Program-made: the position numbers and the translations under genes
In this document: in pieces, positions 1 through 64,000 of the stretch
Numbering within the stretch: the stretch's first letter is position 1
How the letters are laid out: every line of letters starts with the position of its first letter
The notes under the pieces: model-generated
The model's input: the letters and a program-made list of their open reading frames with translations, nothing else
Database searches by the model: none
Told to the model about the DNA's origin: nothing
NCBI RefSeq assembly: GCF_000226295.1
Contig: NC_016024.1
Location: 1,347,501-1,411,500 of the forward strand
Origin: Chloracidobacterium thermophilum B
GTDB lineage: Bacteria > Acidobacteriota > Blastocatellia > Chloracidobacteriales > Chloracidobacteriaceae
Length of the DNA: 64,000 nt
Direction: 5' to 3'

Positions 1-138
1 CTGGCCCAGGGCATCGAACTCCCGGAGGTGCGCGAAGGTGACTGGCTGGCCATTGCCGATGCCGGAGCCTACGCCCGCAGTATGGCCAGCGAATACAACC
101 TGCATCCCTTTCCCGATGAAGAATTCATCGTAGAATAA
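1..138 (+). CDS. lysA: C-terminal end of a PLP-dependent decarboxylase, probably diaminopimelate decarboxylase
   Basis: Only the last 45 codons lie in the window, ending in TAA at 136-138. The segment GDWLAIADAGAYARSMASEY is the typical C-terminal strand of group IV PLP decarboxylases, where the Gly-Ala-Tyr and Ser-Met-Ala residues help shape the substrate and PLP site. In diaminopimelate decarboxylase this reads GAYxxSMASxYN, which is matched here. The enzyme would convert meso-diaminopimelate to lysine. Other members of the family (ornithine, arginine or carboxynorspermidine decarboxylase) cannot be excluded from this fragment, although the SMAS-Y-N form favours LysA. Confidence 0.65.
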   Translation: MAQGIELPEVREGDWLAIADAGAYARSMASEYNLHPFPDEEFIVE

Positions 139-205
139 GCCGATTGGGGACCCATCGGCCCTCTGGGACTCAACCAAGTTTGACGGAGTGGGAGATTCGC
201 CGGGC

Positions 206-1375
206 ATGGTTTGTTCGTCCCTGCGTCATAGTGTGGCTTGGCTCGTTGCTGTCGTCCTGCTGCTGACGGCAGCCTGGTCATCCTCTGTGGCCCAGAGTGG
301 GCGCAAACGCGAGACTGCGCCGCGCCAGTACGAGCCGGCCAAACCCAAATCCCCGCCGCCTTCCGAGACTCAGGAACCGCCGGCTACGCCCTCCCGTCCA
401 CGGACGGTCGGCCAACCGGATGCTCCCCAGTCGGACGCGCCCCGGAACGACGACTCCGAGCCGGACGACACAGACGAGAACACGCTGCGGATTCAAACCC
501 AGCTTGTGACTGTCCCGTTTGCCGTAGTGGACAAGCGCAACCGGTACATCAATGACCTGACAGCCCAGGACGTACAGGTGCTGGAAAACGGCAAGCCGCA
601 GGAAATTTTCTCCTTCACCCGCGAGCATGATCTGCCGCTGACCTTTGCCCTGGTCTTTGACATCAGTGGCAGCCAGCAGTACAGCATTGCCGAGCAGCGC
701 CTGGCGGCCAAAACCTTTCTGCGCCAGACGATCCGCCCTGAAAAAGACCTCGCCGGAGTGGTGACATTCCGGCGCGACATCGAAGTGCGCCAGAAGCTCA
801 CCAGCAACCTGGCGGCGCTTGAACGGGCGGTTGACGATGTCCGGTTTGAATCCGGGGGCTATGTGTATGGCGGTACGCCGCCGCTGGATCCGTCCATCAC
901 CGGCACGAGCCTGTACGATGCGGTCTATGTTATCTCCAGCGAGATGTTGCCCCGCGAAGCCGGGCGGCGTGTCATCATCCTGCTGACGGACGGGGAAGAC
1001 ACGACGAGCCGCTACAAACTCAACGATGCCATTGACATGGCCCTGCGTTCCGACGTGCAGGTGTATGCCGTGGGGATTCCGGGCGGAGTGCCCAACGGCT
1101 TCGGCGGCGTCACCATCACCGGCATTGACCGTCGAACGCTGGAGCGCCTGTGTGAGGCCACCGGCGGACGGGCGTTTTTCCCGCGCAGCCCGGCAGACTA
1201 TGTGGCGGCCTTTCAGCAGATCGAGACGGATTTGCGGCAGCAGTACATTTTGACCTACGTTCCGTCGGATGCAACCCGCGATGGGAGTTTCCGTTCCATC
1301 ACCATCAAAATCCTGCGCTCCGGTGAAGCCAAAGACTGGCGCATCTTTACGCGCAAGGGCTACTACGCCAAGTAA
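206..1375 (+). CDS. Secreted VWFA-domain protein, acidobacterial type
   Basis: A 389-residue exported protein. The N-terminus has a basic start, a hydrophobic stretch (LVAVVLLLTAAW) and an AQS-like cleavage region, followed by a Pro/Asp-rich linker to about residue 95. A von Willebrand factor A fold follows, with the MIDAS motif DISGS at residues 152-156 and a later LTDGEDT strand end. This matches the VWFA-related proteins that are very abundant in Acidobacteria (the TIGR03436 type). The likely role is metal-dependent protein binding in the periplasm or at the cell surface; the ligand is unknown. An in-frame GTG exists at 188, but I prefer ATG 206 because GGGAG at 190-194 is well placed and the protein then begins directly with a signal peptide. 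Confidence 0.85.
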   Translation: MVCSSLRHSVAWLVAVVLLLTAAWSSSVAQSGRKRETAPRQYEPAKPKSPPPSETQEPPATPSRPRTVGQPDAPQSDAPRNDDSEPDDTDENTLRIQTQLVTVPFAVVDKRNRYINDLTAQDVQVLENGKPQEIFSFTREHDLPLTFALVFDISGSQQYSIAEQRLAAKTFLRQTIRPEKDLAGVVTFRRDIEVRQKLTSNLAALERAVDDVRFESGGYVYGGTPPLDPSITGTSLYDAVYVISSEMLPREAGRRVIILLTDGEDTTSRYKLNDAIDMALRSDVQVYAVGIPGGVPNGFGGVTITGIDRRTLERLCEATGGRAFFPRSPADYVAAFQQIETDLRQQYILTYVPSDATRDGSFRSITIKILRSGEAKDWRIFTRKGYYAK

Positions 1376-1430
1376 GGCGCTTTCGGTGTCATTGCTGGCC
1401 GGGTGGCAGTGTTTTTCGGTTTCAGTGCCT

Positions 1431-1916
1431 TCAGTTGCGGATGACTTTACGGATTGAGCCGCCGTCCCTGGTGATGAGCGGCGTACGGTAGGGAAGGCGG
1501 CGAATGATGTTTGGTGCGGTGGGCGTGCGGGGTGGCAGGTCCACAACCAACTCCACTGGCGGCCACGCCTGAATGTTCACTTCGGTGAACTCCACCGTAG
1601 TGAAGTCCGGGTGGATGAACCGGACACGGTACACGCCTTCCGGGATGCCCACGTGGGCACCGCGGCCGTTGCGGTCGGTTTCAAATGTCAGCGCCGCTTC
1701 CGAAGAGCGCTGACGCAGCTCCACTTTGACACCGGCCACCGGGAGCGACTCCGGTTTCAGGCGGCCTTCTGCCCGAACGATCACGTAAAGCCGGCCACAG
1801 CACCGGGACGCGCCGGCCGCCACCGGCGGAGGCCCGCCCGCCGCCGGCACCCAGCCCCAGAGCAGCAGCCAGAACGCGAGAAAGCACGTGCTTCGCTGGA
1901 AGGCGTGCAGTAGCAT
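1431..1916 (-). CDS. Small secreted protein with a carboxypeptidase-regulatory-like (CnaB-like) beta domain
   Basis: About 161 residues. From the ATG at 1916 the protein opens with a signal peptide (MLLHAFQRSTCFLAFWLLLW, then an Ala-Gly-rich segment). The mature part contains VAGVKVELRQ...TDRNGRGAHVGIPEGVYRVRF, the pattern of carboxypeptidase-regulatory-like or CnaB-type immunoglobulin-like domains: a variable loop, then TD-x-x-G and a PEG-Y-RV turn. Such domains act in adhesion or as carriers on secreted proteins. The frame is open further upstream to 2069, but that part would overlap uppP and looks non-coding, so the internal ATG is chosen. It is divergent from uppP with about 55 bp between starts. 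Function unknown. Confidence 0.7.
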   Translation of the reverse strand: MLLHAFQRSTCFLAFWLLLWGWVPAAGGPPPVAAGASRCCGRLYVIVRAEGRLKPESLPVAGVKVELRQRSSEAALTFETDRNGRGAHVGIPEGVYRVRFIHPDFTTVEFTEVNIQAWPPVELVVDLPPRTPTAPNIIRRLPYRTPLITRDGGSIRKVIRN

Positions 1917-1971
1917 TGCCCGCCAAGGCTGCCGGGGCCCACGTCCCGGACATTTCCTGCCAGTGTTGTTG

Positions 1972-2826
1972 ATGATGTCCATCCTGCAAGCCATTCTTCT
2001 TGGTATCGTCCAGGGGCTGACTGAGTTTTTGCCCATCAGCAGTACAGCCCATCTGATTCTCGTCAGCAAGCTGCTTCAGCTTGACCAAAAGCTGACGCCG
2101 GAGCAGTTGACCGGCTTTGTGGCTTTTATCCAGTTGGGTACGGTCCTGGCCCTGATTGTCTATTTCTTCCCGGACTTGTGGAACATTGCCCGGGGCTTCC
2201 TGACCGACAACCTGGCCTGGCTGCAGGAGCGGCGGGAACTGGGTGAACGGGCCCGACTGGGATGGCTGATTGTCATCGGGTCGTTTCCGGTCATCGTGTT
2301 CGGGTTCGGATTCAGGAAAATCATCGAGGGGGTGCTGACGAAAAACCTGTACGTCATTGCCGGGGCGCTGGTCGGTCTGGCGGTGTTTCTGGTCGTGGCT
2401 GAAGTTGTGGGATCACGCCGCCTCAAGCTGTCTGACCTCACCTGGTGGCATGCCCTGCTCATTGGCTGCGGACAGGCGCTGGCGCTCATTCCGGGCGCTT
2501 CGCGTTCCGGCACGACCATCACTGCCGGCCTGCTGCTGGGGCTTGACCGCGCCACTGCCGCCCGCTTTTCGTTTCTGCTGTGCGTTCCGGCCCTGACCGG
2601 CGCCGGGCTGTTGCAGTTTGTTCGGGAAGTCAAGGACTTCGATCCGACGATGCTGCTGGCGACGGTTGTTGCCACGGTTGTATCCGGCATCACCGGATAT
2701 GCCGCCATTGCCTTTCTGCTCTACTTTCTCAAGACGCACAGCATGCTGGTTTTTGTGGTCTATCGGCTTGTTTTGGGCGGACTGCTGTTCTTTCTGCTGG
2801 TTACCCAGCGGATCGCTCCGGTTTGA
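1972..2826 (+). CDS. uppP: Undecaprenyl-diphosphate phosphatase
   Basis: A multi-pass membrane protein of about 284 residues that removes a phosphate from undecaprenyl diphosphate, recycling the lipid carrier for peptidoglycan and O-antigen synthesis (BacA/UppP family; loss raises bacitracin sensitivity). Family signatures are intact: GLTEFLPISSTAHL near the N-terminus (Glu and Ser of active site 1) and IPGASRSGTT in the middle (Arg-Ser-Gly motif). Length fits the family (about 270). The frame opens at 1888, but the UppP homology begins at MSILQAILLGIVQ, so one of the adjacent ATGs at 1972/1975 is the start. It is convergent with the transglycosylase gene, with only 12 bp between stops. Confidence 0.95.
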   Translation: MMSILQAILLGIVQGLTEFLPISSTAHLILVSKLLQLDQKLTPEQLTGFVAFIQLGTVLALIVYFFPDLWNIARGFLTDNLAWLQERRELGERARLGWLIVIGSFPVIVFGFGFRKIIEGVLTKNLYVIAGALVGLAVFLVVAEVVGSRRLKLSDLTWWHALLIGCGQALALIPGASRSGTTITAGLLLGLDRATAARFSFLLCVPALTGAGLLQFVREVKDFDPTMLLATVVATVVSGITGYAAIAFLLYFLKTHSMLVFVVYRLVLGGLLFFLLVTQRIAPV

Positions 2827-2838
2827 TAAATCGCCTAT

Positions 2839-5103
2839 TCAATCCCGGTTGCCTGAGCCGTAAAGCCGGCGGTAATGGGCGGTATTGCGCAGGACACCCT
2901 GAACATACAGCCGGGTTTCGGTAATCGGGATGGCATCAATCCAGACATCAAGCTCAGCGGTAGGCAGGGTCTTGAGCCAGTTGACAACCCGACCCGGCCC
3001 GGCGTTGTAGGCTGCGAAGGCATATTCATAGCGCCCGAACTGGCGGCACATGTCGGCCAGGTAGCTGGTGCCCAGCACGATGTTGAGCCTGGGATTGTAG
3101 AGCTGGTCAGCCGTAATGGGTCCGGTGCCTTTTTTGTTGGCCACGAGCCGTCCGGTCGAGGGGAGCAGTTGCATCAGACCGATGGCGTTGGCGCGTGAGC
3201 GGGCGTTGGCGTCAAAGACCGACTCCTGGCGGATGAGGCCGGCGACGATGAAGGGGTCAAGTCCATTGGCCCTGGCTTCCTGCTGGATGGTTTCCCACTC
3301 GCGCAACGGAAAGAAGATTTCCCATTCTTCGCGGCTGATTTCATCGCCTTGGTAGGCGAGATACTCCGGGTGGGCGCGCTGCAACGCCTGCACGGCGCGG
3401 TTGGGTTGGCCGAGGTCGCGGTACACGCGGGCCATTTCGAGTGCGACTTTGGGTGACGTGGGCGCCGTCTGACGCGCCGCTTCCATTTCTTCGAGGGCAA
3501 AATCCATCAGCCCGATGATCCGAAGCTGGGAGGCCCGTTCCAGCCAGGCTTCGCCTTCGCTGCCAAGGGTTTCCGGGAGCGGACGGGCCGGCGGCAAGCC
3601 GGCAACAGCTCGCATGACGGGATGTTGCACCGGAAGCTGCGCCGCCGGGACGGAGCGCAGGGCCGCCAGACGATTGGCTGCCTGCTGTCCGTAGTAGCCA
3701 TAGCGGTACCGCCGGACAATGGCTTCGTAGAGTACCTTGGCTTCGGTGTTGCGCCCGGTGCGCTCCAGGTTGCGCGCTGCCCAGTAGGCGGCCATGCCTT
3801 TGTAATCCGAGGCCGGAAACAGTGCCACGTGGTCGAGCAGAAGCGGAAGGGCGGCCGCATAGGAGCCCTGCTGGTGAAGTGTCCAGGCCCGCCGGAAGTG
3901 CCACCGCTGGCCGGCTTTCCGCTCAGGGTACTGCCGGATGAGTCGCTCGTAGTAGTTTCCGCTGCCGCGCTTTTCAGCCCACTGGGCAAGGTTTTCGAGC
4001 GCCTCGCCAGCGCGTGGGGAAGTGGGATACAGCGTCAGCAGCCGCTCCACCGTGGCCGGATAGCTGGTGCTGCCGCTCCGCCGCTGGACTTCGGAAAGGT
4101 AAAACAACGCTTCGGCGTGGCGCGGTTTGTCCTGACTGCTGACGGCCGCAAGCTGGGTTGCCGCCGGAGCCAACTTCTGGGCAAAGTAGAGGCTGATGCC
4201 GTACCGCAGGCGGGCTTCATCACTTTGGAGTGCAGTTGGGTCAAGCGTCGCCAGTTGGGTGAAGTCTTCGGCAGCGGCCGTGTATTGCCTGGCTTCATAG
4301 AGCCGGTTGGCGCGTCGGCGCAGTCCGTCGGCGTCTGTGACACGCACCGCGGCAGCCGCCGTCGCCGGATCAGGGAACAATGCCTGCCGGGCATTTTGGA
4401 CTTCGTCCTGGGTCAGGCTGTCCGGCGCTTCGGTGATGATGCGCCGCCAGGTGCGCTGGGCGTCTTCCAGACGGCCGGCCGTGTGGTATGCCAGGGTCAG
4501 AATGGCCAGGGCATTGCCATCCCCTTTGTCAAGCAGAGGTTGGAGCACCTGCTCAACACCCGGCACATCGCGCCGGACGGCGGCAGCCCGCCCGGCCTGG
4601 AGTGTGGCGGCACGGGCCAGCAGGGATTGCGGATAGCGTCTGCCGACTTGCGCCAAGGTTGCCTGCGCGGCCTGGAACTGGCCGCTGTCAAACTGGGCTT
4701 TGCCCAGGTAATACAACCCATAGTCACCCAAACGGCTGAACTCGCCAATGAGTGGCGTGTCGAGCAGGCTGACTGCGGTGGCGTAGTTGCGTTGCTGGTA
4801 GTTGTCATAGCCCCGGCGAAAACGGGCCAGAGCCGCAGCTTCAGAGTCTGGATAACGGCGCTCGAAGCTGGCAAGAAGGCTGTCGGGCGGCTGATTGCCG
4901 GCGCGCGCCACTGCCTGACGGAGTTCGGTGAGGGCAGCCGTGCGTTCCTGGGGCGTGGCGGCGTGCAGGCAGTGCCGCACTGTGAAACTGCCACCAAGGG
5001 CAAGTCCGGCGATCAATACGAGTCCACCGACGCCAATCCTGAGCGGCAGTGGCTGCAACCAGGTACGCCAACGTGACTGAAGCCGTGAGAACAATGCTTT
5101 CAT
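2839..5103 (-). CDS. Membrane-anchored TPR lytic transglycosylase (Slt family)
   Basis: About 754 residues. The N-terminus has one transmembrane or uncleaved signal segment (IGVGGLVLIAGLALGGSF). A long alpha-helical superhelix of tetratricopeptide-like repeats fills residues about 60-600, as in E. coli Slt70. The C-terminal 130 residues are the SLT domain: the catalytic Glu in IRQESVFDANARS, then AIGLMQLLPSTG and YAFAAYNAGPGRV. It cleaves peptidoglycan glycan strands to 1,6-anhydro-muropeptides. Start: ATG at 5103, just before the membrane segment; the in-frame extension to 5220 would run through the terminator hairpin at 5123-5155. No strong Shine-Dalgarno is visible. Confidence 0.9.
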   Translation of the reverse strand: MKALFSRLQSRWRTWLQPLPLRIGVGGLVLIAGLALGGSFTVRHCLHAATPQERTAALTELRQAVARAGNQPPDSLLASFERRYPDSEAAALARFRRGYDNYQQRNYATAVSLLDTPLIGEFSRLGDYGLYYLGKAQFDSGQFQAAQATLAQVGRRYPQSLLARAATLQAGRAAAVRRDVPGVEQVLQPLLDKGDGNALAILTLAYHTAGRLEDAQRTWRRIITEAPDSLTQDEVQNARQALFPDPATAAAAVRVTDADGLRRRANRLYEARQYTAAAEDFTQLATLDPTALQSDEARLRYGISLYFAQKLAPAATQLAAVSSQDKPRHAEALFYLSEVQRRSGSTSYPATVERLLTLYPTSPRAGEALENLAQWAEKRGSGNYYERLIRQYPERKAGQRWHFRRAWTLHQQGSYAAALPLLLDHVALFPASDYKGMAAYWAARNLERTGRNTEAKVLYEAIVRRYRYGYYGQQAANRLAALRSVPAAQLPVQHPVMRAVAGLPPARPLPETLGSEGEAWLERASQLRIIGLMDFALEEMEAARQTAPTSPKVALEMARVYRDLGQPNRAVQALQRAHPEYLAYQGDEISREEWEIFFPLREWETIQQEARANGLDPFIVAGLIRQESVFDANARSRANAIGLMQLLPSTGRLVANKKGTGPITADQLYNPRLNIVLGTSYLADMCRQFGRYEYAFAAYNAGPGRVVNWLKTLPTAELDVWIDAIPITETRLYVQGVLRNTAHYRRLYGSGNRD

Positions 5104-5122
5104 GGCAGGGGGGTCCGCTTGG

Positions 5123-5155
5123 AAAAAAATGGACGAGCCGGGTGCTCGTCCATTT
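5123..5155 (-). terminator. Rho-independent terminator of the GAF-like gene
   Basis: A perfect 12-bp inverted repeat (arms 5127-5138 and 5144-5155, loop 5139-5143) is followed, reading on the minus strand, by seven T residues (A-tract 5123-5129 on the plus strand). It lies 32 bp past the stop of the 5187-6998 gene and directly before the ATG of the transglycosylase, so the two genes are probably separate transcription units or partially coupled by read-through. Confidence 0.85.
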
Positions 5156-5186
5156 CCTGGAGATGGGAATCGCTTGCAGCGTGGCT

Positions 5187-6998
5187 TTATTCCGGCTGTA
5201 TCAGAACCGGACCGGGGCAATCCGCCCCAAGGCGGGAGGGATCACCTTCCGCCAGGGAAGAAACGAGTTCGTCGTAGAAGTAATCGAACTTCGCCGCCAC
5301 GATGGGACTAACCCGCTTGTCATACATCTGGCGCGAGCGGTCAATGTCTTCTTTTAGACGGTCATACAGGTCGCGGTTAATGCGTCCTTCCGCAACCTTG
5401 GCCTCGTTGTAGAGCTTGATTTCCGAAACGAGCAGACGGGCAAAGCGCCGTGCATCGTTGTGGGCTTTGGCTTCCTCTTCAGTCGTGGGTTTGGGAGGGG
5501 CGCTTGGCGCAGCAACAGGGACCGGTGGTTGTGACTGAATGGCCGGAGTTGGGAATGGAGCGACGGTGAAGGCTCCATTGTCAAGCGATGCGGTACCGCT
5601 TTCAACGCCAAAGACGGGTACCGATGGTTCGGGAGAAGGCTGCGTCCAGGAGGATGTGGGAGCTGGCTCCTGAATCGTCGGACCGGGCGGGACGTAGGGC
5701 GGGAGCGGTTTCGGTTCGAATGCTGGTTCCTGTGGTTCCGGGCTGGTTTCAGCCGTCACGGCAACCATTTCAGGCACCGTTGCCGGCGCCGCACTGTCTG
5801 GCTGGGCGTCTCCGGCAAGGTGTCCATCGGGTTGGGGGGAAACCTGGGGCGTGGAGTCGTACTCCGTCCCCATGGAAGCACCCGGCCCGGCTGGTGCTAC
5901 GACACCATACCCTACCTCTGCCTGGGCAGCACTGGTTTCAGCCGGTTCAGCTTGGTAGGTGGTCGCCTGAACTTCAGCGGCGGTGGTCTCCGCCACACTT
6001 TCCTGGGGAGCGCCGGTCTCAGCCGCGACCGGCGTGGCTGCCGGTTGCTCGGTGACCACTGGACGAACCTGCGCTTCGCTGACGGCTGTGGGTGGGGAAG
6101 CCGTTTCAGTCGTGACCGGTGGCGGGGCCATGGTCTGGGTCGTCCGGTCCGTGACCGCAACCGCAGTTGTTGCCAGCCGACTGCGGGCATTGAGCAGTTC
6201 GACGGTCAGCCCGGCAACGTTGGTCAGAATTTGCAGTGGTGGAACGGTAATCCGCTCCGCCGGCTGATCGCCGGAGTCGGCATAGAGTACGGCGGCCACC
6301 TTGCCACGGACGAGCAGCGGAATGCCGGCCATGGCTTCGGGCGCTTGCCCGATACGGTCAAGCAGAATCTGGTTTTCCTGGTAGGCATAGGGGCTGTCCA
6401 GCACGGCCATCTGCTGTTCCAGTGCTGCGAACAGCGTTGTTTTGGCCTCAATGGGGATGGTCAGCCCGCGGAGTGAACCCCCGGCCGTTTCAAAGCCACG
6501 TTCCGTCCAGGCGACGATATTCCCGGACTTGACAACAAACAGCGCCACCCGTGGTGCGTATTCCAGGGCGCGTGTGACCAGCAGATTGAGAACTTCAGCC
6601 TGAGTGGGCTGGCTCTGAATTTCGACGAGGTAGTAATACAGCGCCTGAAGATCAACCGTCAGTGGTGGCGGCGCTGCTGCAACCGGTGGCGCAGGAATTT
6701 CCTCGACAGGCGGTGGCGGTTCCGCCTCATGCGCCGGAACCGGTGTTGCCGCTGAGGTTGGCGGCAGTGGGGCCGCCAGGGCGGCCAGATGCGCCACTGC
6801 GCGTTCGGCAAAGTCGGCAATGGCTGGTTCCTGGCTGACCGCCGCCAGTCGCGCGGCCGACTGCGAGAGCAACTGTGTAAAAGACTGTTCAACCTGGTGG
6901 TGCATCCGGGCCAGTTCAGCTTCCATTTTGCCCAGCTCGGCACGGACAATAGCTTCGATTTCGGCGCGCCAACTTGCCTTCAGGTGTTCGTGTGACAC
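5187..6998 (-). CDS. GAF-like domain protein with Pro/Ala-rich linker and conserved helical C-terminus
   Basis: 603 residues. Residues 1-75 are helical and Glu/Ala-rich. Residues about 110-275 look like a GAF-type sensory fold (LYYYLVEIQSQ...ALFVVKSGNIVAWTERGF...IPLLVRGKVAAVLYADSG). A low-complexity Pro/Ala/Thr/Glu region fills about 280-500, and a charged helical tail (about 505-590, KAHNDARRFARLLVSEIKLY...) ends the protein. The start is GTG at 6998, with GGAG eight bases upstream. It lies downstream of the FHA-GAF kinase on the same strand with a gap of about 100 bp, so a shared signalling role is an inference. Its function is not known. The domain call rests on fold-like pattern only. Confidence 0.65.
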   Translation of the reverse strand: MSHEHLKASWRAEIEAIVRAELGKMEAELARMHHQVEQSFTQLLSQSAARLAAVSQEPAIADFAERAVAHLAALAAPLPPTSAATPVPAHEAEPPPPVEEIPAPPVAAAPPPLTVDLQALYYYLVEIQSQPTQAEVLNLLVTRALEYAPRVALFVVKSGNIVAWTERGFETAGGSLRGLTIPIEAKTTLFAALEQQMAVLDSPYAYQENQILLDRIGQAPEAMAGIPLLVRGKVAAVLYADSGDQPAERITVPPLQILTNVAGLTVELLNARSRLATTAVAVTDRTTQTMAPPPVTTETASPPTAVSEAQVRPVVTEQPAATPVAAETGAPQESVAETTAAEVQATTYQAEPAETSAAQAEVGYGVVAPAGPGASMGTEYDSTPQVSPQPDGHLAGDAQPDSAAPATVPEMVAVTAETSPEPQEPAFEPKPLPPYVPPGPTIQEPAPTSSWTQPSPEPSVPVFGVESGTASLDNGAFTVAPFPTPAIQSQPPVPVAAPSAPPKPTTEEEAKAHNDARRFARLLVSEIKLYNEAKVAEGRINRDLYDRLKEDIDRSRQMYDKRVSPIVAAKFDYFYDELVSSLAEGDPSRLGADCPGPVLIQPE

Positions 6999-7098
6999 GG
7001 GTTTCTCTCCACTCGATGAGATGCTTGATGCCGGTGGAACTTAGCCTGGCATCCCAGGTTTCGGTTGTCCCCCATTCCTCCCAACCTGATGACACTTG

Positions 7099-8766
7099 TC
7101 ATGTGGAAGGCGGGAGGGTGGGGGGGATGGCCAGGGGCAAATAAATCGTGAAGGTTGTCCCCTGTCCAAGCGTGCTCTGGCAGGTGATGTCACCGTCGTG
7201 ACCTTCGATAATGCGCCGGCAGATGCCGAGTCCCAGTCCGGTGCCCTCACTGCCTTTGGTCGTAAAAAATGGCTCCCAGATGCGTTGCAGGTTCTCAGGA
7301 GCAATGCCACAGCCGGTATCCGATACGGTGATTCTGGCACTTCCATCGGCTTCGTCAACCACTACGGTGAGTTCTCCAGGCTTTCCCTGCATGGCCTGGG
7401 CGCCATTGCGGAGCAGGTTCAGCAGGACCTGCATCAGCTTGTCCCGATTGAGTTTGACATAGGGATTTGCCGTGGTCTGGAGTTTGGTGCGGCACACCTT
7501 CACCAGCGGGTCATAGCGGGCAAAGTTGAGCGCCTCCTCCACAACCGGCACCAGTGGCTGCACGGTTCTTTCGTATTCCTTGCTGTCCGGCCGGGCAAAG
7601 TCCCGAATCTCGTTGACCATCGCCACCATGCGTTGCTGAGCATTGAGAATAAGTTGAATGAGTTGGCGGCGGCGCTGGTCTTCTGTGTCACTCATCAGAA
7701 TTTCGGCCGCTGTCAGGGCCGAAAGCTGGTTTTTGAGTTCGTGGGCAATGCCGCTGGCAAACTGTCCGAGTGTGGCCAGTTTTTCCTGGTTGATGAGGCG
7801 TTCCTGGGTGGCGCGCAGTTCTTCGATGAGGTGCAGGTTGCCCAGGACAAACCCCGCCTGCTGGGTCAGAGCCAGGAAGTATTCCAGTTCCTCATCGCTG
7901 AACTGGGTATTGGCCAGCAGATTATCCACATAGCACACCCCCCACACGCGCTTGGTCGAGGCAATCGGCGCACACATCACGGAGTGAATGGCCTGCTGGA
8001 CAACGCTCGACGTTGCTTCATAGCGGGTATCAGCCGAGGCATCAAAGCTCCGAATGGCGACATTCTGCTCAAAGGACTGCATCGCAATGGTGAGGCTCGG
8101 CTGAACATCCAACCCCCCTGACCGGCTTTGTACGGCGCGCTTTTCAAGCGTACCGGTAGCCGCGTCCCACAGCAGGACGACCCCCCGTTCCGCCGGCAGG
8201 GTTTCCATGGCGGCATCGAGCAGGCATTCAAGCAGGCTCTGGATGCTGCCGGCCGTCAGCATCTTGCGGCTGAACTCATTGAGCGCCTTGAGCCGGTTGA
8301 GCGTGAAATCCGTGATGTTTTCGGCGCTGTCCAGCAGCGCTGTGTTCAGAAAACGGGAGCGGGGGCTGGCAATGACGGTGGTCAGCCGGTCAGTCGTGCG
8401 TTGTTCTTCGTCAGTGTGGGTCAGACCATCACTGTCAGGTGAAATCGCCTGGATTTCAAAAAGAAAGGTGACAGGGTGGACATCCCCAAGCTGAAACCGA
8501 TCGCCGGAGCGAAGAACACGGGTCGTAATCCGTTCGCCGTTGACGATCACGCCACCGGTGCTGTTGTTGTCACGGAGAATGAATTCCCCATTCTGGTAAA
8601 TAATCTCGGCATGCCGCCGGGAGACATAGGAGTTGTTGATCTGGAGATCGTTGGTTCGCAGGCGGCCGATGCTGAAGACCGGACGGTTGATCCGCACCGT
8701 GCGCTGAAGCCCCTGACTGTCAAGGTAGCTCAGTGTGGCGTAACTGGTGATGGAAACGTCCGACAT
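7099..8766 (-). CDS. Histidine kinase with FHA and GAF sensory domains
   Basis: 555 residues from ATG 8766. Domain order: FHA (about 25-100; SIGRLRTND, then SRRHAEI), which normally binds phosphothreonine; GAF (about 160-310); HisKA with the phospho-acceptor His342 in SGIAHELKNQLSA; HATPase (about 430-545) with an N box (LLRNGAQAM), G1 (DTGCGI), a TTKGSEGTGLGLG G2 box and a C-terminal beta strand. There are no membrane segments, so it is cytoplasmic. An FHA domain fused to a histidine kinase suggests crosstalk between Ser/Thr and His-Asp phosphorylation. No response regulator is adjacent. A longer in-frame start at 8856 is possible, but its extra residues do not look like FHA sequence. Confidence 0.85.
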   Translation of the reverse strand: MSDVSITSYATLSYLDSQGLQRTVRINRPVFSIGRLRTNDLQINNSYVSRRHAEIIYQNGEFILRDNNSTGGVIVNGERITTRVLRSGDRFQLGDVHPVTFLFEIQAISPDSDGLTHTDEEQRTTDRLTTVIASPRSRFLNTALLDSAENITDFTLNRLKALNEFSRKMLTAGSIQSLLECLLDAAMETLPAERGVVLLWDAATGTLEKRAVQSRSGGLDVQPSLTIAMQSFEQNVAIRSFDASADTRYEATSSVVQQAIHSVMCAPIASTKRVWGVCYVDNLLANTQFSDEELEYFLALTQQAGFVLGNLHLIEELRATQERLINQEKLATLGQFASGIAHELKNQLSALTAAEILMSDTEDQRRRQLIQLILNAQQRMVAMVNEIRDFARPDSKEYERTVQPLVPVVEEALNFARYDPLVKVCRTKLQTTANPYVKLNRDKLMQVLLNLLRNGAQAMQGKPGELTVVVDEADGSARITVSDTGCGIAPENLQRIWEPFFTTKGSEGTGLGLGICRRIIEGHDGDITCQSTLGQGTTFTIYLPLAIPPTLPPST

Positions 8767-8924
8767 GGCGACCAAAAAACCGTCTGCTGCGCCGTCTCTG
8801 CAACAACAAGTCTGGTGGTTTTGAGTCTTCTCAAGACTGTACCAAAACTGTAACACAGGTCACGGATGGCTATCCATGCCCTTCACAGCCGAGCAGCCAG
8901 GCCGAAAGCGGCAGAGCAGCCGGG

Positions 8925-9956
8925 TCAGGATTCGGTCAGGGGCAGCCGGGCCTGGCGCCGCCGGCGCACCGGCGTTGCTTCCTCGGCTTCGGTCAGCGGT
9001 GCCGGCCGCCGCCGAATCGAGCGCAGGGCCTTGTGCAGCGAAAACCGGGGCCTGAAGCCGAAGGTCTCCCGAAACCGGCTGCCGTCTATGATGCAGGGAA
9101 ACATCAGAAAGTCGTACTGCGGCGTCGGGAAGGGCAGCAGCCCAATGGCCCAGCCCAGCTTCATCAATGGCGCGGCCATCTGGTAGATGACTGGAACCGC
9201 AATGCCACCGGCTTCCCGGACGGCTACCGAGAGTGGAATCTCGCCCGGCCCTGTGACGTTGTACACTCCACCCCGTTTTTGCTCCAGAACGAGCAGGAGT
9301 GCCCGTACCATGTCGCGTTCATCAATGACCTGAATCATCGGATCATAGCCCAGTGGCACCGGCACCAGACCGAAGCGCAGATAGGTCGTGAGAAAGTTCT
9401 GGACGTGTGGCCCCACAATATGACACGGACGCAGCAGTGTGGTGGTTGTATCCCGGACCTGATACATCCACGACCGGCAATAGGTATCGAACTCAACCTT
9501 GTCGCCGATGTCAGCATACCGCTGAATGGCCTTGAGCGGATAATCTTCGGTCAAAAACGTGGGATTGGTTGGATCGGCGCCATAGACATCAGCACTGCTG
9601 AGCAGAATGACCTGGGGGACGCCCTGCCGTTCACAGCAGGCCAGAAGCCGCATTGTGGCAATGACGTTGACCGTGTGCCGGACGGTCATCGGCAGGCGGA
9701 CATCGTTGGCGACGGCGAGGTGAATGACCGCGTCGAAACGCTCATTGCGAAACAGGTTTTCCAGGGCTTTCTTGCGGATGTCGAGCTGACGGTAGGTGAT
9801 GTCACGGCGAATGGGCAGTTGGGGCGGCCGCCGTCCGATGCCGATAACCTCCCATTCAAGCGGGATGGATGAGGCGAGCTGTGTGGCCAGCCCGCCTGCA
9901 ATCCCAGTGATCAACAGCCGCTTGCGGTTGGGCGCAGAGGCGTTTTTTGAGGCCAT
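8925..9956 (-). CDS. NAD-dependent epimerase/dehydratase (SDR family)
   Basis: About 343 residues of the extended short-chain dehydrogenase family. A Rossmann glycine motif lies at the N-terminus (LLITGIAGGLATQLA, GxxGxxA type). Further signatures are HLAVAND (equivalent to HxAA), SSADVYG near the catalytic Ser/Thr, and a substrate-binding second half ending in FGFRPRFSLHKALR. The catalytic YxxxK motif is less standard (YADIGDKVEFD), so activity on nucleotide sugars is a family inference. The ATG at 9956 is chosen because the Rossmann strand follows soon after; an in-frame GTG at 10010 is the alternative. It is separated from atpD by about 100 bp on the same strand. The C-terminal 25 residues are very Arg-rich. 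Confidence 0.75.
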   Translation of the reverse strand: MASKNASAPNRKRLLITGIAGGLATQLASSIPLEWEVIGIGRRPPQLPIRRDITYRQLDIRKKALENLFRNERFDAVIHLAVANDVRLPMTVRHTVNVIATMRLLACCERQGVPQVILLSSADVYGADPTNPTFLTEDYPLKAIQRYADIGDKVEFDTYCRSWMYQVRDTTTTLLRPCHIVGPHVQNFLTTYLRFGLVPVPLGYDPMIQVIDERDMVRALLLVLEQKRGGVYNVTGPGEIPLSVAVREAGGIAVPVIYQMAAPLMKLGWAIGLLPFPTPQYDFLMFPCIIDGSRFRETFGFRPRFSLHKALRSIRRRPAPLTEAEEATPVRRRRQARLPLTES

Positions 9957-10055
9957 GGCGTGGGTTGCGAGGTTGCGTGCCCATTTGGGCAGCGACAGCA
10001 GCAAGGTCACGGGCGGATGGCTCCGGCCAAGGGGCCATCTCTCGTGTACAACACC

Positions 10056-11833
<1,778 letters not shown>

Positions 11834-13252
11834 ATGACGGACCAGACTGTGACGACTGCCTTTGATCGCTCCCGTACTCCAACACGGGCGCCAGAAGCCG
11901 AACTCCATCATTGCTTTCAGCGTGGCCGCCAACTCCGGGAGCAGGGGGACTTTGAGGCGGCCCGGGACGCCTTTCGCCAGGCGATCCGATGCGATGCTGA
12001 GCATGGGCCTTCCTATCAGTGGTTGGGGGCTGTGTTGCGGGATATGGGGGAACTGCGTGAGGCCGTGCGGATGTGGCGCACGGCAGAGACTCTGGCACCC
12101 AATGATCCCCAGGCACTGCTCAATCTGGGTGTTGGTTTGTTCGAGTTGGGGCGGTTTTTCATTGCCAGTCGCACCGAAGAACCCCTTCAGTTGCTTCGCC
12201 GGGCGATTGCCAACGCGCCGAAACCCTACGGCAAAGCCTGGTTCAATCTGGGGAATGTTCTCTACGCCCACAAAGACTACGCGGCGGCTTCTGAGGCCTA
12301 CCAGAGTGCACTGGCGGCTGAGCCGGGCCTGGGTGTGGCGTACCGCAATCTGGGCAATACCTGGCTGCGTCTGAATTGTCCGGCCGAGGCCTGTGCGGCC
12401 TATCGGCAGGCGTTGCAGTTGGGGGATACCCAGGTGGCCACGTACCATAACCTGGGACTGGCGGCCCTGCGTTCGGGCGACGGCAAAGCTGCCGAATCCG
12501 CATTTCACACCGCCGTCACCATGCGTCCCACTGATGGCGAGAGCTGGCTTGGCCTGGGAAACGCCCGCGCCGTGCAGGGAGACCTTCCGGGGGCGCAGTC
12601 GGCCTTCAATGAAGCCCGGGCCAGCCGTGGCGGACAGTACCCGGAAGCCACCCTCGACCTGGGCAAAGTCCTTCTGGCGATGGGGCAACCACAGGCGGCT
12701 GTCGAGGTGCTGGCGCGCGCCCTGGCCGTTTCCCCCCTGCCGGAACTGTATCGGCAACTGAGCCGGGCCTATGTCAAAGCCGGGCAGCTTTCTGAAGCGG
12801 CCCAAACGCTGCGCCAGTTCGTGGCAACCCCGGCGGGGAACACGGCGCAGGGCTACTATGAGCTGGGCCTGGTGCTGTCGCAGTGTGAGCCGCCTTATGT
12901 AGCTGAGCAGGCATTTCGGACAGCCCTTGAAAAAAGTGGCGGACACTACCCTGAAGCCTGGCACCGCTTGGGGCGCACGCTGATGCGGCAGAACAAACCC
13001 CGGCTGGCCATCGAGGCGTTTCAGTTCGCCATCGAGCAGCGCCCGGATTTCGCCGAGGCACTCAAAGACCTGGGACAGGCACTCTATCGGTCAAGCGATC
13101 TGCACGCGGCCGACGCGGCGCTCAATGCCGCCCTGCGCTTTGAACGGACGACCGGACAGCTCTATGGGCAGGATGTGTGGCAGGTCGAGCCTGAGCTGTA
13201 TGCCGGTTTGCGTCAGGCGGCCTGCCTGTACGATTTGCCGTCCATTCCGTAA
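11834..13252 (+). CDS. Tetratricopeptide-repeat protein
   Basis: 472 residues made almost wholly of tandem TPR units of about 34 residues. Typical units are GPSYQWLGAVLRDMGELREA, AWFNLGNVLYAHKDYAAASE, AYRNLGNTWLRLNCPAEACA, TYHNLGLAALRSGDGKAAES and AWHRLGRTLMRQNKPRLAIE. No signal peptide or membrane segment is visible, so it is probably a cytoplasmic scaffold for protein interactions. The closing segment (QLYGQDVWQVEPELYAGLRQ) is not TPR-like. The partner is unknown. Same strand as the next gene with a 62-bp gap. Confidence 0.85.
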   Translation: MTDQTVTTAFDRSRTPTRAPEAELHHCFQRGRQLREQGDFEAARDAFRQAIRCDAEHGPSYQWLGAVLRDMGELREAVRMWRTAETLAPNDPQALLNLGVGLFELGRFFIASRTEEPLQLLRRAIANAPKPYGKAWFNLGNVLYAHKDYAAASEAYQSALAAEPGLGVAYRNLGNTWLRLNCPAEACAAYRQALQLGDTQVATYHNLGLAALRSGDGKAAESAFHTAVTMRPTDGESWLGLGNARAVQGDLPGAQSAFNEARASRGGQYPEATLDLGKVLLAMGQPQAAVEVLARALAVSPLPELYRQLSRAYVKAGQLSEAAQTLRQFVATPAGNTAQGYYELGLVLSQCEPPYVAEQAFRTALEKSGGHYPEAWHRLGRTLMRQNKPRLAIEAFQFAIEQRPDFAEALKDLGQALYRSSDLHAADAALNAALRFERTTGQLYGQDVWQVEPELYAGLRQAACLYDLPSIP

Positions 13253-13314
13253 GCTTCACCGGGCCGTTACGGGTTCTGGAACACCCGCCACTCTGATGCT
13301 TATGTGAGTCATAT

Positions 13315-13773
13315 ATGCTGGATACGCTGTGTGTCGCTTTGAAGGGAACGCCGCGCGTCGTCGTTCAGGTACTCAAGGAAAAAGGTGCGCTTTCGGCGGC
13401 GCAGCTTGTGGCCGAGACCGGCCATCCCGAAAAGTCGGTCAAGCTGGCCCTGGGTGAACTCGAAAAGGCACGTCTGATCCGGCGGGAAGGGGAGACGTAC
13501 GCCGTCGCCTGCCGGGAGACCATGGCGCCCATGAGCCGGGTGCCCTTCAACACCGACCTCGGACGCAAGGTGCACGCAACGGCCTGTGCCGAGTGCTGGA
13601 AAAAGTGGCAGGCCCAGCAACTCGTGCTCATGAATCACTTTGGTTTGAACCCGCTCGATCCCCAGGCGCAGAAATTCCTCTTCGGGGCGATGGAGTCGTT
13701 TTTCTTCGGCGACGGCACGCCGCCCATGATGATTGACACCACGCTGCAGGGGAAAATCAGTCACCTCGAATAG
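13315..13773 (+). CDS. Winged-helix domain fused to an Fe(2+)-trafficking (YggX-like) domain
   Basis: 152 residues. Residues 1-65 look like a winged helix-turn-helix (GALSAAQLVAETGHPEKSVKLALGELEKARLIRREGE: helix, turn, recognition helix, wing). Residues about 77-134 align by eye with E. coli YggX, the small protein linked to iron traffic and Fe-S cluster protection: LGRKVHATACAECWKKWQAQ corresponds to [20 protein letters not shown], followed by LVLMNHFGLNPLDPQAQKFL and MESFFFGDG. The N-terminal Cys of canonical YggX is missing; Cys91 and Cys94 (CAEC) lie within the first helix of the domain instead. An iron- or redox-responsive regulator is an inference. The 3' end overlaps waaA by 17 bp tail to tail. 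Confidence 0.75.
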   Translation: MLDTLCVALKGTPRVVVQVLKEKGALSAAQLVAETGHPEKSVKLALGELEKARLIRREGETYAVACRETMAPMSRVPFNTDLGRKVHATACAECWKKWQAQQLVLMNHFGLNPLDPQAQKFLFGAMESFFFGDGTPPMMIDTTLQGKISHLE

Positions 13774-15100
13774 AGGCCAGCGCCGGAATGTGGGGAAACA
13801 CGTAGGCTTTGAGCGCGGCCACCGTTGCCGCCACGGCGCCGGTTTCCGCCGCCCAGGTTGCCTGCGCGCGGCGTCCCAGGGCGGCCGCCTGCCCAGGGTC
13901 ACGCAGAAGCGTCTCGAACGCTGTCTGGAGTTCCTGGCGGAGACCGTCCGGTGATGTCAACGGCAGTTGCCACACGGCATCGGCTGCGCGAAAGCGGGTG
14001 AGAATGGCACGGAAGTTTTCCGTATGCGGCCCCGTCACAATGGGGCGTCCTTCTGCCGCCGGTTCCAGAATGTTGTGACCACCGCGTGGCACGAGGCTTC
14101 CGCCGACAAAGGCCACATCCGCCCAGCGGTAGGCCGCCGCCAGTTCGCCCACCGTATCGAGCAGGATGACTTCCGCCCGGACATCCTCCGGCCGTGGTTG
14201 AGACCGCCGCGCCACCGTCCAGTCGAAACGCTCCAGATGGCGGGCGACTTCCGCGAAACGTTCGGGATGTCGTGGAGCGAGCAGCAGCCGGCAGCCAGGG
14301 CGGTCAAGGCCGGCCCGCAGCCGGGCAAACGCTTCAACCAGGATGGGTTCCTCACCTTCGACGGTACTGCCGGCCACGATGCACGGCCGCCCGTCCCCCA
14401 GGTGGTACTGCTGTTGCAGGGCAGCAGCAATGCGGTCCCGCCGCGCCCGTTCGTCGGCATCCGGGGGTGCATATTTGAGATTGCCGGTCGTCAACACGCG
14501 CTCCGGTGGCGCACCAAGCTGGCGAATGCGTTCGGCATCGGTATCGGATTGCATCAGGCAGAGCCGAAAGTAGCCCAGCAGGTCGCCCATCATCCGGCCC
14601 AGCCAGCGGTAGCGGGCAAAGGAGCGGTCGGAGAGCCGGCCATTGGCAAGCACTACAGGCACCTGATGCCGCACACAGGTACGCAAAAAGTTGGGCCAGA
14701 TTTCCGTTTCGAGAATGATGACCAGCACCGGTTGGAGGCTGGTCACGGCCCGTTCCGTCAGCCACGGAATGTCAAGCGGAAAGTAAAAGTGTGCATCCAT
14801 CCAGGCGAGTTGTTCCCGGGCGCGCGCCTGTCCGGTGTCCGTGGTTGTCGAAATGACAAAACTGGCGTGTGGGAAGTGTTCCCGCAGGGCGCACGCCAGC
14901 GGTTGCCCGGCCAGGACTTCGCCGACGGAAACACTGTGCAGCCAGATGCGAGGGGCAGCGTGGGAAAGTGGGCAGTAGGTAAACCGCTCGTGCAGACGGA
15001 GCGGGCGCTGCCGCCGACGTAGCCCGTAATAGCCCAGCCACAGCGGCGCGCCGGCGATCAAAGCCGTATTGTAGAGCCAGAAGGGAAACCGGGAAAACAC
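13757..15100 (-). CDS. waaA: 3-deoxy-D-manno-octulosonic acid transferase
   Basis: 447 residues, GT30 family (WaaA/KdtA). It transfers KDO from CMP-KDO to lipid A precursor at the inner face of the cytoplasmic membrane. Seen: an N-terminal membrane-associated helix (FWLYNTALIAGAPLWLGYYG), the acceptor-site segment IWLHSVSVGEVLAGQPL with the conserved SVGE glutamate, SFVISTTTDTGQARA, ILETEIWPN, LANGRLSDRS, and the nucleotide-binding C-terminal half with AGSTVEGEE, LAPRHPERF and GGSLVPRGGHNILEPAA. All family hallmarks are intact. Together with kdsA near 55.8 kb this indicates a KDO-containing lipopolysaccharide. efp lies upstream in the opposite sense of the map (15158-15715, same strand). Confidence 0.95.
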   Translation of the reverse strand: MFSRFPFWLYNTALIAGAPLWLGYYGLRRRQRPLRLHERFTYCPLSHAAPRIWLHSVSVGEVLAGQPLACALREHFPHASFVISTTTDTGQARAREQLAWMDAHFYFPLDIPWLTERAVTSLQPVLVIILETEIWPNFLRTCVRHQVPVVLANGRLSDRSFARYRWLGRMMGDLLGYFRLCLMQSDTDAERIRQLGAPPERVLTTGNLKYAPPDADERARRDRIAAALQQQYHLGDGRPCIVAGSTVEGEEPILVEAFARLRAGLDRPGCRLLLAPRHPERFAEVARHLERFDWTVARRSQPRPEDVRAEVILLDTVGELAAAYRWADVAFVGGSLVPRGGHNILEPAAEGRPIVTGPHTENFRAILTRFRAADAVWQLPLTSPDGLRQELQTAFETLLRDPGQAAALGRRAQATWAAETGAVAATVAALKAYVFPHIPALASIRGD

Positions 15101-15157
15101 GCCGGCAACCTGAGCCGGGCAGCGGATGGCGCGTCAGAAGCTGCCACAGGTGGGAAC

Positions 15158-15715
15158 CTACTTGGCGCGTTCAATGTACTTGCCTTCGGTTGTATCCACC
15201 CGGATGACATCCCCTTCCTTGATGAAGCCCGGAACACTGATTTGCAGGCCCGTTTCGAGCTTGGCCGGTTTGCTGGAGCCGGTCACTGTAGCACCTTTCA
15301 GCTCCGGTTCGGTTTCGACCACCGTCAGCTCGACCACTGCCGGAAGCTGGATCGCCACCGGCTGCCCATTGTACACCTCAACCTGAATGGTTGTGTCCGG
15401 TTTCAGGTAGCTCAGCGTGTCGCCCAGGATTTCTTCGTCGAGACCAATTTGCTCGTAGGTCGAAACATCCATGAAGTAGTGGGTTGCGCCTTCCTGGTAC
15501 AGGTACTGCATTTCGTGTTGCTCAAGGGTGGCGCGCTCCACATCTTCGGTAGCGCTGAAACGATGCTCAAAGGTGGTGCCGGTAATGAGGTTCTTGAGCT
15601 TCGTCTGCACCATCGCCCGCAGGTTGCCGGGGGTATGGTGACGGTATTCGAGGACGCGATGGGGTTGTTTGTCAAACAGGATGATCATGCCGCGCCGAAT
15701 CTGATTGGCTCTCAT
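15158..15715 (-). CDS. efp: Elongation factor P with a non-canonical tip loop
   Basis: 185 residues, the usual EF-P length, with the three beta-barrel domains. The KOW-like N-domain runs from 1 to 65, the OB domain ([17 protein letters not shown]) follows, and a C-terminal OB domain ends in [28 protein letters not shown] binds between the P and E sites and relieves stalling at polyproline. The tip of domain I reads [10 protein letters not shown] (residues 27-36). The position that is lysine in E. coli (PGKGQA) is Asn31, followed by Leu32-Arg33, so neither the lysine modified by EpmA nor the arginine rhamnosylated by EarP sits at its usual place. The PGNLRA pattern may be a lineage variant. 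No modification gene is seen nearby. Confidence 0.93.
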
Positions 15716-15859
15716 GGTGGCTTAAAGAGGCTCCTTGCTCAGTGAGGGTCAGGCTATCAGGCGATACCGCTTGGCTCAGCCGCCGGAGTCCGGGACAACC
15801 GGCCGTCAGCAAAAGGCGGCAGGCTACCGAACGTTCAGCCGCCTGGTCAAGCTGCCGTG

Positions 15860-16828
15860 TCAGGCTTGTCCGGCAGTGCGATGCGCTGGTTGGTAGGGAA
15901 TGCCATAGGCCCGCAGTTTTTCATAGAGATTTTTGCGGCTGATGCCCAGGATACGGGCGGCTTCGGCCTTACGCCAACCGACCTGCTGGAGAACTTCCCG
16001 GATGTAGGTGGCTTCCAGTTCCGCCAGTGTCGGCTTGCGCATCCGGTGCTGCATGAGCGCTGCTGCCGAGGTCATCCGCTGAGGCAGATGCTCCCGGCGA
16101 ATGACACCTGGTGCAGCCGTCACGAGCGCATGTTCCATGGCATGGCGCAACTCCCGGACGTTGCCCGGAAAGTCGTAACCTTCAAGAAAGCTCAGGGTTT
16201 CAGCCGCCAGCGGCGGCGGCGGCCATCCGTGGCGGTGGGCAGCCTGGGTCAGAAAGTGCCGGGCCAGAGCCGGGATGTCGGCTGGTCGGTCGCGCAATGC
16301 CGGAACAGCCAGACTGATGACGTTCAGGCGGTGAAACAAATCCGCCCGAAAGGCCTGGCGTGCAACGGCCGCCGTCAGGTCAGTGTTGGTCACAGCAATG
16401 AGGCGTACATCGAGCGTGAGGGCGCGGCTTCCGCCCAGGCGCAGGACACTCCGTTCTTCGATGACGCGCAGCAGCTTGGCCTGGGCCGCCGGCGACAATG
16501 CGGCGACCTCGTCGAGGACGAGCGTTCCGTGCTGGGCCGCCTCGAACCGTCCGGGCTTGGCCGCGACCGCACCGGTGAAAGCCCCCCGCTCGAACCCGAA
16601 CAGTTCCGCTTCGAGCAGGGCTTCCGGCAGGGAGCCACAGTCAATGACGACAAAGGGCCCGTTGGCCCGGCGGCTCTGCTCGTGCAGCCAGCGGGCCAGC
16701 AGGCTTTTGCCCGTCCCGCTCTCGCCGGTGATGACCACGGTGGCCTCGGTCGGCGCGACCCGCGCCGCGTCTTTGAGAAGCGTGAGCAGCGCCGTCGAGT
16801 TTCCGATGAACAGTTCCTCACTCACCAT
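15860..16828 (-). CDS. Sigma54-dependent transcriptional activator without a receiver domain
   Basis: 322 residues: an AAA+ sigma54-interaction domain from residue 6 and a C-terminal Fis-type helix-turn-helix. Seen: Walker A GESGTGKS (35-42), the sigma54-contacting GAFTGA loop (82-87), Walker B LVLDEVAAL, the arginine-finger region RADLFHRLNVI, and the HTH segment RKAEAARILGISRKNLYEKL. There is no N-terminal regulatory domain, as in PspF-type activators, so activity must be controlled by a partner protein or by abundance. It starts 21 bp after the NtrC-type gene on the same strand and is probably co-transcribed with it. Confidence 0.9.
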   Translation of the reverse strand: MVSEELFIGNSTALLTLLKDAARVAPTEATVVITGESGTGKSLLARWLHEQSRRANGPFVVIDCGSLPEALLEAELFGFERGAFTGAVAAKPGRFEAAQHGTLVLDEVAALSPAAQAKLLRVIEERSVLRLGGSRALTLDVRLIAVTNTDLTAAVARQAFRADLFHRLNVISLAVPALRDRPADIPALARHFLTQAAHRHGWPPPPLAAETLSFLEGYDFPGNVRELRHAMEHALVTAAPGVIRREHLPQRMTSAAALMQHRMRKPTLAELEATYIREVLQQVGWRKAEAARILGISRKNLYEKLRAYGIPYQPAHRTAGQA

Positions 16829-16849
16829 TGGTCGTCGGCAGCCGGTTGG

Positions 16850-18184
16850 TCAGCCGCGCAGGCTGATGCCCAACGCCTTGATGCGGCGGTACAGGTAGCT
16901 ACGGTCAATGCCCAGAGCCTCGGCTGCCTGGGTCACGTTGCCGTCGCATTCGGCCAGCTTGCGGCGGACAAGTTCGCGCTCAAAAGCTTCGCTGCCCTCG
17001 CGCAGCGACCCGAACTGAAAACTGGCCCAGACCGAGTTGGGGGCCGGGTCAAGCGGAATCTGCTCCGCTGTCACTGGCGACGTGGTTTCCGTAATCACCA
17101 GCCGTTCGATGAGGTTGCGCAGTTCGCGCACGTTGCCGGGCCAGTCGTGCCGGCGCAGCTTTTCGTAGGCATCTTCGGTCAGGGTGATAGGCGGGCGCTG
17201 GTAGTGCTGGCTGAACTGGCGGACGAAGTGTTCGACCAGCGCTGGGATGTCCTCCAGATGCTCCCGCAGTGGCGGCAGTTGAAACGGGATGACATTGAGC
17301 CGGTAAAACAAATCCGGCCGGAACTGCCCCTGTTCAATGGCCTCGTCCAGCCGTTTGTTCGTGGCCGCAATGACGCGCACATCCACCCGCCGCGCGCTCT
17401 GGCTTCCGACGGGTTCAATAAGACCGCTTTCGAGCGCCCGCAGAAGCTTGGCCTGCATGCGCAGGCTCATGTCGCCCACTTCATCGAGAAACAGCGTGCC
17501 ACCGTCAGCCTGTTCAAACTTGCCCCGCCGCGATTCCGTCGCCCCGGTAAAGGCACCTTTGACGTGTCCGAACAGCTCCGACTCGATGAGGTCTTCGGGG
17601 ACGGCCGCGCAGTTGACGGCCACAAATGGTTGGTCGGCGCGCTTTGAGGCGGCATGTAACGCCAGGGCCACGAGTTCCTTGCCAGTGCCGGATTCGCCGT
17701 AGATGAGCACCCGCCCGTCGGTCGGCCCGGTGAGGGCAATCTGCTGGCGCAGGGCGCGCATCGGAACGCTCTGCCCCACGACCAGGTCGCTTCCGTCCGG
17801 TGCTGGCGCCGGACGGTGCATCTGGATTGCGTGGCGCACAGCTTGCAACGTCCGTTCGATGTTGAGCGGTTTTTCAATGAAATCGCTGGCGCCCAGCCGA
17901 ATCGCGCGCACGGCCGTGTCAATCGTGCCATGCCCGGAAATCATGACGACGGGAATGTGTGGGTACTGCCGCCGGATGTGTTCCAGTGTCGCCATGCCGT
18001 CAAGCTGGCTGTTGGGCATGTAAATGTCGAGCAGAATGCAGTTGACGGGCGTCGTGGCCAGCCGCCGCAGGGCGGCGTCTCCGCTTTCGGCTTTTTCGAC
18101 CACGAAGCCCTCGTCTTCGAGAACACCCCGCAGGGATTCCCGAATACCGCGTTCGTCATCCACAATCAAAACCGTTTCTGCCAT
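16850..18184 (-). CDS. NtrC-family response regulator
   Basis: 444 residues in three domains. The receiver (1-120) has the acidic pair at D9-D10, phospho-acceptor Asp53 in ILLDIYMP and Lys105 in EKPLN. The AAA+ domain (about 135-370) has GESGTGKE (163-170), GAFTGA (210-215) and LFLDEVGD (231-238). The C-terminal Fis-type HTH is CDGNVTQAAEALGIDRSYLYRR. The receiver resembles NtrX/NtrC (GHGTIDTAVRAIRLGA). A two- or three-residue insertion follows the usual MP (MPNSQLDG instead of MPxMDG). It activates sigma54 promoters when phosphorylated; the cognate kinase is not adjacent. It is a plausible regulator of the sigma54 pilin promoter at 57.28 kb (inference). Confidence 0.93.
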   Translation of the reverse strand: MAETVLIVDDERGIRESLRGVLEDEGFVVEKAESGDAALRRLATTPVNCILLDIYMPNSQLDGMATLEHIRRQYPHIPVVMISGHGTIDTAVRAIRLGASDFIEKPLNIERTLQAVRHAIQMHRPAPAPDGSDLVVGQSVPMRALRQQIALTGPTDGRVLIYGESGTGKELVALALHAASKRADQPFVAVNCAAVPEDLIESELFGHVKGAFTGATESRRGKFEQADGGTLFLDEVGDMSLRMQAKLLRALESGLIEPVGSQSARRVDVRVIAATNKRLDEAIEQGQFRPDLFYRLNVIPFQLPPLREHLEDIPALVEHFVRQFSQHYQRPPITLTEDAYEKLRRHDWPGNVRELRNLIERLVITETTSPVTAEQIPLDPAPNSVWASFQFGSLREGSEAFERELVRRKLAECDGNVTQAAEALGIDRSYLYRRIKALGISLRG

Positions 18185-18271
18185 GGTGGTACGGACCTGG
18201 TACGGCAGGACTGATGACTATCCAGGCGTCATCGGAACAACGATACCAGAGAAAGACGCTGGAAGACGCCG

Positions 18272-18724
18272 ATGCATGTCGTTTTGGTCGAACCGGAAAT
18301 CCATGTCAACACCGGGAACGTGGCGCGCACCTGTGTCTGTACCGGGACGCGCCTGCACCTGGTTCACCCGCTGGGTTTTTCGATTGACGCGCGGGCGGTG
18401 CGCCGGGCCGGGCTGGATTACTGGCACCAGCTTGACCTTCACGAGTGGCGTGATTTTCCGACGCTGCGCCAGGCATATCCGTCCGGCAGGTTTATTTTCG
18501 TTGAGACGGTCGGGCAATGCCGCTACGACGAAATCACCTACCGGCCGGATGATTTTCTCGTCTTCGGACGTGAAACCAGAGGGCTGCCGCCGGAACTGCT
18601 TGCCGGGGAGTGTGTTGTCCGCATCCCGATGGCGACGGATGTGCGTTCACTCAACCTCTCGAACTGCGTGGCGCTCGTGCTGTATGAGGCCCTGCGGCAG
18701 TGCGGCTTTCCCGGCTTGCGCTAG
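18272..18724 (+). CDS. trmL: tRNA (cytidine/uridine-34-2'-O)-methyltransferase
   Basis: 150 residues, a minimal SPOUT methyltransferase that methylates the wobble ribose of tRNA-Leu isoacceptors. It shows the N-terminal VLVEPEIHVNTGNVARTC, then HLVHPLGFSID, and the trefoil-knot SAM-binding motifs LVFGRETRGLPPELL and VRIPMATDVRSLNLSNCVALVLYEA. Length equals the family. It is divergent from the NtrC-type gene, with 87 bp between starts. Confidence 0.95.
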   Translation: MHVVLVEPEIHVNTGNVARTCVCTGTRLHLVHPLGFSIDARAVRRAGLDYWHQLDLHEWRDFPTLRQAYPSGRFIFVETVGQCRYDEITYRPDDFLVFGRETRGLPPELLAGECVVRIPMATDVRSLNLSNCVALVLYEALRQCGFPGLR

Positions 18725-18790
18725 GGGCCGGCATGTACCAGGGGGCGGCGTTGAGGCGCGTCCGGGCTGCCTGCGGGCCCCAGATAAGGA

Positions 18791-18824
18791 CCAGCCAGCC
18801 ACCGGGCAACTGGCGGCTGGCTGG
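18791..18824. terminator. Possible bidirectional terminator hairpin
   Basis: A perfect 10-bp GC-rich inverted repeat (CCAGCCAGCC at 18791-18800, GGCTGGCTGG at 18815-18824; 14-nt loop) sits between the convergent trmL and Clp-type ATPase genes. No strong T-tract follows on either strand, so it may be only a transcript-end hairpin. Confidence 0.45.
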
Positions 18825-18860
18825 TTCCTGGGTCGGGTTCTGGCGTGTCGTGTGGGCAGC

Positions 18861-20051
18861 TCAGTTTTCGCTGACTTTGCGGGCCGAGGAAGGGGACATG
18901 TGCGCCGGAAGGGCGACGGCCTGACCTTCCGGCGGCCTGTTCTCAGGGTTGGCGTGTTCGGTTTCTCCACCGGAAGTCAGTACCAGTGCGCCCTGGGGTT
19001 CTTTGGAGAAGATCAGCTTTTTGTTTTCCGGGTCATAGTCCACGTGGAGCAGGTCGCCGGTGCTGACCTGTTGTGTGGCGACCAGGCTGGCAATGGGGTT
19101 GACCAGAAACCGCTCGATGGCGCGCTTGAGATGCCGCGCCCCGTATTTCAGGTCAATTCCTTCGTCGAGCAGGAAGCGCTTGGTTTCCGGGGAACAGCGG
19201 ATGACGAATTTTTCCGCCGCCGTCTGGGTGATCCGTTCCTGGACGGCGCGCAATTCGAGTTCGAGAATCCGCTCCAGGTGATGGTCCTTGAGGCTGCGAA
19301 ACACCACCACCTTGTCAATCCGGTTCATAAACTCCGGCGAAAACTTGCGCCGCGCCGCTTCGGTCGCCGTGCGGTAGATTTTCTGGTCCAGGTCGTCGCG
19401 CTGCGTTTCCGGGCGTACGGGAGCAAAGCCAATGCTGCCGGTGATGAGTTCCGACATTTCCTTGGCGCCCAGATTGCTTGTCATCACAATCATGCACTTT
19501 GAGAAATCCACCCGCCGGTTGTCGCCCAGGGTGAGCGTCGCCTTGTCCAGAATGCCCAGCAGCAGTTGCCACAAGGCGTCCGAGGCTTTCTCGATTTCGT
19601 CAAACAGGACGAAGGTCAGCTTGTCCTGTTCGGTGTGGTACTTGTCGAGGTTTTCCTGGGTCAGCAGCGGCGGCGTCTCACGGTGGCCGAGGTAGCCGGG
19701 GGGCGAGCCGATGAGCTTGGCGACTTCGTGACTGTGTTGAAACTCGGCGCAGTCAATTTTGACGACGGCATAGGGGTCACCAAACAGGGCTTCGGCTGCC
19801 GCCTCAACGACGCGGGTTTTGCCCGAACCCGTTGGTCCGAGAAACAGCATCGTCCCAAGGGGACGGCCGGGATGCGCCAGCCCGGCCAGATAAATCTGGT
19901 AGAGGTTGGCAATGCGGCGGACAGCGCGTTCCTGCCCGACGATGCGCGCCATGAGTTTTTCTTCAAACTCGCGGGCGCGGGGACTTTTCAAATCCGGGTT
20001 GAGCAACGTCCGCTGTGGCGTGGCTTCACCGGGCGCAGCAGCAGTGGTCAT
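18861..20051 (-). CDS. Single-ring Clp-type AAA+ ATPase (ClpB/ClpA D2-like)
   Basis: 396 residues containing one AAA-2 module with the C-terminal ClpB D2-small domain. Walker A is GPTGSGKT, Walker B is FVLFDEIEKA, sensor 1 is MIVMTSNLGAKEM, the Arg-finger region is EFMNRIDKVVVF, and GARHLKRAIERFL is the sensor-2 segment. The substrate pore loop looks like GSPPGYLGH, the form of Clp D2 domains. The protein lacks the N-domain, the D1 ring and an obvious ClpP-binding IGF-type loop, so it is probably an unfoldase or disaggregase working without ClpP. Start ATG 20051 has AAGGAGAG 11 bases upstream. The last 40 residues are disordered. Confidence 0.85.
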   Translation of the reverse strand: MTTAAAPGEATPQRTLLNPDLKSPRAREFEEKLMARIVGQERAVRRIANLYQIYLAGLAHPGRPLGTMLFLGPTGSGKTRVVEAAAEALFGDPYAVVKIDCAEFQHSHEVAKLIGSPPGYLGHRETPPLLTQENLDKYHTEQDKLTFVLFDEIEKASDALWQLLLGILDKATLTLGDNRRVDFSKCMIVMTSNLGAKEMSELITGSIGFAPVRPETQRDDLDQKIYRTATEAARRKFSPEFMNRIDKVVVFRSLKDHHLERILELELRAVQERITQTAAEKFVIRCSPETKRFLLDEGIDLKYGARHLKRAIERFLVNPIASLVATQQVSTGDLLHVDYDPENKKLIFSKEPQGALVLTSGGETEHANPENRPPEGQAVALPAHMSPSSARKVSEN

Positions 20052-20287
20052 CGAGTGTGTCTCTCCTTGAACGCCATCGTCGTCAAAAGGACCGGGAAAG
20101 CGTTGCGGCCAATCGGGGGAAGTGCTTCGGATAGTAAGCGAACGCCGGTTTTTTTGGCAATCCGGTGCTTTTCGCCCGACTTGGTGGCATCGCTTCAGAT
20201 ACGCAGTCCAATAGCGGTGACATCATCCCACAAGTGGAACCGGTTTTTCGGGAAGCCACCGCACATCTCCGTATCAGCCAAATATAC

Positions 20288-21352
20288 TCACGGAAGAATG
20301 GCGAACTTGATGCAATCGCCATGCTGGAGCTGATCCAGGGCCTCACCCAGCCGTTCGAGCGGGTAGTCGGCCGTGATGAGCTGTCCCCAGTCCACGCGCC
20401 GTTCGAGAAGCAGCTCGCGCGCCTGCCGGACGGCGCGGGGCGTCATGTGAAAGGGGCTGCGCAGCGTGATTTCGTCGTAGTGGATGCGCTCGGTGTCGAA
20501 CGTGACAGTGGTGCCGCGCTTGCAGCCGCCAAAGAAAATCACCGTTCCACCCCGGCGCGCCAGGTGCACGGCAAGTTCCCAGATGTGGGGCTGGCCCGTG
20601 CACTCGATGACGAGATCGGCCCCGCGTCCACCGGTGAGTTCACGAATCTGCACAGGCAGGGTTTCGTTCGTAAAGTCCACTGTTTGGGCCGCCCCAATGG
20701 CACGGGCAACACGCTGCCGGTACGCCCGCCGTCCCGCCACAATGATATTTTCCACGCCGCGCGCTTTCAGTGCCGCGACGTGCAGCAGGGCAATGGCACC
20801 GTTGCCAAGCACCAGAACGGTGTCGTCTTCCCTGACCGTCACCCCTTCCAGCCCATGCACGACACAGGCCAGGGGTTCCATAAGTGCGGCTTCCCGGTAA
20901 GGCAGATTCTCCGGCTTGAGATACATGTTCTGCCGCACGATGCGTTCCGGGATGCGGATGTATTCCGCATAGGCCCCCAGCACCATGGTGGACATGATGG
21001 TGTCGCAGAGGTTTTCCTGGCCGTGCTGGCAGTAGTAGCACGCGCCGCACGGAGCCGAATGGGTGGACATCACCGCATCACCTTCCTTGAAGCGCGTAAC
21101 ACCTTGGCCCACCTTGGCGATGACCCCGGCAAACTCGTGGCCAAAAAGGGTTGGGGTTGGAAACTTCGGATGACCGCGCAGAAAGGCTTTGAGGTCCGTC
21201 CCACAGGTAAGCGCCGTCATCACCTGGACGACGACACCACCCGGTTCAGGGTCAGGAACAGGCAGGTGTTGCATTTCAATCGTGCCCGGTTCCAGAAGCA
21301 CGTTGGCGCGCATGAGCGCTGGCATCAGCGGTGTGTGGTTCGGCAGGGGCAT
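20288..21352 (-). CDS. Zinc-dependent medium-chain alcohol/polyol dehydrogenase
   Basis: 354 residues of the MDR superfamily. The catalytic zinc ligands are visible as Cys in LTCGTDLKAF and GHEF (His-Glu). The structural zinc loop CGACYYCQHGQENLC has four cysteines. The NAD-binding Rossmann motif is VLVLGNGAIALLHVAALKA (GxGxxx with Asn-Gly), and the substrate-side signature is TGGRGADLVIECTG. The pattern resembles sorbitol, threonine or L-iditol dehydrogenases; the real substrate cannot be told. Both zinc sites are intact, so it should be active. It is divergent from the O-methyltransferase gene at 21583, separated by 230 bp that must contain both promoters. Confidence 0.87.
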   Translation of the reverse strand: MPLPNHTPLMPALMRANVLLEPGTIEMQHLPVPDPEPGGVVVQVMTALTCGTDLKAFLRGHPKFPTPTLFGHEFAGVIAKVGQGVTRFKEGDAVMSTHSAPCGACYYCQHGQENLCDTIMSTMVLGAYAEYIRIPERIVRQNMYLKPENLPYREAALMEPLACVVHGLEGVTVREDDTVLVLGNGAIALLHVAALKARGVENIIVAGRRAYRQRVARAIGAAQTVDFTNETLPVQIRELTGGRGADLVIECTGQPHIWELAVHLARRGGTVIFFGGCKRGTTVTFDTERIHYDEITLRSPFHMTPRAVRQARELLLERRVDWGQLITADYPLERLGEALDQLQHGDCIKFAILP

Positions 21353-21582
21353 TGGGAATCACTCGACGTCGGCTGTAAAAATGGCAAGCATCGCGTGGGC
21401 ATTGTGTGTGGTCATTCCCAGGCGGGCAAGTCATCGCCACAGCAGCCGTAGCATAAGCTGCCGTGACCATGCTAGCGTCCGAAGCGCCCAATGTATTGTC
21501 TGAACGTACTTTGGCGACTGGCACTACCGGTTGGCGGGAAGGTTTCGTCCCGGATAGTCCAGGCCGCATAGCTGGAGTTGGC

Positions 21583-22629
21583 ATGTCCACATCACCAAAA
21601 CGTCGCTCACGACGAGCGACTTGCATCACGCCAGAGCCGCTTTACCGGTTGGGGACGGCTTTCTGGAGCAGCGGCGTTCTGTTTGCCGCCCATCGGCTGT
21701 CGGTTTTTGATGTCTTGGAAGCGCGCCCGCAAAGCGGGTCTGACTTGGCCAGAGCCTGTGGGTTGACACCAGCCGGGGCGGAAAAACTGCTGGCGGCCTG
21801 TGCCAGCTTGGGACTGGTCATCGAGGATGAGTCTGGGCAGTATCGGAACAGCCCCCTGGCAACGACGTTTCTCGTGCGCGGCAAGCCAGCCTATCAGGGA
21901 CACCTGTTGGCTTACTTTGCCGACTTGTGGGCCCGGTTTGGGGAACTTGAGCATCTGCTCCGCACCGGTGAAATCGGCCCGCGTGAAATGGCTTTCGATT
22001 TGGTGCGTCCGAATGATGAACGCCAGGCGGCTGAGCGGGCCTGGGTGCTGGCTATGCACGAGATTGCCTTGGGCGGACAGGCCGAGGCGCTGTGCCGGGC
22101 GGTGGACTTGAGCGGCTACACCCGTCTGCTTGATGTCAGCGGTGGGGCTGGTTCGTACGCACTCCGCTTTGCCGAGCAGTATCCGGGACTGACAGCCGAG
22201 GTGTTTGACTTGCCGGAGGTCGTCGCCATTGCTGACGAACTGATTCAGCAGTCGGCTGTTCGCGACCGGGTTCGCGTCCGGTCCGGGGATTTCGTCAATG
22301 CCGATTATGGCTATGGCTACGATGTCGTGTTGTTGTCCGGTGTTCTGCACGGGCTTGGGGAGCGGCATATCCTGCGGGTACTAAAGAAAAGCTACGCCGC
22401 CCTCAATCCAGGTGGATGCGTAATCGTCCAGGAAATGACGCCCGATGCACCCTCTCCCGCCGCCGCCCAGTTTGCCGCACTCTTCAGTCTCAACATGATG
22501 TCAGGGGCGACCTATTCGGCTGAACAACTCGCCCTGTGGCTCAACCAGTCTGGTTTCCTGCGGATTACAGTGACGCCGCTGGAGCAGGCCTGCTGGTTTG
22601 ACCACGTAATTTCAGGACATAAACCCTAG
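21583..22629 (+). CDS. SAM-dependent O-methyltransferase, family 2 (hydroxyneurosporene/BchU/acetylserotonin type)
   Basis: 348 residues. The N-terminal winged-helix dimerisation domain spans about 20-110 (LFAAHRLSVFDVLEARPQSG, then CGLTPAGAEKLLAACASLGL). The Methyltransf_2 catalytic domain has the SAM glycine motif LLDVSGGAGSYALRFA, an acidic residue after EVFDLPEV, GDFVNADYG and LNPGGCVIVQE. The family includes CrtF, BchU and small-molecule O-methyltransferases. In a phototroph a pigment role would be conceivable, but nothing nearby supports it. The catalytic base is uncertain (VLLSGVLHGLGERH carries the His). ATG 21583 is chosen over an in-frame start at 21463 because GGAG stands five bases upstream and homology starts soon after. 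Confidence 0.85.
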   Translation: MSTSPKRRSRRATCITPEPLYRLGTAFWSSGVLFAAHRLSVFDVLEARPQSGSDLARACGLTPAGAEKLLAACASLGLVIEDESGQYRNSPLATTFLVRGKPAYQGHLLAYFADLWARFGELEHLLRTGEIGPREMAFDLVRPNDERQAAERAWVLAMHEIALGGQAEALCRAVDLSGYTRLLDVSGGAGSYALRFAEQYPGLTAEVFDLPEVVAIADELIQQSAVRDRVRVRSGDFVNADYGYGYDVVLLSGVLHGLGERHILRVLKKSYAALNPGGCVIVQEMTPDAPSPAAAQFAALFSLNMMSGATYSAEQLALWLNQSGFLRITVTPLEQACWFDHVISGHKP

Positions 22630-22674
22630 TTTCTCGTCCTGAACCTTCTCGGAGCATCTGGGAGAGCATAAACA

Positions 22675-23757
22675 ATGCCACCACGTAGGAAAAAAACGCG
22701 CGTCATTTTTCTTTATCTCAAGATTTTTATTCCGGCCATTGTTGTTACCATTGTGGCTGCAGTTGGCTATACGGTGTATGCTGTCAACGCCATTACTAAA
22801 TCCAACCGCACGCTGCTTTCGATTAAGGACTTTCCAAAAAAACTACCGGACAACTGGGGGAAAGTGGTCAGCTTTACCTGGAAGGAGGTTCAGATTTCCG
22901 GCACCAGTGGAACCCTCAATGGGTGGGTTTTTATCCGTGGTGCCGGACTACCCGGAATCGTCATCACCCATGGGTTGGGAAGTTCACGGGCTGACATGAT
23001 GGATCTGGGCTATCGGCTCTGGGAGCGGGGGTACAACGTGCTTGTCTATGACCTCCGGGCACATGGTGAGAGCACAAATCTTGTGACAACTCTTGGGGCG
23101 TCTGAAAAGAAAGATTTGGCAGCCGCTGTGGAATTCTTCAAAACCTTCAAGGTTCCATCTCCAAAGGGCGGGGTAGTACCTTTGATTGATCCCAATAGGA
23201 TTGGGCTTTATGGAGTCAATGTCGGGGCTTATGCATCGCTGATGGTGGGTGGTGAGAATGACTCGGTCAAGGCTGTTGTGGCCGATATGCCTTATAATTC
23301 CGTGCGCGAGTTTGCACACCTCCGCGCCCGTGATCTGCTCGGTCTTGACAACTTCATCACGAATGGCCTGCTCGACATTGGATTGCAGATCAATCAGGGG
23401 GGGATTTATGACACTGGTTCTGTTCGCAGTCAGGCTGCCAACTATCAGAGCAAAGGCAAGAGCGTGGCAGTCTTAATCGCCGGCAGTCAGCCTAAAGTCT
23501 TCCAACAGGCTGCACAAGAAGTGGTATTGGCGCTTGGCCCCTCTGTTTGTGAACAAATTGACATTCCGAGGTCACGCAACATTCCTCTGGCCGGCAAGGA
23601 TGCTGACCTTTACAACGAGCGGGTGTGCAGCTTTTTTGCCCAGCGTGGGTTTCCGGTGATCCCGCTCCCGGATGCTGCTCCGTCACCGGCTCCAGCCCCG
23701 CCGGTCGCGCCTCCGGCAGCCGGCAAGGAAGTGGACGGCAAGGGAACTGGTCAGTAA
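22675..23757 (+). CDS. Membrane-anchored alpha/beta-hydrolase-like protein lacking the nucleophile serine
   Basis: 360 residues: a basic start, one transmembrane helix (about 10-40), an alpha/beta-hydrolase fold (about 75-320) and a Pro/Ala-rich tail. The strand-turn GIVITHGLGSSRADMMDLG (oxyanion-loop His-Gly, 99-100) and VYDLRAHGES (about 125-133) are typical. The nucleophile elbow, normally GxSxG, reads GVNVG (180-184), with Asn182 replacing serine, so ordinary esterase chemistry is unlikely. It may be a non-catalytic binder or use another mechanism. By eye it is less GC-rich than its neighbours (GGATTGGGCTTTATGGAG-like stretches). It is followed four bases later by the Gfo/Idh/MocA gene, so the two are translationally coupled. 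Confidence 0.75.
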   Translation: MPPRRKKTRVIFLYLKIFIPAIVVTIVAAVGYTVYAVNAITKSNRTLLSIKDFPKKLPDNWGKVVSFTWKEVQISGTSGTLNGWVFIRGAGLPGIVITHGLGSSRADMMDLGYRLWERGYNVLVYDLRAHGESTNLVTTLGASEKKDLAAAVEFFKTFKVPSPKGGVVPLIDPNRIGLYGVNVGAYASLMVGGENDSVKAVVADMPYNSVREFAHLRARDLLGLDNFITNGLLDIGLQINQGGIYDTGSVRSQAANYQSKGKSVAVLIAGSQPKVFQQAAQEVVLALGPSVCEQIDIPRSRNIPLAGKDADLYNERVCSFFAQRGFPVIPLPDAAPSPAPAPPVAPPAAGKEVDGKGTGQ

Positions 23758-23761
23758 GCAC

Positions 23762-24736
23762 ATGGTGACGGTAGGCGTCATTGGCGTCGGCGCCCTGGGG
23801 CAGCACCACGCCCGGCTTTACGCCGGCCTGCCGGGGGTACGACTGGTTGGGGTGTGTGACCTGCGTCCTGAAGTCGGACAGTCCGTAGCTGACCGTTATG
23901 GTGTTGCTTACTTTGCCGACTGGCAGGACCTTGCCGCACGGGTGATGGCGGTCAGCGTGGCTGTCCCCACTTGTGACCACTGCACGTTGTCAGTGGCGTT
24001 GCTTTCCCAAGGCAAGCACGTCCTGGTCGAAAAGCCGATTGCCGTCACACTTGAAGAAGCCGGGCAGATGATTGCGGCGGCCGAGCAGGCCGGCGTCATT
24101 CTTCAGGTCGGCCATCTGGAGCGGTTCAATCCGGCGCTTCAGGCTGCCCAGGCACTGGTGTGCCAGCCCCGCTTTTTTGAGATTGACCGCCTCAGCGTGT
24201 TCACGCCCCGCAGCCTGGATATTGATGTTGTTGCCGACGTGATGATCCACGATCTGGATTTGCTGCGCTGGATGGTGGATGCACCGGTGGCCACTATCCA
24301 TGCCGTCGGCGTTCCGGCGCTGACAGAAAAAGTTGACATTGCCAGCGCCCGCATCGAGTTTGCCAACGGCTGTGTGGCGAATGTCACGGCCAGCCGCGTT
24401 TCGCTCGACAAGGTACGCAAGCTGCGGTGCTTCCACGCCGGAGGGTATGTTTCGGTCGACTGCCTGACCCAGCAGGTGACGGCGCTGGAGGTCGTCCGTT
24501 CCCAAGGGGCGGCCGCGCCGCCAGCCATTGTACCCCGCGCGGTTACGGTCGCACCCGATGAGCCATTGCGGGCCGAACTCGAACACTTCATCACCTGCAT
24601 CCGGCAGGGCCGGCAGCCGCTGGTGGATGGACGGGCCGGACAGGCGGCTTTGGAACTGGCGCTTCAGGTACGGGCGGAAATCACTGCCCATGCCCGCCGC
24701 GCCGGACTGGGGCATTGGGTGGACGTTCCAACGTAA
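23762..24736 (+). CDS. Gfo/Idh/MocA-family NAD(P)-dependent oxidoreductase
   Basis: 324 residues. N-terminal Rossmann fold: VGVIGVGALGQHHARLYAGL (GxGxxG). The signature EKPIAVTLEEA carries the catalytic lysine of the EKP motif, and the C-terminal alpha/beta substrate domain contains VGHLERFNPA and DVMIHDLDLLRWM, with the His-Asp pair. The GHLERFNPA pattern is seen in family members that act on UDP-GlcNAc derivatives, such as GnnA, which makes the 3-amino sugar of some lipid A types; this assignment is an inference. The start is set at ATG 23762 (MVTVGVIGVGALG). The frame is open upstream but overlaps the hydrolase. The next gene begins 88 bp later on the same strand. Confidence 0.87.
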   Translation: MVTVGVIGVGALGQHHARLYAGLPGVRLVGVCDLRPEVGQSVADRYGVAYFADWQDLAARVMAVSVAVPTCDHCTLSVALLSQGKHVLVEKPIAVTLEEAGQMIAAAEQAGVILQVGHLERFNPALQAAQALVCQPRFFEIDRLSVFTPRSLDIDVVADVMIHDLDLLRWMVDAPVATIHAVGVPALTEKVDIASARIEFANGCVANVTASRVSLDKVRKLRCFHAGGYVSVDCLTQQVTALEVVRSQGAAAPPAIVPRAVTVAPDEPLRAELEHFITCIRQGRQPLVDGRAGQAALELALQVRAEITAHARRAGLGHWVDVPT

Positions 24737-24824
24737 GGGGCAGGGCGTTTCACCTTCGCCCTGCGCCGCTGACAGCTTCCCCGCCCCCCTGGGCGACTCC
24801 GGGCAACCACGGTGGAATCGGATT

Positions 24825-25739
24825 ATGGACATTGATGAATACCGCCGGATGTTCCAGCTCGAAACGACCTACTGGTGGTTTGTCGGGCGGCGCGCGCTGG
24901 TTCGGGATTGGGTGGCGGCGGCACTGCGCCGTCAGCCGGCGGCCACTTCCGAGCGGTGGCTGCTGGATGCCGGGTGCGGGACGGGGGCCAATGCCGAGAT
25001 GCTGCGTGCCTTCGGGCGGGTCATCGGCACGGATGTCTCGCCGGAGGCGCTCCACTGGTCACGGCAGCGGGGGCTTTCCCATCTGGCGCGGTGCCGCGTC
25101 GAGAAACTGTGTTTTGCCGACGATACCTTTGATGTGGTGACGGCGCTTGACATGCTCGAACACGTGGACGATGACCTGGCCGCCCTGGCTGAACTCCACC
25201 GGGTCTGCAAGCCGGGGGGAGCGGTGATCATCACCGTACCGGCGTATGGGTTTCTCTGGAGTCCGCACGACGAAGCCCTGCATCATCGCCGCCGCTATGC
25301 CCCACGGGAACTGCGCGACAAACTTCAGGCCATGGGGTTTGAGGTCGAGCGGCTGAGCCACTTCATGTGCGGGTTGTTCCTGCCGGTGTTGTTGCTGCGT
25401 TTCTGGCAGAGCCTGCGCAAGCAGGGGGTGCGTCCGCAAAGCGACCTGCGTCCTTTGCCGACGTGGCTCAATGGGTTGCTCATCCGGCTGTTGGGCATCG
25501 AGCGATGGTTGATCAGCCTGTTCAGTCTGCCCGTCGGGGTTTCACTCATCTGTACGGCGCGCAAACGGGCCTGGGTACGCTCCCTAGTGCAGCGTCGTCC
25601 TGAGTTCGCTTACGATTTCGGTCAGTGTGCGCTCGATGATGCCTATATCAACCGGTTTGCCAATGAGCCGCACACGCCGGGCCTGGAGTTCTCCCGGCGT
25701 GATCCGGTCCGCCCAACCGGTCACGAGCGTGATGGGTAG
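24825..25739 (+). CDS. Class I SAM-dependent methyltransferase with an antisense-overlapping C-terminus
   Basis: 304 residues. N-terminal Tyr/Trp-rich segment EYRRMFQLETTYWWFVGRR; SAM motif LLDAGCGTGANAEMLRAFG; then VIGTDVSPEALHW, FDVVTALDMLEHVDDD, VCKPGGAVIITVPAYGFLW and HHRRRYAPRELRDKL. This is the Methyltransf_11/UbiE-like type often found with polyprenyl-sugar or O-antigen genes. A hydrophobic stretch (GLFLPVLLLRFW, plus LISLFSLPVGVSLI) near the C-terminus suggests membrane association. Natural homologues would be expected to end near LICTARK; here the frame continues about 58 residues, 156 bp of it antisense to the 3' end of the kinase gene. Start ATG 24825 has GGTGGA eight bases upstream. 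Confidence 0.83.
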   Translation: MDIDEYRRMFQLETTYWWFVGRRALVRDWVAAALRRQPAATSERWLLDAGCGTGANAEMLRAFGRVIGTDVSPEALHWSRQRGLSHLARCRVEKLCFADDTFDVVTALDMLEHVDDDLAALAELHRVCKPGGAVIITVPAYGFLWSPHDEALHHRRRYAPRELRDKLQAMGFEVERLSHFMCGLFLPVLLLRFWQSLRKQGVRPQSDLRPLPTWLNGLLIRLLGIERWLISLFSLPVGVSLICTARKRAWVRSLVQRRPEFAYDFGQCALDDAYINRFANEPHTPGLEFSRRDPVRPTGHERDG

Positions 25740-28142
25740 GTTCAGGTTCAGGGCCCGTACTTCGGCGATGAACTGCCAGCCGTTCAGGTCGGGCATGCCG
25801 AGGTCGGTAAAGAGCGCGTCGAAAGCCTCCAGCCGCAGTCGCTGCAGGGCCCGGCGCGGAGCGGTCTCGACCTGTACCTCATGTCCCAGGAGCTTGATCA
25901 TCTCCGCAATGGTTTCCGCCACCGGCGGTTCATCGTCAACGACCAGAATGCGCAACCGTTGGGAGGGCAGTGCAGGCAGCGGTGGGGCGGTCATCAGGGT
26001 TTGGGTCAGGGATACCGGCGCCAACGGAAAGGTCAGGAAAAATGTCGTTCCACGTCCCGGTTCGCTTTCAACTTCAATCCGCCCCCGGTGCCGGCTGACA
26101 ATGTTGTGCGAGACGCTCAGCCCCAGACCCGTGCCCTGTTTCCCCTTGGTCGTGAAAAACGGGTCGAAAATGCGTTTTTTGACCTCTTCACTCATGCCGG
26201 TGCCCGTGTCGCGCACCACGAGTTTGGCCACGTCTCCCTGTTGATAGACGTTGATGATGATCTCGCCGCCGGTGGGCATGGCATCCAGGGCGTTGAACAG
26301 AAGGTTGGTGACAACTTCACGCAACTCGGTCGGATTGCCCAGGATGAACACCGGCAATGGCGCCTGGCAGGTAACGTGAATGGAGGATTTGCCGGAGCGG
26401 TGCATCCACCGGGGTTGGGTGGCCTCGATGGTTTCCTGCACGAGTTGGCTCAGGTCAAGCCGCTCGAAGTCCGAATCGCCTTCACGGACGCGGGCAAAGT
26501 CTTGGATGCGTTTGACGATGTTGGCCGCGTCCTGGGTCACCTTGTGCATGATGTCGAGCGAACGGAGCGTCGTTTCGTCCGTCGCTCTGGCTTTGAGCAG
26601 ACCAATCCGCCCCTGGATGATGGTCAGGGCATTGTTGAAGTTGTGCGCCACGCCCGAAGCCAGTTCCCCCAGCGCCCGCAGCCGTTCCGTCTGGCGCATC
26701 TGAAGGTGATATTCCCGTTCCTGCTCCCGTAGCCGCTGGGTTTCAGCCAGTTGCTCCCGGAGTTGTGCAATAAGCCGTGAGTTGTGCAGCACAACCGTCG
26801 CGTGATCGGTCAGAAGCTCAAGAATTTCGACTTCCTCCGGGGAAGGTGGAGCGCCCAGCCGGTCAGCGCTGAACGTGCCGAACAGTTTGCCCTCCAGCGC
26901 CAGCGGGACGACGACGATGGGGCCGCTGTGCCACATCCGCAACGGAGATTCTGCCTGGCGGCCAAGTAGAAACGAGTGGTCTCCGATACGCCGGTGAACG
27001 CCCGACAGGCGTGCGCCGGGCGTGGTCGAAAAGCCGCCGACCCGGGTGCGCTGGCTTTTGAGCACATCGAGTTCAATCTGCTGCCCCTCGGTGAAGGCCC
27101 CGGCAAAAGCCGCGATGAAGGAGTCATCCGCTGAAGCCGCCGCCGGGTCACGCAGGCAGAACAGGGCGCGCTCCCAGCCCAGATCGCAGGCGACTTCGCA
27201 CATCCAGCGCAGAATTTCGGAAACGCTCAGATAACCTTCCAGACCGAGATGGTGCTTGACCTGATTGGCCACTTCGACGATGCGGCGCAGGCGGCGGGAT
27301 TCCTGCCGCAGACGCTGTTGCATCTGGGCATTGCTGATGGCGATGGCGACCTGTTCGGCAAGGGGTGCCACCAGCCGGAGGGTGTCGTCGCTGTAGGCGT
27401 TGACTGTCCGGCTCGTGAAGTTGAGTGTACCGATAACGTTGCCTCCCACAATCAAGGGATGACACAGGGTTGAACGGTAGCCCTGAGCCGTCCAGTCCTG
27501 GTAGGTCATAAAGCGCGTTTCCTGCCGGATGTCCGGTGTGACAACGGGCTGCCCATGCCGGACGACCCAGGCGGTTACGGTGTTATCCCCCGGCACAACG
27601 CTGCCCGCCTGTACCGAACTCGTGCCGTCGTCGTGCAGGGCGTAAATTTCGACTTCATTCGTGTCGGGCCGAAAGAGCGTGATGCTCAGGCGGTCGAAGG
27701 GCAGGAACTTGATGGCTTCACGGGCAACCGTCTCAAAGATGGCCGTCATGGTGTGGCCGGCGTGGATCGAGCGGCTGATGTTGAGCACGGCCAGCGCCGG
27801 GTGGTAGTAGGGCTGGGAAACGGCTGCTGGCGAGACGACCACGGCCACGAGCTTCCCCTGTTGCCACATGACCGGATAGGCTGTCGCCACGAGATCGTCC
27901 GTGAGGTGCACCGACCGGGGTTGGGCGTCTGTCTCCTGTGCCACAGCCTGCACCAGCGTGTGTAAATCCGGCAGCAGAGATGGAGACGACAGTGAGGCCG
28001 AAAGGTCAAAGGCCGTGTGTTCCCCGGCAACGGTGGTCGTGTCTGTGCCTGGAGCACCATCAGGGAAAACCGCCGCATGGCACAGCCGCCCCTCAGGGTC
28101 GAAAAGATAGTGCCCGGGTCTGAGCAAGCCCGTCTCTGTCAT
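25584..28142 (-). CDS. Hybrid histidine kinase with two GAF domains and a C-terminal receiver
   Basis: About 852 residues. A PAS-like or undefined N-terminus (to about 130) is followed by GAF1 (IFETVAREAIKFLPFDRLSITLF), GAF2 (VSEILRWMCEVACDLGWERALF), then HisKA with the phospho-acceptor His in ASGVAHNFNNALTIIQGRI. The HATPase has LLFNALDAMP, RDTGTGMSEEV and TTKGKQGTGLGLSV. The C-terminal receiver is RILVVDDEPPVAETI, with its phospho-Asp in LFTDLGMPDLNGW and Lys in IGKPVD. There are no membrane segments: a soluble sensor able to autophosphorylate and pass phosphate to its own receiver. An output regulator is not adjacent. The frame is open to 28286; ATG 28142 (MTETGLLRPG) is preferred but unsure. 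Confidence 0.87.
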   Translation of the reverse strand: MTETGLLRPGHYLFDPEGRLCHAAVFPDGAPGTDTTTVAGEHTAFDLSASLSSPSLLPDLHTLVQAVAQETDAQPRSVHLTDDLVATAYPVMWQQGKLVAVVVSPAAVSQPYYHPALAVLNISRSIHAGHTMTAIFETVAREAIKFLPFDRLSITLFRPDTNEVEIYALHDDGTSSVQAGSVVPGDNTVTAWVVRHGQPVVTPDIRQETRFMTYQDWTAQGYRSTLCHPLIVGGNVIGTLNFTSRTVNAYSDDTLRLVAPLAEQVAIAISNAQMQQRLRQESRRLRRIVEVANQVKHHLGLEGYLSVSEILRWMCEVACDLGWERALFCLRDPAAASADDSFIAAFAGAFTEGQQIELDVLKSQRTRVGGFSTTPGARLSGVHRRIGDHSFLLGRQAESPLRMWHSGPIVVVPLALEGKLFGTFSADRLGAPPSPEEVEILELLTDHATVVLHNSRLIAQLREQLAETQRLREQEREYHLQMRQTERLRALGELASGVAHNFNNALTIIQGRIGLLKARATDETTLRSLDIMHKVTQDAANIVKRIQDFARVREGDSDFERLDLSQLVQETIEATQPRWMHRSGKSSIHVTCQAPLPVFILGNPTELREVVTNLLFNALDAMPTGGEIIINVYQQGDVAKLVVRDTGTGMSEEVKKRIFDPFFTTKGKQGTGLGLSVSHNIVSRHRGRIEVESEPGRGTTFFLTFPLAPVSLTQTLMTAPPLPALPSQRLRILVVDDEPPVAETIAEMIKLLGHEVQVETAPRRALQRLRLEAFDALFTDLGMPDLNGWQFIAEVRALNLNLPITLVTGWADRITPGELQARRVRLIGKPVDIGIIERTLTEIVSELRTTLH

Positions 28143-28296
28143 ATCGGCCACAGGAAAACACTCCTCGGCGGAGCTATCTGGGAAACCTTGCCATGGCAGG
28201 TCATTGTCCGGTTTTTTACTGTCATCCTGTGGCGTCAGGCAACCTTTTCTCCTGTAAGTTGCCGACAGGTAACATAGGGACTGCACGGCACAGGCA

Positions 28297-29112
28297 TCAC
28301 TTTGGGGATGGTTTGGGAGATGGAGGCATCACATCGGCCGCGCAGCGAAACCCCAGGGTGAAGGCTATCGTGCCGGGAGGGAGTCCGTAGCGGCGTGTGA
28401 GCTGAAGATAGTCCTCGCGGTCATTCCACGAACCGCCACGCACGACCCGTCCGCGTCCAAAGTCCGGCCCGGGTGGATTGTGGGACGGGCCAAAGGCGTA
28501 GTAATCGGCATCGAACCAGTCCTGACACCACTCGGCGGCATTGCCGGACAGGTCATAAAGCCCGAAAGGATTGGGAGCAAACGTGGCTACCGGTGTGGTC
28601 TGGATGCCACGTAATGGCATGCGTTTCGGGTTGACGGCGATGTGGCCAAAGTTGGCCGCGCCGGCAAGGACGGTGCCTGTCCCGGCTGTGCCGTACTGCG
28701 CCGTAGGGCGACCGGCACGGGCAGCGAATTCCCATTCGGCTTCGGTCGGCAGCCGCTTTCCAGCCCAGCGGGTATAGGCCACGGCATCGTTCCACGTCAC
28801 AGCCACGACCGGGTGCTGCTCGCGTCCCGGTGTGGCGTAAAGCGCCCAGCGCCCTTCACTCTGATAGCCAGTAGCCATGACGAAGCGCCGGAATTCGGCA
28901 TTCGTCACCTCGGTGCGGTCAAGAAAAAATGGCGCAACGACCGTGAGATGTCCACGGCCGGCGTCATCACGGCGAACAAAGGCCCCGCCGGGAACAAGCA
29001 CCATTCCCGGCGGCGGCAACCGCATCTGGTAAGGCGGTTCAGCCGGCCGGACCCGGCAGGCCGTCAGCCAGAGACTGGATACAAGCAACCAGAAACCGAA
29101 AGTGTTGCGCAT
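28297..29112 (-). CDS. Lipoprotein with a formylglycine-generating-enzyme-like (SUMF1) domain
   Basis: 271 residues. Signal peptide with lipobox LTAC (Cys19), so probably lipid-anchored. The SUMF1/FGE-sulfatase fold spans about 35-260: MVLVPGGAFVRRD, FFLDRTEVTNAEFRRFV, HPVVAVTWNDAVAYTRWAGK, RLPTEAEWEFAARAG, GLYDLSGNAAEWCQDWF, VVRGGSWND and LGFRCA. The C-terminal redox cysteine pair of true formylglycine-generating enzymes is missing (the region reads YLQLTRRYGLPPG), so it is probably a binding or structural member rather than a sulfatase activator. It is divergent from aceE. Confidence 0.87.
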   Translation of the reverse strand: MRNTFGFWLLVSSLWLTACRVRPAEPPYQMRLPPPGMVLVPGGAFVRRDDAGRGHLTVVAPFFLDRTEVTNAEFRRFVMATGYQSEGRWALYATPGREQHPVVAVTWNDAVAYTRWAGKRLPTEAEWEFAARAGRPTAQYGTAGTGTVLAGAANFGHIAVNPKRMPLRGIQTTPVATFAPNPFGLYDLSGNAAEWCQDWFDADYYAFGPSHNPPGPDFGRGRVVRGGSWNDREDYLQLTRRYGLPPGTIAFTLGFRCAADVMPPSPKPSPK

Positions 29113-29131
29113 GGCGTTCGGTCAGACCCTA

Positions 29132-29163
29132 CCAGACCGGCGGCGCACGTGCATCCGGTCTGG
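29132..29163. promoter_or_regulatory. Inverted repeat between the divergent SUMF1-like and aceE genes
   Basis: A perfect 9-bp inverted repeat, CCAGACCGG (29132-29140) and CCGGTCTGG (29155-29163), with a 14-nt spacer lies in the roughly 250-bp divergent region. It could be an operator or an RNA hairpin. No known operator matches it by eye. Confidence 0.35.
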
Positions 29164-29365
29164 CACCGTGTCAGGCGTTGGCAGATTGCCGCTGGATGCG
29201 CCCCGAAGGAACCGGGAACGGTCATCCGCCGCCGGAGACGGAAGCGCAGCCAATGGCCGCTTGCCGTTGATTGTATCTTGGCGTACAAACAACGTGCCCA
29301 TCTGCCAGTCTGCCAGGCAGGATTCCAACGCAAGTTCAACCGTGAGAGCCGGGAGGTCTTCGCCG

Positions 29366-32041
29366 ATGTATCTCGACGAATTCAAGCAACAGTTGCCGGA
29401 TGCCGACCCACAGGAAACCGCCGAATGGCTTGAAGCCCTGGAGCAGGTGGTCAATCAGGCAGGCCGTGAGCGGGCGCAGTTTCTGCTGCGCAAGCTACTC
29501 AAAAAATCGCGCCTGATGCGCGTCGGACTGCCTGAACTGGTGCAGACGCCCTACATCAACACGATTTCACCGGAGCAGGAACCGCCGTTTCCGGGGGATG
29601 AGGAAATGGAGCTGCGCATCCGGCGCATCGTACGGTGGAATGCCGTGGCGATGGTGGTACGGGCCAATCACTACTTTCCCGGCATCGGCGGACACCTGGC
29701 CACTTATGCTTCGTCGGCCAGCCTCTACGAAGTCGGATTCAATCATTTCTTCCAGGGCAAAGACGGCGAAGGCGCTGGCGATCAGATTTTCTACCAGGGG
29801 CATGCCGCTCCGGGCATTTACTCCCGCGCCTTTCTGGAAGGACGCCTGACCGTTGAACAACTCGAACACTTCCGCCGGGAAGTGCTGGGCAAAGGGCTTT
29901 CGAGCTATCCCCATCCGCGGCTGATGCCGGATTTCTGGGAATTTCCGACGGTTTCCATGGGGTTGGGGCCCATCAATGCCATCTATCAGGCGCGCTTCAA
30001 CCGCTATCTGCACAACCGTGGGATTGCCGATACCTCCCGGTCACGGGTGTGGGCCTTTCTGGGCGATGGCGAGACGGACGAGCCGGAGGCGCTCGGCGCG
30101 CTGCACCTTGCCGCCCGTGAGGGCCTCGACAACCTTGTGTTTGTCGTCAACTGCAACCTGCAGCGGCTCGACGGCCCCGTACGCGGCAACGGCAAAATCA
30201 TTCAGGAACTGGAAGCCGTCTTCCGGGGTGCCGGGTGGAATGTCATCAAGGTCATCTGGAGCCGCCGCTGGGACCCGTTGCTGGCCAAAGATACCGAAGG
30301 CGCGCTGCTGCACATTATGAACACCACGCTCGACGGCGAATTCCAGAAGTATTCCGTCGAAAGCGGCGCTTACATCCGGCGGCACTTTTTCGGCAAAGAC
30401 CCGCGCACTCTGGCCATGGTCGAGCACATGTCGGACCGCGACCTGGAGCGGCTGCGCCGGGGCGGCCACGATCACCTGAAGATTTATGCGGCCTACAAGG
30501 CAGCGGTCGAACACCAGGGGCAGCCGACCGTCATCCTCGTCAAGACGGTCAAGGGATGGATGCTTGGCGAAAGCGCCACCGGCCGCAATGCAACCCATCA
30601 GCTCAAGAAGCTGACCGAAGCCGAACTCCGGAAGTTCCGCGATCTGATGGCGCTCCCGATTCCCGATGCCCAGGTGGGTGATGCGCCCTACTACCATCCG
30701 GGGGAAAAGTCGCTGGAAGTCGAATACCTGCGCGAGTGTCGCCGGCGGCTTGGGGGGGAACTGCCCCGGCGGGTTGTCCGGTCGAAGCCGCTGGAACTGC
30801 CCCGGGAAGACCTCTACGCCGAGTTTGCTGTTGCCAATCAGCAGCCCGTTTCAACGACCATGGCCATCGTGCGTCTGCTGCGCAAGCTGCTTGACGACAA
30901 GCACATCGGCCGCCGCATCGTGCCGATCATTCCCGATGAGGCGCGGACGTTCGGGATGGACTTCCTGTTCAAGAAAGTCGGCATTTACTCTGCCAAGGGA
31001 CAGCTCTATGACCCGGTGGATTCCGACCTGCTGTTCAGTTACCGCGAAGCCAAAGACGGACAGCTTCTCGAAGAAGGGATCACGGAAGCCGGGGCGATGG
31101 GGTCGTTTATGGCTGCTGGTACGTCCTATGCCACCCACGGCGAGCCGATGATTCCGTTTTACATGTTCTATTCGATGTTCGGTTTCCAGCGCACCGGCGA
31201 TCAGGCCTGGGCCGTGGGCGATGCCCGTGGGCGGGGCTTTCTCATCGGAGCAACGGCTGGACGCACCACGCTCAACGGCGAGGGCCTGCAACACCAGGAC
31301 GGCCACAGCCACGTTCTGGCCTCGACCGTGCCGTGCTGTGTGCAGTACGACCCGGCCTTTCACTTTGAAATTGCCACGATTGTGCGCGATGGGCTGCGGC
31401 GGATGTATGAGCAGGGCGAGGACGTGTTCTATTACATCACGGTGTACAACGAAAACTACGCCATGCCGGCCATGCCGCGCGGTGTGGAGGAAGGTATCCT
31501 GCGCGGGCTGTACCTGTTCAAGCCATGCCTCGACGCCAAGCGCCACATCGTCCAGATTTTCGGCAGTGGCGCGCTGATGATGCAGGCACTCGAAGCCCAG
31601 CGTATTCTGGCCGAACGCTATGACGTGGCGGCGGATGTGTGGTCGGCAACAAGTTACCGCGCGCTGCGCGACGATGCGTTACAGACCGAAGCGTGGAATC
31701 TGGCCCATCCGCTGGAAAAGCCCCGGGTGCCGTACCTTCAGAAGGTTCTGGCCAATGCCGAAGGCCCCATCATTGCCGTCAGTGACTACATGAAAGCCTG
31801 GCCGGACAGCATCGCCCGCTGGGTCCGCCAGCCGTTTCTGCCCCTGGGAACTGACGGCTTCGGGATGAGCGACACCCGCGAGCAGTTGCGGCGTCACTTC
31901 AAGGTGGATGCGGCTTCGATTGTGTATGCGGCGCTCTACAAACTGGCCGAAATGGGCAAACTGGGCTTCGATGAGGTCGCTCGTGCCGGAGCGGAACTCT
32001 ATGGCGAAGCGGCCGTGCCGGAGCCGGTTGCCGGACGTTAG
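29366..32041 (+). CDS. aceE: Pyruvate dehydrogenase E1 component, homodimeric type
   Basis: 891 residues, close to E. coli AceE (887). It decarboxylates pyruvate with thiamine diphosphate and reductively acetylates the lipoyl group of E2. Seen: NHYFPGIGGHLATYASSASL near the N-terminus, the ThDP-binding segment WAFLGDGETDEPEALGAL ending in VVNCNLQRLDGPVRGNG, VKGWMLGESATGRNATHQ, the pyrimidine-side LEEGITEAGAMGSF, YMFYSMFGFQRTGDQAW and the substrate-side GLQHQDGHSH. ATG 29366 is chosen for the GGGAGG nine bases upstream and the homology start; the frame is open back to 29102. E2 and E3 genes do not follow. Confidence 0.96.
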   Translation: MYLDEFKQQLPDADPQETAEWLEALEQVVNQAGRERAQFLLRKLLKKSRLMRVGLPELVQTPYINTISPEQEPPFPGDEEMELRIRRIVRWNAVAMVVRANHYFPGIGGHLATYASSASLYEVGFNHFFQGKDGEGAGDQIFYQGHAAPGIYSRAFLEGRLTVEQLEHFRREVLGKGLSSYPHPRLMPDFWEFPTVSMGLGPINAIYQARFNRYLHNRGIADTSRSRVWAFLGDGETDEPEALGALHLAAREGLDNLVFVVNCNLQRLDGPVRGNGKIIQELEAVFRGAGWNVIKVIWSRRWDPLLAKDTEGALLHIMNTTLDGEFQKYSVESGAYIRRHFFGKDPRTLAMVEHMSDRDLERLRRGGHDHLKIYAAYKAAVEHQGQPTVILVKTVKGWMLGESATGRNATHQLKKLTEAELRKFRDLMALPIPDAQVGDAPYYHPGEKSLEVEYLRECRRRLGGELPRRVVRSKPLELPREDLYAEFAVANQQPVSTTMAIVRLLRKLLDDKHIGRRIVPIIPDEARTFGMDFLFKKVGIYSAKGQLYDPVDSDLLFSYREAKDGQLLEEGITEAGAMGSFMAAGTSYATHGEPMIPFYMFYSMFGFQRTGDQAWAVGDARGRGFLIGATAGRTTLNGEGLQHQDGHSHVLASTVPCCVQYDPAFHFEIATIVRDGLRRMYEQGEDVFYYITVYNENYAMPAMPRGVEEGILRGLYLFKPCLDAKRHIVQIFGSGALMMQALEAQRILAERYDVAADVWSATSYRALRDDALQTEAWNLAHPLEKPRVPYLQKVLANAEGPIIAVSDYMKAWPDSIARWVRQPFLPLGTDGFGMSDTREQLRRHFKVDAASIVYAALYKLAEMGKLGFDEVARAGAELYGEAAVPEPVAGR

Positions 32042-32047
32042 AACCCC

Positions 32048-33082
32048 GTGGAAACCCTTGCTCTGCCGTCCACGCAGCTTGCCGCCACACAGGTTCACCG
32101 GTGGGCCCTGGCGCTGCGTCGGGCGGCAGCGCTCTTTGAAGCACAGCGTTTTGCCGATCTCTATTTCGGCCCGGAAGAGCAACTCGATGCCGACCGCTTT
32201 CCCGGTTTTCGTCCGGCGGTGCTCTACTGGGTGGCCACGGCCGAACGTGAACGGTTAACCCATACGCTGCTCCTGTCGGTTGCCGGGCTGACGCTGGACG
32301 ACCTGCCGGCAGTCGCTCCGGCGGTCGTTCGCTACCAGGCGGACTTCGTGGAGGACTGCCGCGTGCTCTGGGAGCACCTGCAGCCAACCCTGCCGTTTCG
32401 TCCGGCGCTTGATGTAGCTGCGCTGGGTGAAATTTCCAGCCTGCCGTCCGACTGGCTGGCGCGGTTCAATGCCGCAACTGTTCTGGCCCGGCAGCAACCC
32501 GCAGCCGAAGCAACCTGGGCCACCTGGTGTGAGTTGTCCCTGGTGGCGCGCGCGGCGCAGAGCGCCGAAACCATCCGGGCGGCGCTCGTGCTGGCCGAAC
32601 TCGATGCCCGGTTGGACCTGCCAGTGCTGGTGGAGCGGATTGCCCCGGCCTTTGGGCAGCAGCTCACCGACTTCTTTTTCACGCAGGTTCTGAAAGGCAT
32701 TGCCGATGCGCCCCGTGCCACCGGGGAACGGCTTGGGCGGAATGGCGTCTTTGCCGAGCATGACCTGTCAAAAACGCACCTTCAGCCTTTGCAGGGCCTG
32801 CTTGGATTGGTCGGCGCGTGGTTGGGCGGCCCGCCGCTCGTGGTGGAAACGCACATCCGCACCTGCTCTTTCCAGACCCAGACGCAGGTCGTGCTGGCGG
32901 CCGAAGGGCGCGACCCGGCGCTGGGGCGGCATCTGTGTACGCTGTGCGCGGCCTTTGACCAGTCCACGCTGGATGCCGTGCTGCCCCGGTGGCTTGCGCC
33001 ACGCAGCCGACTCCACGCCAGCCTGGGGCGGGGGGCGGACGCCTGCCGGTTCACGGCTGAGTTTGGTGTGCGCCGAAGTTGA
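32048..33082 (+). CDS. Unrecognised protein downstream of aceE
   Basis: 344 residues from a GTG at 32048, six bases after the aceE stop, so probably co-transcribed. I do not recognise a family. The protein is Leu/Ala-rich and largely alpha-helical (ALRRAAALFEAQRFADLYFG; AAQSAETIRAALVLAELDAR), with no signal peptide and no membrane segment. The C-terminal third contains three cysteines (HIRTCSFQTQ; RHLCTLCAAF). The coding frame is strongly GC-biased at third positions like its neighbours, which supports a real gene. Context could hint at a role with pyruvate dehydrogenase, but that is only position-based. It is convergent with hisB, 11 bp apart. Confidence 0.65.
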   Translation: METLALPSTQLAATQVHRWALALRRAAALFEAQRFADLYFGPEEQLDADRFPGFRPAVLYWVATAERERLTHTLLLSVAGLTLDDLPAVAPAVVRYQADFVEDCRVLWEHLQPTLPFRPALDVAALGEISSLPSDWLARFNAATVLARQQPAAEATWATWCELSLVARAAQSAETIRAALVLAELDARLDLPVLVERIAPAFGQQLTDFFFTQVLKGIADAPRATGERLGRNGVFAEHDLSKTHLQPLQGLLGLVGAWLGGPPLVVETHIRTCSFQTQTQVVLAAEGRDPALGRHLCTLCAAFDQSTLDAVLPRWLAPRSRLHASLGRGADACRFTAEFGVRRS

Positions 33083-33093
33083 GCTTGAAGTCC

Positions 33094-33684
33094 CTACAAC
33101 ACGCCTTTGGTTGAAGGGATGTCCTGCTGTCCGGCCAGGCGCCGGGTGGCGGCTCCCAGGGCGCGGGCGGCGGCCTTGAACGTCGCCTCCAGAATGTGGT
33201 GCTGATTGCGTCCGTAGAGCAGGGCAATGTGCAGGGTCAGCCCGGCGTTGAAGGCCAAAGAGCGCCAGAAGTGTTCGGCCATTTCGACGGCAAACGTACC
33301 GATCCGTTCGCGCGGGTTGTCCACGTCGTAGACCAGGTAGGGGCGGCCGGAGACATCCACTACGGCGCGCGCCAGGGCTTCGTCCAGCGGCGCGTAGGCG
33401 TGCCCGAAGCGGGCAATGCCGGCCTTGTCGCCAAGCGCCTGGGCGAGGGTTTGTCCGAGCGTGATGCCCACATCCTCGACGGTATGATGGTCGTCAATGT
33501 CGAGGTCGCCATCGCAGTGAATATCGAGGTCAAGGCGGCTGTGCCGGGCAAGCTGCGCCAGCATGTGGTCGAAAAAGCCAATGCCGGTGGTGATGCGGGA
33601 AATCCCCGTGCCGTCCAGGTCAAGCGTGACGGCGACGTTGGTTTCATTGGTGCGTCGGGTGAGCGAGGCTGTGCGGTGCGTCAT
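33094..33684 (-). CDS. hisB: Imidazoleglycerol-phosphate dehydratase
   Basis: 196 residues, the monofunctional HisB type. It dehydrates imidazole glycerol phosphate in histidine synthesis and uses two Mn ions per site. Metal-binding motifs are present: [26 protein letters not shown] and the second set MAEHFWRSL with [14 protein letters not shown]. No N-terminal histidinol-phosphatase domain is present. No other his gene lies in the window. It starts 16 bp after the end of the M1 peptidase gene's coding region on the map (both minus strand, peptidase downstream). Confidence 0.96.
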
Positions 33685-33700
33685 GTTCGGTTTGGAAGGA

Positions 33701-35677
33701 TTACATCAGGCTGACCGCGCCGTGCAGAAACCACTGCATCAGGGTCAGGGCGCGGGTCAGGAGGCTGGCATTGGCGCGCGCGACAGAAAGGCGGGTACGA
33801 CTGTTGTTGGCCGGGTTCATGTCCAGCCGCACCGTGTCATCCGGGTCAATGACCACGGAGAGCAACTCCCCTTCGGTCGTCAGGCGGTGGCGTTCGCTGC
33901 GGCCATCCCATGTTTCACGCCGCACACTGCCGTCGGCAAAACGCAGTTCGATGACCTGCGGCATGATGGCTTCGCCCTTGCGTACGAGGACGGCTTCACG
34001 GGCGTCAAGGGATTCAACGGCGTAGTCAAGCAGGGATGTGCCGCGAAAGTATTGGTCGAAAAACCAGGTGAGGTCTTCACCGGCAACTTCGGACGCCACA
34101 TCGAAAAAATCCTCCGATGTCGGGTGCCTGAAGCGCCAGCGCGCAAAGTAGGTTTTCAGGATGCGCTGCATCGTTTCGGAGCCGACGTAGCCCTCCAGCA
34201 TCTTGAGCGTCAGGGCTGGCCGGGAGTAGGCATTGAAGGCGTAGAGAGAGATGTCTGGAAACTTCCAACCGGGGGTGAGAATCGGCGCGCTTTGAATGCC
34301 GGGCGGACCAAGGAAGAACAGCTCAGCGCGGCGGAATGACCAGTCGGTGACCTGCACCGGCAAGCGCCAGAGCGGTTGCCCGGCGAAGCGCAACCATATT
34401 CCCTGCTGTGTGGGATAATGCCGGGCCATAATGTCGGCTTCGCAGTAGGTGTTGATGCCTTCGTCGAGCCAGGCTTCCTCAAACTCGTTGCTGGCGACCA
34501 TGCCATACCAGTACTGGTGGCCGAACTCATGGACGAGGATGACTTCAGGGCCTTGAAAATCGTCGTCAGAGATGTTGTGTCGCGTTCCAACGGTGACGAG
34601 TGTTGGGTACTCCATCCCTCCGGCGCCGCTCGCACCAAGGGGTGGATCGACGATAGTGAGGGTTTCGTAAGGGTAGGGGCCAATCCGCCGGCCGTAATCC
34701 TCCAGGGCAATCCGCGCCGCGCGAAAGTGGCGGGCCCGCTGGTCAGCATGTTCGGGCTGAAGCAGCAGGATAAGCCGCACCGGCGGCAGGTCAGGGACTT
34801 CAAAGCGTTCTTCCGCCACGATGAAATCCGGCGAGCAGGTCCAGGCGAAGTCGTGGACATCGCCCTGGACGAAGCGGTAGCGCATGCGTCCGTCAGGCAG
34901 CGGCTGGCGTTCACGCTCGACGCCGGTCGCCCCGACCTTAAAGTTGGCCGGTATGTCGAGCGTCACATCGTACTCGCCGAAATCGGCATAAAATTCCGTC
35001 GTCGCATGAAACTGGTGGCAGTTCCAGCCGGGAGTCGTCCGGCGGCGCATGCCAACCGGCTCATAGACACCCAGTTTGGGAAACCACTGGGCCACCATGA
35101 AGAAGTTGCCGTAGTAGCCGGTGCGGGCAAAAACCTTGGGTAACTTCGCCAAAAACTCGATGTCGAGCGTGATCGAGCCGCCGGCCGGCACCGGCTGCGG
35201 CAGCACGACACGCCATACCGTCCGGTCGTCGGCGTTGTCATCGTCCGGGTGAATGAACTCGCCCCGTGGAAGCAGGTCAACGCCGTCTTCAGTGCGCACG
35301 CTGAGCAGGTCAATGGCACCTGGGAAACGGGGGTCCATAACCTCCCCGCGCAACTCGCCGCCCTTTGATTCGCGTCGAAAGGAACTGTTTTCGTCGCGGA
35401 AGGCGTTGAGGTAGAGGTGAAAGTGCAGGTCCGGCACCGGGTGATTGGCCGGATTGCGCCAGGTCAGGCGCTCACGTCCGTGGATTTCCTTTTTCCTGGT
35501 ATCGAGTCGCGCGTCAATCTGGTAACGTACACGCCGATCCGAAAGCGGAGCCGTTTCCTGACGGTCGGTGGTCGCCGTGGCCGGCGGTGGCACAAGCCCG
35601 ACGAACAGACAAAACCACACCAGACGCCACAGGCTTCTGATGGTTGGTAACGGGGTGGTCCGGGCAACAGGCAACAT
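33701..35677 (-). CDS. Exported M1-family zinc metallopeptidase
   Basis: About 658 residues. An N-terminal signal or membrane segment ([21 protein letters not shown]) is followed by a beta-sheet domain ([21 protein letters not shown]...[10 protein letters not shown]) and the gluzincin catalytic domain. The zinc site is intact: HEFGHQYW (HExxH) and, 18 residues on, the third ligand Glu within [12 protein letters not shown]. The exopeptidase GAMEN-type motif is replaced by [11 protein letters not shown], which keeps the Gly-Met-Glu core. It is likely a periplasmic aminopeptidase or related protease. The ATG at 35677 is chosen as it gives a proper signal peptide. It is divergent from the M48 protease gene. 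Confidence 0.88.
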
Positions 35678-35839
35678 TTTCAAACCTTTGGGAGCGTGGG
35701 ACGTGTCAGAATACGCGGGGTGCAAACCGGATGCCCGCTATGGTGGCATCCGCCGTTGCCGGCGACAAGCGTTGCCACGCGAAGCTTTCTGTAGATCACT
35801 GTACGGAACATGAGCATTCAGCAGAGAAGGGAGTTCGGC

Positions 35840-37000
35840 ATGTTCTCAGGACGACGTTTTCACAGGCGGATGAGCTGGCTGCTCATCACCGGATTGCTCG
35901 TGGGTTCGGTTCTGCCGATGGGTGTCCGGGCGGATGACAAGGACAAAAAGACCAATTCTCCCGTGACGCGCAAGCTCAGCGAGAAGGAAAACCCCCTGAT
36001 GATTGGCAAGCGCGACATCAACAAGGGGAGTCTGAACTTCTACTCGAAGGAAAAGGAAATGGCGATTGGCGCCCAGTTGGCCGCCGAACTGGATCGCCAG
36101 CTCAAGTTCGTCACCGACCCCGTTGTGGTTGAATACATCAATCGCCTGGGCCAGACGATTGCTTCCAACTCCGATGCCAAAGTTCCGTTTACCATCAAGG
36201 TCGTGGATTCGCCCGAAGTCAATGCCTTTGCGTTGCCGGGTGGGTATTTCTACGTGAACAAGGGGCTGATTCTGGCGGCTGACAATGAAGCCCAGGTCGC
36301 CAGCGTCATGGCGCATGAAATTGCGCACGTCGCCGCACGGCACGCCACGGAGCAGGTGTCAAAGGGGCAGTTGGCGCAGTTCGGCATGATTCCTCTGATC
36401 TTTGTGGGGGGCGTCGCGGGTGTCCTCGTGGCCAACGCAGCCAACATCCTCGTCCCGCTGACCTTTCTCAAGTTCGGGCGCAATGCCGAGTTCGAGGCGG
36501 ACATGCTCGGCGCGCAGTATGCCTGGGCGTCCGGCTATGACCCGGATGAGTTCATTGCGTTTTTTGAGAAACTCAAGGCCCAGCAGGACCCGAAGCAGAA
36601 AATTCCAACGGTGTTTTCGACGCATCCGCCCACTGAGGAACGGGCCGCCAAGATGCGCCAGTTGACGGCCGCCTTTCCCCCACGGGACGAATACATCATC
36701 AGTTCTTCGGAATTTGCGCGGGTGAAAGCCCGCCTGGGGGCAATTGCCCCGGATGCCGGGCGGCGCATCGGCCCCGGTGGCGGCAATGATCAGCCAAGCC
36801 GTCCGACGCTGCGGCGGCGGCAGCCGGATGCACCGCCGGAAGAGGATGACGAGATGAATACCCCGGCTGACCGTCCGCAGAAGTCTGAGCCGTCGAACCG
36901 TCCGACGCTCCGGCGGCGCACGGACAACAATCCCCCGCCTGACGATGGTTCACCGCTGAGTATGGCGAGTGACGGGTGGCGAGTGGTGAGTAGCGAGTAG
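35840..37000 (+). CDS. Exported M48-family zinc metalloprotease
   Basis: 386 residues. Signal peptide MSWLLITGLLVGSVLPMGVRA after a basic start; the M48 domain (about 60-280) has the zinc site AHEIAHVAARHATEQ (HExxH) and the downstream Glu in NAEFEADMLGAQYA. The HPPTEERAAKM segment and substrate strand AFALPGGYFYVNKGL also match. It belongs to the BepA/YfgC-like periplasmic group without the TPR tail; a role in outer-membrane protein quality control is a family inference. The C-terminal 80 residues are disordered and twice carry RPTLRRR. The last codons run into the heptanucleotide repeat, which has probably altered the C-terminus. ATG 35840 has GGGAG six bases upstream; ATG 35810 is an alternative. 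Confidence 0.9.
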   Translation: MFSGRRFHRRMSWLLITGLLVGSVLPMGVRADDKDKKTNSPVTRKLSEKENPLMIGKRDINKGSLNFYSKEKEMAIGAQLAAELDRQLKFVTDPVVVEYINRLGQTIASNSDAKVPFTIKVVDSPEVNAFALPGGYFYVNKGLILAADNEAQVASVMAHEIAHVAARHATEQVSKGQLAQFGMIPLIFVGGVAGVLVANAANILVPLTFLKFGRNAEFEADMLGAQYAWASGYDPDEFIAFFEKLKAQQDPKQKIPTVFSTHPPTEERAAKMRQLTAAFPPRDEYIISSSEFARVKARLGAIAPDAGRRIGPGGGNDQPSRPTLRRRQPDAPPEEDDEMNTPADRPQKSEPSNRPTLRRRTDNNPPPDDGSPLSMASDGWRVVSSE

Positions 37001-37077
37001 CGGGTGGCGAGTGGTGAGTGGCGAGTAGCGAGTGGCGAGTGGAGAGTAGCGAGTAGTGAGTGGCGAATAGCGAGTGG
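36964..37077 (+). repeat. Heptanucleotide tandem repeat, about 16 units
   Basis: Sixteen consecutive 7-bp units in perfect phase (36964-37075, plus a partial GG), consensus RGCGAGT. Examples are GGCGAGT, GGTGAGT, AGCGAGT, GGAGAGT and AGTGAGT. Most differences are purine-for-purine at position 1 or C/T at position 3. It covers the last 12 codons of the M48 protease gene and extends about 75 bp into the gap before glpK. It resembles the short tandemly repeated heptamers known from cyanobacteria and some other genomes. Confidence 0.95.
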
Positions 37078-37152
37078 AAGGGGCGGCCGGCTGGTCGCCC
37101 ATACTGGCGCCGCCGAATTTTCGGTCACTATCACTGACATCAAAACCATTCC

Positions 37153-38676
37153 ATGCCGGGCCGTTACATTCTTGCACTCGATCAGGGCACGACCAGTTCA
37201 CGTGCCATGGTGTTTGATGCCGAAGGGCGGGTGGTTGCCCTGGCCCAGCGTCCTTTTGAGCAGCTTTTTCCGCAGCCGGGCTGGGTCGAACATCGCCCGG
37301 AAGACATCTGGAACTCCCAGATTGGCGCGGCCCGTGAAGCCCTCCGCCTGGCCGGCATTACTGCACCGGAAGTGGCAGCCATTGGCGTCGCCAACCAGCG
37401 CGAAACCACGCTCGTCTGGGACCGAACCACAGGCGAGCCGCTTGGCAATGCCATTGTCTGGCAGTGCCGACGTACGGCTGCCCGCTGTGACGAACTGCGG
37501 CTGACTCCGGCAGCGCACCTGATTCAGTCCCGAACCGGCCTGCTCGTGGATGCCTATTTCTCCGCCAGCAAGGTCGAGTGGATGCTGGAACGGATACCAA
37601 CGGCGCGTGCGCGGGCTGAAGCTGGCGACCTGGCCTTTGGTACGGTGGATAGCTGGCTGGTCTGGCAGTTGACCGGGAAACAGCGGCATGTGACCGATGT
37701 CACCAACGCCAGCCGTACGATGCTGTTTGACATTCACAAGCTGGCCTGGGATGACGAACTCTGTGGGTTGTTCTCCATACCCAAAGCCATGCTGCCGACG
37801 GTTGTCCCGTCGAGCGGTGTGATCGGTGAAACCGACCCGGAACTGTTCGGCGCGCCGATTCCCATTGCCGGGGTGGCCGGCGACCAGCAGGCGGCCCTGT
37901 TTGGGCAGATGTGTTCGCACATCGGCATGGCCAAGAACACCTACGGCACAGGGTGCTTTCTGTTGCTGCACACGGGCACGAAGCCGTGTCTTTCGCAGCA
38001 GGCGCTGCTGTCAACCGTGGCGTGGCAGTTGGGAGCGTCGCCGGCAGAGTATGCGCTGGAAGGGAGCGTCTTCATTGCCGGAGCGGCTGTGCAGTGGTTG
38101 CGTGACGGGCTTCAAATCATCGGCGGCGCGGCTGAAACGGAAGCTGTGGCGCGTTCGGTGCCCGACACTGACGGGGTGATGTTTGTGCCGGCTTTTGTCG
38201 GTCTTGGTGCGCCCTACTGGGACCCGCATGCCCGTGGCATCATCACCGGACTGACCCGTGGCACGACACGGGCACATCTCGTCCGCGCGGCGCTTGAAGC
38301 CATTGCCTACCAGACCTGTGATGTCGTCGAAGCCATGCTGGCGGATGCCCGGCAGGCGCTCGGCGCCGGGTTCCGGCTGACCGAGCTGCGGGTTGACGGG
38401 GGAGCGGCGGCCAACGACTTCCTGATGCAGTTTCAGGCGGATGTTCTGGGTGTGCCGGTGATTCGTCCGACGGTGACGGAGACGACTGCCGCCGGTGCGG
38501 CCTACCTGGCCGGGCTGGGGGTTGGTTTCTGGCGGGATGTGTCGGAAGTGGCCCGGATTTGGCAGCCGGAACGCACCTTTTCCCCTGCTCTTGACACGGA
38601 CGCCCGACAGGCGGCCTATCAGGCGTGGCGGGCTGCTGTCCAACGCGCGCGTTCTTTCCCCGCGACTACCGAATAA
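37153..38676 (+). CDS. glpK: Glycerol kinase
   Basis: 507 residues, the FGGY-family length. It phosphorylates glycerol to sn-glycerol 3-phosphate. Seen: the phosphate-1 motif [34 protein letters not shown], the adenosine-side WQCRRTA, the FGGY-family SWLVWQLTG and [11 protein letters not shown], the conserved [21 protein letters not shown], and the C-terminal signature [20 protein letters not shown]. glpF, glpD and glpR are not adjacent. It begins about 75 bp after the heptamer repeat; the gap shows no clear promoter. Confidence 0.97.
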
Positions 38677-38689
38677 CCTGCCAGAGTCA

Positions 38690-39022
38690 CTAGCGATGGT
38701 CGCCGTCCCCAGCGATAACACCCCGACCGGCGCGGGAGGCAAGTTTATCCAGGTTGGCGCGGGCCACCGCTTCGAGTGAGGCTTCCAGTTCGGTACAGAT
38801 AGCGGCGACGTACCACAGCACATCGCCCACCTCATCGAGCAGCCGCTGGCGTTGTTCCGGGGAAAGGTGGCCATTCTGGTCACGGATGACCTTTTTGAGT
38901 TTGCCGGCGACTTCACCGGCCTCGCTGGCCAGACCGAGAACGGGATAAACGAGATTGTTCCCCCGGTTGGGATAGGCCGCTGTACGCCCGGCTGCCCGTT
39001 GGTATTCGTCCAGAGTCAGCAT
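38690..39022 (-). CDS. MazG-like nucleoside triphosphate pyrophosphohydrolase
   Basis: 110 residues, all-alpha NTP-PPase fold. The magnesium-binding pattern is intact: LASEAGEVAGKLKKVIRD (ExxE pair) followed by LLDEVGDVLWYVAAICTEL (ExxD pair). Single-domain members hydrolyse canonical or damaged (d)NTPs to the monophosphate. It sits just downstream of the sigma factor gene (13-bp gap, same strand), so the two may be co-transcribed. The stops of glpK and this gene face each other across 13 bp. Confidence 0.87.
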   Translation of the reverse strand: MLTLDEYQRAAGRTAAYPNRGNNLVYPVLGLASEAGEVAGKLKKVIRDQNGHLSPEQRQRLLDEVGDVLWYVAAICTELEASLEAVARANLDKLASRAGRGVIAGDGDHR

Positions 39023-39035
39023 GGATGGATGGTGA

Positions 39036-40565
39036 TCAGAGGTGGAGTGCGTCGCGCAGTTTGCGGCTGCGGCTCGGATGGCTGAGCTTGGCCAGCGCGC
39101 GCATCTCGATCTGGCGAATGCGCTCGCGGGTCAACTGGAAGCGGGCGCCGATTTCCTCCAGCGTCCACTCGCGTCCATCCGGCATCAGTCCAAACCGCAG
39201 CATGAGCACTTCCGACTCACGCGCCGAAAGACGGCTGAGGGCTTCGCGCAGGTTCTGAGCCATTTCCACCGTCATGGACGCGCGGAGTGGGTCCTGGCTG
39301 TTGTGGTCCGGGAGCAGGTCGCCGAGGGAGTGCTCGCCGTCGTCGTCAGCCGTGGGGGTTTCGAGCGAGACGGGTTCTGTCACCACATTGAGCACCTGCC
39401 GGACATCGTCCGGCGTGAGTCCGACAAGTGGCGCAATTTCTTCGGGCGTCGGGTCTTCGTCGCCATTGGTTGTCATCTGGCGCAGCACACGCCGGACACG
39501 GTTGACCCGGTCCACCATGTAGGTCGGCAGGCGGATGGTGCGTGACTGGTTGGCAATGGCCAGTTGAATCGCCTGCTTGATCCACCAGACGGCGTAGGTT
39601 GAAAACTTGATACCACGGCGCCAGTCAAACTTCTCAACGGCGCGAATCAGGCCAATATTGCCTTCCTGGATGATGTCTTCCATGGCGAGTCCGCGACCCA
39701 TGAAATCCCGCCCGATGAACACCACGAGCTTGAGATTGGACTCGATCATGCGGAGCTTGTAAGCTTCGGCCTTCTGCTTGGTTTCGGCAAAACGTTTCCA
39801 GTCGGCAATGATGCCATCCAAGGGAAGGGCGCAGTTGCATTCCAGGTCACGAATGCGTGCCCGAACGGCCTTGAGTTGGTGTTTGAGAAGACGACTGGTG
39901 GCAGCATCGAGGCTTGTATCCTTGAGGCGGTATTCGAGCCGGGCACGTTCGGCTTTGAGCGTCAGGGCCTCATCCACGACATTGCCCCACGCGAGTTCGA
40001 CCCGGCGCCGAATGGTTTTGTTGAAAGGCAGCTTGTAGAGAATCCGCCCAATTCGGATGCGCAGCCGGTGGATATCGAGGTTGCGGCTGGTGTGTTTGTA
40101 GCCCGGTTGGGCCACCATGGCCCGAATCCCGGCATGCGCGGCTTCAATGGCCGCAAATTTTTCGCACAGTGCGCGCTCCTGCCGTTCATCGAGGTCCGGT
40201 TTGAGCGGCGCTTCGCAGCGTTCGCCATCGGCTTCGTCCTCTCCCCGTGGCAGAACGAGCAGGTCGGAAAGTCGCAGCCCTTCGCTTTGCAGGTTTTTGG
40301 CCAACTGCACAACGTAGGCCGCCACCGGCAGCGCCCGCGACAGCATGCGGGCCGCACGGCGTTCGTGCCGCTCCATTTCGCGGGCCACGAACGTTTCTTC
40401 CTGCCGTGTCAGCAGAGTCGTGTGCGACAGTGATTTGAGATATACCGAAATGGTATCACTCGCCTCATCGTCCGCCGTGTCTGTGACCGAAATTTCTTCG
40501 CCTTCCATTGTGGAAAAGCCTTCCTCACCGGAATCCAGCTCGTAACGCATTGCATTGTGGCTCAT
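39036..40565 (-). CDS. Primary-type sigma-70 family RNA polymerase sigma factor
   Basis: 509 residues. Region 1.2 is DTISVYLKSLSHTTLLTRQEE; a long non-conserved helical part lies between 1.2 and 2.1 (about 90-245). Regions 2.1-2.4 are MIESNLKLVVFIGRDFMGRG, DIIQEGNIGLIRAVEKFDWRRG and FSTYAVWWIKQAIQLAIANQSRTIRLP. Regions 3 and 4 follow, with ALSRLSARESEVLMLRFGL and the 4.2 HTH RFQLTRERIRQIEMRALAKL. It lacks the acidic region 1.1 of classical RpoD. It is either the housekeeping sigma or a close (group 2) paralogue; the window cannot decide. ATG 40565 (MSHNAMRYEL) is taken, with GGAG about 12 bases upstream. Confidence 0.93.
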   Translation of the reverse strand: MSHNAMRYELDSGEEGFSTMEGEEISVTDTADDEASDTISVYLKSLSHTTLLTRQEETFVAREMERHERRAARMLSRALPVAAYVVQLAKNLQSEGLRLSDLLVLPRGEDEADGERCEAPLKPDLDERQERALCEKFAAIEAAHAGIRAMVAQPGYKHTSRNLDIHRLRIRIGRILYKLPFNKTIRRRVELAWGNVVDEALTLKAERARLEYRLKDTSLDAATSRLLKHQLKAVRARIRDLECNCALPLDGIIADWKRFAETKQKAEAYKLRMIESNLKLVVFIGRDFMGRGLAMEDIIQEGNIGLIRAVEKFDWRRGIKFSTYAVWWIKQAIQLAIANQSRTIRLPTYMVDRVNRVRRVLRQMTTNGDEDPTPEEIAPLVGLTPDDVRQVLNVVTEPVSLETPTADDDGEHSLGDLLPDHNSQDPLRASMTVEMAQNLREALSRLSARESEVLMLRFGLMPDGREWTLEEIGARFQLTRERIRQIEMRALAKLSHPSRSRKLRDALHL

Positions 40566-40770
40566 GGGTGTCGAATCTCCAAAAAGCACTGCCTGGGAAC
40601 GACGCTCCACAGGTCCAACCGGTGGTTATTCAACGGCACAGGTGTTGACCCAAGCCAGAGGCACATCGCCGATGAAGATGTTCACACCTTTCATCCCACA
40701 GGAGATGTCCGTTCAAGAGAACAAATGTTGCCAATGACGTAAAACACCAGATGCACAGGGGAAGCATCAA

Positions 40771-40788
40771 GTGTATGTCATCGTACAC
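40771..40788. promoter_or_regulatory. Imperfect dyad upstream of the sigma factor gene
   Basis: GTGTATGTCATCGTACAC: arms GTGTATG and CGTACAC match at six of seven positions across a 4-nt centre. It lies about 205 bp upstream of the sigma factor start, in the 249-bp gap between that gene and the end of the glycosyltransferase gene. It may be an operator. No -35/-10 pair stands out in the same gap. Confidence 0.3.
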
Positions 40789-40814
40789 TCAGTTCCGCGA
40801 GGTGTAAATGTGAG

Positions 40815-42032
40815 TTACCGTACGTTATCCGTATGCGCGCGATCGGTCACCTGGCGTTGACTGAGTTGTTGTTCAAGAAGTGTTGCGACTTCGGTAAAAC
40901 GGGCGTCCCAGGTTTTGTCACGCACGGCCATCTGACGCCGGTCAGCCTCGGCTGGCGTGTCGGTCGTCAAACACTCCTCAACGTGACGAATGAACTCATC
41001 AGGTGTTCGGGCAATGCGGATGACATCCGCCATTGGCTCGAACTCAGGAATGGGGACAATCACGACCGGCTTGCCGGTGGCCAGGTACTCCCGGACTTTG
41101 GTCGCGCTTGTGTACTTGACAATGTCGTGCGTGGCATCTTTGGGGACGATGCAGACATCGAAGTGCGCTGCAAAGGCCGGGAGATCGGCGTACGGCTGAG
41201 CCGGGATGAAGTGAACGTTCGGTAAGTCCTCGATGCGGAGTGGCGCCGTTTTGTTCCCGATAAAAACAAACTGCCAGTCCGGCCGATGGCGACTCACATA
41301 TTCGACAAGCGACTGATCAATCTGCCAGCGTTCAATCGCCCCAAAAAAACCCAGAATGGGCTTTCCCAGGCGTTTGACAGGTGCGAGGGGAAGGGGACAT
41401 TCCCACTGACGGAAGCGGGCGGCGGCGAAGTGCTCGAAGTCAACAGCCTGTTCAAGCAGAACGGATTTTTCGCGTCCCTGCCGGGCGTCGGCGAGCAGCT
41501 TCCACCCGTGGTAGAACACAATGTCCGCCGCTGCTATGAGTTCCTCATGAAGCTGGCGAATAAAGGCAACGTGCCCACCTGTGTCCACCGGGTTGGCATC
41601 ATATTTATCCGAAACATGATATGCAACCAGAGATTCGTTGAACTGGCCTACCATGTCGCGCGCTGTGGGAATGGCAATCCACAGGATGGGACGCTCAATA
41701 CGAAGCCAGCGCAGGAGCCATCGGATTTGACAGACCAGGAGCCAGTGGTTGATCCGCCGCCAGGCCGGGCTTGAAAAGAAAGGCGACACAATGGGGGTTA
41801 TCACCCAGATGCCTTCCGGGGTGCGGCGAAGGTACTTTGCATAGCTGCGCAGTTTGCGCCGGATTTTGGTAAACAGTTCGGGGCTGCCCAGCCCGGGCAG
41901 CCCCATCGAGATCGAGTTGACGAACACCACCTGATTGTCACGCGCAAAGCGCTTCATGAGGTGGTTGTTGGCGTGTGGGTGGTGATACCACCAGTCTTCC
42001 CCGCCGAAGCAGAGAATGGCGCGCCCTTTCAT
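40815..42032 (-). CDS. Glycosyltransferase, GT4-like (TuaH-type)
   Basis: 405 residues. The first half opens with ILCFGGEDWWYHHPHANNHLMKRFA, which resembles the N-terminal acceptor domain of TuaH-like or WcaI-like enzymes. The second half has the GT-B donor domain: KRLGKPILGFFGAIERW, DWQFVFIGNKTAPL, NVHFIPAQPYADLPAFAAHFDVCIVP and KVREYLATGKPVVIVPIPEFE, where the conserved EYLA glutamate binds the nucleotide sugar. It is likely a cytoplasmic enzyme of polysaccharide synthesis; donor and acceptor are unknown. Its ATG overlaps the TGA of the upstream FHA gene (ATGA, 4 bp), so the two genes are translationally coupled. Confidence 0.85.
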   Translation of the reverse strand: MKGRAILCFGGEDWWYHHPHANNHLMKRFARDNQVVFVNSISMGLPGLGSPELFTKIRRKLRSYAKYLRRTPEGIWVITPIVSPFFSSPAWRRINHWLLVCQIRWLLRWLRIERPILWIAIPTARDMVGQFNESLVAYHVSDKYDANPVDTGGHVAFIRQLHEELIAAADIVFYHGWKLLADARQGREKSVLLEQAVDFEHFAAARFRQWECPLPLAPVKRLGKPILGFFGAIERWQIDQSLVEYVSRHRPDWQFVFIGNKTAPLRIEDLPNVHFIPAQPYADLPAFAAHFDVCIVPKDATHDIVKYTSATKVREYLATGKPVVIVPIPEFEPMADVIRIARTPDEFIRHVEECLTTDTPAEADRRQMAVRDKTWDARFTEVATLLEQQLSQRQVTDRAHTDNVR

Positions 42033-42976
42033 CGAAACAGGAAAAGGTAAGCCAAAACTGCCACCCCGATGAGCAGCAGGAGAGCCACGGCCCCGCCGAT
42101 GGCAATAAACAGGATGAGATTCGATTTTTTGCCCGCCTCCGCTGGTGCAGAGGGCACCACCGACGGGTCAACACCCACGGGAGGCACATAGCCGGCCGGC
42201 GGAGAGTAAGGTGGGGGCGCGGCTTCAAGTGGTCGGTTCTGAGCCGCCTGGGCGACGGTTGCCGCTGACTCAAACGCTGGCACGGGCGGTGGCGATGGTG
42301 GCGGAGGAGGCAGTGCCGGCTGATTTCCACCGGGCTGTGAGCCGCCAAAAACAGTTTCCACCTCGCTTGGCGAAGGGGCGGATGCTGGCGCCGGCCGGTC
42401 ATTCGCAACCGTAGATTTGCGTGAGAGCGTGACATCGCTGCCACCGGTCGCCATTGCCGGAGTGGGGGGCAGGGTTGCCGCCTCAAAGCGGTCAACCGGG
42501 GACGGTTGGGCTTCAGGTTGGAGAATGAAGTTGAAGCGGACTTTCGGCCCCCCTACACCAAACTCAATCACATCGGCATCCTGAAGCCTGACTTCCGTCA
42601 CCCGCTGCCCGTTGCGGTACGTGCCGTTACTGCTGCCGACGTCCCGGAGCACATAGCTCCCCCCCTCGTGCAGGATTTGCGCGTGGCGTGTGGAGGCCAG
42701 TTGATCCTGAAGGGCCAGGGGAAGGGTACTGTTGGGGTCACGCCCGATTGTGGCTGGAAACGTCATCAGCCTGACGCTTTCGCCTTTGCGTAGCCCGGAG
42801 AGGAAAACGGCTTCGAGTCCGATCACCATGGGGGATTTCGTCTCCACTGGGGGGGCACTCACCAAAGTTGCCAAGCTGCCGGGCGGGCCAGACGCGGGCG
42901 GTTTGAGAGGTGTGCCGCAGGATTTGCAAAACTTGGCATCGTCACGATTTTGCGTCCCACAGTTCGGACAAATCAT
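42029..42976 (-). CDS. Zinc-ribbon/FHA-domain membrane protein
   Basis: 315 residues. An N-terminal zinc ribbon (CPNCGTQNRDDAKFCKSCG; cysteines at 3, 6, 17 and 20) precedes an FHA domain (about 55-155: ATIGRDPNSTLPL, STRHAQI, LRDVGSSNGTYRNG). A Pro-rich region follows, then a C-terminal transmembrane helix (LILFIAIGGAVALLLLIGVAVLAYLFLF). This arrangement places the FHA and zinc ribbon in the cytoplasm, tail-anchored, probably reading Ser/Thr phosphorylation. It is coupled by an ATGA overlap to a glycosyltransferase. No Ser/Thr kinase is in the window. Confidence 0.88.
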   Translation of the reverse strand: MICPNCGTQNRDDAKFCKSCGTPLKPPASGPPGSLATLVSAPPVETKSPMVIGLEAVFLSGLRKGESVRLMTFPATIGRDPNSTLPLALQDQLASTRHAQILHEGGSYVLRDVGSSNGTYRNGQRVTEVRLQDADVIEFGVGGPKVRFNFILQPEAQPSPVDRFEAATLPPTPAMATGGSDVTLSRKSTVANDRPAPASAPSPSEVETVFGGSQPGGNQPALPPPPPSPPPVPAFESAATVAQAAQNRPLEAAPPPYSPPAGYVPPVGVDPSVVPSAPAEAGKKSNLILFIAIGGAVALLLLIGVAVLAYLFLFR

Positions 42977-43017
42977 GACCTCTTCCCTCTCTTCGGTGAC
43001 GGCACCTCGTCAAAGTT

Positions 43018-44001
43018 TCAGTTTCGTTTCAGGGCTTTGACCTGTTCCGTCAGCCGCGGTACGACCTCGAACAAGTCTCCCACGATGCCGTAGTCGGCGA
43101 TTTTGAAAATCGGCGCTTCCGGGTCCTTGTTGATGGCTACGATGAACTTCGATGAAGACATCCCAGCCAGATGCTGAATGGCCCCGGAGATACCACAGGC
43201 AATATACAGGGTCGGGCTGACGGTTTTCCCAGTCTGCCCGACCTGATGGGAATGATCAACCCAGCCAGCATCCACTACGGCCCGCGAGGCTCCGGCTGCA
43301 CCGCCCAGAGCGTCGGCAAGGTCTTGAATCAGGTAGTAGTTTTCCGGCCCCTTGATGCCACGTCCCCCGGAGACCACAATGCTGGCTTCAGTCAGCTCAA
43401 TCTTACCCTTCGCGGCAGCAAGGATGTCCGTGACCTTGGCCTGCAACGCATCCACAATAGTGGCGCCGATGGACTTGACTTCCGCCGTCCGGCTGGTGTC
43501 CGGCGTGGCTGCCGGAAACACATTCGGGCGCAGGGTCGCCGCAGCCGGTGTGCGGCGAAAGCTCACGGTGGCATAGGCTTTGCCGGCATACACCGGACGA
43601 ACCACAGTGAAGACACCGTCGTTGATGTGGGTTTCCGTCACATCCGAGGCCAGGCTGACATCAAGCCGGGCTGTTACCCGTGGCATGAGGTCTTTTCCCA
43701 TGGCTGTCGCCGCCGCCAGAACGATTCCAGGCTGTGCTGTCTGGATCGCCTCGACGAGAACTTTGGCATACCCATCGGTGGAATACTTGGCCAGCGGGAC
43801 CACATCTGCGACGTAAACGGTACTTGCCCCATAGTGGGCTGCCTCAGTGGCCAGGTGCCCGATGTTGGCCCCGATGATCACAGCACTGAGGGGCTGTCCC
43901 AGTTGTGCTGCCAGGCGGTGTCCTTCCGACAGGGCTTCGTACGTCGCTTTCTTGAAGGCTCCGTCACGCTGCTCTGCAAAAACCAAAACGCCATTCGCCA
44001 T
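43018..44001 (-). CDS. etfA: Electron transfer flavoprotein alpha subunit
   Basis: 327 residues. It binds FAD and, with EtfB, moves electrons from acyl-CoA or other dehydrogenases to the quinone pool. The C-terminal FAD signature is clear: [64 protein letters not shown] and [17 protein letters not shown]. Start ATG 44001 is supported by GAGGAG eight bases upstream. It lies 129 bp downstream of etfB on the same strand. Confidence 0.96.
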   Translation of the reverse strand: [327 protein letters not shown]

Positions 44002-44130
44002 AACTCGCATCTCCTCACAAACAAAAATGCTCACAAACTTCCGATCAAGTGAGCAGGTGGGCAGGAAAAACCCCGGCGGGATCGTGGCCATTCCTGCCTG
44101 TGGTTTTCAGAAGTTCACCGTCCGGTGTGG

Positions 44131-44916
44131 TCAGATGACCTTGACCTCGTGCTGTAGGGCAGACAGTAGTTCATTGGTTTGCTGCGCCGGGTCGCCGGTG
44201 ATTTTGCGTCCAGCCTGGCGGGGGGGTGGCAGGCGCAGTGCCGTAATAACCAATCCAGCCGCTTCAGGCCCGACCTCAGCCGCAGAAAGTCCGAAGTCAG
44301 AAAAGGTCTTGCTGGCCAGCGGCTTTTTCTTGGCCTGCATAATGCTTTGCAGTTTCGGGTAACGCGGCTCGTTGAGACCTTTCTGGGCTGCGATGACGGC
44401 AGGCAGACCGGTCTCAACAACTTCGATACCACCTTCGATCTCGCGTTCGGCGCGGAGGCGGCCGTCACTGACTTCGAGCTTGGTGACAACGGTAACTTGT
44501 GGCCATCCAAGCTTTTCCGCCACAATAGCGTGCACCTGCTGGTTGTCGCCGCCAACCCCATGCTTGCCGAAGAAGACGATGTCCGGGCTGATGCTTTTGA
44601 GGGCCGCCGCCAGCGTTTTGCCCACGCACAACGGGTCGTCCGCAGCCACGCCAGCACTGGAAATGTGAATGGCCTCGTCGGCTCCGCGGGCCAGCCCCTC
44701 CCGCAGGATGTTGGGCACCTCATCGCCGCCCAGCGCCAAGGCGATAACCTGTCCGCCTTTGGCTTCCTTGAGACGAACGGCTTCTTCAAGTGCGAATTCA
44801 TCGTACGGGCTGATGATGAACTTGACATCCGCCCGGTCTATGGAGCAGCCATCGGCTGCAATCTTGATGCGCGTGTCCGTTTCCGGCACGGCCTTGATAC
44901 AGACAGCAATTTTCAC
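44131..44916 (-). CDS. etfB: Electron transfer flavoprotein beta subunit
   Basis: 261 residues, starting at GTG 44916 with GGAGG eight bases upstream; homology begins there (VKIAVCIKAVPETDTRIKI). Signatures: ISPYDEFALEEAVRLKE, IALALGGDEVPNILREGLARGADEAIHI, the AMP-binding segment DIVFFGKHGVGGDNQQVHAIVAEKLGWPQ, and LPAVIAAQKGLNEPRYPKL. It partners with EtfA. The open frame upstream of 44916 does not look coding. ETF-QO is not seen here. Confidence 0.95.
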   Translation of the reverse strand: MKIAVCIKAVPETDTRIKIAADGCSIDRADVKFIISPYDEFALEEAVRLKEAKGGQVIALALGGDEVPNILREGLARGADEAIHISSAGVAADDPLCVGKTLAAALKSISPDIVFFGKHGVGGDNQQVHAIVAEKLGWPQVTVVTKLEVSDGRLRAEREIEGGIEVVETGLPAVIAAQKGLNEPRYPKLQSIMQAKKKPLASKTFSDFGLSAAEVGPEAAGLVITALRLPPPRQAGRKITGDPAQQTNELLSALQHEVKVI

Positions 44917-45074
44917 AGGAAAGCCTCCAAGAATGATAACCGCAAGCCGGTGCTGTTCGCCAGCAGCTTGGTGGGAAAACGCACATGTAGCACGCCATTT
45001 CTTTGACTGGCAACTACCCTTGGGCACCGGGGACGACCGTGCCGACTGCCGGCCGTGGCCGTTGAGGTGTCCGG

Positions 45075-45992
45075 CTACGCCGTTCGGCTGACACGCTGAC
45101 CCAGGGCTTCCGCCACGAGTGTCGTGATTTCGTGGTGAACATCAGCAACGCGCACCCCGGCTGCCCGCAGCGCCTCAACTTTCTGGCGGGGGCTGCCCAT
45201 ACCGCGTTCCATGATGGCGCCGGCGTGCCCGAAGGTGATGCCGGAGGGCATGGCATCCACGAATTTCCCGGCAATGAAGGCAATGAGGGGTTTGGTAAAA
45301 CCGCCCTGCCGTACCAGTTCTGCGGCCTGTTCCTCATAGACGCCGCCCGGTTCACCAAACATCACCACCGCGTCGGTTTCCGGGTCGGCTTCAAACAGGG
45401 GAAGCAGGTCGGCAAAGGTCGAGCAGGCAATGACATCACCCCCCACACTCAGGGCCGTACTGATGCCAAAGCCGGCCTGACATAGCACCCAGGCGGTTTC
45501 GCTCGTCATCGAGCCGGACTTGCTGACAATGCCAATCCGCCCCGGCTTGAACTGAAAGTCAGGGTTTGTGCCGCCAATGGGTCCCAGCTTGCACTTGCCG
45601 GGCGTCAGAATTCCGACCGATGTTGGCCCCACAACCCGGGCCCCTTTGCTGACAGCGTATGAATAGAGATCAGCCGTGTCATGGATGGGCACCCGTTCGG
45701 TGATGATGTTGATGAGCCGGATGCCGTTGCTAATCGCTTCAATGGCGGCGTCCTTGGCGGAAAGGGGTGGCACATACACCAGTGAGGTGTTGATGTCGGG
45801 ATGCGCCGCCAGTGCCTGTTTGAGGGTGTCATAGACCGGTACGCCGTGGACAACCTCGCCCCCTTTGCCCGGTGTGACGCCGGCCAGCACCTTCGTGCCA
45901 TAGCGCAGCATTTCCCTGGTGACAAATGAACCTTCCCGACCGGTGATCCCCTGGACGACGACGCGCGTGTTTTCATCAACCAGTATGCCCAT
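45075..45992 (-). CDS. CoA ligase alpha subunit, ATP-citrate lyase/citryl-CoA synthetase-like (SucD family)
   Basis: 305 residues. A CoA-binding Rossmann domain ([18 protein letters not shown]) is followed by the ligase domain with active-site His256 in [12 protein letters not shown], which carries phosphate during catalysis. The usual annotation would be succinyl-CoA synthetase alpha, but several segments resemble ATP-citrate lyase: [20 protein letters not shown] (ACL form GPATVGG-PG-K-G-TGG; SucD form GPNCPG) and [12 protein letters not shown]. It has no citrate-synthase-like domain, so it would be a ligase and not a full lyase. It follows the beta subunit by 31 bp in one operon. Confidence 0.8.
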
Positions 45993-46023
45993 ACCCTGCC
46001 TCTTTCTGTGGCAAAAGCCTGCC

Positions 46024-47256
46024 TCAGCAGTTCAGACCACGTAATCTGTTCTTGTATTCCTCGCTTTTCTGAATGACGACTTTGGCGCTTTCGGTCATGG
46101 GCATTTCGGGACCAAAAATCGTCATATCCAGATGCAGTTCTTCACGGGCGCGCTCCAGCGCCGCCCGCGCCTCTTCCCAGCCCGGCCCACCCCGCCGGAC
46201 CACAATCGGGAAGGGCGGGCGGATGGCCCGCAGACCAGCAATGAAGCCTTCCATGGTGATGTCCACGCGGGTGTTGTTGGCGACAGCGCCAACATGCCAG
46301 CAGGCTGTCAGTCCGGGCTTGGAGAGCACGACGCGCGTCAATTTCTCGACTTTTTCAGCCGGGGGATTGCCGCCATATTCGGTGTAGTTCGCCGGGCGTC
46401 CGCCATAGCTGATCAGGGCATCCATGTTCGTGATCGAGCCGCCGCCGCCGGCGCTCATCATGGCAATGTCACCATCGAGTTCGATGTATTTTCCGGCAAC
46501 GCCCCGGTAGTCATTCTGGTCAATGAGTTTGGCCTGAAGTTCACGTTCCGTCAGCGGGCGCCCCAGTCCGCCCCGTGGCGGATAGTTGAAGTCGCGGTGG
46601 CGCGTCATGGCGTCATCATCAAGGATGACCACGGCATCGGCGGCAAAAAAGTTGCCCTTGGGCGTTTCGATGACGGGGTTGATTTCGAGCAGCCGCACAT
46701 CGTTTTCACGGAAGCAGCGGTAGGCACGTACCATCAGGTCAGCCATCTTGCGCATGCGCTCTTCACGAAAACCGGCTTCCGCTGCGATTTCACGGGCTTT
46801 CCATTCGGGCAGTCCGAAAATCGAGTCAATCGGCCGAATGACCAGCTTTTCAGGATGGCGCTGGGTGAGTTCCTCGACCTCAACGCCCCCCTGCTGGCTC
46901 AGGATCACGACCGGGGCGCGGTGCCAGCCATCGAAAGTCAACGACAGATAGTATTCGCCCACGATGGACAGCCGTTGTTCGACCAGAACCCCGACCGATT
47001 CCGACCCATGAATCGTCGTGTGGAGCAACAGCTCGACGGCCAGTTCGGCCCCTTCGGCCGTTTTGCAAAACCGGATGCCCCCGGCCTTGCCCCGCTTGCC
47101 GGCCAGCACCTGTGCCTTGACGGCGACTTCACCGACCTCTTCCACAAAGGCTTCGATATTGCCAGCATTTTGCGGGGAGTTGATGAAGATGCCCTCCGGG
47201 ACGCGAATACCGTACTTTTTGAACAACGACTTGCCTTCGTATTCGTAGAGATTCAT
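46024..47256 (-). CDS. CoA ligase beta (ATP-grasp) subunit, ATP-citrate lyase/citryl-CoA synthetase-like
   Basis: 410 residues. N-terminal ATP-grasp (MNLYEYEGKSLFKKYGIRVPEG; VKAQVLAGKRGKAGGI; LLEINPVIETPKG). The C-terminal ligase domain departs from SucC: GDIAMMSAGGGGSITNMDAL, GGRPANYTEYGGNPPAEKVEK, WHVGAVANNTRVDI, PIVVRRGGPGWEE and MTIFGPEMPMTESA. These align by eye with ATP-citrate lyase (VAGGGAS, ANYGEYSGAPSEQ, GGSIANFT, FVRRGGPNYQE, VFGTETHMT) better than with SucC (NIFGGIVRCD). The substrate could therefore be citrate rather than succinate, which is an inference. Start ATG 47256 has TGGAG eight bases upstream. First gene of a two-gene operon. Confidence 0.8.
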   Translation of the reverse strand: MNLYEYEGKSLFKKYGIRVPEGIFINSPQNAGNIEAFVEEVGEVAVKAQVLAGKRGKAGGIRFCKTAEGAELAVELLLHTTIHGSESVGVLVEQRLSIVGEYYLSLTFDGWHRAPVVILSQQGGVEVEELTQRHPEKLVIRPIDSIFGLPEWKAREIAAEAGFREERMRKMADLMVRAYRCFRENDVRLLEINPVIETPKGNFFAADAVVILDDDAMTRHRDFNYPPRGGLGRPLTERELQAKLIDQNDYRGVAGKYIELDGDIAMMSAGGGGSITNMDALISYGGRPANYTEYGGNPPAEKVEKLTRVVLSKPGLTACWHVGAVANNTRVDITMEGFIAGLRAIRPPFPIVVRRGGPGWEEARAALERAREELHLDMTIFGPEMPMTESAKVVIQKSEEYKNRLRGLNC

Positions 47257-47447
47257 CGGGACACTCCAGTTCGCAACGGCCACGGCACACCGGTCTGGCC
47301 GGCGGCTGCGTGGTACGCCGCACCGTGAGGGTACTGTGCCGTAGCGCACAGACGTCGGCCTAGCTTTGCCAATTACCGCCCACACGTCAACTGTTCACTG
47401 GCTTGTCAGCAGCCTTTTGTTGTTCTGCCGGAGAGGGTTCGTGGACT

Positions 47448-48320
47448 TCAGCGGCGGAGAAAAATCACGTCGGCACCCAGCGTGAGCAGGAGAATGACAC
47501 TCACGAAAGCATTGGTCGTGAAAAAAGCGGCATCAAGGCGGGACAGATCGGTTGGGCTGACCAGGCGGTGCTGGTGAATCAGCAGGCCGCCGGTGGCCAG
47601 CACGCCAACGTAGGCCAGCCCACCCAGTCCGGTTACTGCCACCAGCAGGAGCAGCGCCACAAACATCGCGGCATGCAGTCCGCGGGCCACCAGCATGGCC
47701 CGGGCAATACCGAGCCATTTGGGAATGGAGTGCAATTCCGGGTGCTGGCGGTCGAAGTCATAATCCTGGCAGGCATAGAGAATATCAAAGCCGGCCGTCC
47801 ACAGCAGAACGCACAGTGCCAGCAGAACAGCCTCGCCATCGAGCGTGCCACGGACCGCCACCCAGGCGCCGGCTGGGGCAATGGCCAGACACCAGCCGAG
47901 CACGATGTGGGAAAACGATGTAAACCGCTTGGTGTAGGAGTAAAACAGCACCGAACCCAGAGCGACCGGGGAAAGCCACAGCGTCAGTGGGTTGAGCATC
48001 GCCGCCGCGAGCAGAAAGAGCGCTGCTGAGAAGATGATGAAACCAAGGACGAAACGCCGGCTGACCAGTCCGGCGGGCAGCGCCCGCTGCGCCGTGCGGG
48101 GATTCTCCGCGTCGTATTTTTCATCCACCAGGCGGTTGAACGCCATGGCCGCACTGCGTGCCCCGACCATCGCCAGCGTAATCCACCCAATCTGATCGAG
48201 CCGTGGCAGGCCCCGCGCTGCCAGCAGCGCCCCCAGGAAGGCAAAAGGGAGCGCAAACAGCGTGTGCTCGATTTTGATCATTTCGCAGGTCGTCCTGACA
48301 TTACGCAGCACCGTGGACAT
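47448..48320 (-). CDS. UbiA-like polyprenyltransferase, futalosine-pathway (MqnP) type
   Basis: 290 residues with about eight transmembrane helices. It has both Asp-rich prenyl-diphosphate motifs: NRLVDEKYD in loop 2 and DYDFDRQH in loop 6. The opening [20 protein letters not shown] and the [32 protein letters not shown] segment match the UbiA-like group linked to the futalosine (menaquinone) pathway in bacteria lacking the classical men genes. It would attach the polyprenyl tail to the aromatic precursor in the membrane. No other mqn gene is in the window, so the pathway assignment is an inference. Start ATG 48320; a TTG lies 18 bases further out. Confidence 0.85.
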
Positions 48321-48349
48321 CGCACACGACACTCCCAAGGCTTATCCCC

Positions 48350-48373
48350 GACGACCCGCTATCCGGGGTCGTC
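48350..48373. promoter_or_regulatory. Small hairpin upstream of the UbiA-like gene
   Basis: A perfect 8-bp inverted repeat, GACGACCC (48350-48357) and GGGTCGTC (48366-48373), with an 8-nt loop, about 30-55 bp upstream of the ATG at 48320. It may be a leader hairpin or operator. Confidence 0.3.
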
Positions 48374-48449
48374 AGAATCTCCGGGGTGCTAGTGTCTTCC
48401 TAGTCGGCACGAGGGAAGCCTGGCAAGCCCCAGTGCCGGAAAACAGGCA

Positions 48450-48489
48450 CCGGAAAGGCAATGTCCAGCCGCCGGACAGGGCCTTCCGG
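48450..48489 (-). terminator. Putative terminator-like hairpin after the small hypothetical gene
   Basis: A nested GC-rich hairpin: CCGGAAAGGC (48450-48459) pairs with GGCCTTCCGG (48480-48489) apart from one bulge, and TGTCC/GGACA (48462-48466, 48474-48478) pair inside around a 7-nt loop. It lies 65 bp past the stop of the 48554-48895 gene. A TTTT appears only about ten bases beyond on the minus strand, so termination is uncertain. Confidence 0.4.
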
Positions 48490-48553
48490 GGGCGCTTCCT
48501 TTTGGTGGGCATTCGTTTGACCGCAGGCGGGAGACGGGCGCTGGCAAAACGTC

Positions 48554-48895
48554 CTAACGTTTCAGGACAATGCTGGCAATCCGGTCGGGGTCGCCCTTGA
48601 TACCGGATTCGGGAATGAGATTGCCGTTGAAGTCACACTGGGGATCGAGCCAGAGCTGAAGGTTGTGTTGCCGGGCAAACTCCCGGACATTGCCGATGGC
48701 TTCGTAGCGCGTGACAAAAAATTCATCCGGGCTGGGGGGAATGTAGCGCGCCAGGAATGACACCCCGGCTTCTTCGCGCTCAAAAACCGGCAGGGCATTG
48801 TCAAAAACCTTACGGATATCAAGTTGCTCACCGGCAAGGGGGGCAATGCGCCCGTCTGCCGTACGGACACACAGGACGTTGACTCTCTGCGTCAT
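48554..48895 (-). CDS. Small conserved-looking hypothetical protein
   Basis: 113 residues from ATG 48895 (MTQRVNVLCVRTADGRIAPL). No family is recognised. It is soluble, slightly acidic, with an alternating strand/helix pattern and one run of aromatic residues (SPDEFFVTRYEAIGNVREFA). The segment LWLDPQCDFNGNLIPESG is the only Cys-containing part. Single gene between hemW and the UbiA-like gene, same strand as both. Coding potential is supported by strong GC bias at third positions and a sensible start region. Role unknown. Confidence 0.6.
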   Translation of the reverse strand: MTQRVNVLCVRTADGRIAPLAGEQLDIRKVFDNALPVFEREEAGVSFLARYIPPSPDEFFVTRYEAIGNVREFARQHNLQLWLDPQCDFNGNLIPESGIKGDPDRIASIVLKR

Positions 48896-49024
48896 GGCCA
48901 GGTCCTTCAAGGTTCAAAAAGTTCAAACAACGCGGGGACTGGCAAAGACAAAAACCACGTGGCAGGCAAAGTTTACCTGATTGGGCTGGAACCGTGTGGC
49001 ACTACCGGGAATTTCATTCATCCA

Positions 49025-50218
49025 TCATGAAAACGCCACAAAAACTTCGTTCGCGAGGAGCCGCCCACGGGGTGTCAGGCGGAGGCGCGCGTCTGTCACC
49101 GTCAGGAGTCCGGCCGCCTGAAGTTCCTGTATGACGGCGGCGTAATCGCGCCACAGGTCAACGCCATAGCCGGACTGTAGCCGGCCCGGATCAACACCTT
49201 CGTCCAGACGCAGCCCCAGCATCAGCGCCTCATGCCATCGCTCGTGTGGGGTACGCCGGGTGCGGGCCACGACGGCGTGGTGCCGGTCGTCAATGGCGGT
49301 GAAATAGTCTTCCAGGCGGTCAGTATTCCAGTAGCGTTCGCCGCCGTCGTAGCCATGAGCCCCAACGCCAAAGGCGGCGTAGGGCAGGTCCTGCCAGTAT
49401 TTCAGGTTATGACGTGCGCGGTAGCCGGGGCGCGCGAAGTTTGAAATCTCATACGCCTCGAAACCAGCTTCACCCAGAAGTTCCAGGGTGAGGAGGTACA
49501 TTTCGGCAGCAAGATCATCATCCAGCAGTGGCAGGCGGCCGGCCGCCAGTTGCCGGGCCAGGGTTGTCCCTTCCTTGACTTCGAGCAGGTAGAGCGACAG
49601 GTGCTCCGGTTCAAGTGCCAGGGCTTCCAGCAGGTTGGTGCGCCAGTCGGTGAGGGTTTGGCCGGGAAGCCCGGCGATGAGGTCAAGACTTAGGTTGTCA
49701 AATCCAGCCCGGCGGGCCATCTGGACAGCCCGTCTGGCTGCCTGGGCATCGTGGTCACGCCCGGCCAGTGCCAGATCGCGGTCAAAAAAGGACTGTACCC
49801 CCAGGCTCAGGCGGTTGATCCCAAGGTTGCGACAGGCTTCCAGTCGCTCTGGCTCAGCGTCACCGGGGTTGACTTCAAGGGTGATTTCCGTGTCGGGTGC
49901 AAAGTCGAACACCGACCGGGACGCCAGCAGAAGGCGCGCCAGTTGGGATGGTGTCATCCGGGACGGCGTTCCCCCGCCAAAGTACAGGGTGTCCGCCTGA
50001 AAGGTGGCAAATTCCAACGGCACGGCCGCACAGGTTTCGGGAAAATGTCGCAGTTCGGTTTCCAGCGCTGCAAGATAACGGGCCGCACCGTTGGCGTCAT
50101 AGCTGCGGGTGACAAAGGCACAGTAGGTACACTTTGTGACACAGAAGGGGAAGTGGATGTACACCCCCAAGCGGGCCGATACGCCAGGTAGTACGGACGT
50201 TGGGAGCACGCTCGTCAT
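49025..50218 (-). CDS. hemW: Radical SAM heme chaperone (HemW-type, HemN-like)
   Basis: 397 residues from ATG 50218. The radical SAM Fe-S motif is CVTKCTYC (Cx3Cx2C) in YIHFPFCVTKCTYCAF. HemW signatures follow: TLYFGGGTPSRM, EVNPGD, GINRLSLGVQSFFD, LSLDLIAGLPGQTL and a C-terminal HemN domain with YEISNFARPGYRARHNLKYW and GVGAHGY. Canonical HemW inserts heme into respiratory enzymes and is not a coproporphyrinogen oxidase. It lacks the N-terminal 50 or so residues unique to true HemN. It is divergent from pyrE with about 118 bp of shared upstream sequence. Confidence 0.9.
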   Translation of the reverse strand: MTSVLPTSVLPGVSARLGVYIHFPFCVTKCTYCAFVTRSYDANGAARYLAALETELRHFPETCAAVPLEFATFQADTLYFGGGTPSRMTPSQLARLLLASRSVFDFAPDTEITLEVNPGDAEPERLEACRNLGINRLSLGVQSFFDRDLALAGRDHDAQAARRAVQMARRAGFDNLSLDLIAGLPGQTLTDWRTNLLEALALEPEHLSLYLLEVKEGTTLARQLAAGRLPLLDDDLAAEMYLLTLELLGEAGFEAYEISNFARPGYRARHNLKYWQDLPYAAFGVGAHGYDGGERYWNTDRLEDYFTAIDDRHHAVVARTRRTPHERWHEALMLGLRLDEGVDPGRLQSGYGVDLWRDYAAVIQELQAAGLLTVTDARLRLTPRGRLLANEVFVAFS

Positions 50219-50336
50219 AGACAGTGGGCAGGGCAAAGCATTAGGTTCACAAAGCTGGGCTGGCGTGACGTGGGCGTGGCATCGGAAGGATGTCCGTTGT
50301 CGGTCTGCCGGCGCAGTGAATTCTTCGCTCCGCATC

Positions 50337-50933
50337 ATGATGGGTATGGCAACACCCGATGTGTACCGCTTGTTACAGGAAACCGGCGCCCTGTTGGAGG
50401 GTCACTTCCTGCTGAGTTCCGGGCTGCATAGTCCGCAGTATGTGCAGTGTGCGCGCCTGCTTCAGTTCCCGACGGTGGCCGGTCAGGTTGGAGCCGCTTT
50501 GGGGGCGCGCCTGGAGGCGCTTGGCGTGCGACCACAGGTGATTGTGGCGCCGGCCATTGGTGGCATCATCATCGCCCACGAGGTGGCGCGTGCCATGGAT
50601 GTCCGGTGTGTGTTTACGGAGCGCGAACAAGGCGTGATGACGCTGCGGCGTGGTTTTACGCTGGACACCGGCGAGCGGGCCTGTGTGGTGGAGGATGTGG
50701 TGACAACCGGCGGCTCGACGCGGGAAACCATGGCCGTTGTCACCCGGTGTGGTGCGCAGGTGCTGGCCGTCGGTGCCATCATTGACCGCAGCGGCGGACA
50801 ATCTGATTTTGGGCTGCCCTTTGCCGCATTGATCAAGCTGACGATACCAACGTACGCTCCCCCGGACTGCCCGCTCTGCCAAGCGGACGTGCCCCTGGTC
50901 AAGCCTGGGAGCCGGACATTCATCTCCGGCTGA
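50337..50933 (+). CDS. pyrE: Orotate phosphoribosyltransferase
   Basis: About 198 residues. It joins orotate and PRPP to orotidine monophosphate in pyrimidine synthesis. The signature ACVVEDVVTTGGSTRETM is the PRPP-binding motif; LLSSGLHSPQYVQCARLLQF is the N-terminal orotate loop; VIVAPAIGGIIIAHEVA and FTEREQGVMTLRRGF are conserved. Three in-frame ATGs at 50337, 50340 and 50346 are possible starts; the homology begins at MATPDVYRLL (50346). The cytochrome P450 gene follows after 13 bp, its Shine-Dalgarno overlapping the pyrE stop region. Confidence 0.94.
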   Translation: MMGMATPDVYRLLQETGALLEGHFLLSSGLHSPQYVQCARLLQFPTVAGQVGAALGARLEALGVRPQVIVAPAIGGIIIAHEVARAMDVRCVFTEREQGVMTLRRGFTLDTGERACVVEDVVTTGGSTRETMAVVTRCGAQVLAVGAIIDRSGGQSDFGLPFAALIKLTIPTYAPPDCPLCQADVPLVKPGSRTFISG

Positions 50934-50946
50934 GGAGGTCGCCGCT

Positions 50947-52332
50947 ATGGAAGCCATCATGTCAACGTCAACCGGGAAGCGCCTGGCGCCGATGCCCAAA
51001 GACCAACACTGGCTGTTCGGCAGTTTCCTTCCGGTGCGCAACGACCTGCTGAACTTTTACACCCGCGTGTTTCGTGAACTGGGCGACATCATCCGCTTTC
51101 GTGGATTGCCCGGCCTGTACTGGCATCTCGTTCTGCATCCGGCCTATGTCGAGCACGTGCTGGTGCGTAACCAGCACAACTACCGCAAGGGAAAAGTCTT
51201 TGACGGACCCATCGGACTCATCACGGGGAATGGTCTGCTGACAAGTGACGGCGACTTCTGGCGGCGGCAGCGCAAGCTCATGCAGCCCTCGTTTCACCGG
51301 CAGGCGCTGAGCCGCTTTGCGGCCACGATGGTGGCAGAAACAGAAGCGTATTTTGAGTTGTGGGACAACCGGGCGCGCCAGTCAGAAGCTTTCGATGTGG
51401 CCCAGGACATGGCACTGCTGACGCTGAACATTGCCGGGCTGACGCTTTTTTCAACACCGGTAGGCGAAAAGGCCGACGCTTTTGGGCAAAACCTGCGGGT
51501 GGCCTTTGATTTCGTCGGTTTCAGGATGCGTCCGACCTTACCCGTTCCGCTGTGGGTGCCAACTCCGTCCAATCTGCGTTTCAAAGCCGCCCGGCGGCGG
51601 CTGGATGCTGTTGTGTACCAAATCATCGAGCGGCGGCGAAAAACGCTCAATCCGGCGCCGGACCTGCTCTCGATGCTGATGGCGGCGCGGGATGAGGAAA
51701 CAGGCGAAGCCATGAGCGACACCCAGCTTCGGGATGAAGTCATCACCCTGCTGCTGGCCGGGCATGAAACGACCGCCATTACCCTGACCTGGGCCCTGTA
51801 CGTCCTGACCCGGGAGCCGGCTGTGGAGGCGCGGTTGTACGAAGAAGTCGTGTCGGTGCTGCGTGGGGCCTCGCCAACCGTGGAAGACCTCCGGCGTTTG
51901 CCTTACACCCGCATGGTCATCGAGGAAACCATGCGGCTGTACCCTCCTGCCTGGGGCCTGCCACGGGAGGCGATTCACGAAGACGAAATCGGTGGCTACT
52001 ACATTCCGGGACAAAGTCTCGTGGCGCTCAACCAGTTTTTGACGCACCGCCACCCCGATTTCTGGGAAGACCCTGAACGTTTCGACCCGGAACGCTTCAC
52101 ACCGGAGCGGTCATCCGGTCGTCCGGCCTTTGCCTACTTTCCGTTTGGCGGCGGTCAGCGCGTGTGCATCGGCAGCCAGTTTGCCCTGATGGAAGCCACA
52201 CTGGTTCTGGCCATGATCGTGCAGCGTTACCGGATCAGGCTCGTGCCGGGACACCCGATTGAGTTCGATACGATGTTTACTCTGCGGCCGAAATACGGCG
52301 TGCGGGTCACTTTTGAACGGCGGGGGAAATAG
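50947..52332 (+). CDS. Cytochrome P450
   Basis: 461 residues, soluble, no membrane anchor. Complete signatures: I-helix oxygen-binding AGHETTAITL, K-helix EETMR (ExxR), the PERF segment (DPERFDPERFTPER) and heme-cysteine loop FPFGGGQRVCIG. It resembles fatty-acid or carotenoid-oxidising bacterial P450s such as CYP175A1 (YPPAW after ExxR, and FPFGxGQRxCIG), so a carotenoid or lipid substrate is possible; substrate and redox partner cannot be told. The strong Shine-Dalgarno GAGGAGG supports ATG 50947. It follows pyrE by 13 bp, and its 3' end overlaps the SanA-like gene by 26 bp tail to tail. Confidence 0.95.
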   Translation: MEAIMSTSTGKRLAPMPKDQHWLFGSFLPVRNDLLNFYTRVFRELGDIIRFRGLPGLYWHLVLHPAYVEHVLVRNQHNYRKGKVFDGPIGLITGNGLLTSDGDFWRRQRKLMQPSFHRQALSRFAATMVAETEAYFELWDNRARQSEAFDVAQDMALLTLNIAGLTLFSTPVGEKADAFGQNLRVAFDFVGFRMRPTLPVPLWVPTPSNLRFKAARRRLDAVVYQIIERRRKTLNPAPDLLSMLMAARDEETGEAMSDTQLRDEVITLLLAGHETTAITLTWALYVLTREPAVEARLYEEVVSVLRGASPTVEDLRRLPYTRMVIEETMRLYPPAWGLPREAIHEDEIGGYYIPGQSLVALNQFLTHRHPDFWEDPERFDPERFTPERSSGRPAFAYFPFGGGQRVCIGSQFALMEATLVLAMIVQRYRIRLVPGHPIEFDTMFTLRPKYGVRVTFERRGK

Positions 52333-53011
52333 GCGGAGCGTCGGTGTCCGTGGCAACCGGCGCGTCCACGGGCAGGGTAATGGGCTGCCCGCGAAAGCGG
52401 GGTTGGGTGCCCAGAACATAGACATCCAGAACCGCCTTACAGCGCGCGCCATATTCGCGCAGGCGCGTCCGTACCGAAACTGACCAGGGCAGGTCGGGAG
52501 CGCCATAGGCAATGGCCTGGATGCCAAACCGGTCGCAGAGAAACAGCGCCCGATAGACGTGAAACTTGTCGGAAATGATGGTGAAGTGGTGCTGTCCGAA
52601 AATGTCGCGGGCGCGAACGACCGAGTCAAGCGTACGGCGGCCGGCATAATCGGCCGTCATGGCCGCGTCAGGAACCCCCAGGCTGCGCAGCGACTTCCGC
52701 ATTTCAGTTGGTTCGTCATAAGCCGGTGTCTGATTCGAGCCGCTGAGGATCAGATGTCTGATCTTACCGGTGTGGTACAGCTCGGCCGCCGCCTGCATGC
52801 GATTCTGAAAATACGGGTTAAGTCCGCCGGTCGGCAGGTATTTGGCTGTTCCCAGGACAAGCCCGACGGCATTGGCCGGGATGTCAGTGGGGCGCTCGAA
52901 AACACGTCTCTGGGTTGAAGAGACCACCCAGGTGTTGGCGAGAACGACAAAAAGCGGCGGCAGTGTCAACCCCAGGAGGGTTATCCACTGCCACCGCTTC
53001 AGGCAAAGCAT
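52307..53011 (-). CDS. SanA/YdcF-like DUF218 membrane protein
   Basis: 234 residues. One N-terminal transmembrane helix (WITLLGLTLPPLFVVLANTWVV) is followed by the DUF218 fold: VGLVLGTAKYLPTGGLNPYF, RMQAAAELYHTGKIRHLILSG, YDEPTEMRKSLRSLGVP and DYAGRRTLDSVVRARDIFG, then TIISDKFHVYRALFLCDRFGI. SanA is linked to envelope integrity and vancomycin tolerance at high temperature in enterobacteria. The start at ATG 53011 is chosen because upstream residues look non-coding; a longer start at 53101 would overlap the downstream gene. No Shine-Dalgarno is obvious. Confidence 0.85.
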   Translation of the reverse strand: MLCLKRWQWITLLGLTLPPLFVVLANTWVVSSTQRRVFERPTDIPANAVGLVLGTAKYLPTGGLNPYFQNRMQAAAELYHTGKIRHLILSGSNQTPAYDEPTEMRKSLRSLGVPDAAMTADYAGRRTLDSVVRARDIFGQHHFTIISDKFHVYRALFLCDRFGIQAIAYGAPDLPWSVSVRTRLREYGARCKAVLDVYVLGTQPRFRGQPITLPVDAPVATDTDAPPISPAVQK

Positions 53012-53042
53012 AGGCGTTGGGCGTGATGGAACCGGGCGGCCT

Positions 53043-54077
53043 TCAGGCGGTGACAAGGGTGCGCTGGAGGCATTGCTGGCGCAGCTCAACCCGGTAGTCA
53101 TAGAGCACCCTGTGTACCTGCCGGGGTGTCACCCCACCCACCTTTTCGGCAATAGTCGTGTGCAGGGCGCGCTCCGGCGGCAGGTCCTTGCTCAAGTAAT
53201 CCAGATACTCGGCGATGATGGCGGCCCGCTGATCCGCAGTCGTTTCCGGCAGGTCCGGTGGAAACTTGCTGTTGTCATAGAGGACATCAATCCACCGCAG
53301 AACCTGGTACGGCGTGACAAAGCCCAGGTCTTTGGCGATGGCTTCGGGCAGTTCCTCATAAGGCTCCTGACCTTCGGTCAAGTAGCGGTAGAAGGCCTTT
53401 TCAATGAGGAAAAGCTGCTGGCGGGTTGGTTTGGGGGTTGGGGACTGGGCGTATTGTGACTGCGCCCACTGCCGGATCACCAGAACAACCGCATCCAGAC
53501 TGACGCCAAGCTGCTGAGCGATGAAGCGCCGCCGGCCGCCGGGTGGACGCTCGCCAGTTTCGATGAAGTGGCGGTACATCGCAATGGCCTGCTCCCGTTG
53601 CTCCGGCGTCAGATCAATGGTGGCCATTTCGAGCGCCGTCCGAAGTTCCTGGATAACCTGGGAGACAATGGCACGGCTGACCCACAACTGCTGGGAAATG
53701 GCCGTGTGAATGCGGCGCAGGTGAGGTTCAATGTGTTTGGCATCAAGCGGGATGGCGCTGCCCGGAACCGTCCGCATGTGTTGGAAAGCAGAAGCAATAC
53801 GCGCGCGCACTTCGGGAGTCAGGGTCCGAATCTGCGGCTGGCGTTGCCGCGCCACCCCTTTTTGCCGTTTACCACTGGGCAGGCCGACAGGCGGGCGGTT
53901 GCCCATGACGACCTTGGCCAGCTTTGGCGTGGATGGCGTCGGCGGTGCCATGTGCCCGGTGGCATCCTGCACGGTACGCCGGGGTTGGTGTTTGGCACAA
54001 AACCGTGCCTTGCGATCGGTGGAAAAAAACGTCGCACCACATTGGTCGCAGGAGCGGCGAAATTTCATCCCTGTCAT
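53043..54077 (-). CDS. Zinc-finger protein with four tandem HTH-like repeats
   Basis: 344 residues. Residues 10-30 hold a C-x2-C-x13-C-x2-H cluster (CDQCGATFF...RFCAKH). After a basic low-complexity linker (about 31-82) there are four related helical units at about 84-146, 155-205, 216-268 and 279-331, period about 61-70. Each has xLTxxQR, a helix (AIAMYRHFIETG; EKAFYRYLTEG; IAEYLDYLSKD), a second helix, then IA-x-x-LG-V-T-x-x-QV-x-R-V-I (IAQQLGVSLDAVVLVIRQW; IAKDLGFVTPYQVLRWIDVL; IAEKVGGVTPRQVHRVLYDY), like a winged or tri-helical DNA-binding core. No family is known to me. It follows nusB by 88 bp. Start ATG 54077. Confidence 0.75.
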   Translation of the reverse strand: MTGMKFRRSCDQCGATFFSTDRKARFCAKHQPRRTVQDATGHMAPPTPSTPKLAKVVMGNRPPVGLPSGKRQKGVARQRQPQIRTLTPEVRARIASAFQHMRTVPGSAIPLDAKHIEPHLRRIHTAISQQLWVSRAIVSQVIQELRTALEMATIDLTPEQREQAIAMYRHFIETGERPPGGRRRFIAQQLGVSLDAVVLVIRQWAQSQYAQSPTPKPTRQQLFLIEKAFYRYLTEGQEPYEELPEAIAKDLGFVTPYQVLRWIDVLYDNSKFPPDLPETTADQRAAIIAEYLDYLSKDLPPERALHTTIAEKVGGVTPRQVHRVLYDYRVELRQQCLQRTLVTA

Positions 54078-54165
54078 GGTTTGCGACCTCGTTTGAGCGC
54101 CTCCATCAGATGCGCCGAAATACAAAGTGAACCTTTGGGAAAGGTATGCCACAGCGCAACTGAAA

Positions 54166-54636
54166 TCAACGCAGAGCCGTCGGTGGCGACGCTGGCAGGG
54201 GCGGCGGCGAACCCGTTTCGTCGAGTTCGCGCTTGATGGCATCCAGAATGCCGTTGATAAACTGGGTGGCTTCCAAGGTGCTGAAGCGGCGCGCAATTTC
54301 GAGGGCCTCGTTGATGACGACGGCCCGTGGCGTGTCGGGTTCGTGAAGGAACTCGTAAACTGCCATGCGCAGGATGTTGCGGTCCACGGCGGCCATGCGC
54401 GAAATGCGCCAGCGCTCGGCATGGCGGCTGATGATAAGGTCAATGTCGGCCAGGTGGGCGATAACTCCGGCTACGATACGGTTGGCAAAGGCCGGGACTT
54501 TCTCCCGGTGTTCCTCTTTGAGTTCGGTCAACTCGTTCCAGTAGCTCTCAAAGAGGTCCTCCAGGGAGGGCTGGCTCAGATCGTACTGGAAAAGCATTTG
54601 CAGCGCGCACTCGCGCGCACGGCGACGGGAACCCAT
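54166..54636 (-). CDS. nusB: Transcription antitermination factor NusB
   Basis: 156 residues, all-helical. It binds boxA RNA with NusE/S10 to prevent termination in rRNA operons. Seen: the N-terminal RRRARECALQMLFQYDLS, SYWNELTEL..., FANRIVAGVIAHLADID, the core RISRMAAVDRNILRMAVYEF, and AVVINEALEIARRFSTLEATQFINGILDAI. Upstream lies ribH (86 bp gap, same strand), the common ribH-nusB arrangement. The last 15 residues are Pro-rich and unconserved. Confidence 0.95.
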   Translation of the reverse strand: MGSRRRARECALQMLFQYDLSQPSLEDLFESYWNELTELKEEHREKVPAFANRIVAGVIAHLADIDLIISRHAERWRISRMAAVDRNILRMAVYEFLHEPDTPRAVVINEALEIARRFSTLEATQFINGILDAIKRELDETGSPPPLPASPPTALR

Positions 54637-54722
54637 AGCGTTTCAGGGAGTTGTGGTCGGGAACAATGCCAGACCGGAGTTAGTCGAACCAGCTTGCCGG
54701 TTTCACAAAAGGATTGAGGATG

Positions 54723-55223
54723 TCACGAACGCCCGGTTGCCGGGCGAGACTCAATCGCCCGGTAGAGATTGGCGAGTTCAATGGCGGCCAACACGGCTTC
54801 AACCCCTTTGTTACCGGCTTTCATACCGGCCCGGTCAATTGCCTGTTCAAGGTTTTCAGCCGTGATAACGCCATAAGTCACCGGAACGCCGGTTTCCAGC
54901 GATACGGCTGCAATACCTTTTGTCACCTCGGCGGCGATGTAGTCAAAGTGCGGTGTCTCGCCGCGCACCAGGGCGCCAAGACAGACAATGGCTTCCCAGG
55001 CAGCGGTCAGGGCCAGTTTTTTGGCGGTCAGGGGGATTTCAAATGAGCCGGGGACGCGCACCACGGCACAGTCATCAAGCCGTCCGCCGAGCCGCTCAAA
55101 GGTATCCAGCGCACCTGAAAGCAGCCGGTTGACCACAAAATCATTCCAGCGACTGACGACAAATGCCACCCGTAGCCCGTCAGCAACAAGTTTTCCCTGA
55201 ATTTCGCGCACGGCCTTCGGCAC
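54723..55223 (-). CDS. ribH: 6,7-dimethyl-8-ribityllumazine synthase
   Basis: 166 residues. It condenses 5-amino-6-ribitylaminouracil with dihydroxybutanone phosphate, the penultimate step of riboflavin synthesis, in an icosahedral or pentameric assembly. Seen: [77 protein letters not shown] and [19 protein letters not shown]. The start is GTG 55223, with GGAG five bases upstream; longer in-frame starts encode sequence unlike RibH. No other rib gene is adjacent. ribH, nusB and the zinc-finger gene lie in line. Confidence 0.94.
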
Positions 55224-55378
55224 CTGACTCCGGTCGAAAAGGCTACACCCGTCGTTCGGTTTTGACCCTGTTGGACGGGCGTTCAAGCCGACGTGGTGTA
55301 TCATGGCCGGCTGTTGTGTGCAACCAGCGCGGTCGGCTGGGCCTGTCATGCGATGGATTCTGTGTCGGGCGTGGCGCT

Positions 55379-56194
55379 TCAGGTTTGACGACACACCCGG
55401 TCAATAGCGACCAGTTGCCGGAGCAGCCCGGCAAGTTGGTCGAGTGGAAGGGCATTCGGCCCGTCACTCAGGGCGCGGGCAGGATCGTCGTGGACTTCCA
55501 TAAAAAGTCCATCCACGCCGCAGGCCACACCGGCGCGGGCCAGAGGCGGGATGAAGATGGCGTCACCGTCTGAGGCTGTGCCACGTCCGCCGGGGCGTTG
55601 CAGGCTGTGGGTGACATCGAAGATGACCGGGCAGCCGAACTCGCGCATGATTGGGAAGCTGCGCATATCCACCACCAGGTTGTTGTAGCCAAACGAGGCT
55701 CCGCGCTCTGTCAGCCAGATGTCCGAGGCGTTGGCTGCGCGCAGTTTCTCGACAACGTGGCGCATGTCCCAGGGAGCCAGAAACTGTCCTTTCTTGACGT
55801 TGACCGTGCGTTTGGTTGCCGCCGCCGCCAGGAGCAGATCGGTCTGGCGGCACAGAAGGGCCGGAATCTGAAGCACGTCAGCGACTTCCGCGACGGTTGC
55901 CGCGTGGTGTGTTTCATGGATGTCCGTCAGGATGGGCACACCGTGGGTTTCCTTGACCCGTTGCAGAATCCGCAAGCCTTCTTCCATACCGGGTCCACGG
56001 AAAGAGCTGTGGGAGGTACGGTTGGCTTTGTCGTATGACGCCTTGAACACGTAGGGAATGCCCATCTGCCGGGCAATCCGGGAAATGGCTTCGGCCATGC
56101 GCTGGGCATGGGCTTCGCTTTCAATGACACATGGACCAGCAATGAGGAAAAAACCTTGGGCTTGTTGGGCGCGCGAAAAAAGCGGTGTGGACAT
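55379..56194 (-). CDS. kdsA: 3-deoxy-8-phosphooctulonate synthase
   Basis: 271 residues. It condenses arabinose 5-phosphate with PEP to KDO 8-phosphate for LPS. Seen: [91 protein letters not shown] and [13 protein letters not shown]. Cys22 in GPCVIE (Asn in the E. coli enzyme) marks the metal-dependent class, whose other ligands (His in VTHS, Glu in FMEVH, Asp in LSDGPNAL) are also present. It works with WaaA (13757-15100). The upstream cysQ-like gene ends 26 bp before its start. Confidence 0.96.
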
Positions 56195-56220
56195 GGGAGT
56201 GACCTTGGGAGTTGGGGACC

Positions 56221-57036
56221 CTACGCCAGAGGAAACAAATCACGGACTTGGGCAACGATGGCCGCGTGCTGGAGACCGTTGCTGGCAATCAATCCGGCCC
56301 GATGATGCAGGTCCGGCTGGCGGTAGTCGAGTGGCCGGCCCTGAAAATCCGTCAGTACACCGCCGGCTGCCCGCAGGATGGCTTCCGGCCCGGCAGTATC
56401 CCAGAGCTTGGAGCGGGTCGAGGCGCTGATAAACAGGTCGGCGCGTTGTTCGACGAGCAGCCCGATTTTGAGTCCGCCGCTGCCGGAGATGATTTCTTTC
56501 TGGATGCCTAGCCGCTGCGCGGCCGCCGTGAGGTAGCGGTTGCGGTGCGACCGGCTGGCCGCCAAGGTCATGTCGGGGATATGGTTGACGGACGAAACCC
56601 GCAACGGCCGACAGGTGTTTCCCTGGGTGAGCCAGGCGCCGTGGCGGTTGGCATACCAGGTTTTGCCGGTTGTGGGCTGGTGGACAACTCCCATGACGGG
56701 ACAGCCTTCCACACACAGACCGATCATGACAGAGAATTCGCCATTGCCGGCGATGAATTCCCGTGTGCCGTCAATCGGATCGATAAACCAGACCCGGTGC
56801 GCCAAAGCACGCCGCCGGGCATCGTCGTCCTCCGCTTCTTCAGAAATGATGAGGTCGTCCGGGAAGCGGCGCTGGAGTTCTGTTACCAGAAATGTGTTGA
56901 TGGCGCGATCCATGTCCGTTACCGGTTCTCCATCAGGTTTGTAGCTGACCGGGCGGCCGGGTTGGAAGTCGGAGAGGATGCGCTGCCCGGCTTCTGTGAC
57001 CAACTGGCAGGCAAAGCTGGTTTCGGAATCAAGCAT
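56221..57036 (-). CDS. Inositol monophosphatase family, CysQ-like 3'(2'),5'-bisphosphate nucleotidase
   Basis: 271 residues. The Li-sensitive phosphatase fold has its metal sites: ISEEAEDDD (Glu pair), the signature [24 protein letters not shown] (DPxDGT) and [16 protein letters not shown] (WDxAGP) near the C-terminus. DGTREFI and the [12 protein letters not shown] motif favour the CysQ group, which removes PAP formed during sulfate assimilation, over inositol-phosphatase, but the substrate is not certain. It is upstream of kdsA on the same strand and divergent from the pilin regulatory region, with its ATG at 57036. Confidence 0.85.
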
Positions 57037-57078
57037 GACAACGGGCAGAGGTGTTTCAGGAGTGGAATGGTCAGCAGG

Positions 57079-57181
57079 TGACGGAATCTGTCATGGGAAT
57101 GTGACACGAAGTGTCATATTAGACGTCTTATTCGCACGGTGTCAGGTATGGAATCGTCACAATTGGTAACGGATATGTGTC
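57079..57181 (+). promoter_or_regulatory. Probable upstream activator region of the pilin gene
   Basis: Four same-orientation (C/G)TGTC motifs occur at 57088-57092, 57111-57115, 57139-57143 and 57177-57181. Two of them are in dyads: TGAC-N6-TGTCA (57079-57093) and the perfect TGACACGAAGTGTCA (57102-57116), whose centres are 23 bp apart. From memory, P. aeruginosa PilR recognises tandem (C/G)TGTC sites upstream of pilA. The array ends about 95 bp before the sigma54 box, a usual enhancer distance. The dyads could also serve the divergent cysQ-like gene. Confidence 0.5.
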
Positions 57182-57203
57182 GTTGCCGTAAAAACGAAAG
57201 CTG

Positions 57204-57219
57204 TGGCATGGAAAATGCG
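57204..57219 (+). promoter_or_regulatory. Second, weaker -24/-12-like element
   Basis: TGGCATGGAAAATGCG keeps the GG-N10-GC spacing of sigma54 promoters (GG at 57205-57206, GC at 57217-57218), but the -24 hexamer ends in T and the -12 part reads ATGCG, so it is a weaker match than the box at 57275. It may be a minor promoter or chance. Confidence 0.3.
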
Positions 57220-57274
57220 ACGAAAAGGTATCAGACGGGGGGATAGAGGGAAGCCGGAGAAGGTCGGGAGACTG

Positions 57275-57290
57275 TGGCACAGGATTTGCT
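57275..57290 (+). promoter_or_regulatory. Sigma54 (-24/-12) promoter of the pilin gene
   Basis: TGGCACAGGATTTGCT matches the sigma54 consensus TGGCAC-N5-TTGCW throughout, with GG-N10-GC spacing (GG 57276-57277, GC 57288-57289). Transcription would start near 57301, leaving a leader of about 125 nt before the ATG at 57425. Pilin genes are often sigma54-dependent and need an NtrC-type activator; two such activators are encoded at 15860-18184. Confidence 0.88.
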
Positions 57291-57424
57291 CCATTTGAAG
57301 TAACGAAAGCGCAAGCTTTAGGCATTGTTTGCAGTGTTATCAAGCTGCAAAGTTTTCAGGCCTTGTGGATACAAGGCAACCACTTTCGGCCACTGGCCTT
57401 TCACCACCAAGGAGACCTACCACT

Positions 57425-57922
57425 ATGAACCTCAAGAAGCAAAAGGGTTTTTCACTGATTGAGCTGCTTATCGTCGTGGCCATTATTGGCATCATCGCGG
57501 CGATTGCAGTTCCGAACCTCATGGCTGCCCGCCGGAGCGCCAACGATGCTTCGGCGCAGCAGACGCTCCGCAACATCAACTCTGCCAACGCCACGTATGA
57601 ATCTGGTGTCGGCCGTGGTAACTTTGCCAACACACTCGCCGCTCTGGGTGGTACCGGCTCGACCGACTTCGGCATGATTGATGATACCGTCGTCAATGCC
57701 ACACAGACGCCCAAGAGTGGCTTCATACTGCAGCAGTATGGTGCGACGGTGAAGAATTCCACTACCGCTTCGACGTACTCAGTGCGGAATCATCCCTCGC
57801 AGTCAACGGGTATTGCACGTACGGGCAACCGGTCCTTCTTTATCAACGAAACCGGTGTGATTCGCACGTCAAATGCCCCGAACGCCCAGGCAACTTCAAC
57901 TTCCGAGCCTATCGGCAACTAG
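57425..57922 (+). CDS. Type IV pilin (PilA-like) or major pseudopilin
   Basis: 165 residues. Prepilin leader MNLKKQKG is cut after Gly8 by prepilin peptidase; the mature protein begins FSLIELLIVVAIIGIIAAIAVPNLM with Phe1 and Glu5, the hydrophobic assembly helix. The rest is a Ser/Thr/Asn-rich globular domain (NATYESGVGRGNFANTLAAL) without cysteines, so the usual disulfide-bonded D-region is absent. AAGGAG stands nine bases upstream of ATG 57425. It is expressed alone: a sigma54 promoter precedes it and a strong terminator follows. Twitching, adhesion or DNA uptake are family roles; a type II secretion major pseudopilin is a second possibility. Confidence 0.9.
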   Translation: MNLKKQKGFSLIELLIVVAIIGIIAAIAVPNLMAARRSANDASAQQTLRNINSANATYESGVGRGNFANTLAALGGTGSTDFGMIDDTVVNATQTPKSGFILQQYGATVKNSTTASTYSVRNHPSQSTGIARTGNRSFFINETGVIRTSNAPNAQATSTSEPIGN

Positions 57923-57960
57923 TTTCCCGGCAACGAGTTTCGTCACCCACTTCCAAGTAC

Positions 57961-57998
57961 GACAGGGGCGTCAGTTTGATGCCCCTGTCTGTCTTTTT
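57961..57998 (+). terminator. Rho-independent terminator of the pilin gene
   Basis: A 9-bp perfect stem (GACAGGGGC 57961-57969 with GCCCCTGTC 57981-57989), extendable by four more pairs (GTCA with TGAT) to leave a 3-nt loop, followed by TGTCTTTTT. It lies 38 bp after the stop codon. Confidence 0.92.
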
Positions 57999-58058
57999 GT
58001 CGTTTATTTTCCTCGGATAACGGGTGAGAAAACGGCTTGATCTCTGTGGCAGAAACAG

Positions 58059-59312
58059 CTATTGCGCGTAAAGTGGAAAGTCACGGGTCAGTTCCCGCAC
58101 CTTCTGCCGGACCACTGCCTGCCTTGCCGTGTTGTCAATATCGGAGAGTACCTCAACAATAAGCGCACCGACGTAGCGCAGGTCCTGTTCGCGCATCCCG
58201 CGGGTCGTCAGCGCTGGTGTGCCGAGGCGAATACCACTGCCCACCAGGGGAGGGTTGGTATCGAAGGGAATGGTGTTTTTGTTGACTGTGATCCCGGCCC
58301 GTTCGAGCGCCTGTTCAGCAGCCTTGCCGGTGATGCCCTTTGTGAAGACATCCACCAGGAGGAGGTGATTGTCCGTACCGCCGGTGACAAGGCGAAAACC
58401 GGCATCGGCAAGCACTTCGCCCAACGCGACAGCATTTTTCCGAACCTGCCGTTGGTATTCCACAAAAGACGGTTCAAGGGCTTCCTTGAAGCACACGGCC
58501 TTGGCGGCAATGATGTGCATCAGCGGGCCGCCCTGTACGCCGGGAAACACTGCCCGATCAATGAGTTTGGCATCTTCCGCCCGGCAGGCAATAAGTCCAC
58601 CCCGTGGTCCGCGTAGGGTTTTGTGGGTCGTTGTGGTGACAAAGTCCACGTATCCTACTGGGGAGGGATGTTCACCGGTCACGACAAGTCCAGCAATGTG
58701 CGCCATGTCGGCCAGCACCCGGGCACCAACCGAACGTCCGATTTCTCCGATGCGGGCAAAGTCAATCTGGCGCGGATAGGCGCTGGCACCGCAGATGATG
58801 AGCTTGGGGCGGTGTTTTTCAGCCAGTTGGGCGAGGGCGTCGTAATCCAGCCGCTCGGTTTCACGGTTCACTCCGTAGGTGACGACGTTGAAGTACATCC
58901 CGGAGATGTTGAGCGGATGCCCATGGGTGAGGTGTCCGCCGTGTGCCAAATCCATGCCCAGAATGGTGTCACCCGGTTTGAGAACCGCCAGAAACACCGC
59001 CAGGTTGGCCTGTGCTCCAGAGTGGGGCTGAACATTGACATGCTCGGCACCCAGAAGCTGCTTGGCCCGCTCGATGGCCAGACGTTCGGCGACATCCACA
59101 AATTCACAGCCGCCGTAGTACCGCCGCCCCGGATAGCCCTCGGCATACTTGTTGGTCATGACCGAGCCGGCGGCTTCCATCACCGCACGGCTGGCATAGT
59201 TTTCCGAGGCAATCATTTCCAGCCCGTCTGACAGGCGGTTGGTCTCATCTGCAATGGCTTGGGCGATTTCAGGATCGGTTTCAAACAGGGAACGGTTGAG
59301 GTTCAGGGACAT
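58059..59312 (-). CDS. glyA: Serine hydroxymethyltransferase
   Basis: 417 residues, a PLP enzyme that interconverts serine and glycine with tetrahydrofolate and supplies one-carbon units. Seen: the N-terminal [75 protein letters not shown], the PLP-lysine motif [15 protein letters not shown] and [10 protein letters not shown]. It follows rpiB by 41 bp on the same strand, a common gene order, so the two are probably co-transcribed. Confidence 0.97.
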
Positions 59313-59353
59313 GGCAGGTCTTTCCAGAAAATGAAGTCGTCAGGGGGGAGAAG

Positions 59354-59806
59354 TCAGCGGGAGGCGGCCGCTTCGAGCGCCGCGATTTTTTCAATCCGGC
59401 GGGCATGGCGGCCGCCGGCGAAATCCGTTTTGAGAAAGGTCTCGATGACCGCCGGGAGCAGGTCAGGACTGGTATTGCGCACACCCATGGCCAGCACGTT
59501 GGCATCATTGTGCTCCCGGGCCAGGCGGGCCGTCTCGACATCGTGGACGACCGCCGCCCGGATGCCGGGAATTTTGTTGGCAGCTATGCCGATGCCAATG
59601 CCGGTGCCGCAGAAAAGCAGCCCCACATCGGCTTGCCGTCGGGCAACAGCTTCGCCGACGGCGCGCGCATAGTCCGGGTAATCCACTGATTCCGTATCAG
59701 TGTCAGTGCCAAAATCCTCGTAGGGGATGCCCAGCCGTTCCAGCACCCGTTTTGCGGCTTCTTTGCCGGGAAAGCCGGCATGGTCACTGCCAAGGGCAAC
59801 TTTCAT
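59354..59806 (-). CDS. rpiB: Ribose-5-phosphate isomerase B
   Basis: 150 residues, the RpiB/LacA/LacB fold. It interconverts ribose 5-phosphate and ribulose 5-phosphate. Seen: KVALGSDHAGFPGKEAAKRVL, YEDFGTDTDTESVDYPDYA, GLLFCGTGIGIGIAANKIPGIRAA (catalytic Cys in CGTG) and REHNDANVLAMG. Start ATG 59806 has CGGAG eight bases upstream. It is the first gene of a likely rpiB-glyA operon. Confidence 0.94.
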   Translation of the reverse strand: MKVALGSDHAGFPGKEAAKRVLERLGIPYEDFGTDTDTESVDYPDYARAVGEAVARRQADVGLLFCGTGIGIGIAANKIPGIRAAVVHDVETARLAREHNDANVLAMGVRNTSPDLLPAVIETFLKTDFAGGRHARRIEKIAALEAAASR

Positions 59807-59878
59807 TGGAAAAACTCCGCTAACGTCCGGCTGGGTGATACCTGCCGTAAGGTTCTGCCGCTGGGCGAGGCGTGAAGT

Positions 59879-59892
59879 GTACGTTGACGTAC
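59879..59892. promoter_or_regulatory. Perfect 14-bp dyad between rpiB and the AlbA-domain gene
   Basis: GTACGTTGACGTAC: arms GTACGT and ACGTAC with a TG centre. It lies 73 bp upstream of the rpiB ATG and about 150 bp upstream of the AlbA gene, in a 234-bp divergent region. It may be an operator for either gene; the regulator is unknown. Confidence 0.35.
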
Positions 59893-60040
59893 GTGCCAGA
59901 GTGTAGCATGCCTACCTTTTCAGCGGGAATTATTTTACCCTGAAGGCGCGCCTGTCCTACTGTCTGCGTGATGCACACAGGGACCGTCGCGCCGTTTCTT
60001 CCTGAAGGCCAGTCTCATTCTGCCACGGGACACTTGTCAC

Positions 60041-61321
60041 ATGAGTCGCAAAAAAATCCGGCGTCGTGGGTGGCCGCCAGAAACCGAGCGGTCGCTGCAC
60101 GCCCACATGACGATGCGTGATAATGGGCGTACCCTTGACCGGCGTGAGGTGCTTGACCTGGTACGCGGCGGGGAGGACAGCGAAGTTGAGTTCAAGGTTC
60201 GCTACAGCAACCCGGAGCGAATTGCCGCCGAAATTCTGGCCCTGGCCAACAGTGGCGGCGGCGCAATTCTCTTTGGTGTAAGCGATACCTGCCGCATCGA
60301 GGGGCTTGACGACGCCGAGCGCGTTGAAGCCGAGTTGCGCGAACTGTGTGCAACGGCCATGGTGCCGCCGGTTCACCCCTACATCAACAAGGTCGCCTTC
60401 GACAGCGGCAAGCGCATCCTGGTGCTGGAAGTGGATGACCGCCGTTCACCCCATGCCACCCTTGACGGCCGGTATTACATCCGTATCGGCTCGACCAAAC
60501 GCGAAGCAGACAGTCAGGAAATTGCCGAACTGTTCCATCGCTACGACAGCGCCCGCTATGAACAGGTGCCTCTGCACGACGTGTCTTTCGATGACATTGA
60601 CGAAGCTGGTGTGTGGGGCTACATCCGCGCCATCGTGCCGGATGAGTCCCGGTTGCCCAAGGGCTTCCCGACGGCGCTGGCGATGACCGACATGCGGCTG
60701 GCGGTCATGACGGCGGATGACTATGCCCCCACCGTGGCCGGACTCGTCCTGTTCGGGCAAAGTCGCGCCATGACGGCGTCGTTCCCGCGCAGCCACGTCG
60801 TCCTGACACGCTTTGCCGGCCACGATGTCACAGCGCCAGTCATCGAGCAGGTGACGTTCACCGGCAATGTGGCCAGTCTCTACTGGCGCATCGAAGGCTT
60901 TTTGACGCGCTATGCTGATTTGGCCGACGTACCGCCACCCCGGCGGGGAAATGAGGCTGACGCCGAGGCGCGGTCCATCTACTCACGCCCGGCGGTCATG
61001 GAAGCCATCACCAACGCGCTGGTGCACCGGGATTATGGCGTACGCCAGGAAGGTGTGCGCGTCATGCTCTATGAACGCCGGCTGGAAATCGTCAACCCGG
61101 CCGTAGGCAAGCGCATCTGGCGCGGGGCCATTGACTATGGCGTCAGTCATCCCAACAACCCGACGATCAAAAGCTTCTTCAAAAATGCGGCCTACGGCGT
61201 GACGACCTACACCGGCGGCTTGCCTATGGTGCGCCGCGAAACCCTGCGTTTTGCCCGCCGGGAGCCGAAAATCACCGTGCTGCCCCACGAGTTTCGGATC
61301 GAGCTGCCGGCCGCGAACTGA
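60041..61321 (+). CDS. Schlafen/AlbA-domain putative transcriptional regulator
   Basis: 426 residues. The AlbA_2 (Schlafen AlbA) domain covers about 30-170: EDSEVEFKVRYSNPERIAAEILALANSGGG, AILFGVSD, and ILVLEVDDRRSPHATLDGRYYIRIGSTKREAD. The C-terminal half has a GHKL-like ATPase segment (SRPAVMEAITNALVHRDYGV; RLEIVNPAVG) typical of these ATP-dependent regulators. The role is probably DNA or RNA binding coupled to nucleotide binding; the target is unknown. moeA begins six bases after its stop, so the two are co-transcribed. Confidence 0.83.
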   Translation: MSRKKIRRRGWPPETERSLHAHMTMRDNGRTLDRREVLDLVRGGEDSEVEFKVRYSNPERIAAEILALANSGGGAILFGVSDTCRIEGLDDAERVEAELRELCATAMVPPVHPYINKVAFDSGKRILVLEVDDRRSPHATLDGRYYIRIGSTKREADSQEIAELFHRYDSARYEQVPLHDVSFDDIDEAGVWGYIRAIVPDESRLPKGFPTALAMTDMRLAVMTADDYAPTVAGLVLFGQSRAMTASFPRSHVVLTRFAGHDVTAPVIEQVTFTGNVASLYWRIEGFLTRYADLADVPPPRRGNEADAEARSIYSRPAVMEAITNALVHRDYGVRQEGVRVMLYERRLEIVNPAVGKRIWRGAIDYGVSHPNNPTIKSFFKNAAYGVTTYTGGLPMVRRETLRFARREPKITVLPHEFRIELPAAN

Positions 61322-61327
61322 AAAACC

Positions 61328-62587
61328 ATGGAACTCAATGACCAACCCCTTGCCGTCCATGAGGCCCAAGCTCTGTCACTGGCGTGGATTGCACCCGTCG
61401 GTGTCGAACGTGTGTCGTTGTTTGAGGCCGTTGGGCGGATTCTGGCGGAAACTGTCCACGCACCCCACGATCTGCCGCCCTTTGACAACAGCGCCATGGA
61501 TGGCTATGCCGTCGTTGCTGCCGACACGGCCGGAGCAAGCGAAGCTTCGCCCGTGCGTCTGGAAGTCAGCGAGCAGGTCACAGCCGGCCAGCTTCCGCAG
61601 CAAGCCATGTCCTCCGGCCAGGCCGTACGCATCATGACCGGCGCGCCCCTGCCGGAAGGCGCGTCCGGCGTGGTCATTCAGGAGCAGGTTCGCCGTGAAG
61701 GAAGTACCATCTGGCTGACCCGACCGGTCAGGGAGGGCGACCACATCCGGCGACGCGGCGAGGACATTCGTGCCGGGCAGGCGGTGATGTCCGCCGGCGA
61801 GTGTCTCACGGCGGCGCACATCGGTGTCCTGGCGGCGTTTCACCGGGCGTTTGTCACCGTCCGGCGGCGGCCGGTCGTGGCCATTGTGGCCACCGGCGAT
61901 GAACTCATCGAGGTGGATGAACCGCCAGCGACTGGAAAAATCGTCAACAGCAATGCTTACGCCCTGGCGGCGCTGGTACGTGCGGCCGGCGCGCAGCCGC
62001 TCGTCCTGCCGCTCGTGCGCGACAACGTAGCGCAGGTCGAAGCCGCCTTTGCCGAAGCTGCCGCCACGGCGGATGTGGTGGTGTCGTCCGGCGGCGTGTC
62101 AGTAGGGGAGCATGATCTGGTCAAGCCAGCGCTCGAAAGGCTGGGGCTGGAAGCCCGTTTCTGGCGCGTATGGATGAAGCCGGGCAAGCCGCTGCTGTTC
62201 GGTCGCCTGCGGGGGCGTCCCTGCTTTGGGCTGCCTGGCAATCCGGTATCGAGCATGGTCTGTTTTCACCTGTTTGTACGTCCGGCGCTGGGCAAAATGC
62301 TGGGCCTGCCCGAAACCCGCTGGCGGCTTCCCGAAGTGAGCGCCCGGCTGGCGCACGAGGTCAGGACGAAGGGCGACCGCCCAACCTATCTGCGGGCGCG
62401 TCTGGTGTGGACTGAAACGGGCTGGCAGGCCGAAGTGCTACCGGGGCAGGGATCAGGGATGCTGACCTCGATGCTGGGCGCGCAGGGGCTGGTGTTCTTT
62501 CCCGAAGGCAAGCGCGTCGGGCAGGCAGGAGAAGTGGTTCCAGTGCTTTGCCTGACTTCGCTGGTCGGTGACTGGCCGGGCCTCTGA
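61328..62587 (+). CDS. moeA: Molybdopterin molybdenumtransferase
   Basis: 419 residues, standard MoeA length. It inserts molybdate into adenylated molybdopterin. Seen: LPPFDNSAMDGYAVVAAD, the RIMTGAPLPEGASGVVIQE hinge, RRRGEDIRAGQAVM, the MPT-binding core (VAIVATGDELIEVDEPP; KIVNSNAYALAALV; VVSSGGVSVGEHDLVK) and FGLPGNPVSSMVCF with the domain IV tail. It lies right after the AlbA-domain gene. No other molybdenum-cofactor gene or molybdoenzyme is in the window. Confidence 0.96.
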   Translation: MELNDQPLAVHEAQALSLAWIAPVGVERVSLFEAVGRILAETVHAPHDLPPFDNSAMDGYAVVAADTAGASEASPVRLEVSEQVTAGQLPQQAMSSGQAVRIMTGAPLPEGASGVVIQEQVRREGSTIWLTRPVREGDHIRRRGEDIRAGQAVMSAGECLTAAHIGVLAAFHRAFVTVRRRPVVAIVATGDELIEVDEPPATGKIVNSNAYALAALVRAAGAQPLVLPLVRDNVAQVEAAFAEAAATADVVVSSGGVSVGEHDLVKPALERLGLEARFWRVWMKPGKPLLFGRLRGRPCFGLPGNPVSSMVCFHLFVRPALGKMLGLPETRWRLPEVSARLAHEVRTKGDRPTYLRARLVWTETGWQAEVLPGQGSGMLTSMLGAQGLVFFPEGKRVGQAGEVVPVLCLTSLVGDWPGL

Positions 62588-62597
62588 ACCTCACCTG

Positions 62598-62642
62598 CCG
62601 GTACGTGTCAGGCCGGCACGTGTCGGGCCGACACGTGTCAGG
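62598..62642 (+). repeat. Three tandem 15-bp repeats upstream of the DUF5916 gene
   Basis: Three directly adjacent 15-bp units at 62598-62612, 62613-62627 and 62628-62642, consensus CCGGYACGTGTCRGG (third unit CCGACACGTGTCAGG). Each holds ACGTGTC; the third makes a palindrome ACACGTGT. It sits 11 bp after the moeA stop and about 110 bp before the likely start of the DUF5916 gene. It may be an iterated protein-binding site or a simple repeat. Confidence 0.75.
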
Positions 62643-62754
62643 GACGACGGCGAACCACAAAAAATTGCTTGCAAGGCCTCGCCCTGTGAAACAACGTGCG
62701 GTTGTGACCAACAACCTTCTGATGCGCCTCGCCCACGTTGTGTGTCTGTGCCGG

Positions 62755-64000
62755 ATGGACCAGGTCTGGCAGAGTCCGGTGCGCATCCGTGGGCTGATGG
62801 CTTTTGGGCTGGTGGTCTGGATGCTGTGGGGGGATTCCGCCGCCCAAGCGCAGAATGTGGCCATCGAACCCCGTCCCTCGGTGCGCATCACCCGGACGGA
62901 TGAGGCGATCACGATTGACGGTCGTCTTGACGAACCGGCCTGGGAAACGGCCGAGGTTATCCGTGACTTTCGCCAGCAGGAACCAGTGGAAGGTGCGCCT
63001 CCAACTGAGAAAACCGAGTGCCGCCTGCTGTACGACAAGACCTGCGTTTATATTGGCATCCGGTGTTTTGACAGCGAGCCGGACAAAATCAACGCTCGCG
63101 ATCTGAACCGCGATTCCAGCTTTGGCAACGACGACAAAGTTGTGGTGCTGCTGGATACCTACCGCGACGGGCGCAACGCCTACCGGTTTTCCGTCAATCC
63201 CCTGGGAACGCAGTCCGATGCCCTCATTACCGACGAAGGCCGGGATTTCAACCTCGCCTGGGATACGCAGTGGCTTTCGGCGGCCACCCGCGACCAGGAA
63301 GGCTGGGCGGCTGAAATGGCCATTCCGCTGGTGAGTCTGCGCTTTCGCAAAGGGGCCGATACGTGGGGGTTCAACGTGTCGCGCATCATCCGGCGCAAGA
63401 ATGAAATCCTGCTCTGGACGAGCTGGCAGCGGGCTTTCGGATTGTTGCGCGTTTCCCAGGCTGGCGTGCTGACCGGCGTGGACGGCATTACCCGTTCCCG
63501 GCTTGTGGAAATCAAGCCATACGTCACGGGGCGTCTCCGCCAGAATGTGCCGGACTCGCTTGGCAAGCGCTTTGAGCAGGGTTTTTCCGGGGCGGTTGGC
63601 GTCGAAGTCGCGCGCGTGGGGATTACGCCCTCCGTGACGGCCGAATTGACCGTCAACCCTGACTTTGGGCAGGCGGAAGTGGACCAGCAGGTGGTCAACC
63701 TGACGCGCTTTTCGGTGTTTTTTCCCGAAAGGCGCGATTTTTTCCTCGAAAATGCCGGCATCTTCCTGTTTGGGCGGCCCGGTGTGAATCAGATGTTTTT
63801 CACCCGCCGGATTGGTCTGACCGATAACGGCGCGCCGCTGCCGATTGACTTCGGGGCCAAGGTGACGGGCAAGGCCGGGAAGTGGAACCTCGGATTTTTG
63901 CACGTGGAGACACGCCCGCTGCGGGAAGTCCAGCCGGATGGAACGGAACGGGTCGCGGTGCCGCGTGAGCGCTTTACCGTGGCACGGGTCAAGCGCGATC
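62755..64000 (+). CDS. Exported DUF5916/CBM9-like protein, truncated by the window edge
   Basis: At least 415 residues; open to the right edge. After a signal peptide (GLMAFGLVVWMLWG...AQAQ) comes a carbohydrate-binding family 9-like beta domain: IDGRLDEPAWETAEVIRDFR, TECRLLYDKTCVYIGIRCFD, DDKVVVLLDTYRDGRNAYRF and WAAEMAIPLVSLRF. It is followed by the DUF5916 part, which forms an outer-membrane barrel: ELTVNPDFGQAEVDQQ, then RFSVFFPERRDFFLENAGIF. The usual family length is about 700-900, so roughly half is missing. Function unknown; homologues are common in Acidobacteria and Bacteroidota. Alternative in-frame starts are 62722 and 62797. Confidence 0.85.
   Translation, partial: MDQVWQSPVRIRGLMAFGLVVWMLWGDSAAQAQNVAIEPRPSVRITRTDEAITIDGRLDEPAWETAEVIRDFRQQEPVEGAPPTEKTECRLLYDKTCVYIGIRCFDSEPDKINARDLNRDSSFGNDDKVVVLLDTYRDGRNAYRFSVNPLGTQSDALITDEGRDFNLAWDTQWLSAATRDQEGWAAEMAIPLVSLRFRKGADTWGFNVSRIIRRKNEILLWTSWQRAFGLLRVSQAGVLTGVDGITRSRLVEIKPYVTGRLRQNVPDSLGKRFEQGFSGAVGVEVARVGITPSVTAELTVNPDFGQAEVDQQVVNLTRFSVFFPERRDFFLENAGIFLFGRPGVNQMFFTRRIGLTDNGAPLPIDFGAKVTGKAGKWNLGFLHVETRPLREVQPDGTERVAVPRERFTVARVKRD

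Follow-up and report, generated by a model that had tools for sequence, protein, structure and literature searches.

The locus and its surroundings

The window, the whole stretch of 64,000 nucleotides of Chloracidobacterium thermophilum B that was analysed, belongs to a genome of 3.7 Mb in two contigs. Its minus strand carries, in this order, a cysQ-like gene, kdsA, ribH, nusB, a gene for a protein with four predicted helix-turn-helix (HTH) units, and a gene for a DUF218 protein; DUF218 was identified with Pfam, while the other four neighbours are what we take them to be from reading their sequences. The coding sequence of the four-HTH gene runs from 54077 to 53043 on the minus strand, as originally predicted, and encodes 344 amino acids plus stop. 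Homologues start alike, a homologue in a Blastocatellia MAG is 82% identical, and a dN/dS of 0.11 compared with the closest congener indicates purifying selection. Elsewhere in the window, an ORF of 118 amino acids (48554-48910, minus strand) is 86-96% identical in two congeners and has no Pfam family above cut-off, and a cytochrome P450-like gene (50947-52332, plus strand) lies directly after pyrE, an arrangement that two congeners share; at locus L048 the homologue is likewise followed by a P450-like gene (30% identity).

The position of the gene next to nusB had been read as a hint of a transcription or RNA role. Examination of 18 loci did not bear this out: the ribH-nusB neighbourhood is kept, as in the window, in both congeners examined, while outside the genus ribH and nusB were found nearby at only 1/16 loci (L049), with nusB some 2.8 kb upstream of the homologue and two genes in the interval. 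The idea of a ribH/nusB operon was dropped, since the linkage is not conserved outside the genus bar this loose case, and the position beside nusB looks accidental. No gene neighbours are conserved across families; in several genomes of families f3 and f6 the downstream gene is presumably a bi-domain oxidoreductase, and outside those genomes other genes adjoin the homologue.

Dependence on nusB is further argued against by a conserved promoter-like element of the gene's own within the genus. This candidate element, TTGATT-17-TACCTT (54141..54169, minus strand), overlaps the nusB stop codon and is kept in 6/7 aligned species of the genus, where the conserved form is TTGATT-17-TAnnTT-like; it falls short of the threshold in a sigma-70 consensus scan, which found nothing in the stretch. 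A conserved leader, GCGCATC-N8-GCGC-N6-CGAGG, with a likely ribosome site was identified at 54087..54115 (minus strand) from the alignment of seven species. All seven retain, between nusB and the four-HTH gene, an inverted pair (GCGC...GCGC) together with a CGAGGTCGC block, and folding of the leader RNA gave ordinary energies and no strong fold. In its own genome the leader pattern matched the gene's own leader and one weaker-spaced site, on contig C2. In f3 and f6 (L011-L015 and L017-L019) a TTGA(A/T)G-17-TA(C/G)ACT-like element, read by eye, stands approximately 9-12 bases before the ATG, which suggests that the homologue there may have its own leaderless or near-leaderless transcript.

Protein layout

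The N-terminus carries a putative zinc ribbon (53988..54050, minus strand) with the ligands C10, C13, C27 and H30 in the conserved sequence GMKFRRxCxxCxxTFFSxDRKAxxCxK(H/C). The spacing C10-x2-C13-x13-C27-x2-H30 is exactly that of the original prediction and, together with the conservation of the ligands, fits zinc ribbon or treble clef knuckles (CxxC/H); no Pfam zinc family was above cut-off for the window protein, and AlphaFold gave no confident model of the ribbon. It is followed by a basic, Pro/Gly-rich and probably disordered linker (residues 35-84; 53826..53975, minus strand), which is variable in the family alignment and has a pLDDT below 50. Residues 35-83 have a net charge of +7, and the N-terminal 83 residues as a whole a net charge of +14.

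Four units follow on the minus strand, R1 (residues 85-149; 53631..53825), R2 (155-210; 53448..53615), R3 (216-271; 53265..53432) and R4 (278-333; 53079..53246), with a spacing of approximately 54-62 residues and short linkers in the repeat profile. These limits agree closely with those first proposed (84-146, 155-205, 216-268 and 279-331). The xLTxxQR start assigned to every unit holds literally in R2 only (DLTPEQR), the others being loose versions (TLTPEVR, KPTRQQL and ETTADQR). R1 carries an insert of about 11 residues in this family, R177, P178, G181, R182 and R183 are invariant in R2, and R219, F223, E226, W262 and L266 are invariant in R3. The recognition helix of R4, (T/S)PRQVHKVLxxYR, is the most conserved. 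R3 and R4 each carry a slight net negative charge (-2 and -1).

The four units are homologous and predicted to be three-helix domains

A family alignment of 28 homologues was built and the units were compared as profiles. Profile-profile comparison related R2 to R4 (E 2e-11), R1 to R2 (1e-8), R1 to R4 (2e-8), R3 to R4 (6e-6) and R2 to R3 (2e-4), with R1-R3 alone weak (0.006), while controls in which the same profiles were compared with reversed ones gave E-values of 0.05-0.5. When each unit type was held out of training, the median scores for R1-R4 were 23, 24, 9 and 37 bits, compared with 11 bits or less for shuffled proteins. Divergence is greatest in R3, whose held-out scores overlap those of the shuffles. 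The repeat profile counted four units in 20/28 members and three in 8/28, a count which is circular for training members, unlike the held-out and profile-profile tests. On these sequence comparisons the four units share a common origin and are not chance repeats, in line with the four similar units first described.

AlphaFold, run on a two-row alignment of the window protein and one relative, gave a mean pLDDT of 62 for the whole protein and about 63-95 per ten-residue block from R2 to R4, with three helices in each of these three units. R1, unsure in the whole-protein model, was refolded on an alignment of the eight repeat copies from these two proteins, and three helices were obtained at a pLDDT of 77. 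All four units are therefore predicted to be three-helix HTHs of the homeodomain/Myb type, the helix-turn-helix formed by helices 2 and 3, rather than parts of one non-repetitive domain. The best structural neighbours were homeodomain, POU, Pax, Cdc5 Myb, transposase end-binding, small terminase and sigma region 4 structures, including Tc3, TnsB, TnpE and the G20c small terminase, at Z-scores of 5.5-6.6; values near 6 are common among small three-helix bundles, and for these models they indicate a common fold, not kinship. The top Foldseek row was c-Myb, at a non-significant E of 0.13, and a BFVD match (Q2XUW9; E 0.0098, 17% identity, rmsd 17 A) was set aside as not interpretable.

No Pfam or NCBIfam model reaches cut-off on the window protein and none from PHROG or PADLOC matches, in agreement with the original, tentative claim that the architecture is novel; nor did a sequence search find a solved relative, and literature searches gave nothing on this family. 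Below the Pfam gathering scores, the window protein matched HTH_23 (20.3 against 24.6 bits) and HTH_11 (18.6 against 25 bits). The weak Pfam matches of the family are mostly to HTH families (HTH_23 in 19/28 members, HTH_11, HTH_28, Homeodomain and HTH_SB), the best HTH_23/HTH_11 match among members having an E of 0.00015, and matches to the Sleeping Beauty HTH were sub-threshold (PDB E 0.17). The protein represents a real, conserved and unnamed tandem-HTH family, new and uncharacterised, in which a familiar fold has an unusual layout.

Distribution and inheritance

The gene was found in 30/162 genomes of the window's acidobacterial class, as one copy in nearly all carriers, and is absent from every listed genome of the large family f4. 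Outside the class, 297 genomes sampled evenly from the whole phylum gave one carrier, G126, and the remaining 37 genomes of the class of G126 are without the gene. The G126 homologue has three units, and the ligands of its ribbon are spaced identically (C-x2-C-x13-C-x2-C); it lies at L042:1384-2700 on the minus strand and adjoins a ribosomal protein S20-like gene. Other phyla were covered by one contig scan, whose patterns were each taken from a single sequence and so detect close relatives only. Two second weak matches were taken as spurious: G009:C19 falls within the ORF of a sensor histidine kinase, and G042:C22 contains stop codons. A diverged paralogue in G013 (L079:38-1213, plus strand) has similar C-terminal units behind an unrelated, Pfam-less N-terminal region.

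On the gene tree the family labels change only the minimum number of times, so that vertical inheritance is the simplest reading. The four ligands (C/C/C/H in the window's family, C/C/C/C elsewhere) are kept in 20/20 four-unit homologues and absent in 8/8 three-unit ones, and f5 and f8 group as a single clade lacking both the ribbon and R1. That the gene is present or absent by whole families of one class, and that ribbon and R1 are missing together from these two sister families, would make this a tractable case for the evolution of a multi-HTH reader.

Recognition helices and proposed function

When one unit is compared between families, its recognition helix (the third) shows 38-63% identity, while the recognition helices of different units in one chain reach only 11-24%. 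Being unit-specific across families and unlike within the chain, the helices do not behave as interchangeable readers of an iterated site; the iterated DNA target of the original prediction, unlikely on these figures, was rejected. The other target suggested there, a long one, is the best reading, and it would allow RNA as well as DNA. The economical interpretation of the sequences is that the units read one composite, asymmetric site. Part of the unit-specific conservation could reflect packing rather than base contacts, and the HTH pattern alone suits protein- or RNA-binding uses too. A homeodomain-like unit covers about 4-6 bp, so that three to four units would span about 15-25 bp.

The reading to which we lean, by a modest balance of probability, is a lineage-specific, housekeeping-type regulator that binds DNA sequence-specifically as a monomer, its units reading different parts of a single long asymmetric site. 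It is favoured because of the homology of the repeats, the three-helix fold, the DNA-binding structural neighbours and the weak HTH matches in Pfam, as well as the unit-specific conservation of the helices, the basic N-terminus, the single copy and the family-consistent tree; the acidic R3 and R4 and the generic Z-scores near 6 count against it. Four consecutive units (three in some families) would lie along double-stranded DNA as one monomer, the third helix of each reading its own short sub-site, so that the whole would specify one long, asymmetric and directional site. The most conserved candidate contacts would be in R4 (RQVHKVLxxYR) and R2 (the loop GGRRR), the strongly basic N-terminal tail may add non-specific affinity, and the zinc ribbon, where present, might, at a guess, dock a partner such as RNA polymerase. 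We infer DNA over RNA as the target, a composite site, and a regulatory over an architectural role.

An architectural role is the first of the alternatives, in which the protein would be an abundant, nucleoid-associated one whose weakly specific HTHs and basic tail cover or bridge chromosomal DNA. All members are strongly positive (up to +40), the N-terminal tails of f5 and f8 are still very basic despite the missing ribbon, and a single-copy gene whose neighbours are not conserved across families would suit such a protein; however, unit-by-unit conservation of the helices exceeds what weak non-specific binding needs and the gene is missing from whole families, which makes this role unlikely.

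Rather improbable is an RNA-binding or RNA polymerase-associated factor, with units that bind RNA or a protein surface and a ribbon that contacts polymerase or ribosome. The combination of a ribbon with repeated helical units resembles the TFIIB-type plan, TFIIB-type structures are among the weak Foldseek matches and the gene adjoins nusB in one genus, but that adjacency is not conserved outside the genus, a large clade has no ribbon and the fold is of the DNA-binding type. We hold out little expectation for a bacterial transcription factor, basal or global and specific to this clade, that would follow a TFIIB-like plan, the ribbon docking on RNA polymerase and the four non-identical homeodomain-like units reading a long asymmetric promoter element.

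Lastly, the protein might be what is left, after domestication, of a DNA-binding module from a transposase or phage, its DNA-end-binding specificity kept or lost. Tc3, TnsB, TnpE and the G20c small terminase among the fold neighbours and the sub-threshold Sleeping Beauty matches point that way, but this origin is very unlikely given a resemblance generic for HTHs, the stable vertical inheritance, the lack of a catalytic domain and a search of phages, plasmids and viral contigs that gave no credible homologue; it concerns origin and is compatible with a DNA-binding regulator.

Comparison with known systems

Most bacterial regulators have one HTH per chain (AraC-type regulators two) and dimerise on palindromes for specificity. 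Three or four different HTHs in one chain, each conserved as a unit, would instead let a monomer read a long asymmetric site, as Myb and paired proteins of eukaryotes do. HTH_23 and HTH_11 are resembled here by single units. The archaeal and eukaryotic basal factors TFIIB and Brf resemble the four-HTH protein in having an N-terminal zinc ribbon (putative here), a flexible linker and repeated HTH-bearing helical units, and appear in weak Foldseek rows; the TFIIB repeats are, however, two five-helix cyclin folds, whereas in the present family the units have three helices and about 55-60 residues each and number three or four, so that it does not belong to the TFIIB family, and no kinship was shown.

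In paired domains and transposase end-binding regions, several homeodomain-like HTHs in a row read one long asymmetric site. Pax, Tc3, TnsB and Sleeping Beauty have a similar unit fold, but their units number two or three and are usually accompanied by a transposase core or other domains; the four-HTH protein has no core and its sequence matches to the transposase regions are below threshold. Myb/SANT repeats each have three regularly spaced tryptophans or aromatic stand-ins and recur about every 52 residues, a spacing similar to that of the present units; the window protein has W132, W204 and W262, not three in each unit, and is not a member of that family. No sequence kinship with c-Myb or R2R3 Myb was detected, and the four-HTH protein differs from them in adding a putative zinc ribbon and a fourth unit. 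The likeness to these proteins lies in tandem three-helix units of about 50-60 residues, joined by short linkers in one chain, which in Myb read DNA as a monomer, the mode that is proposed here for the four-HTH protein.
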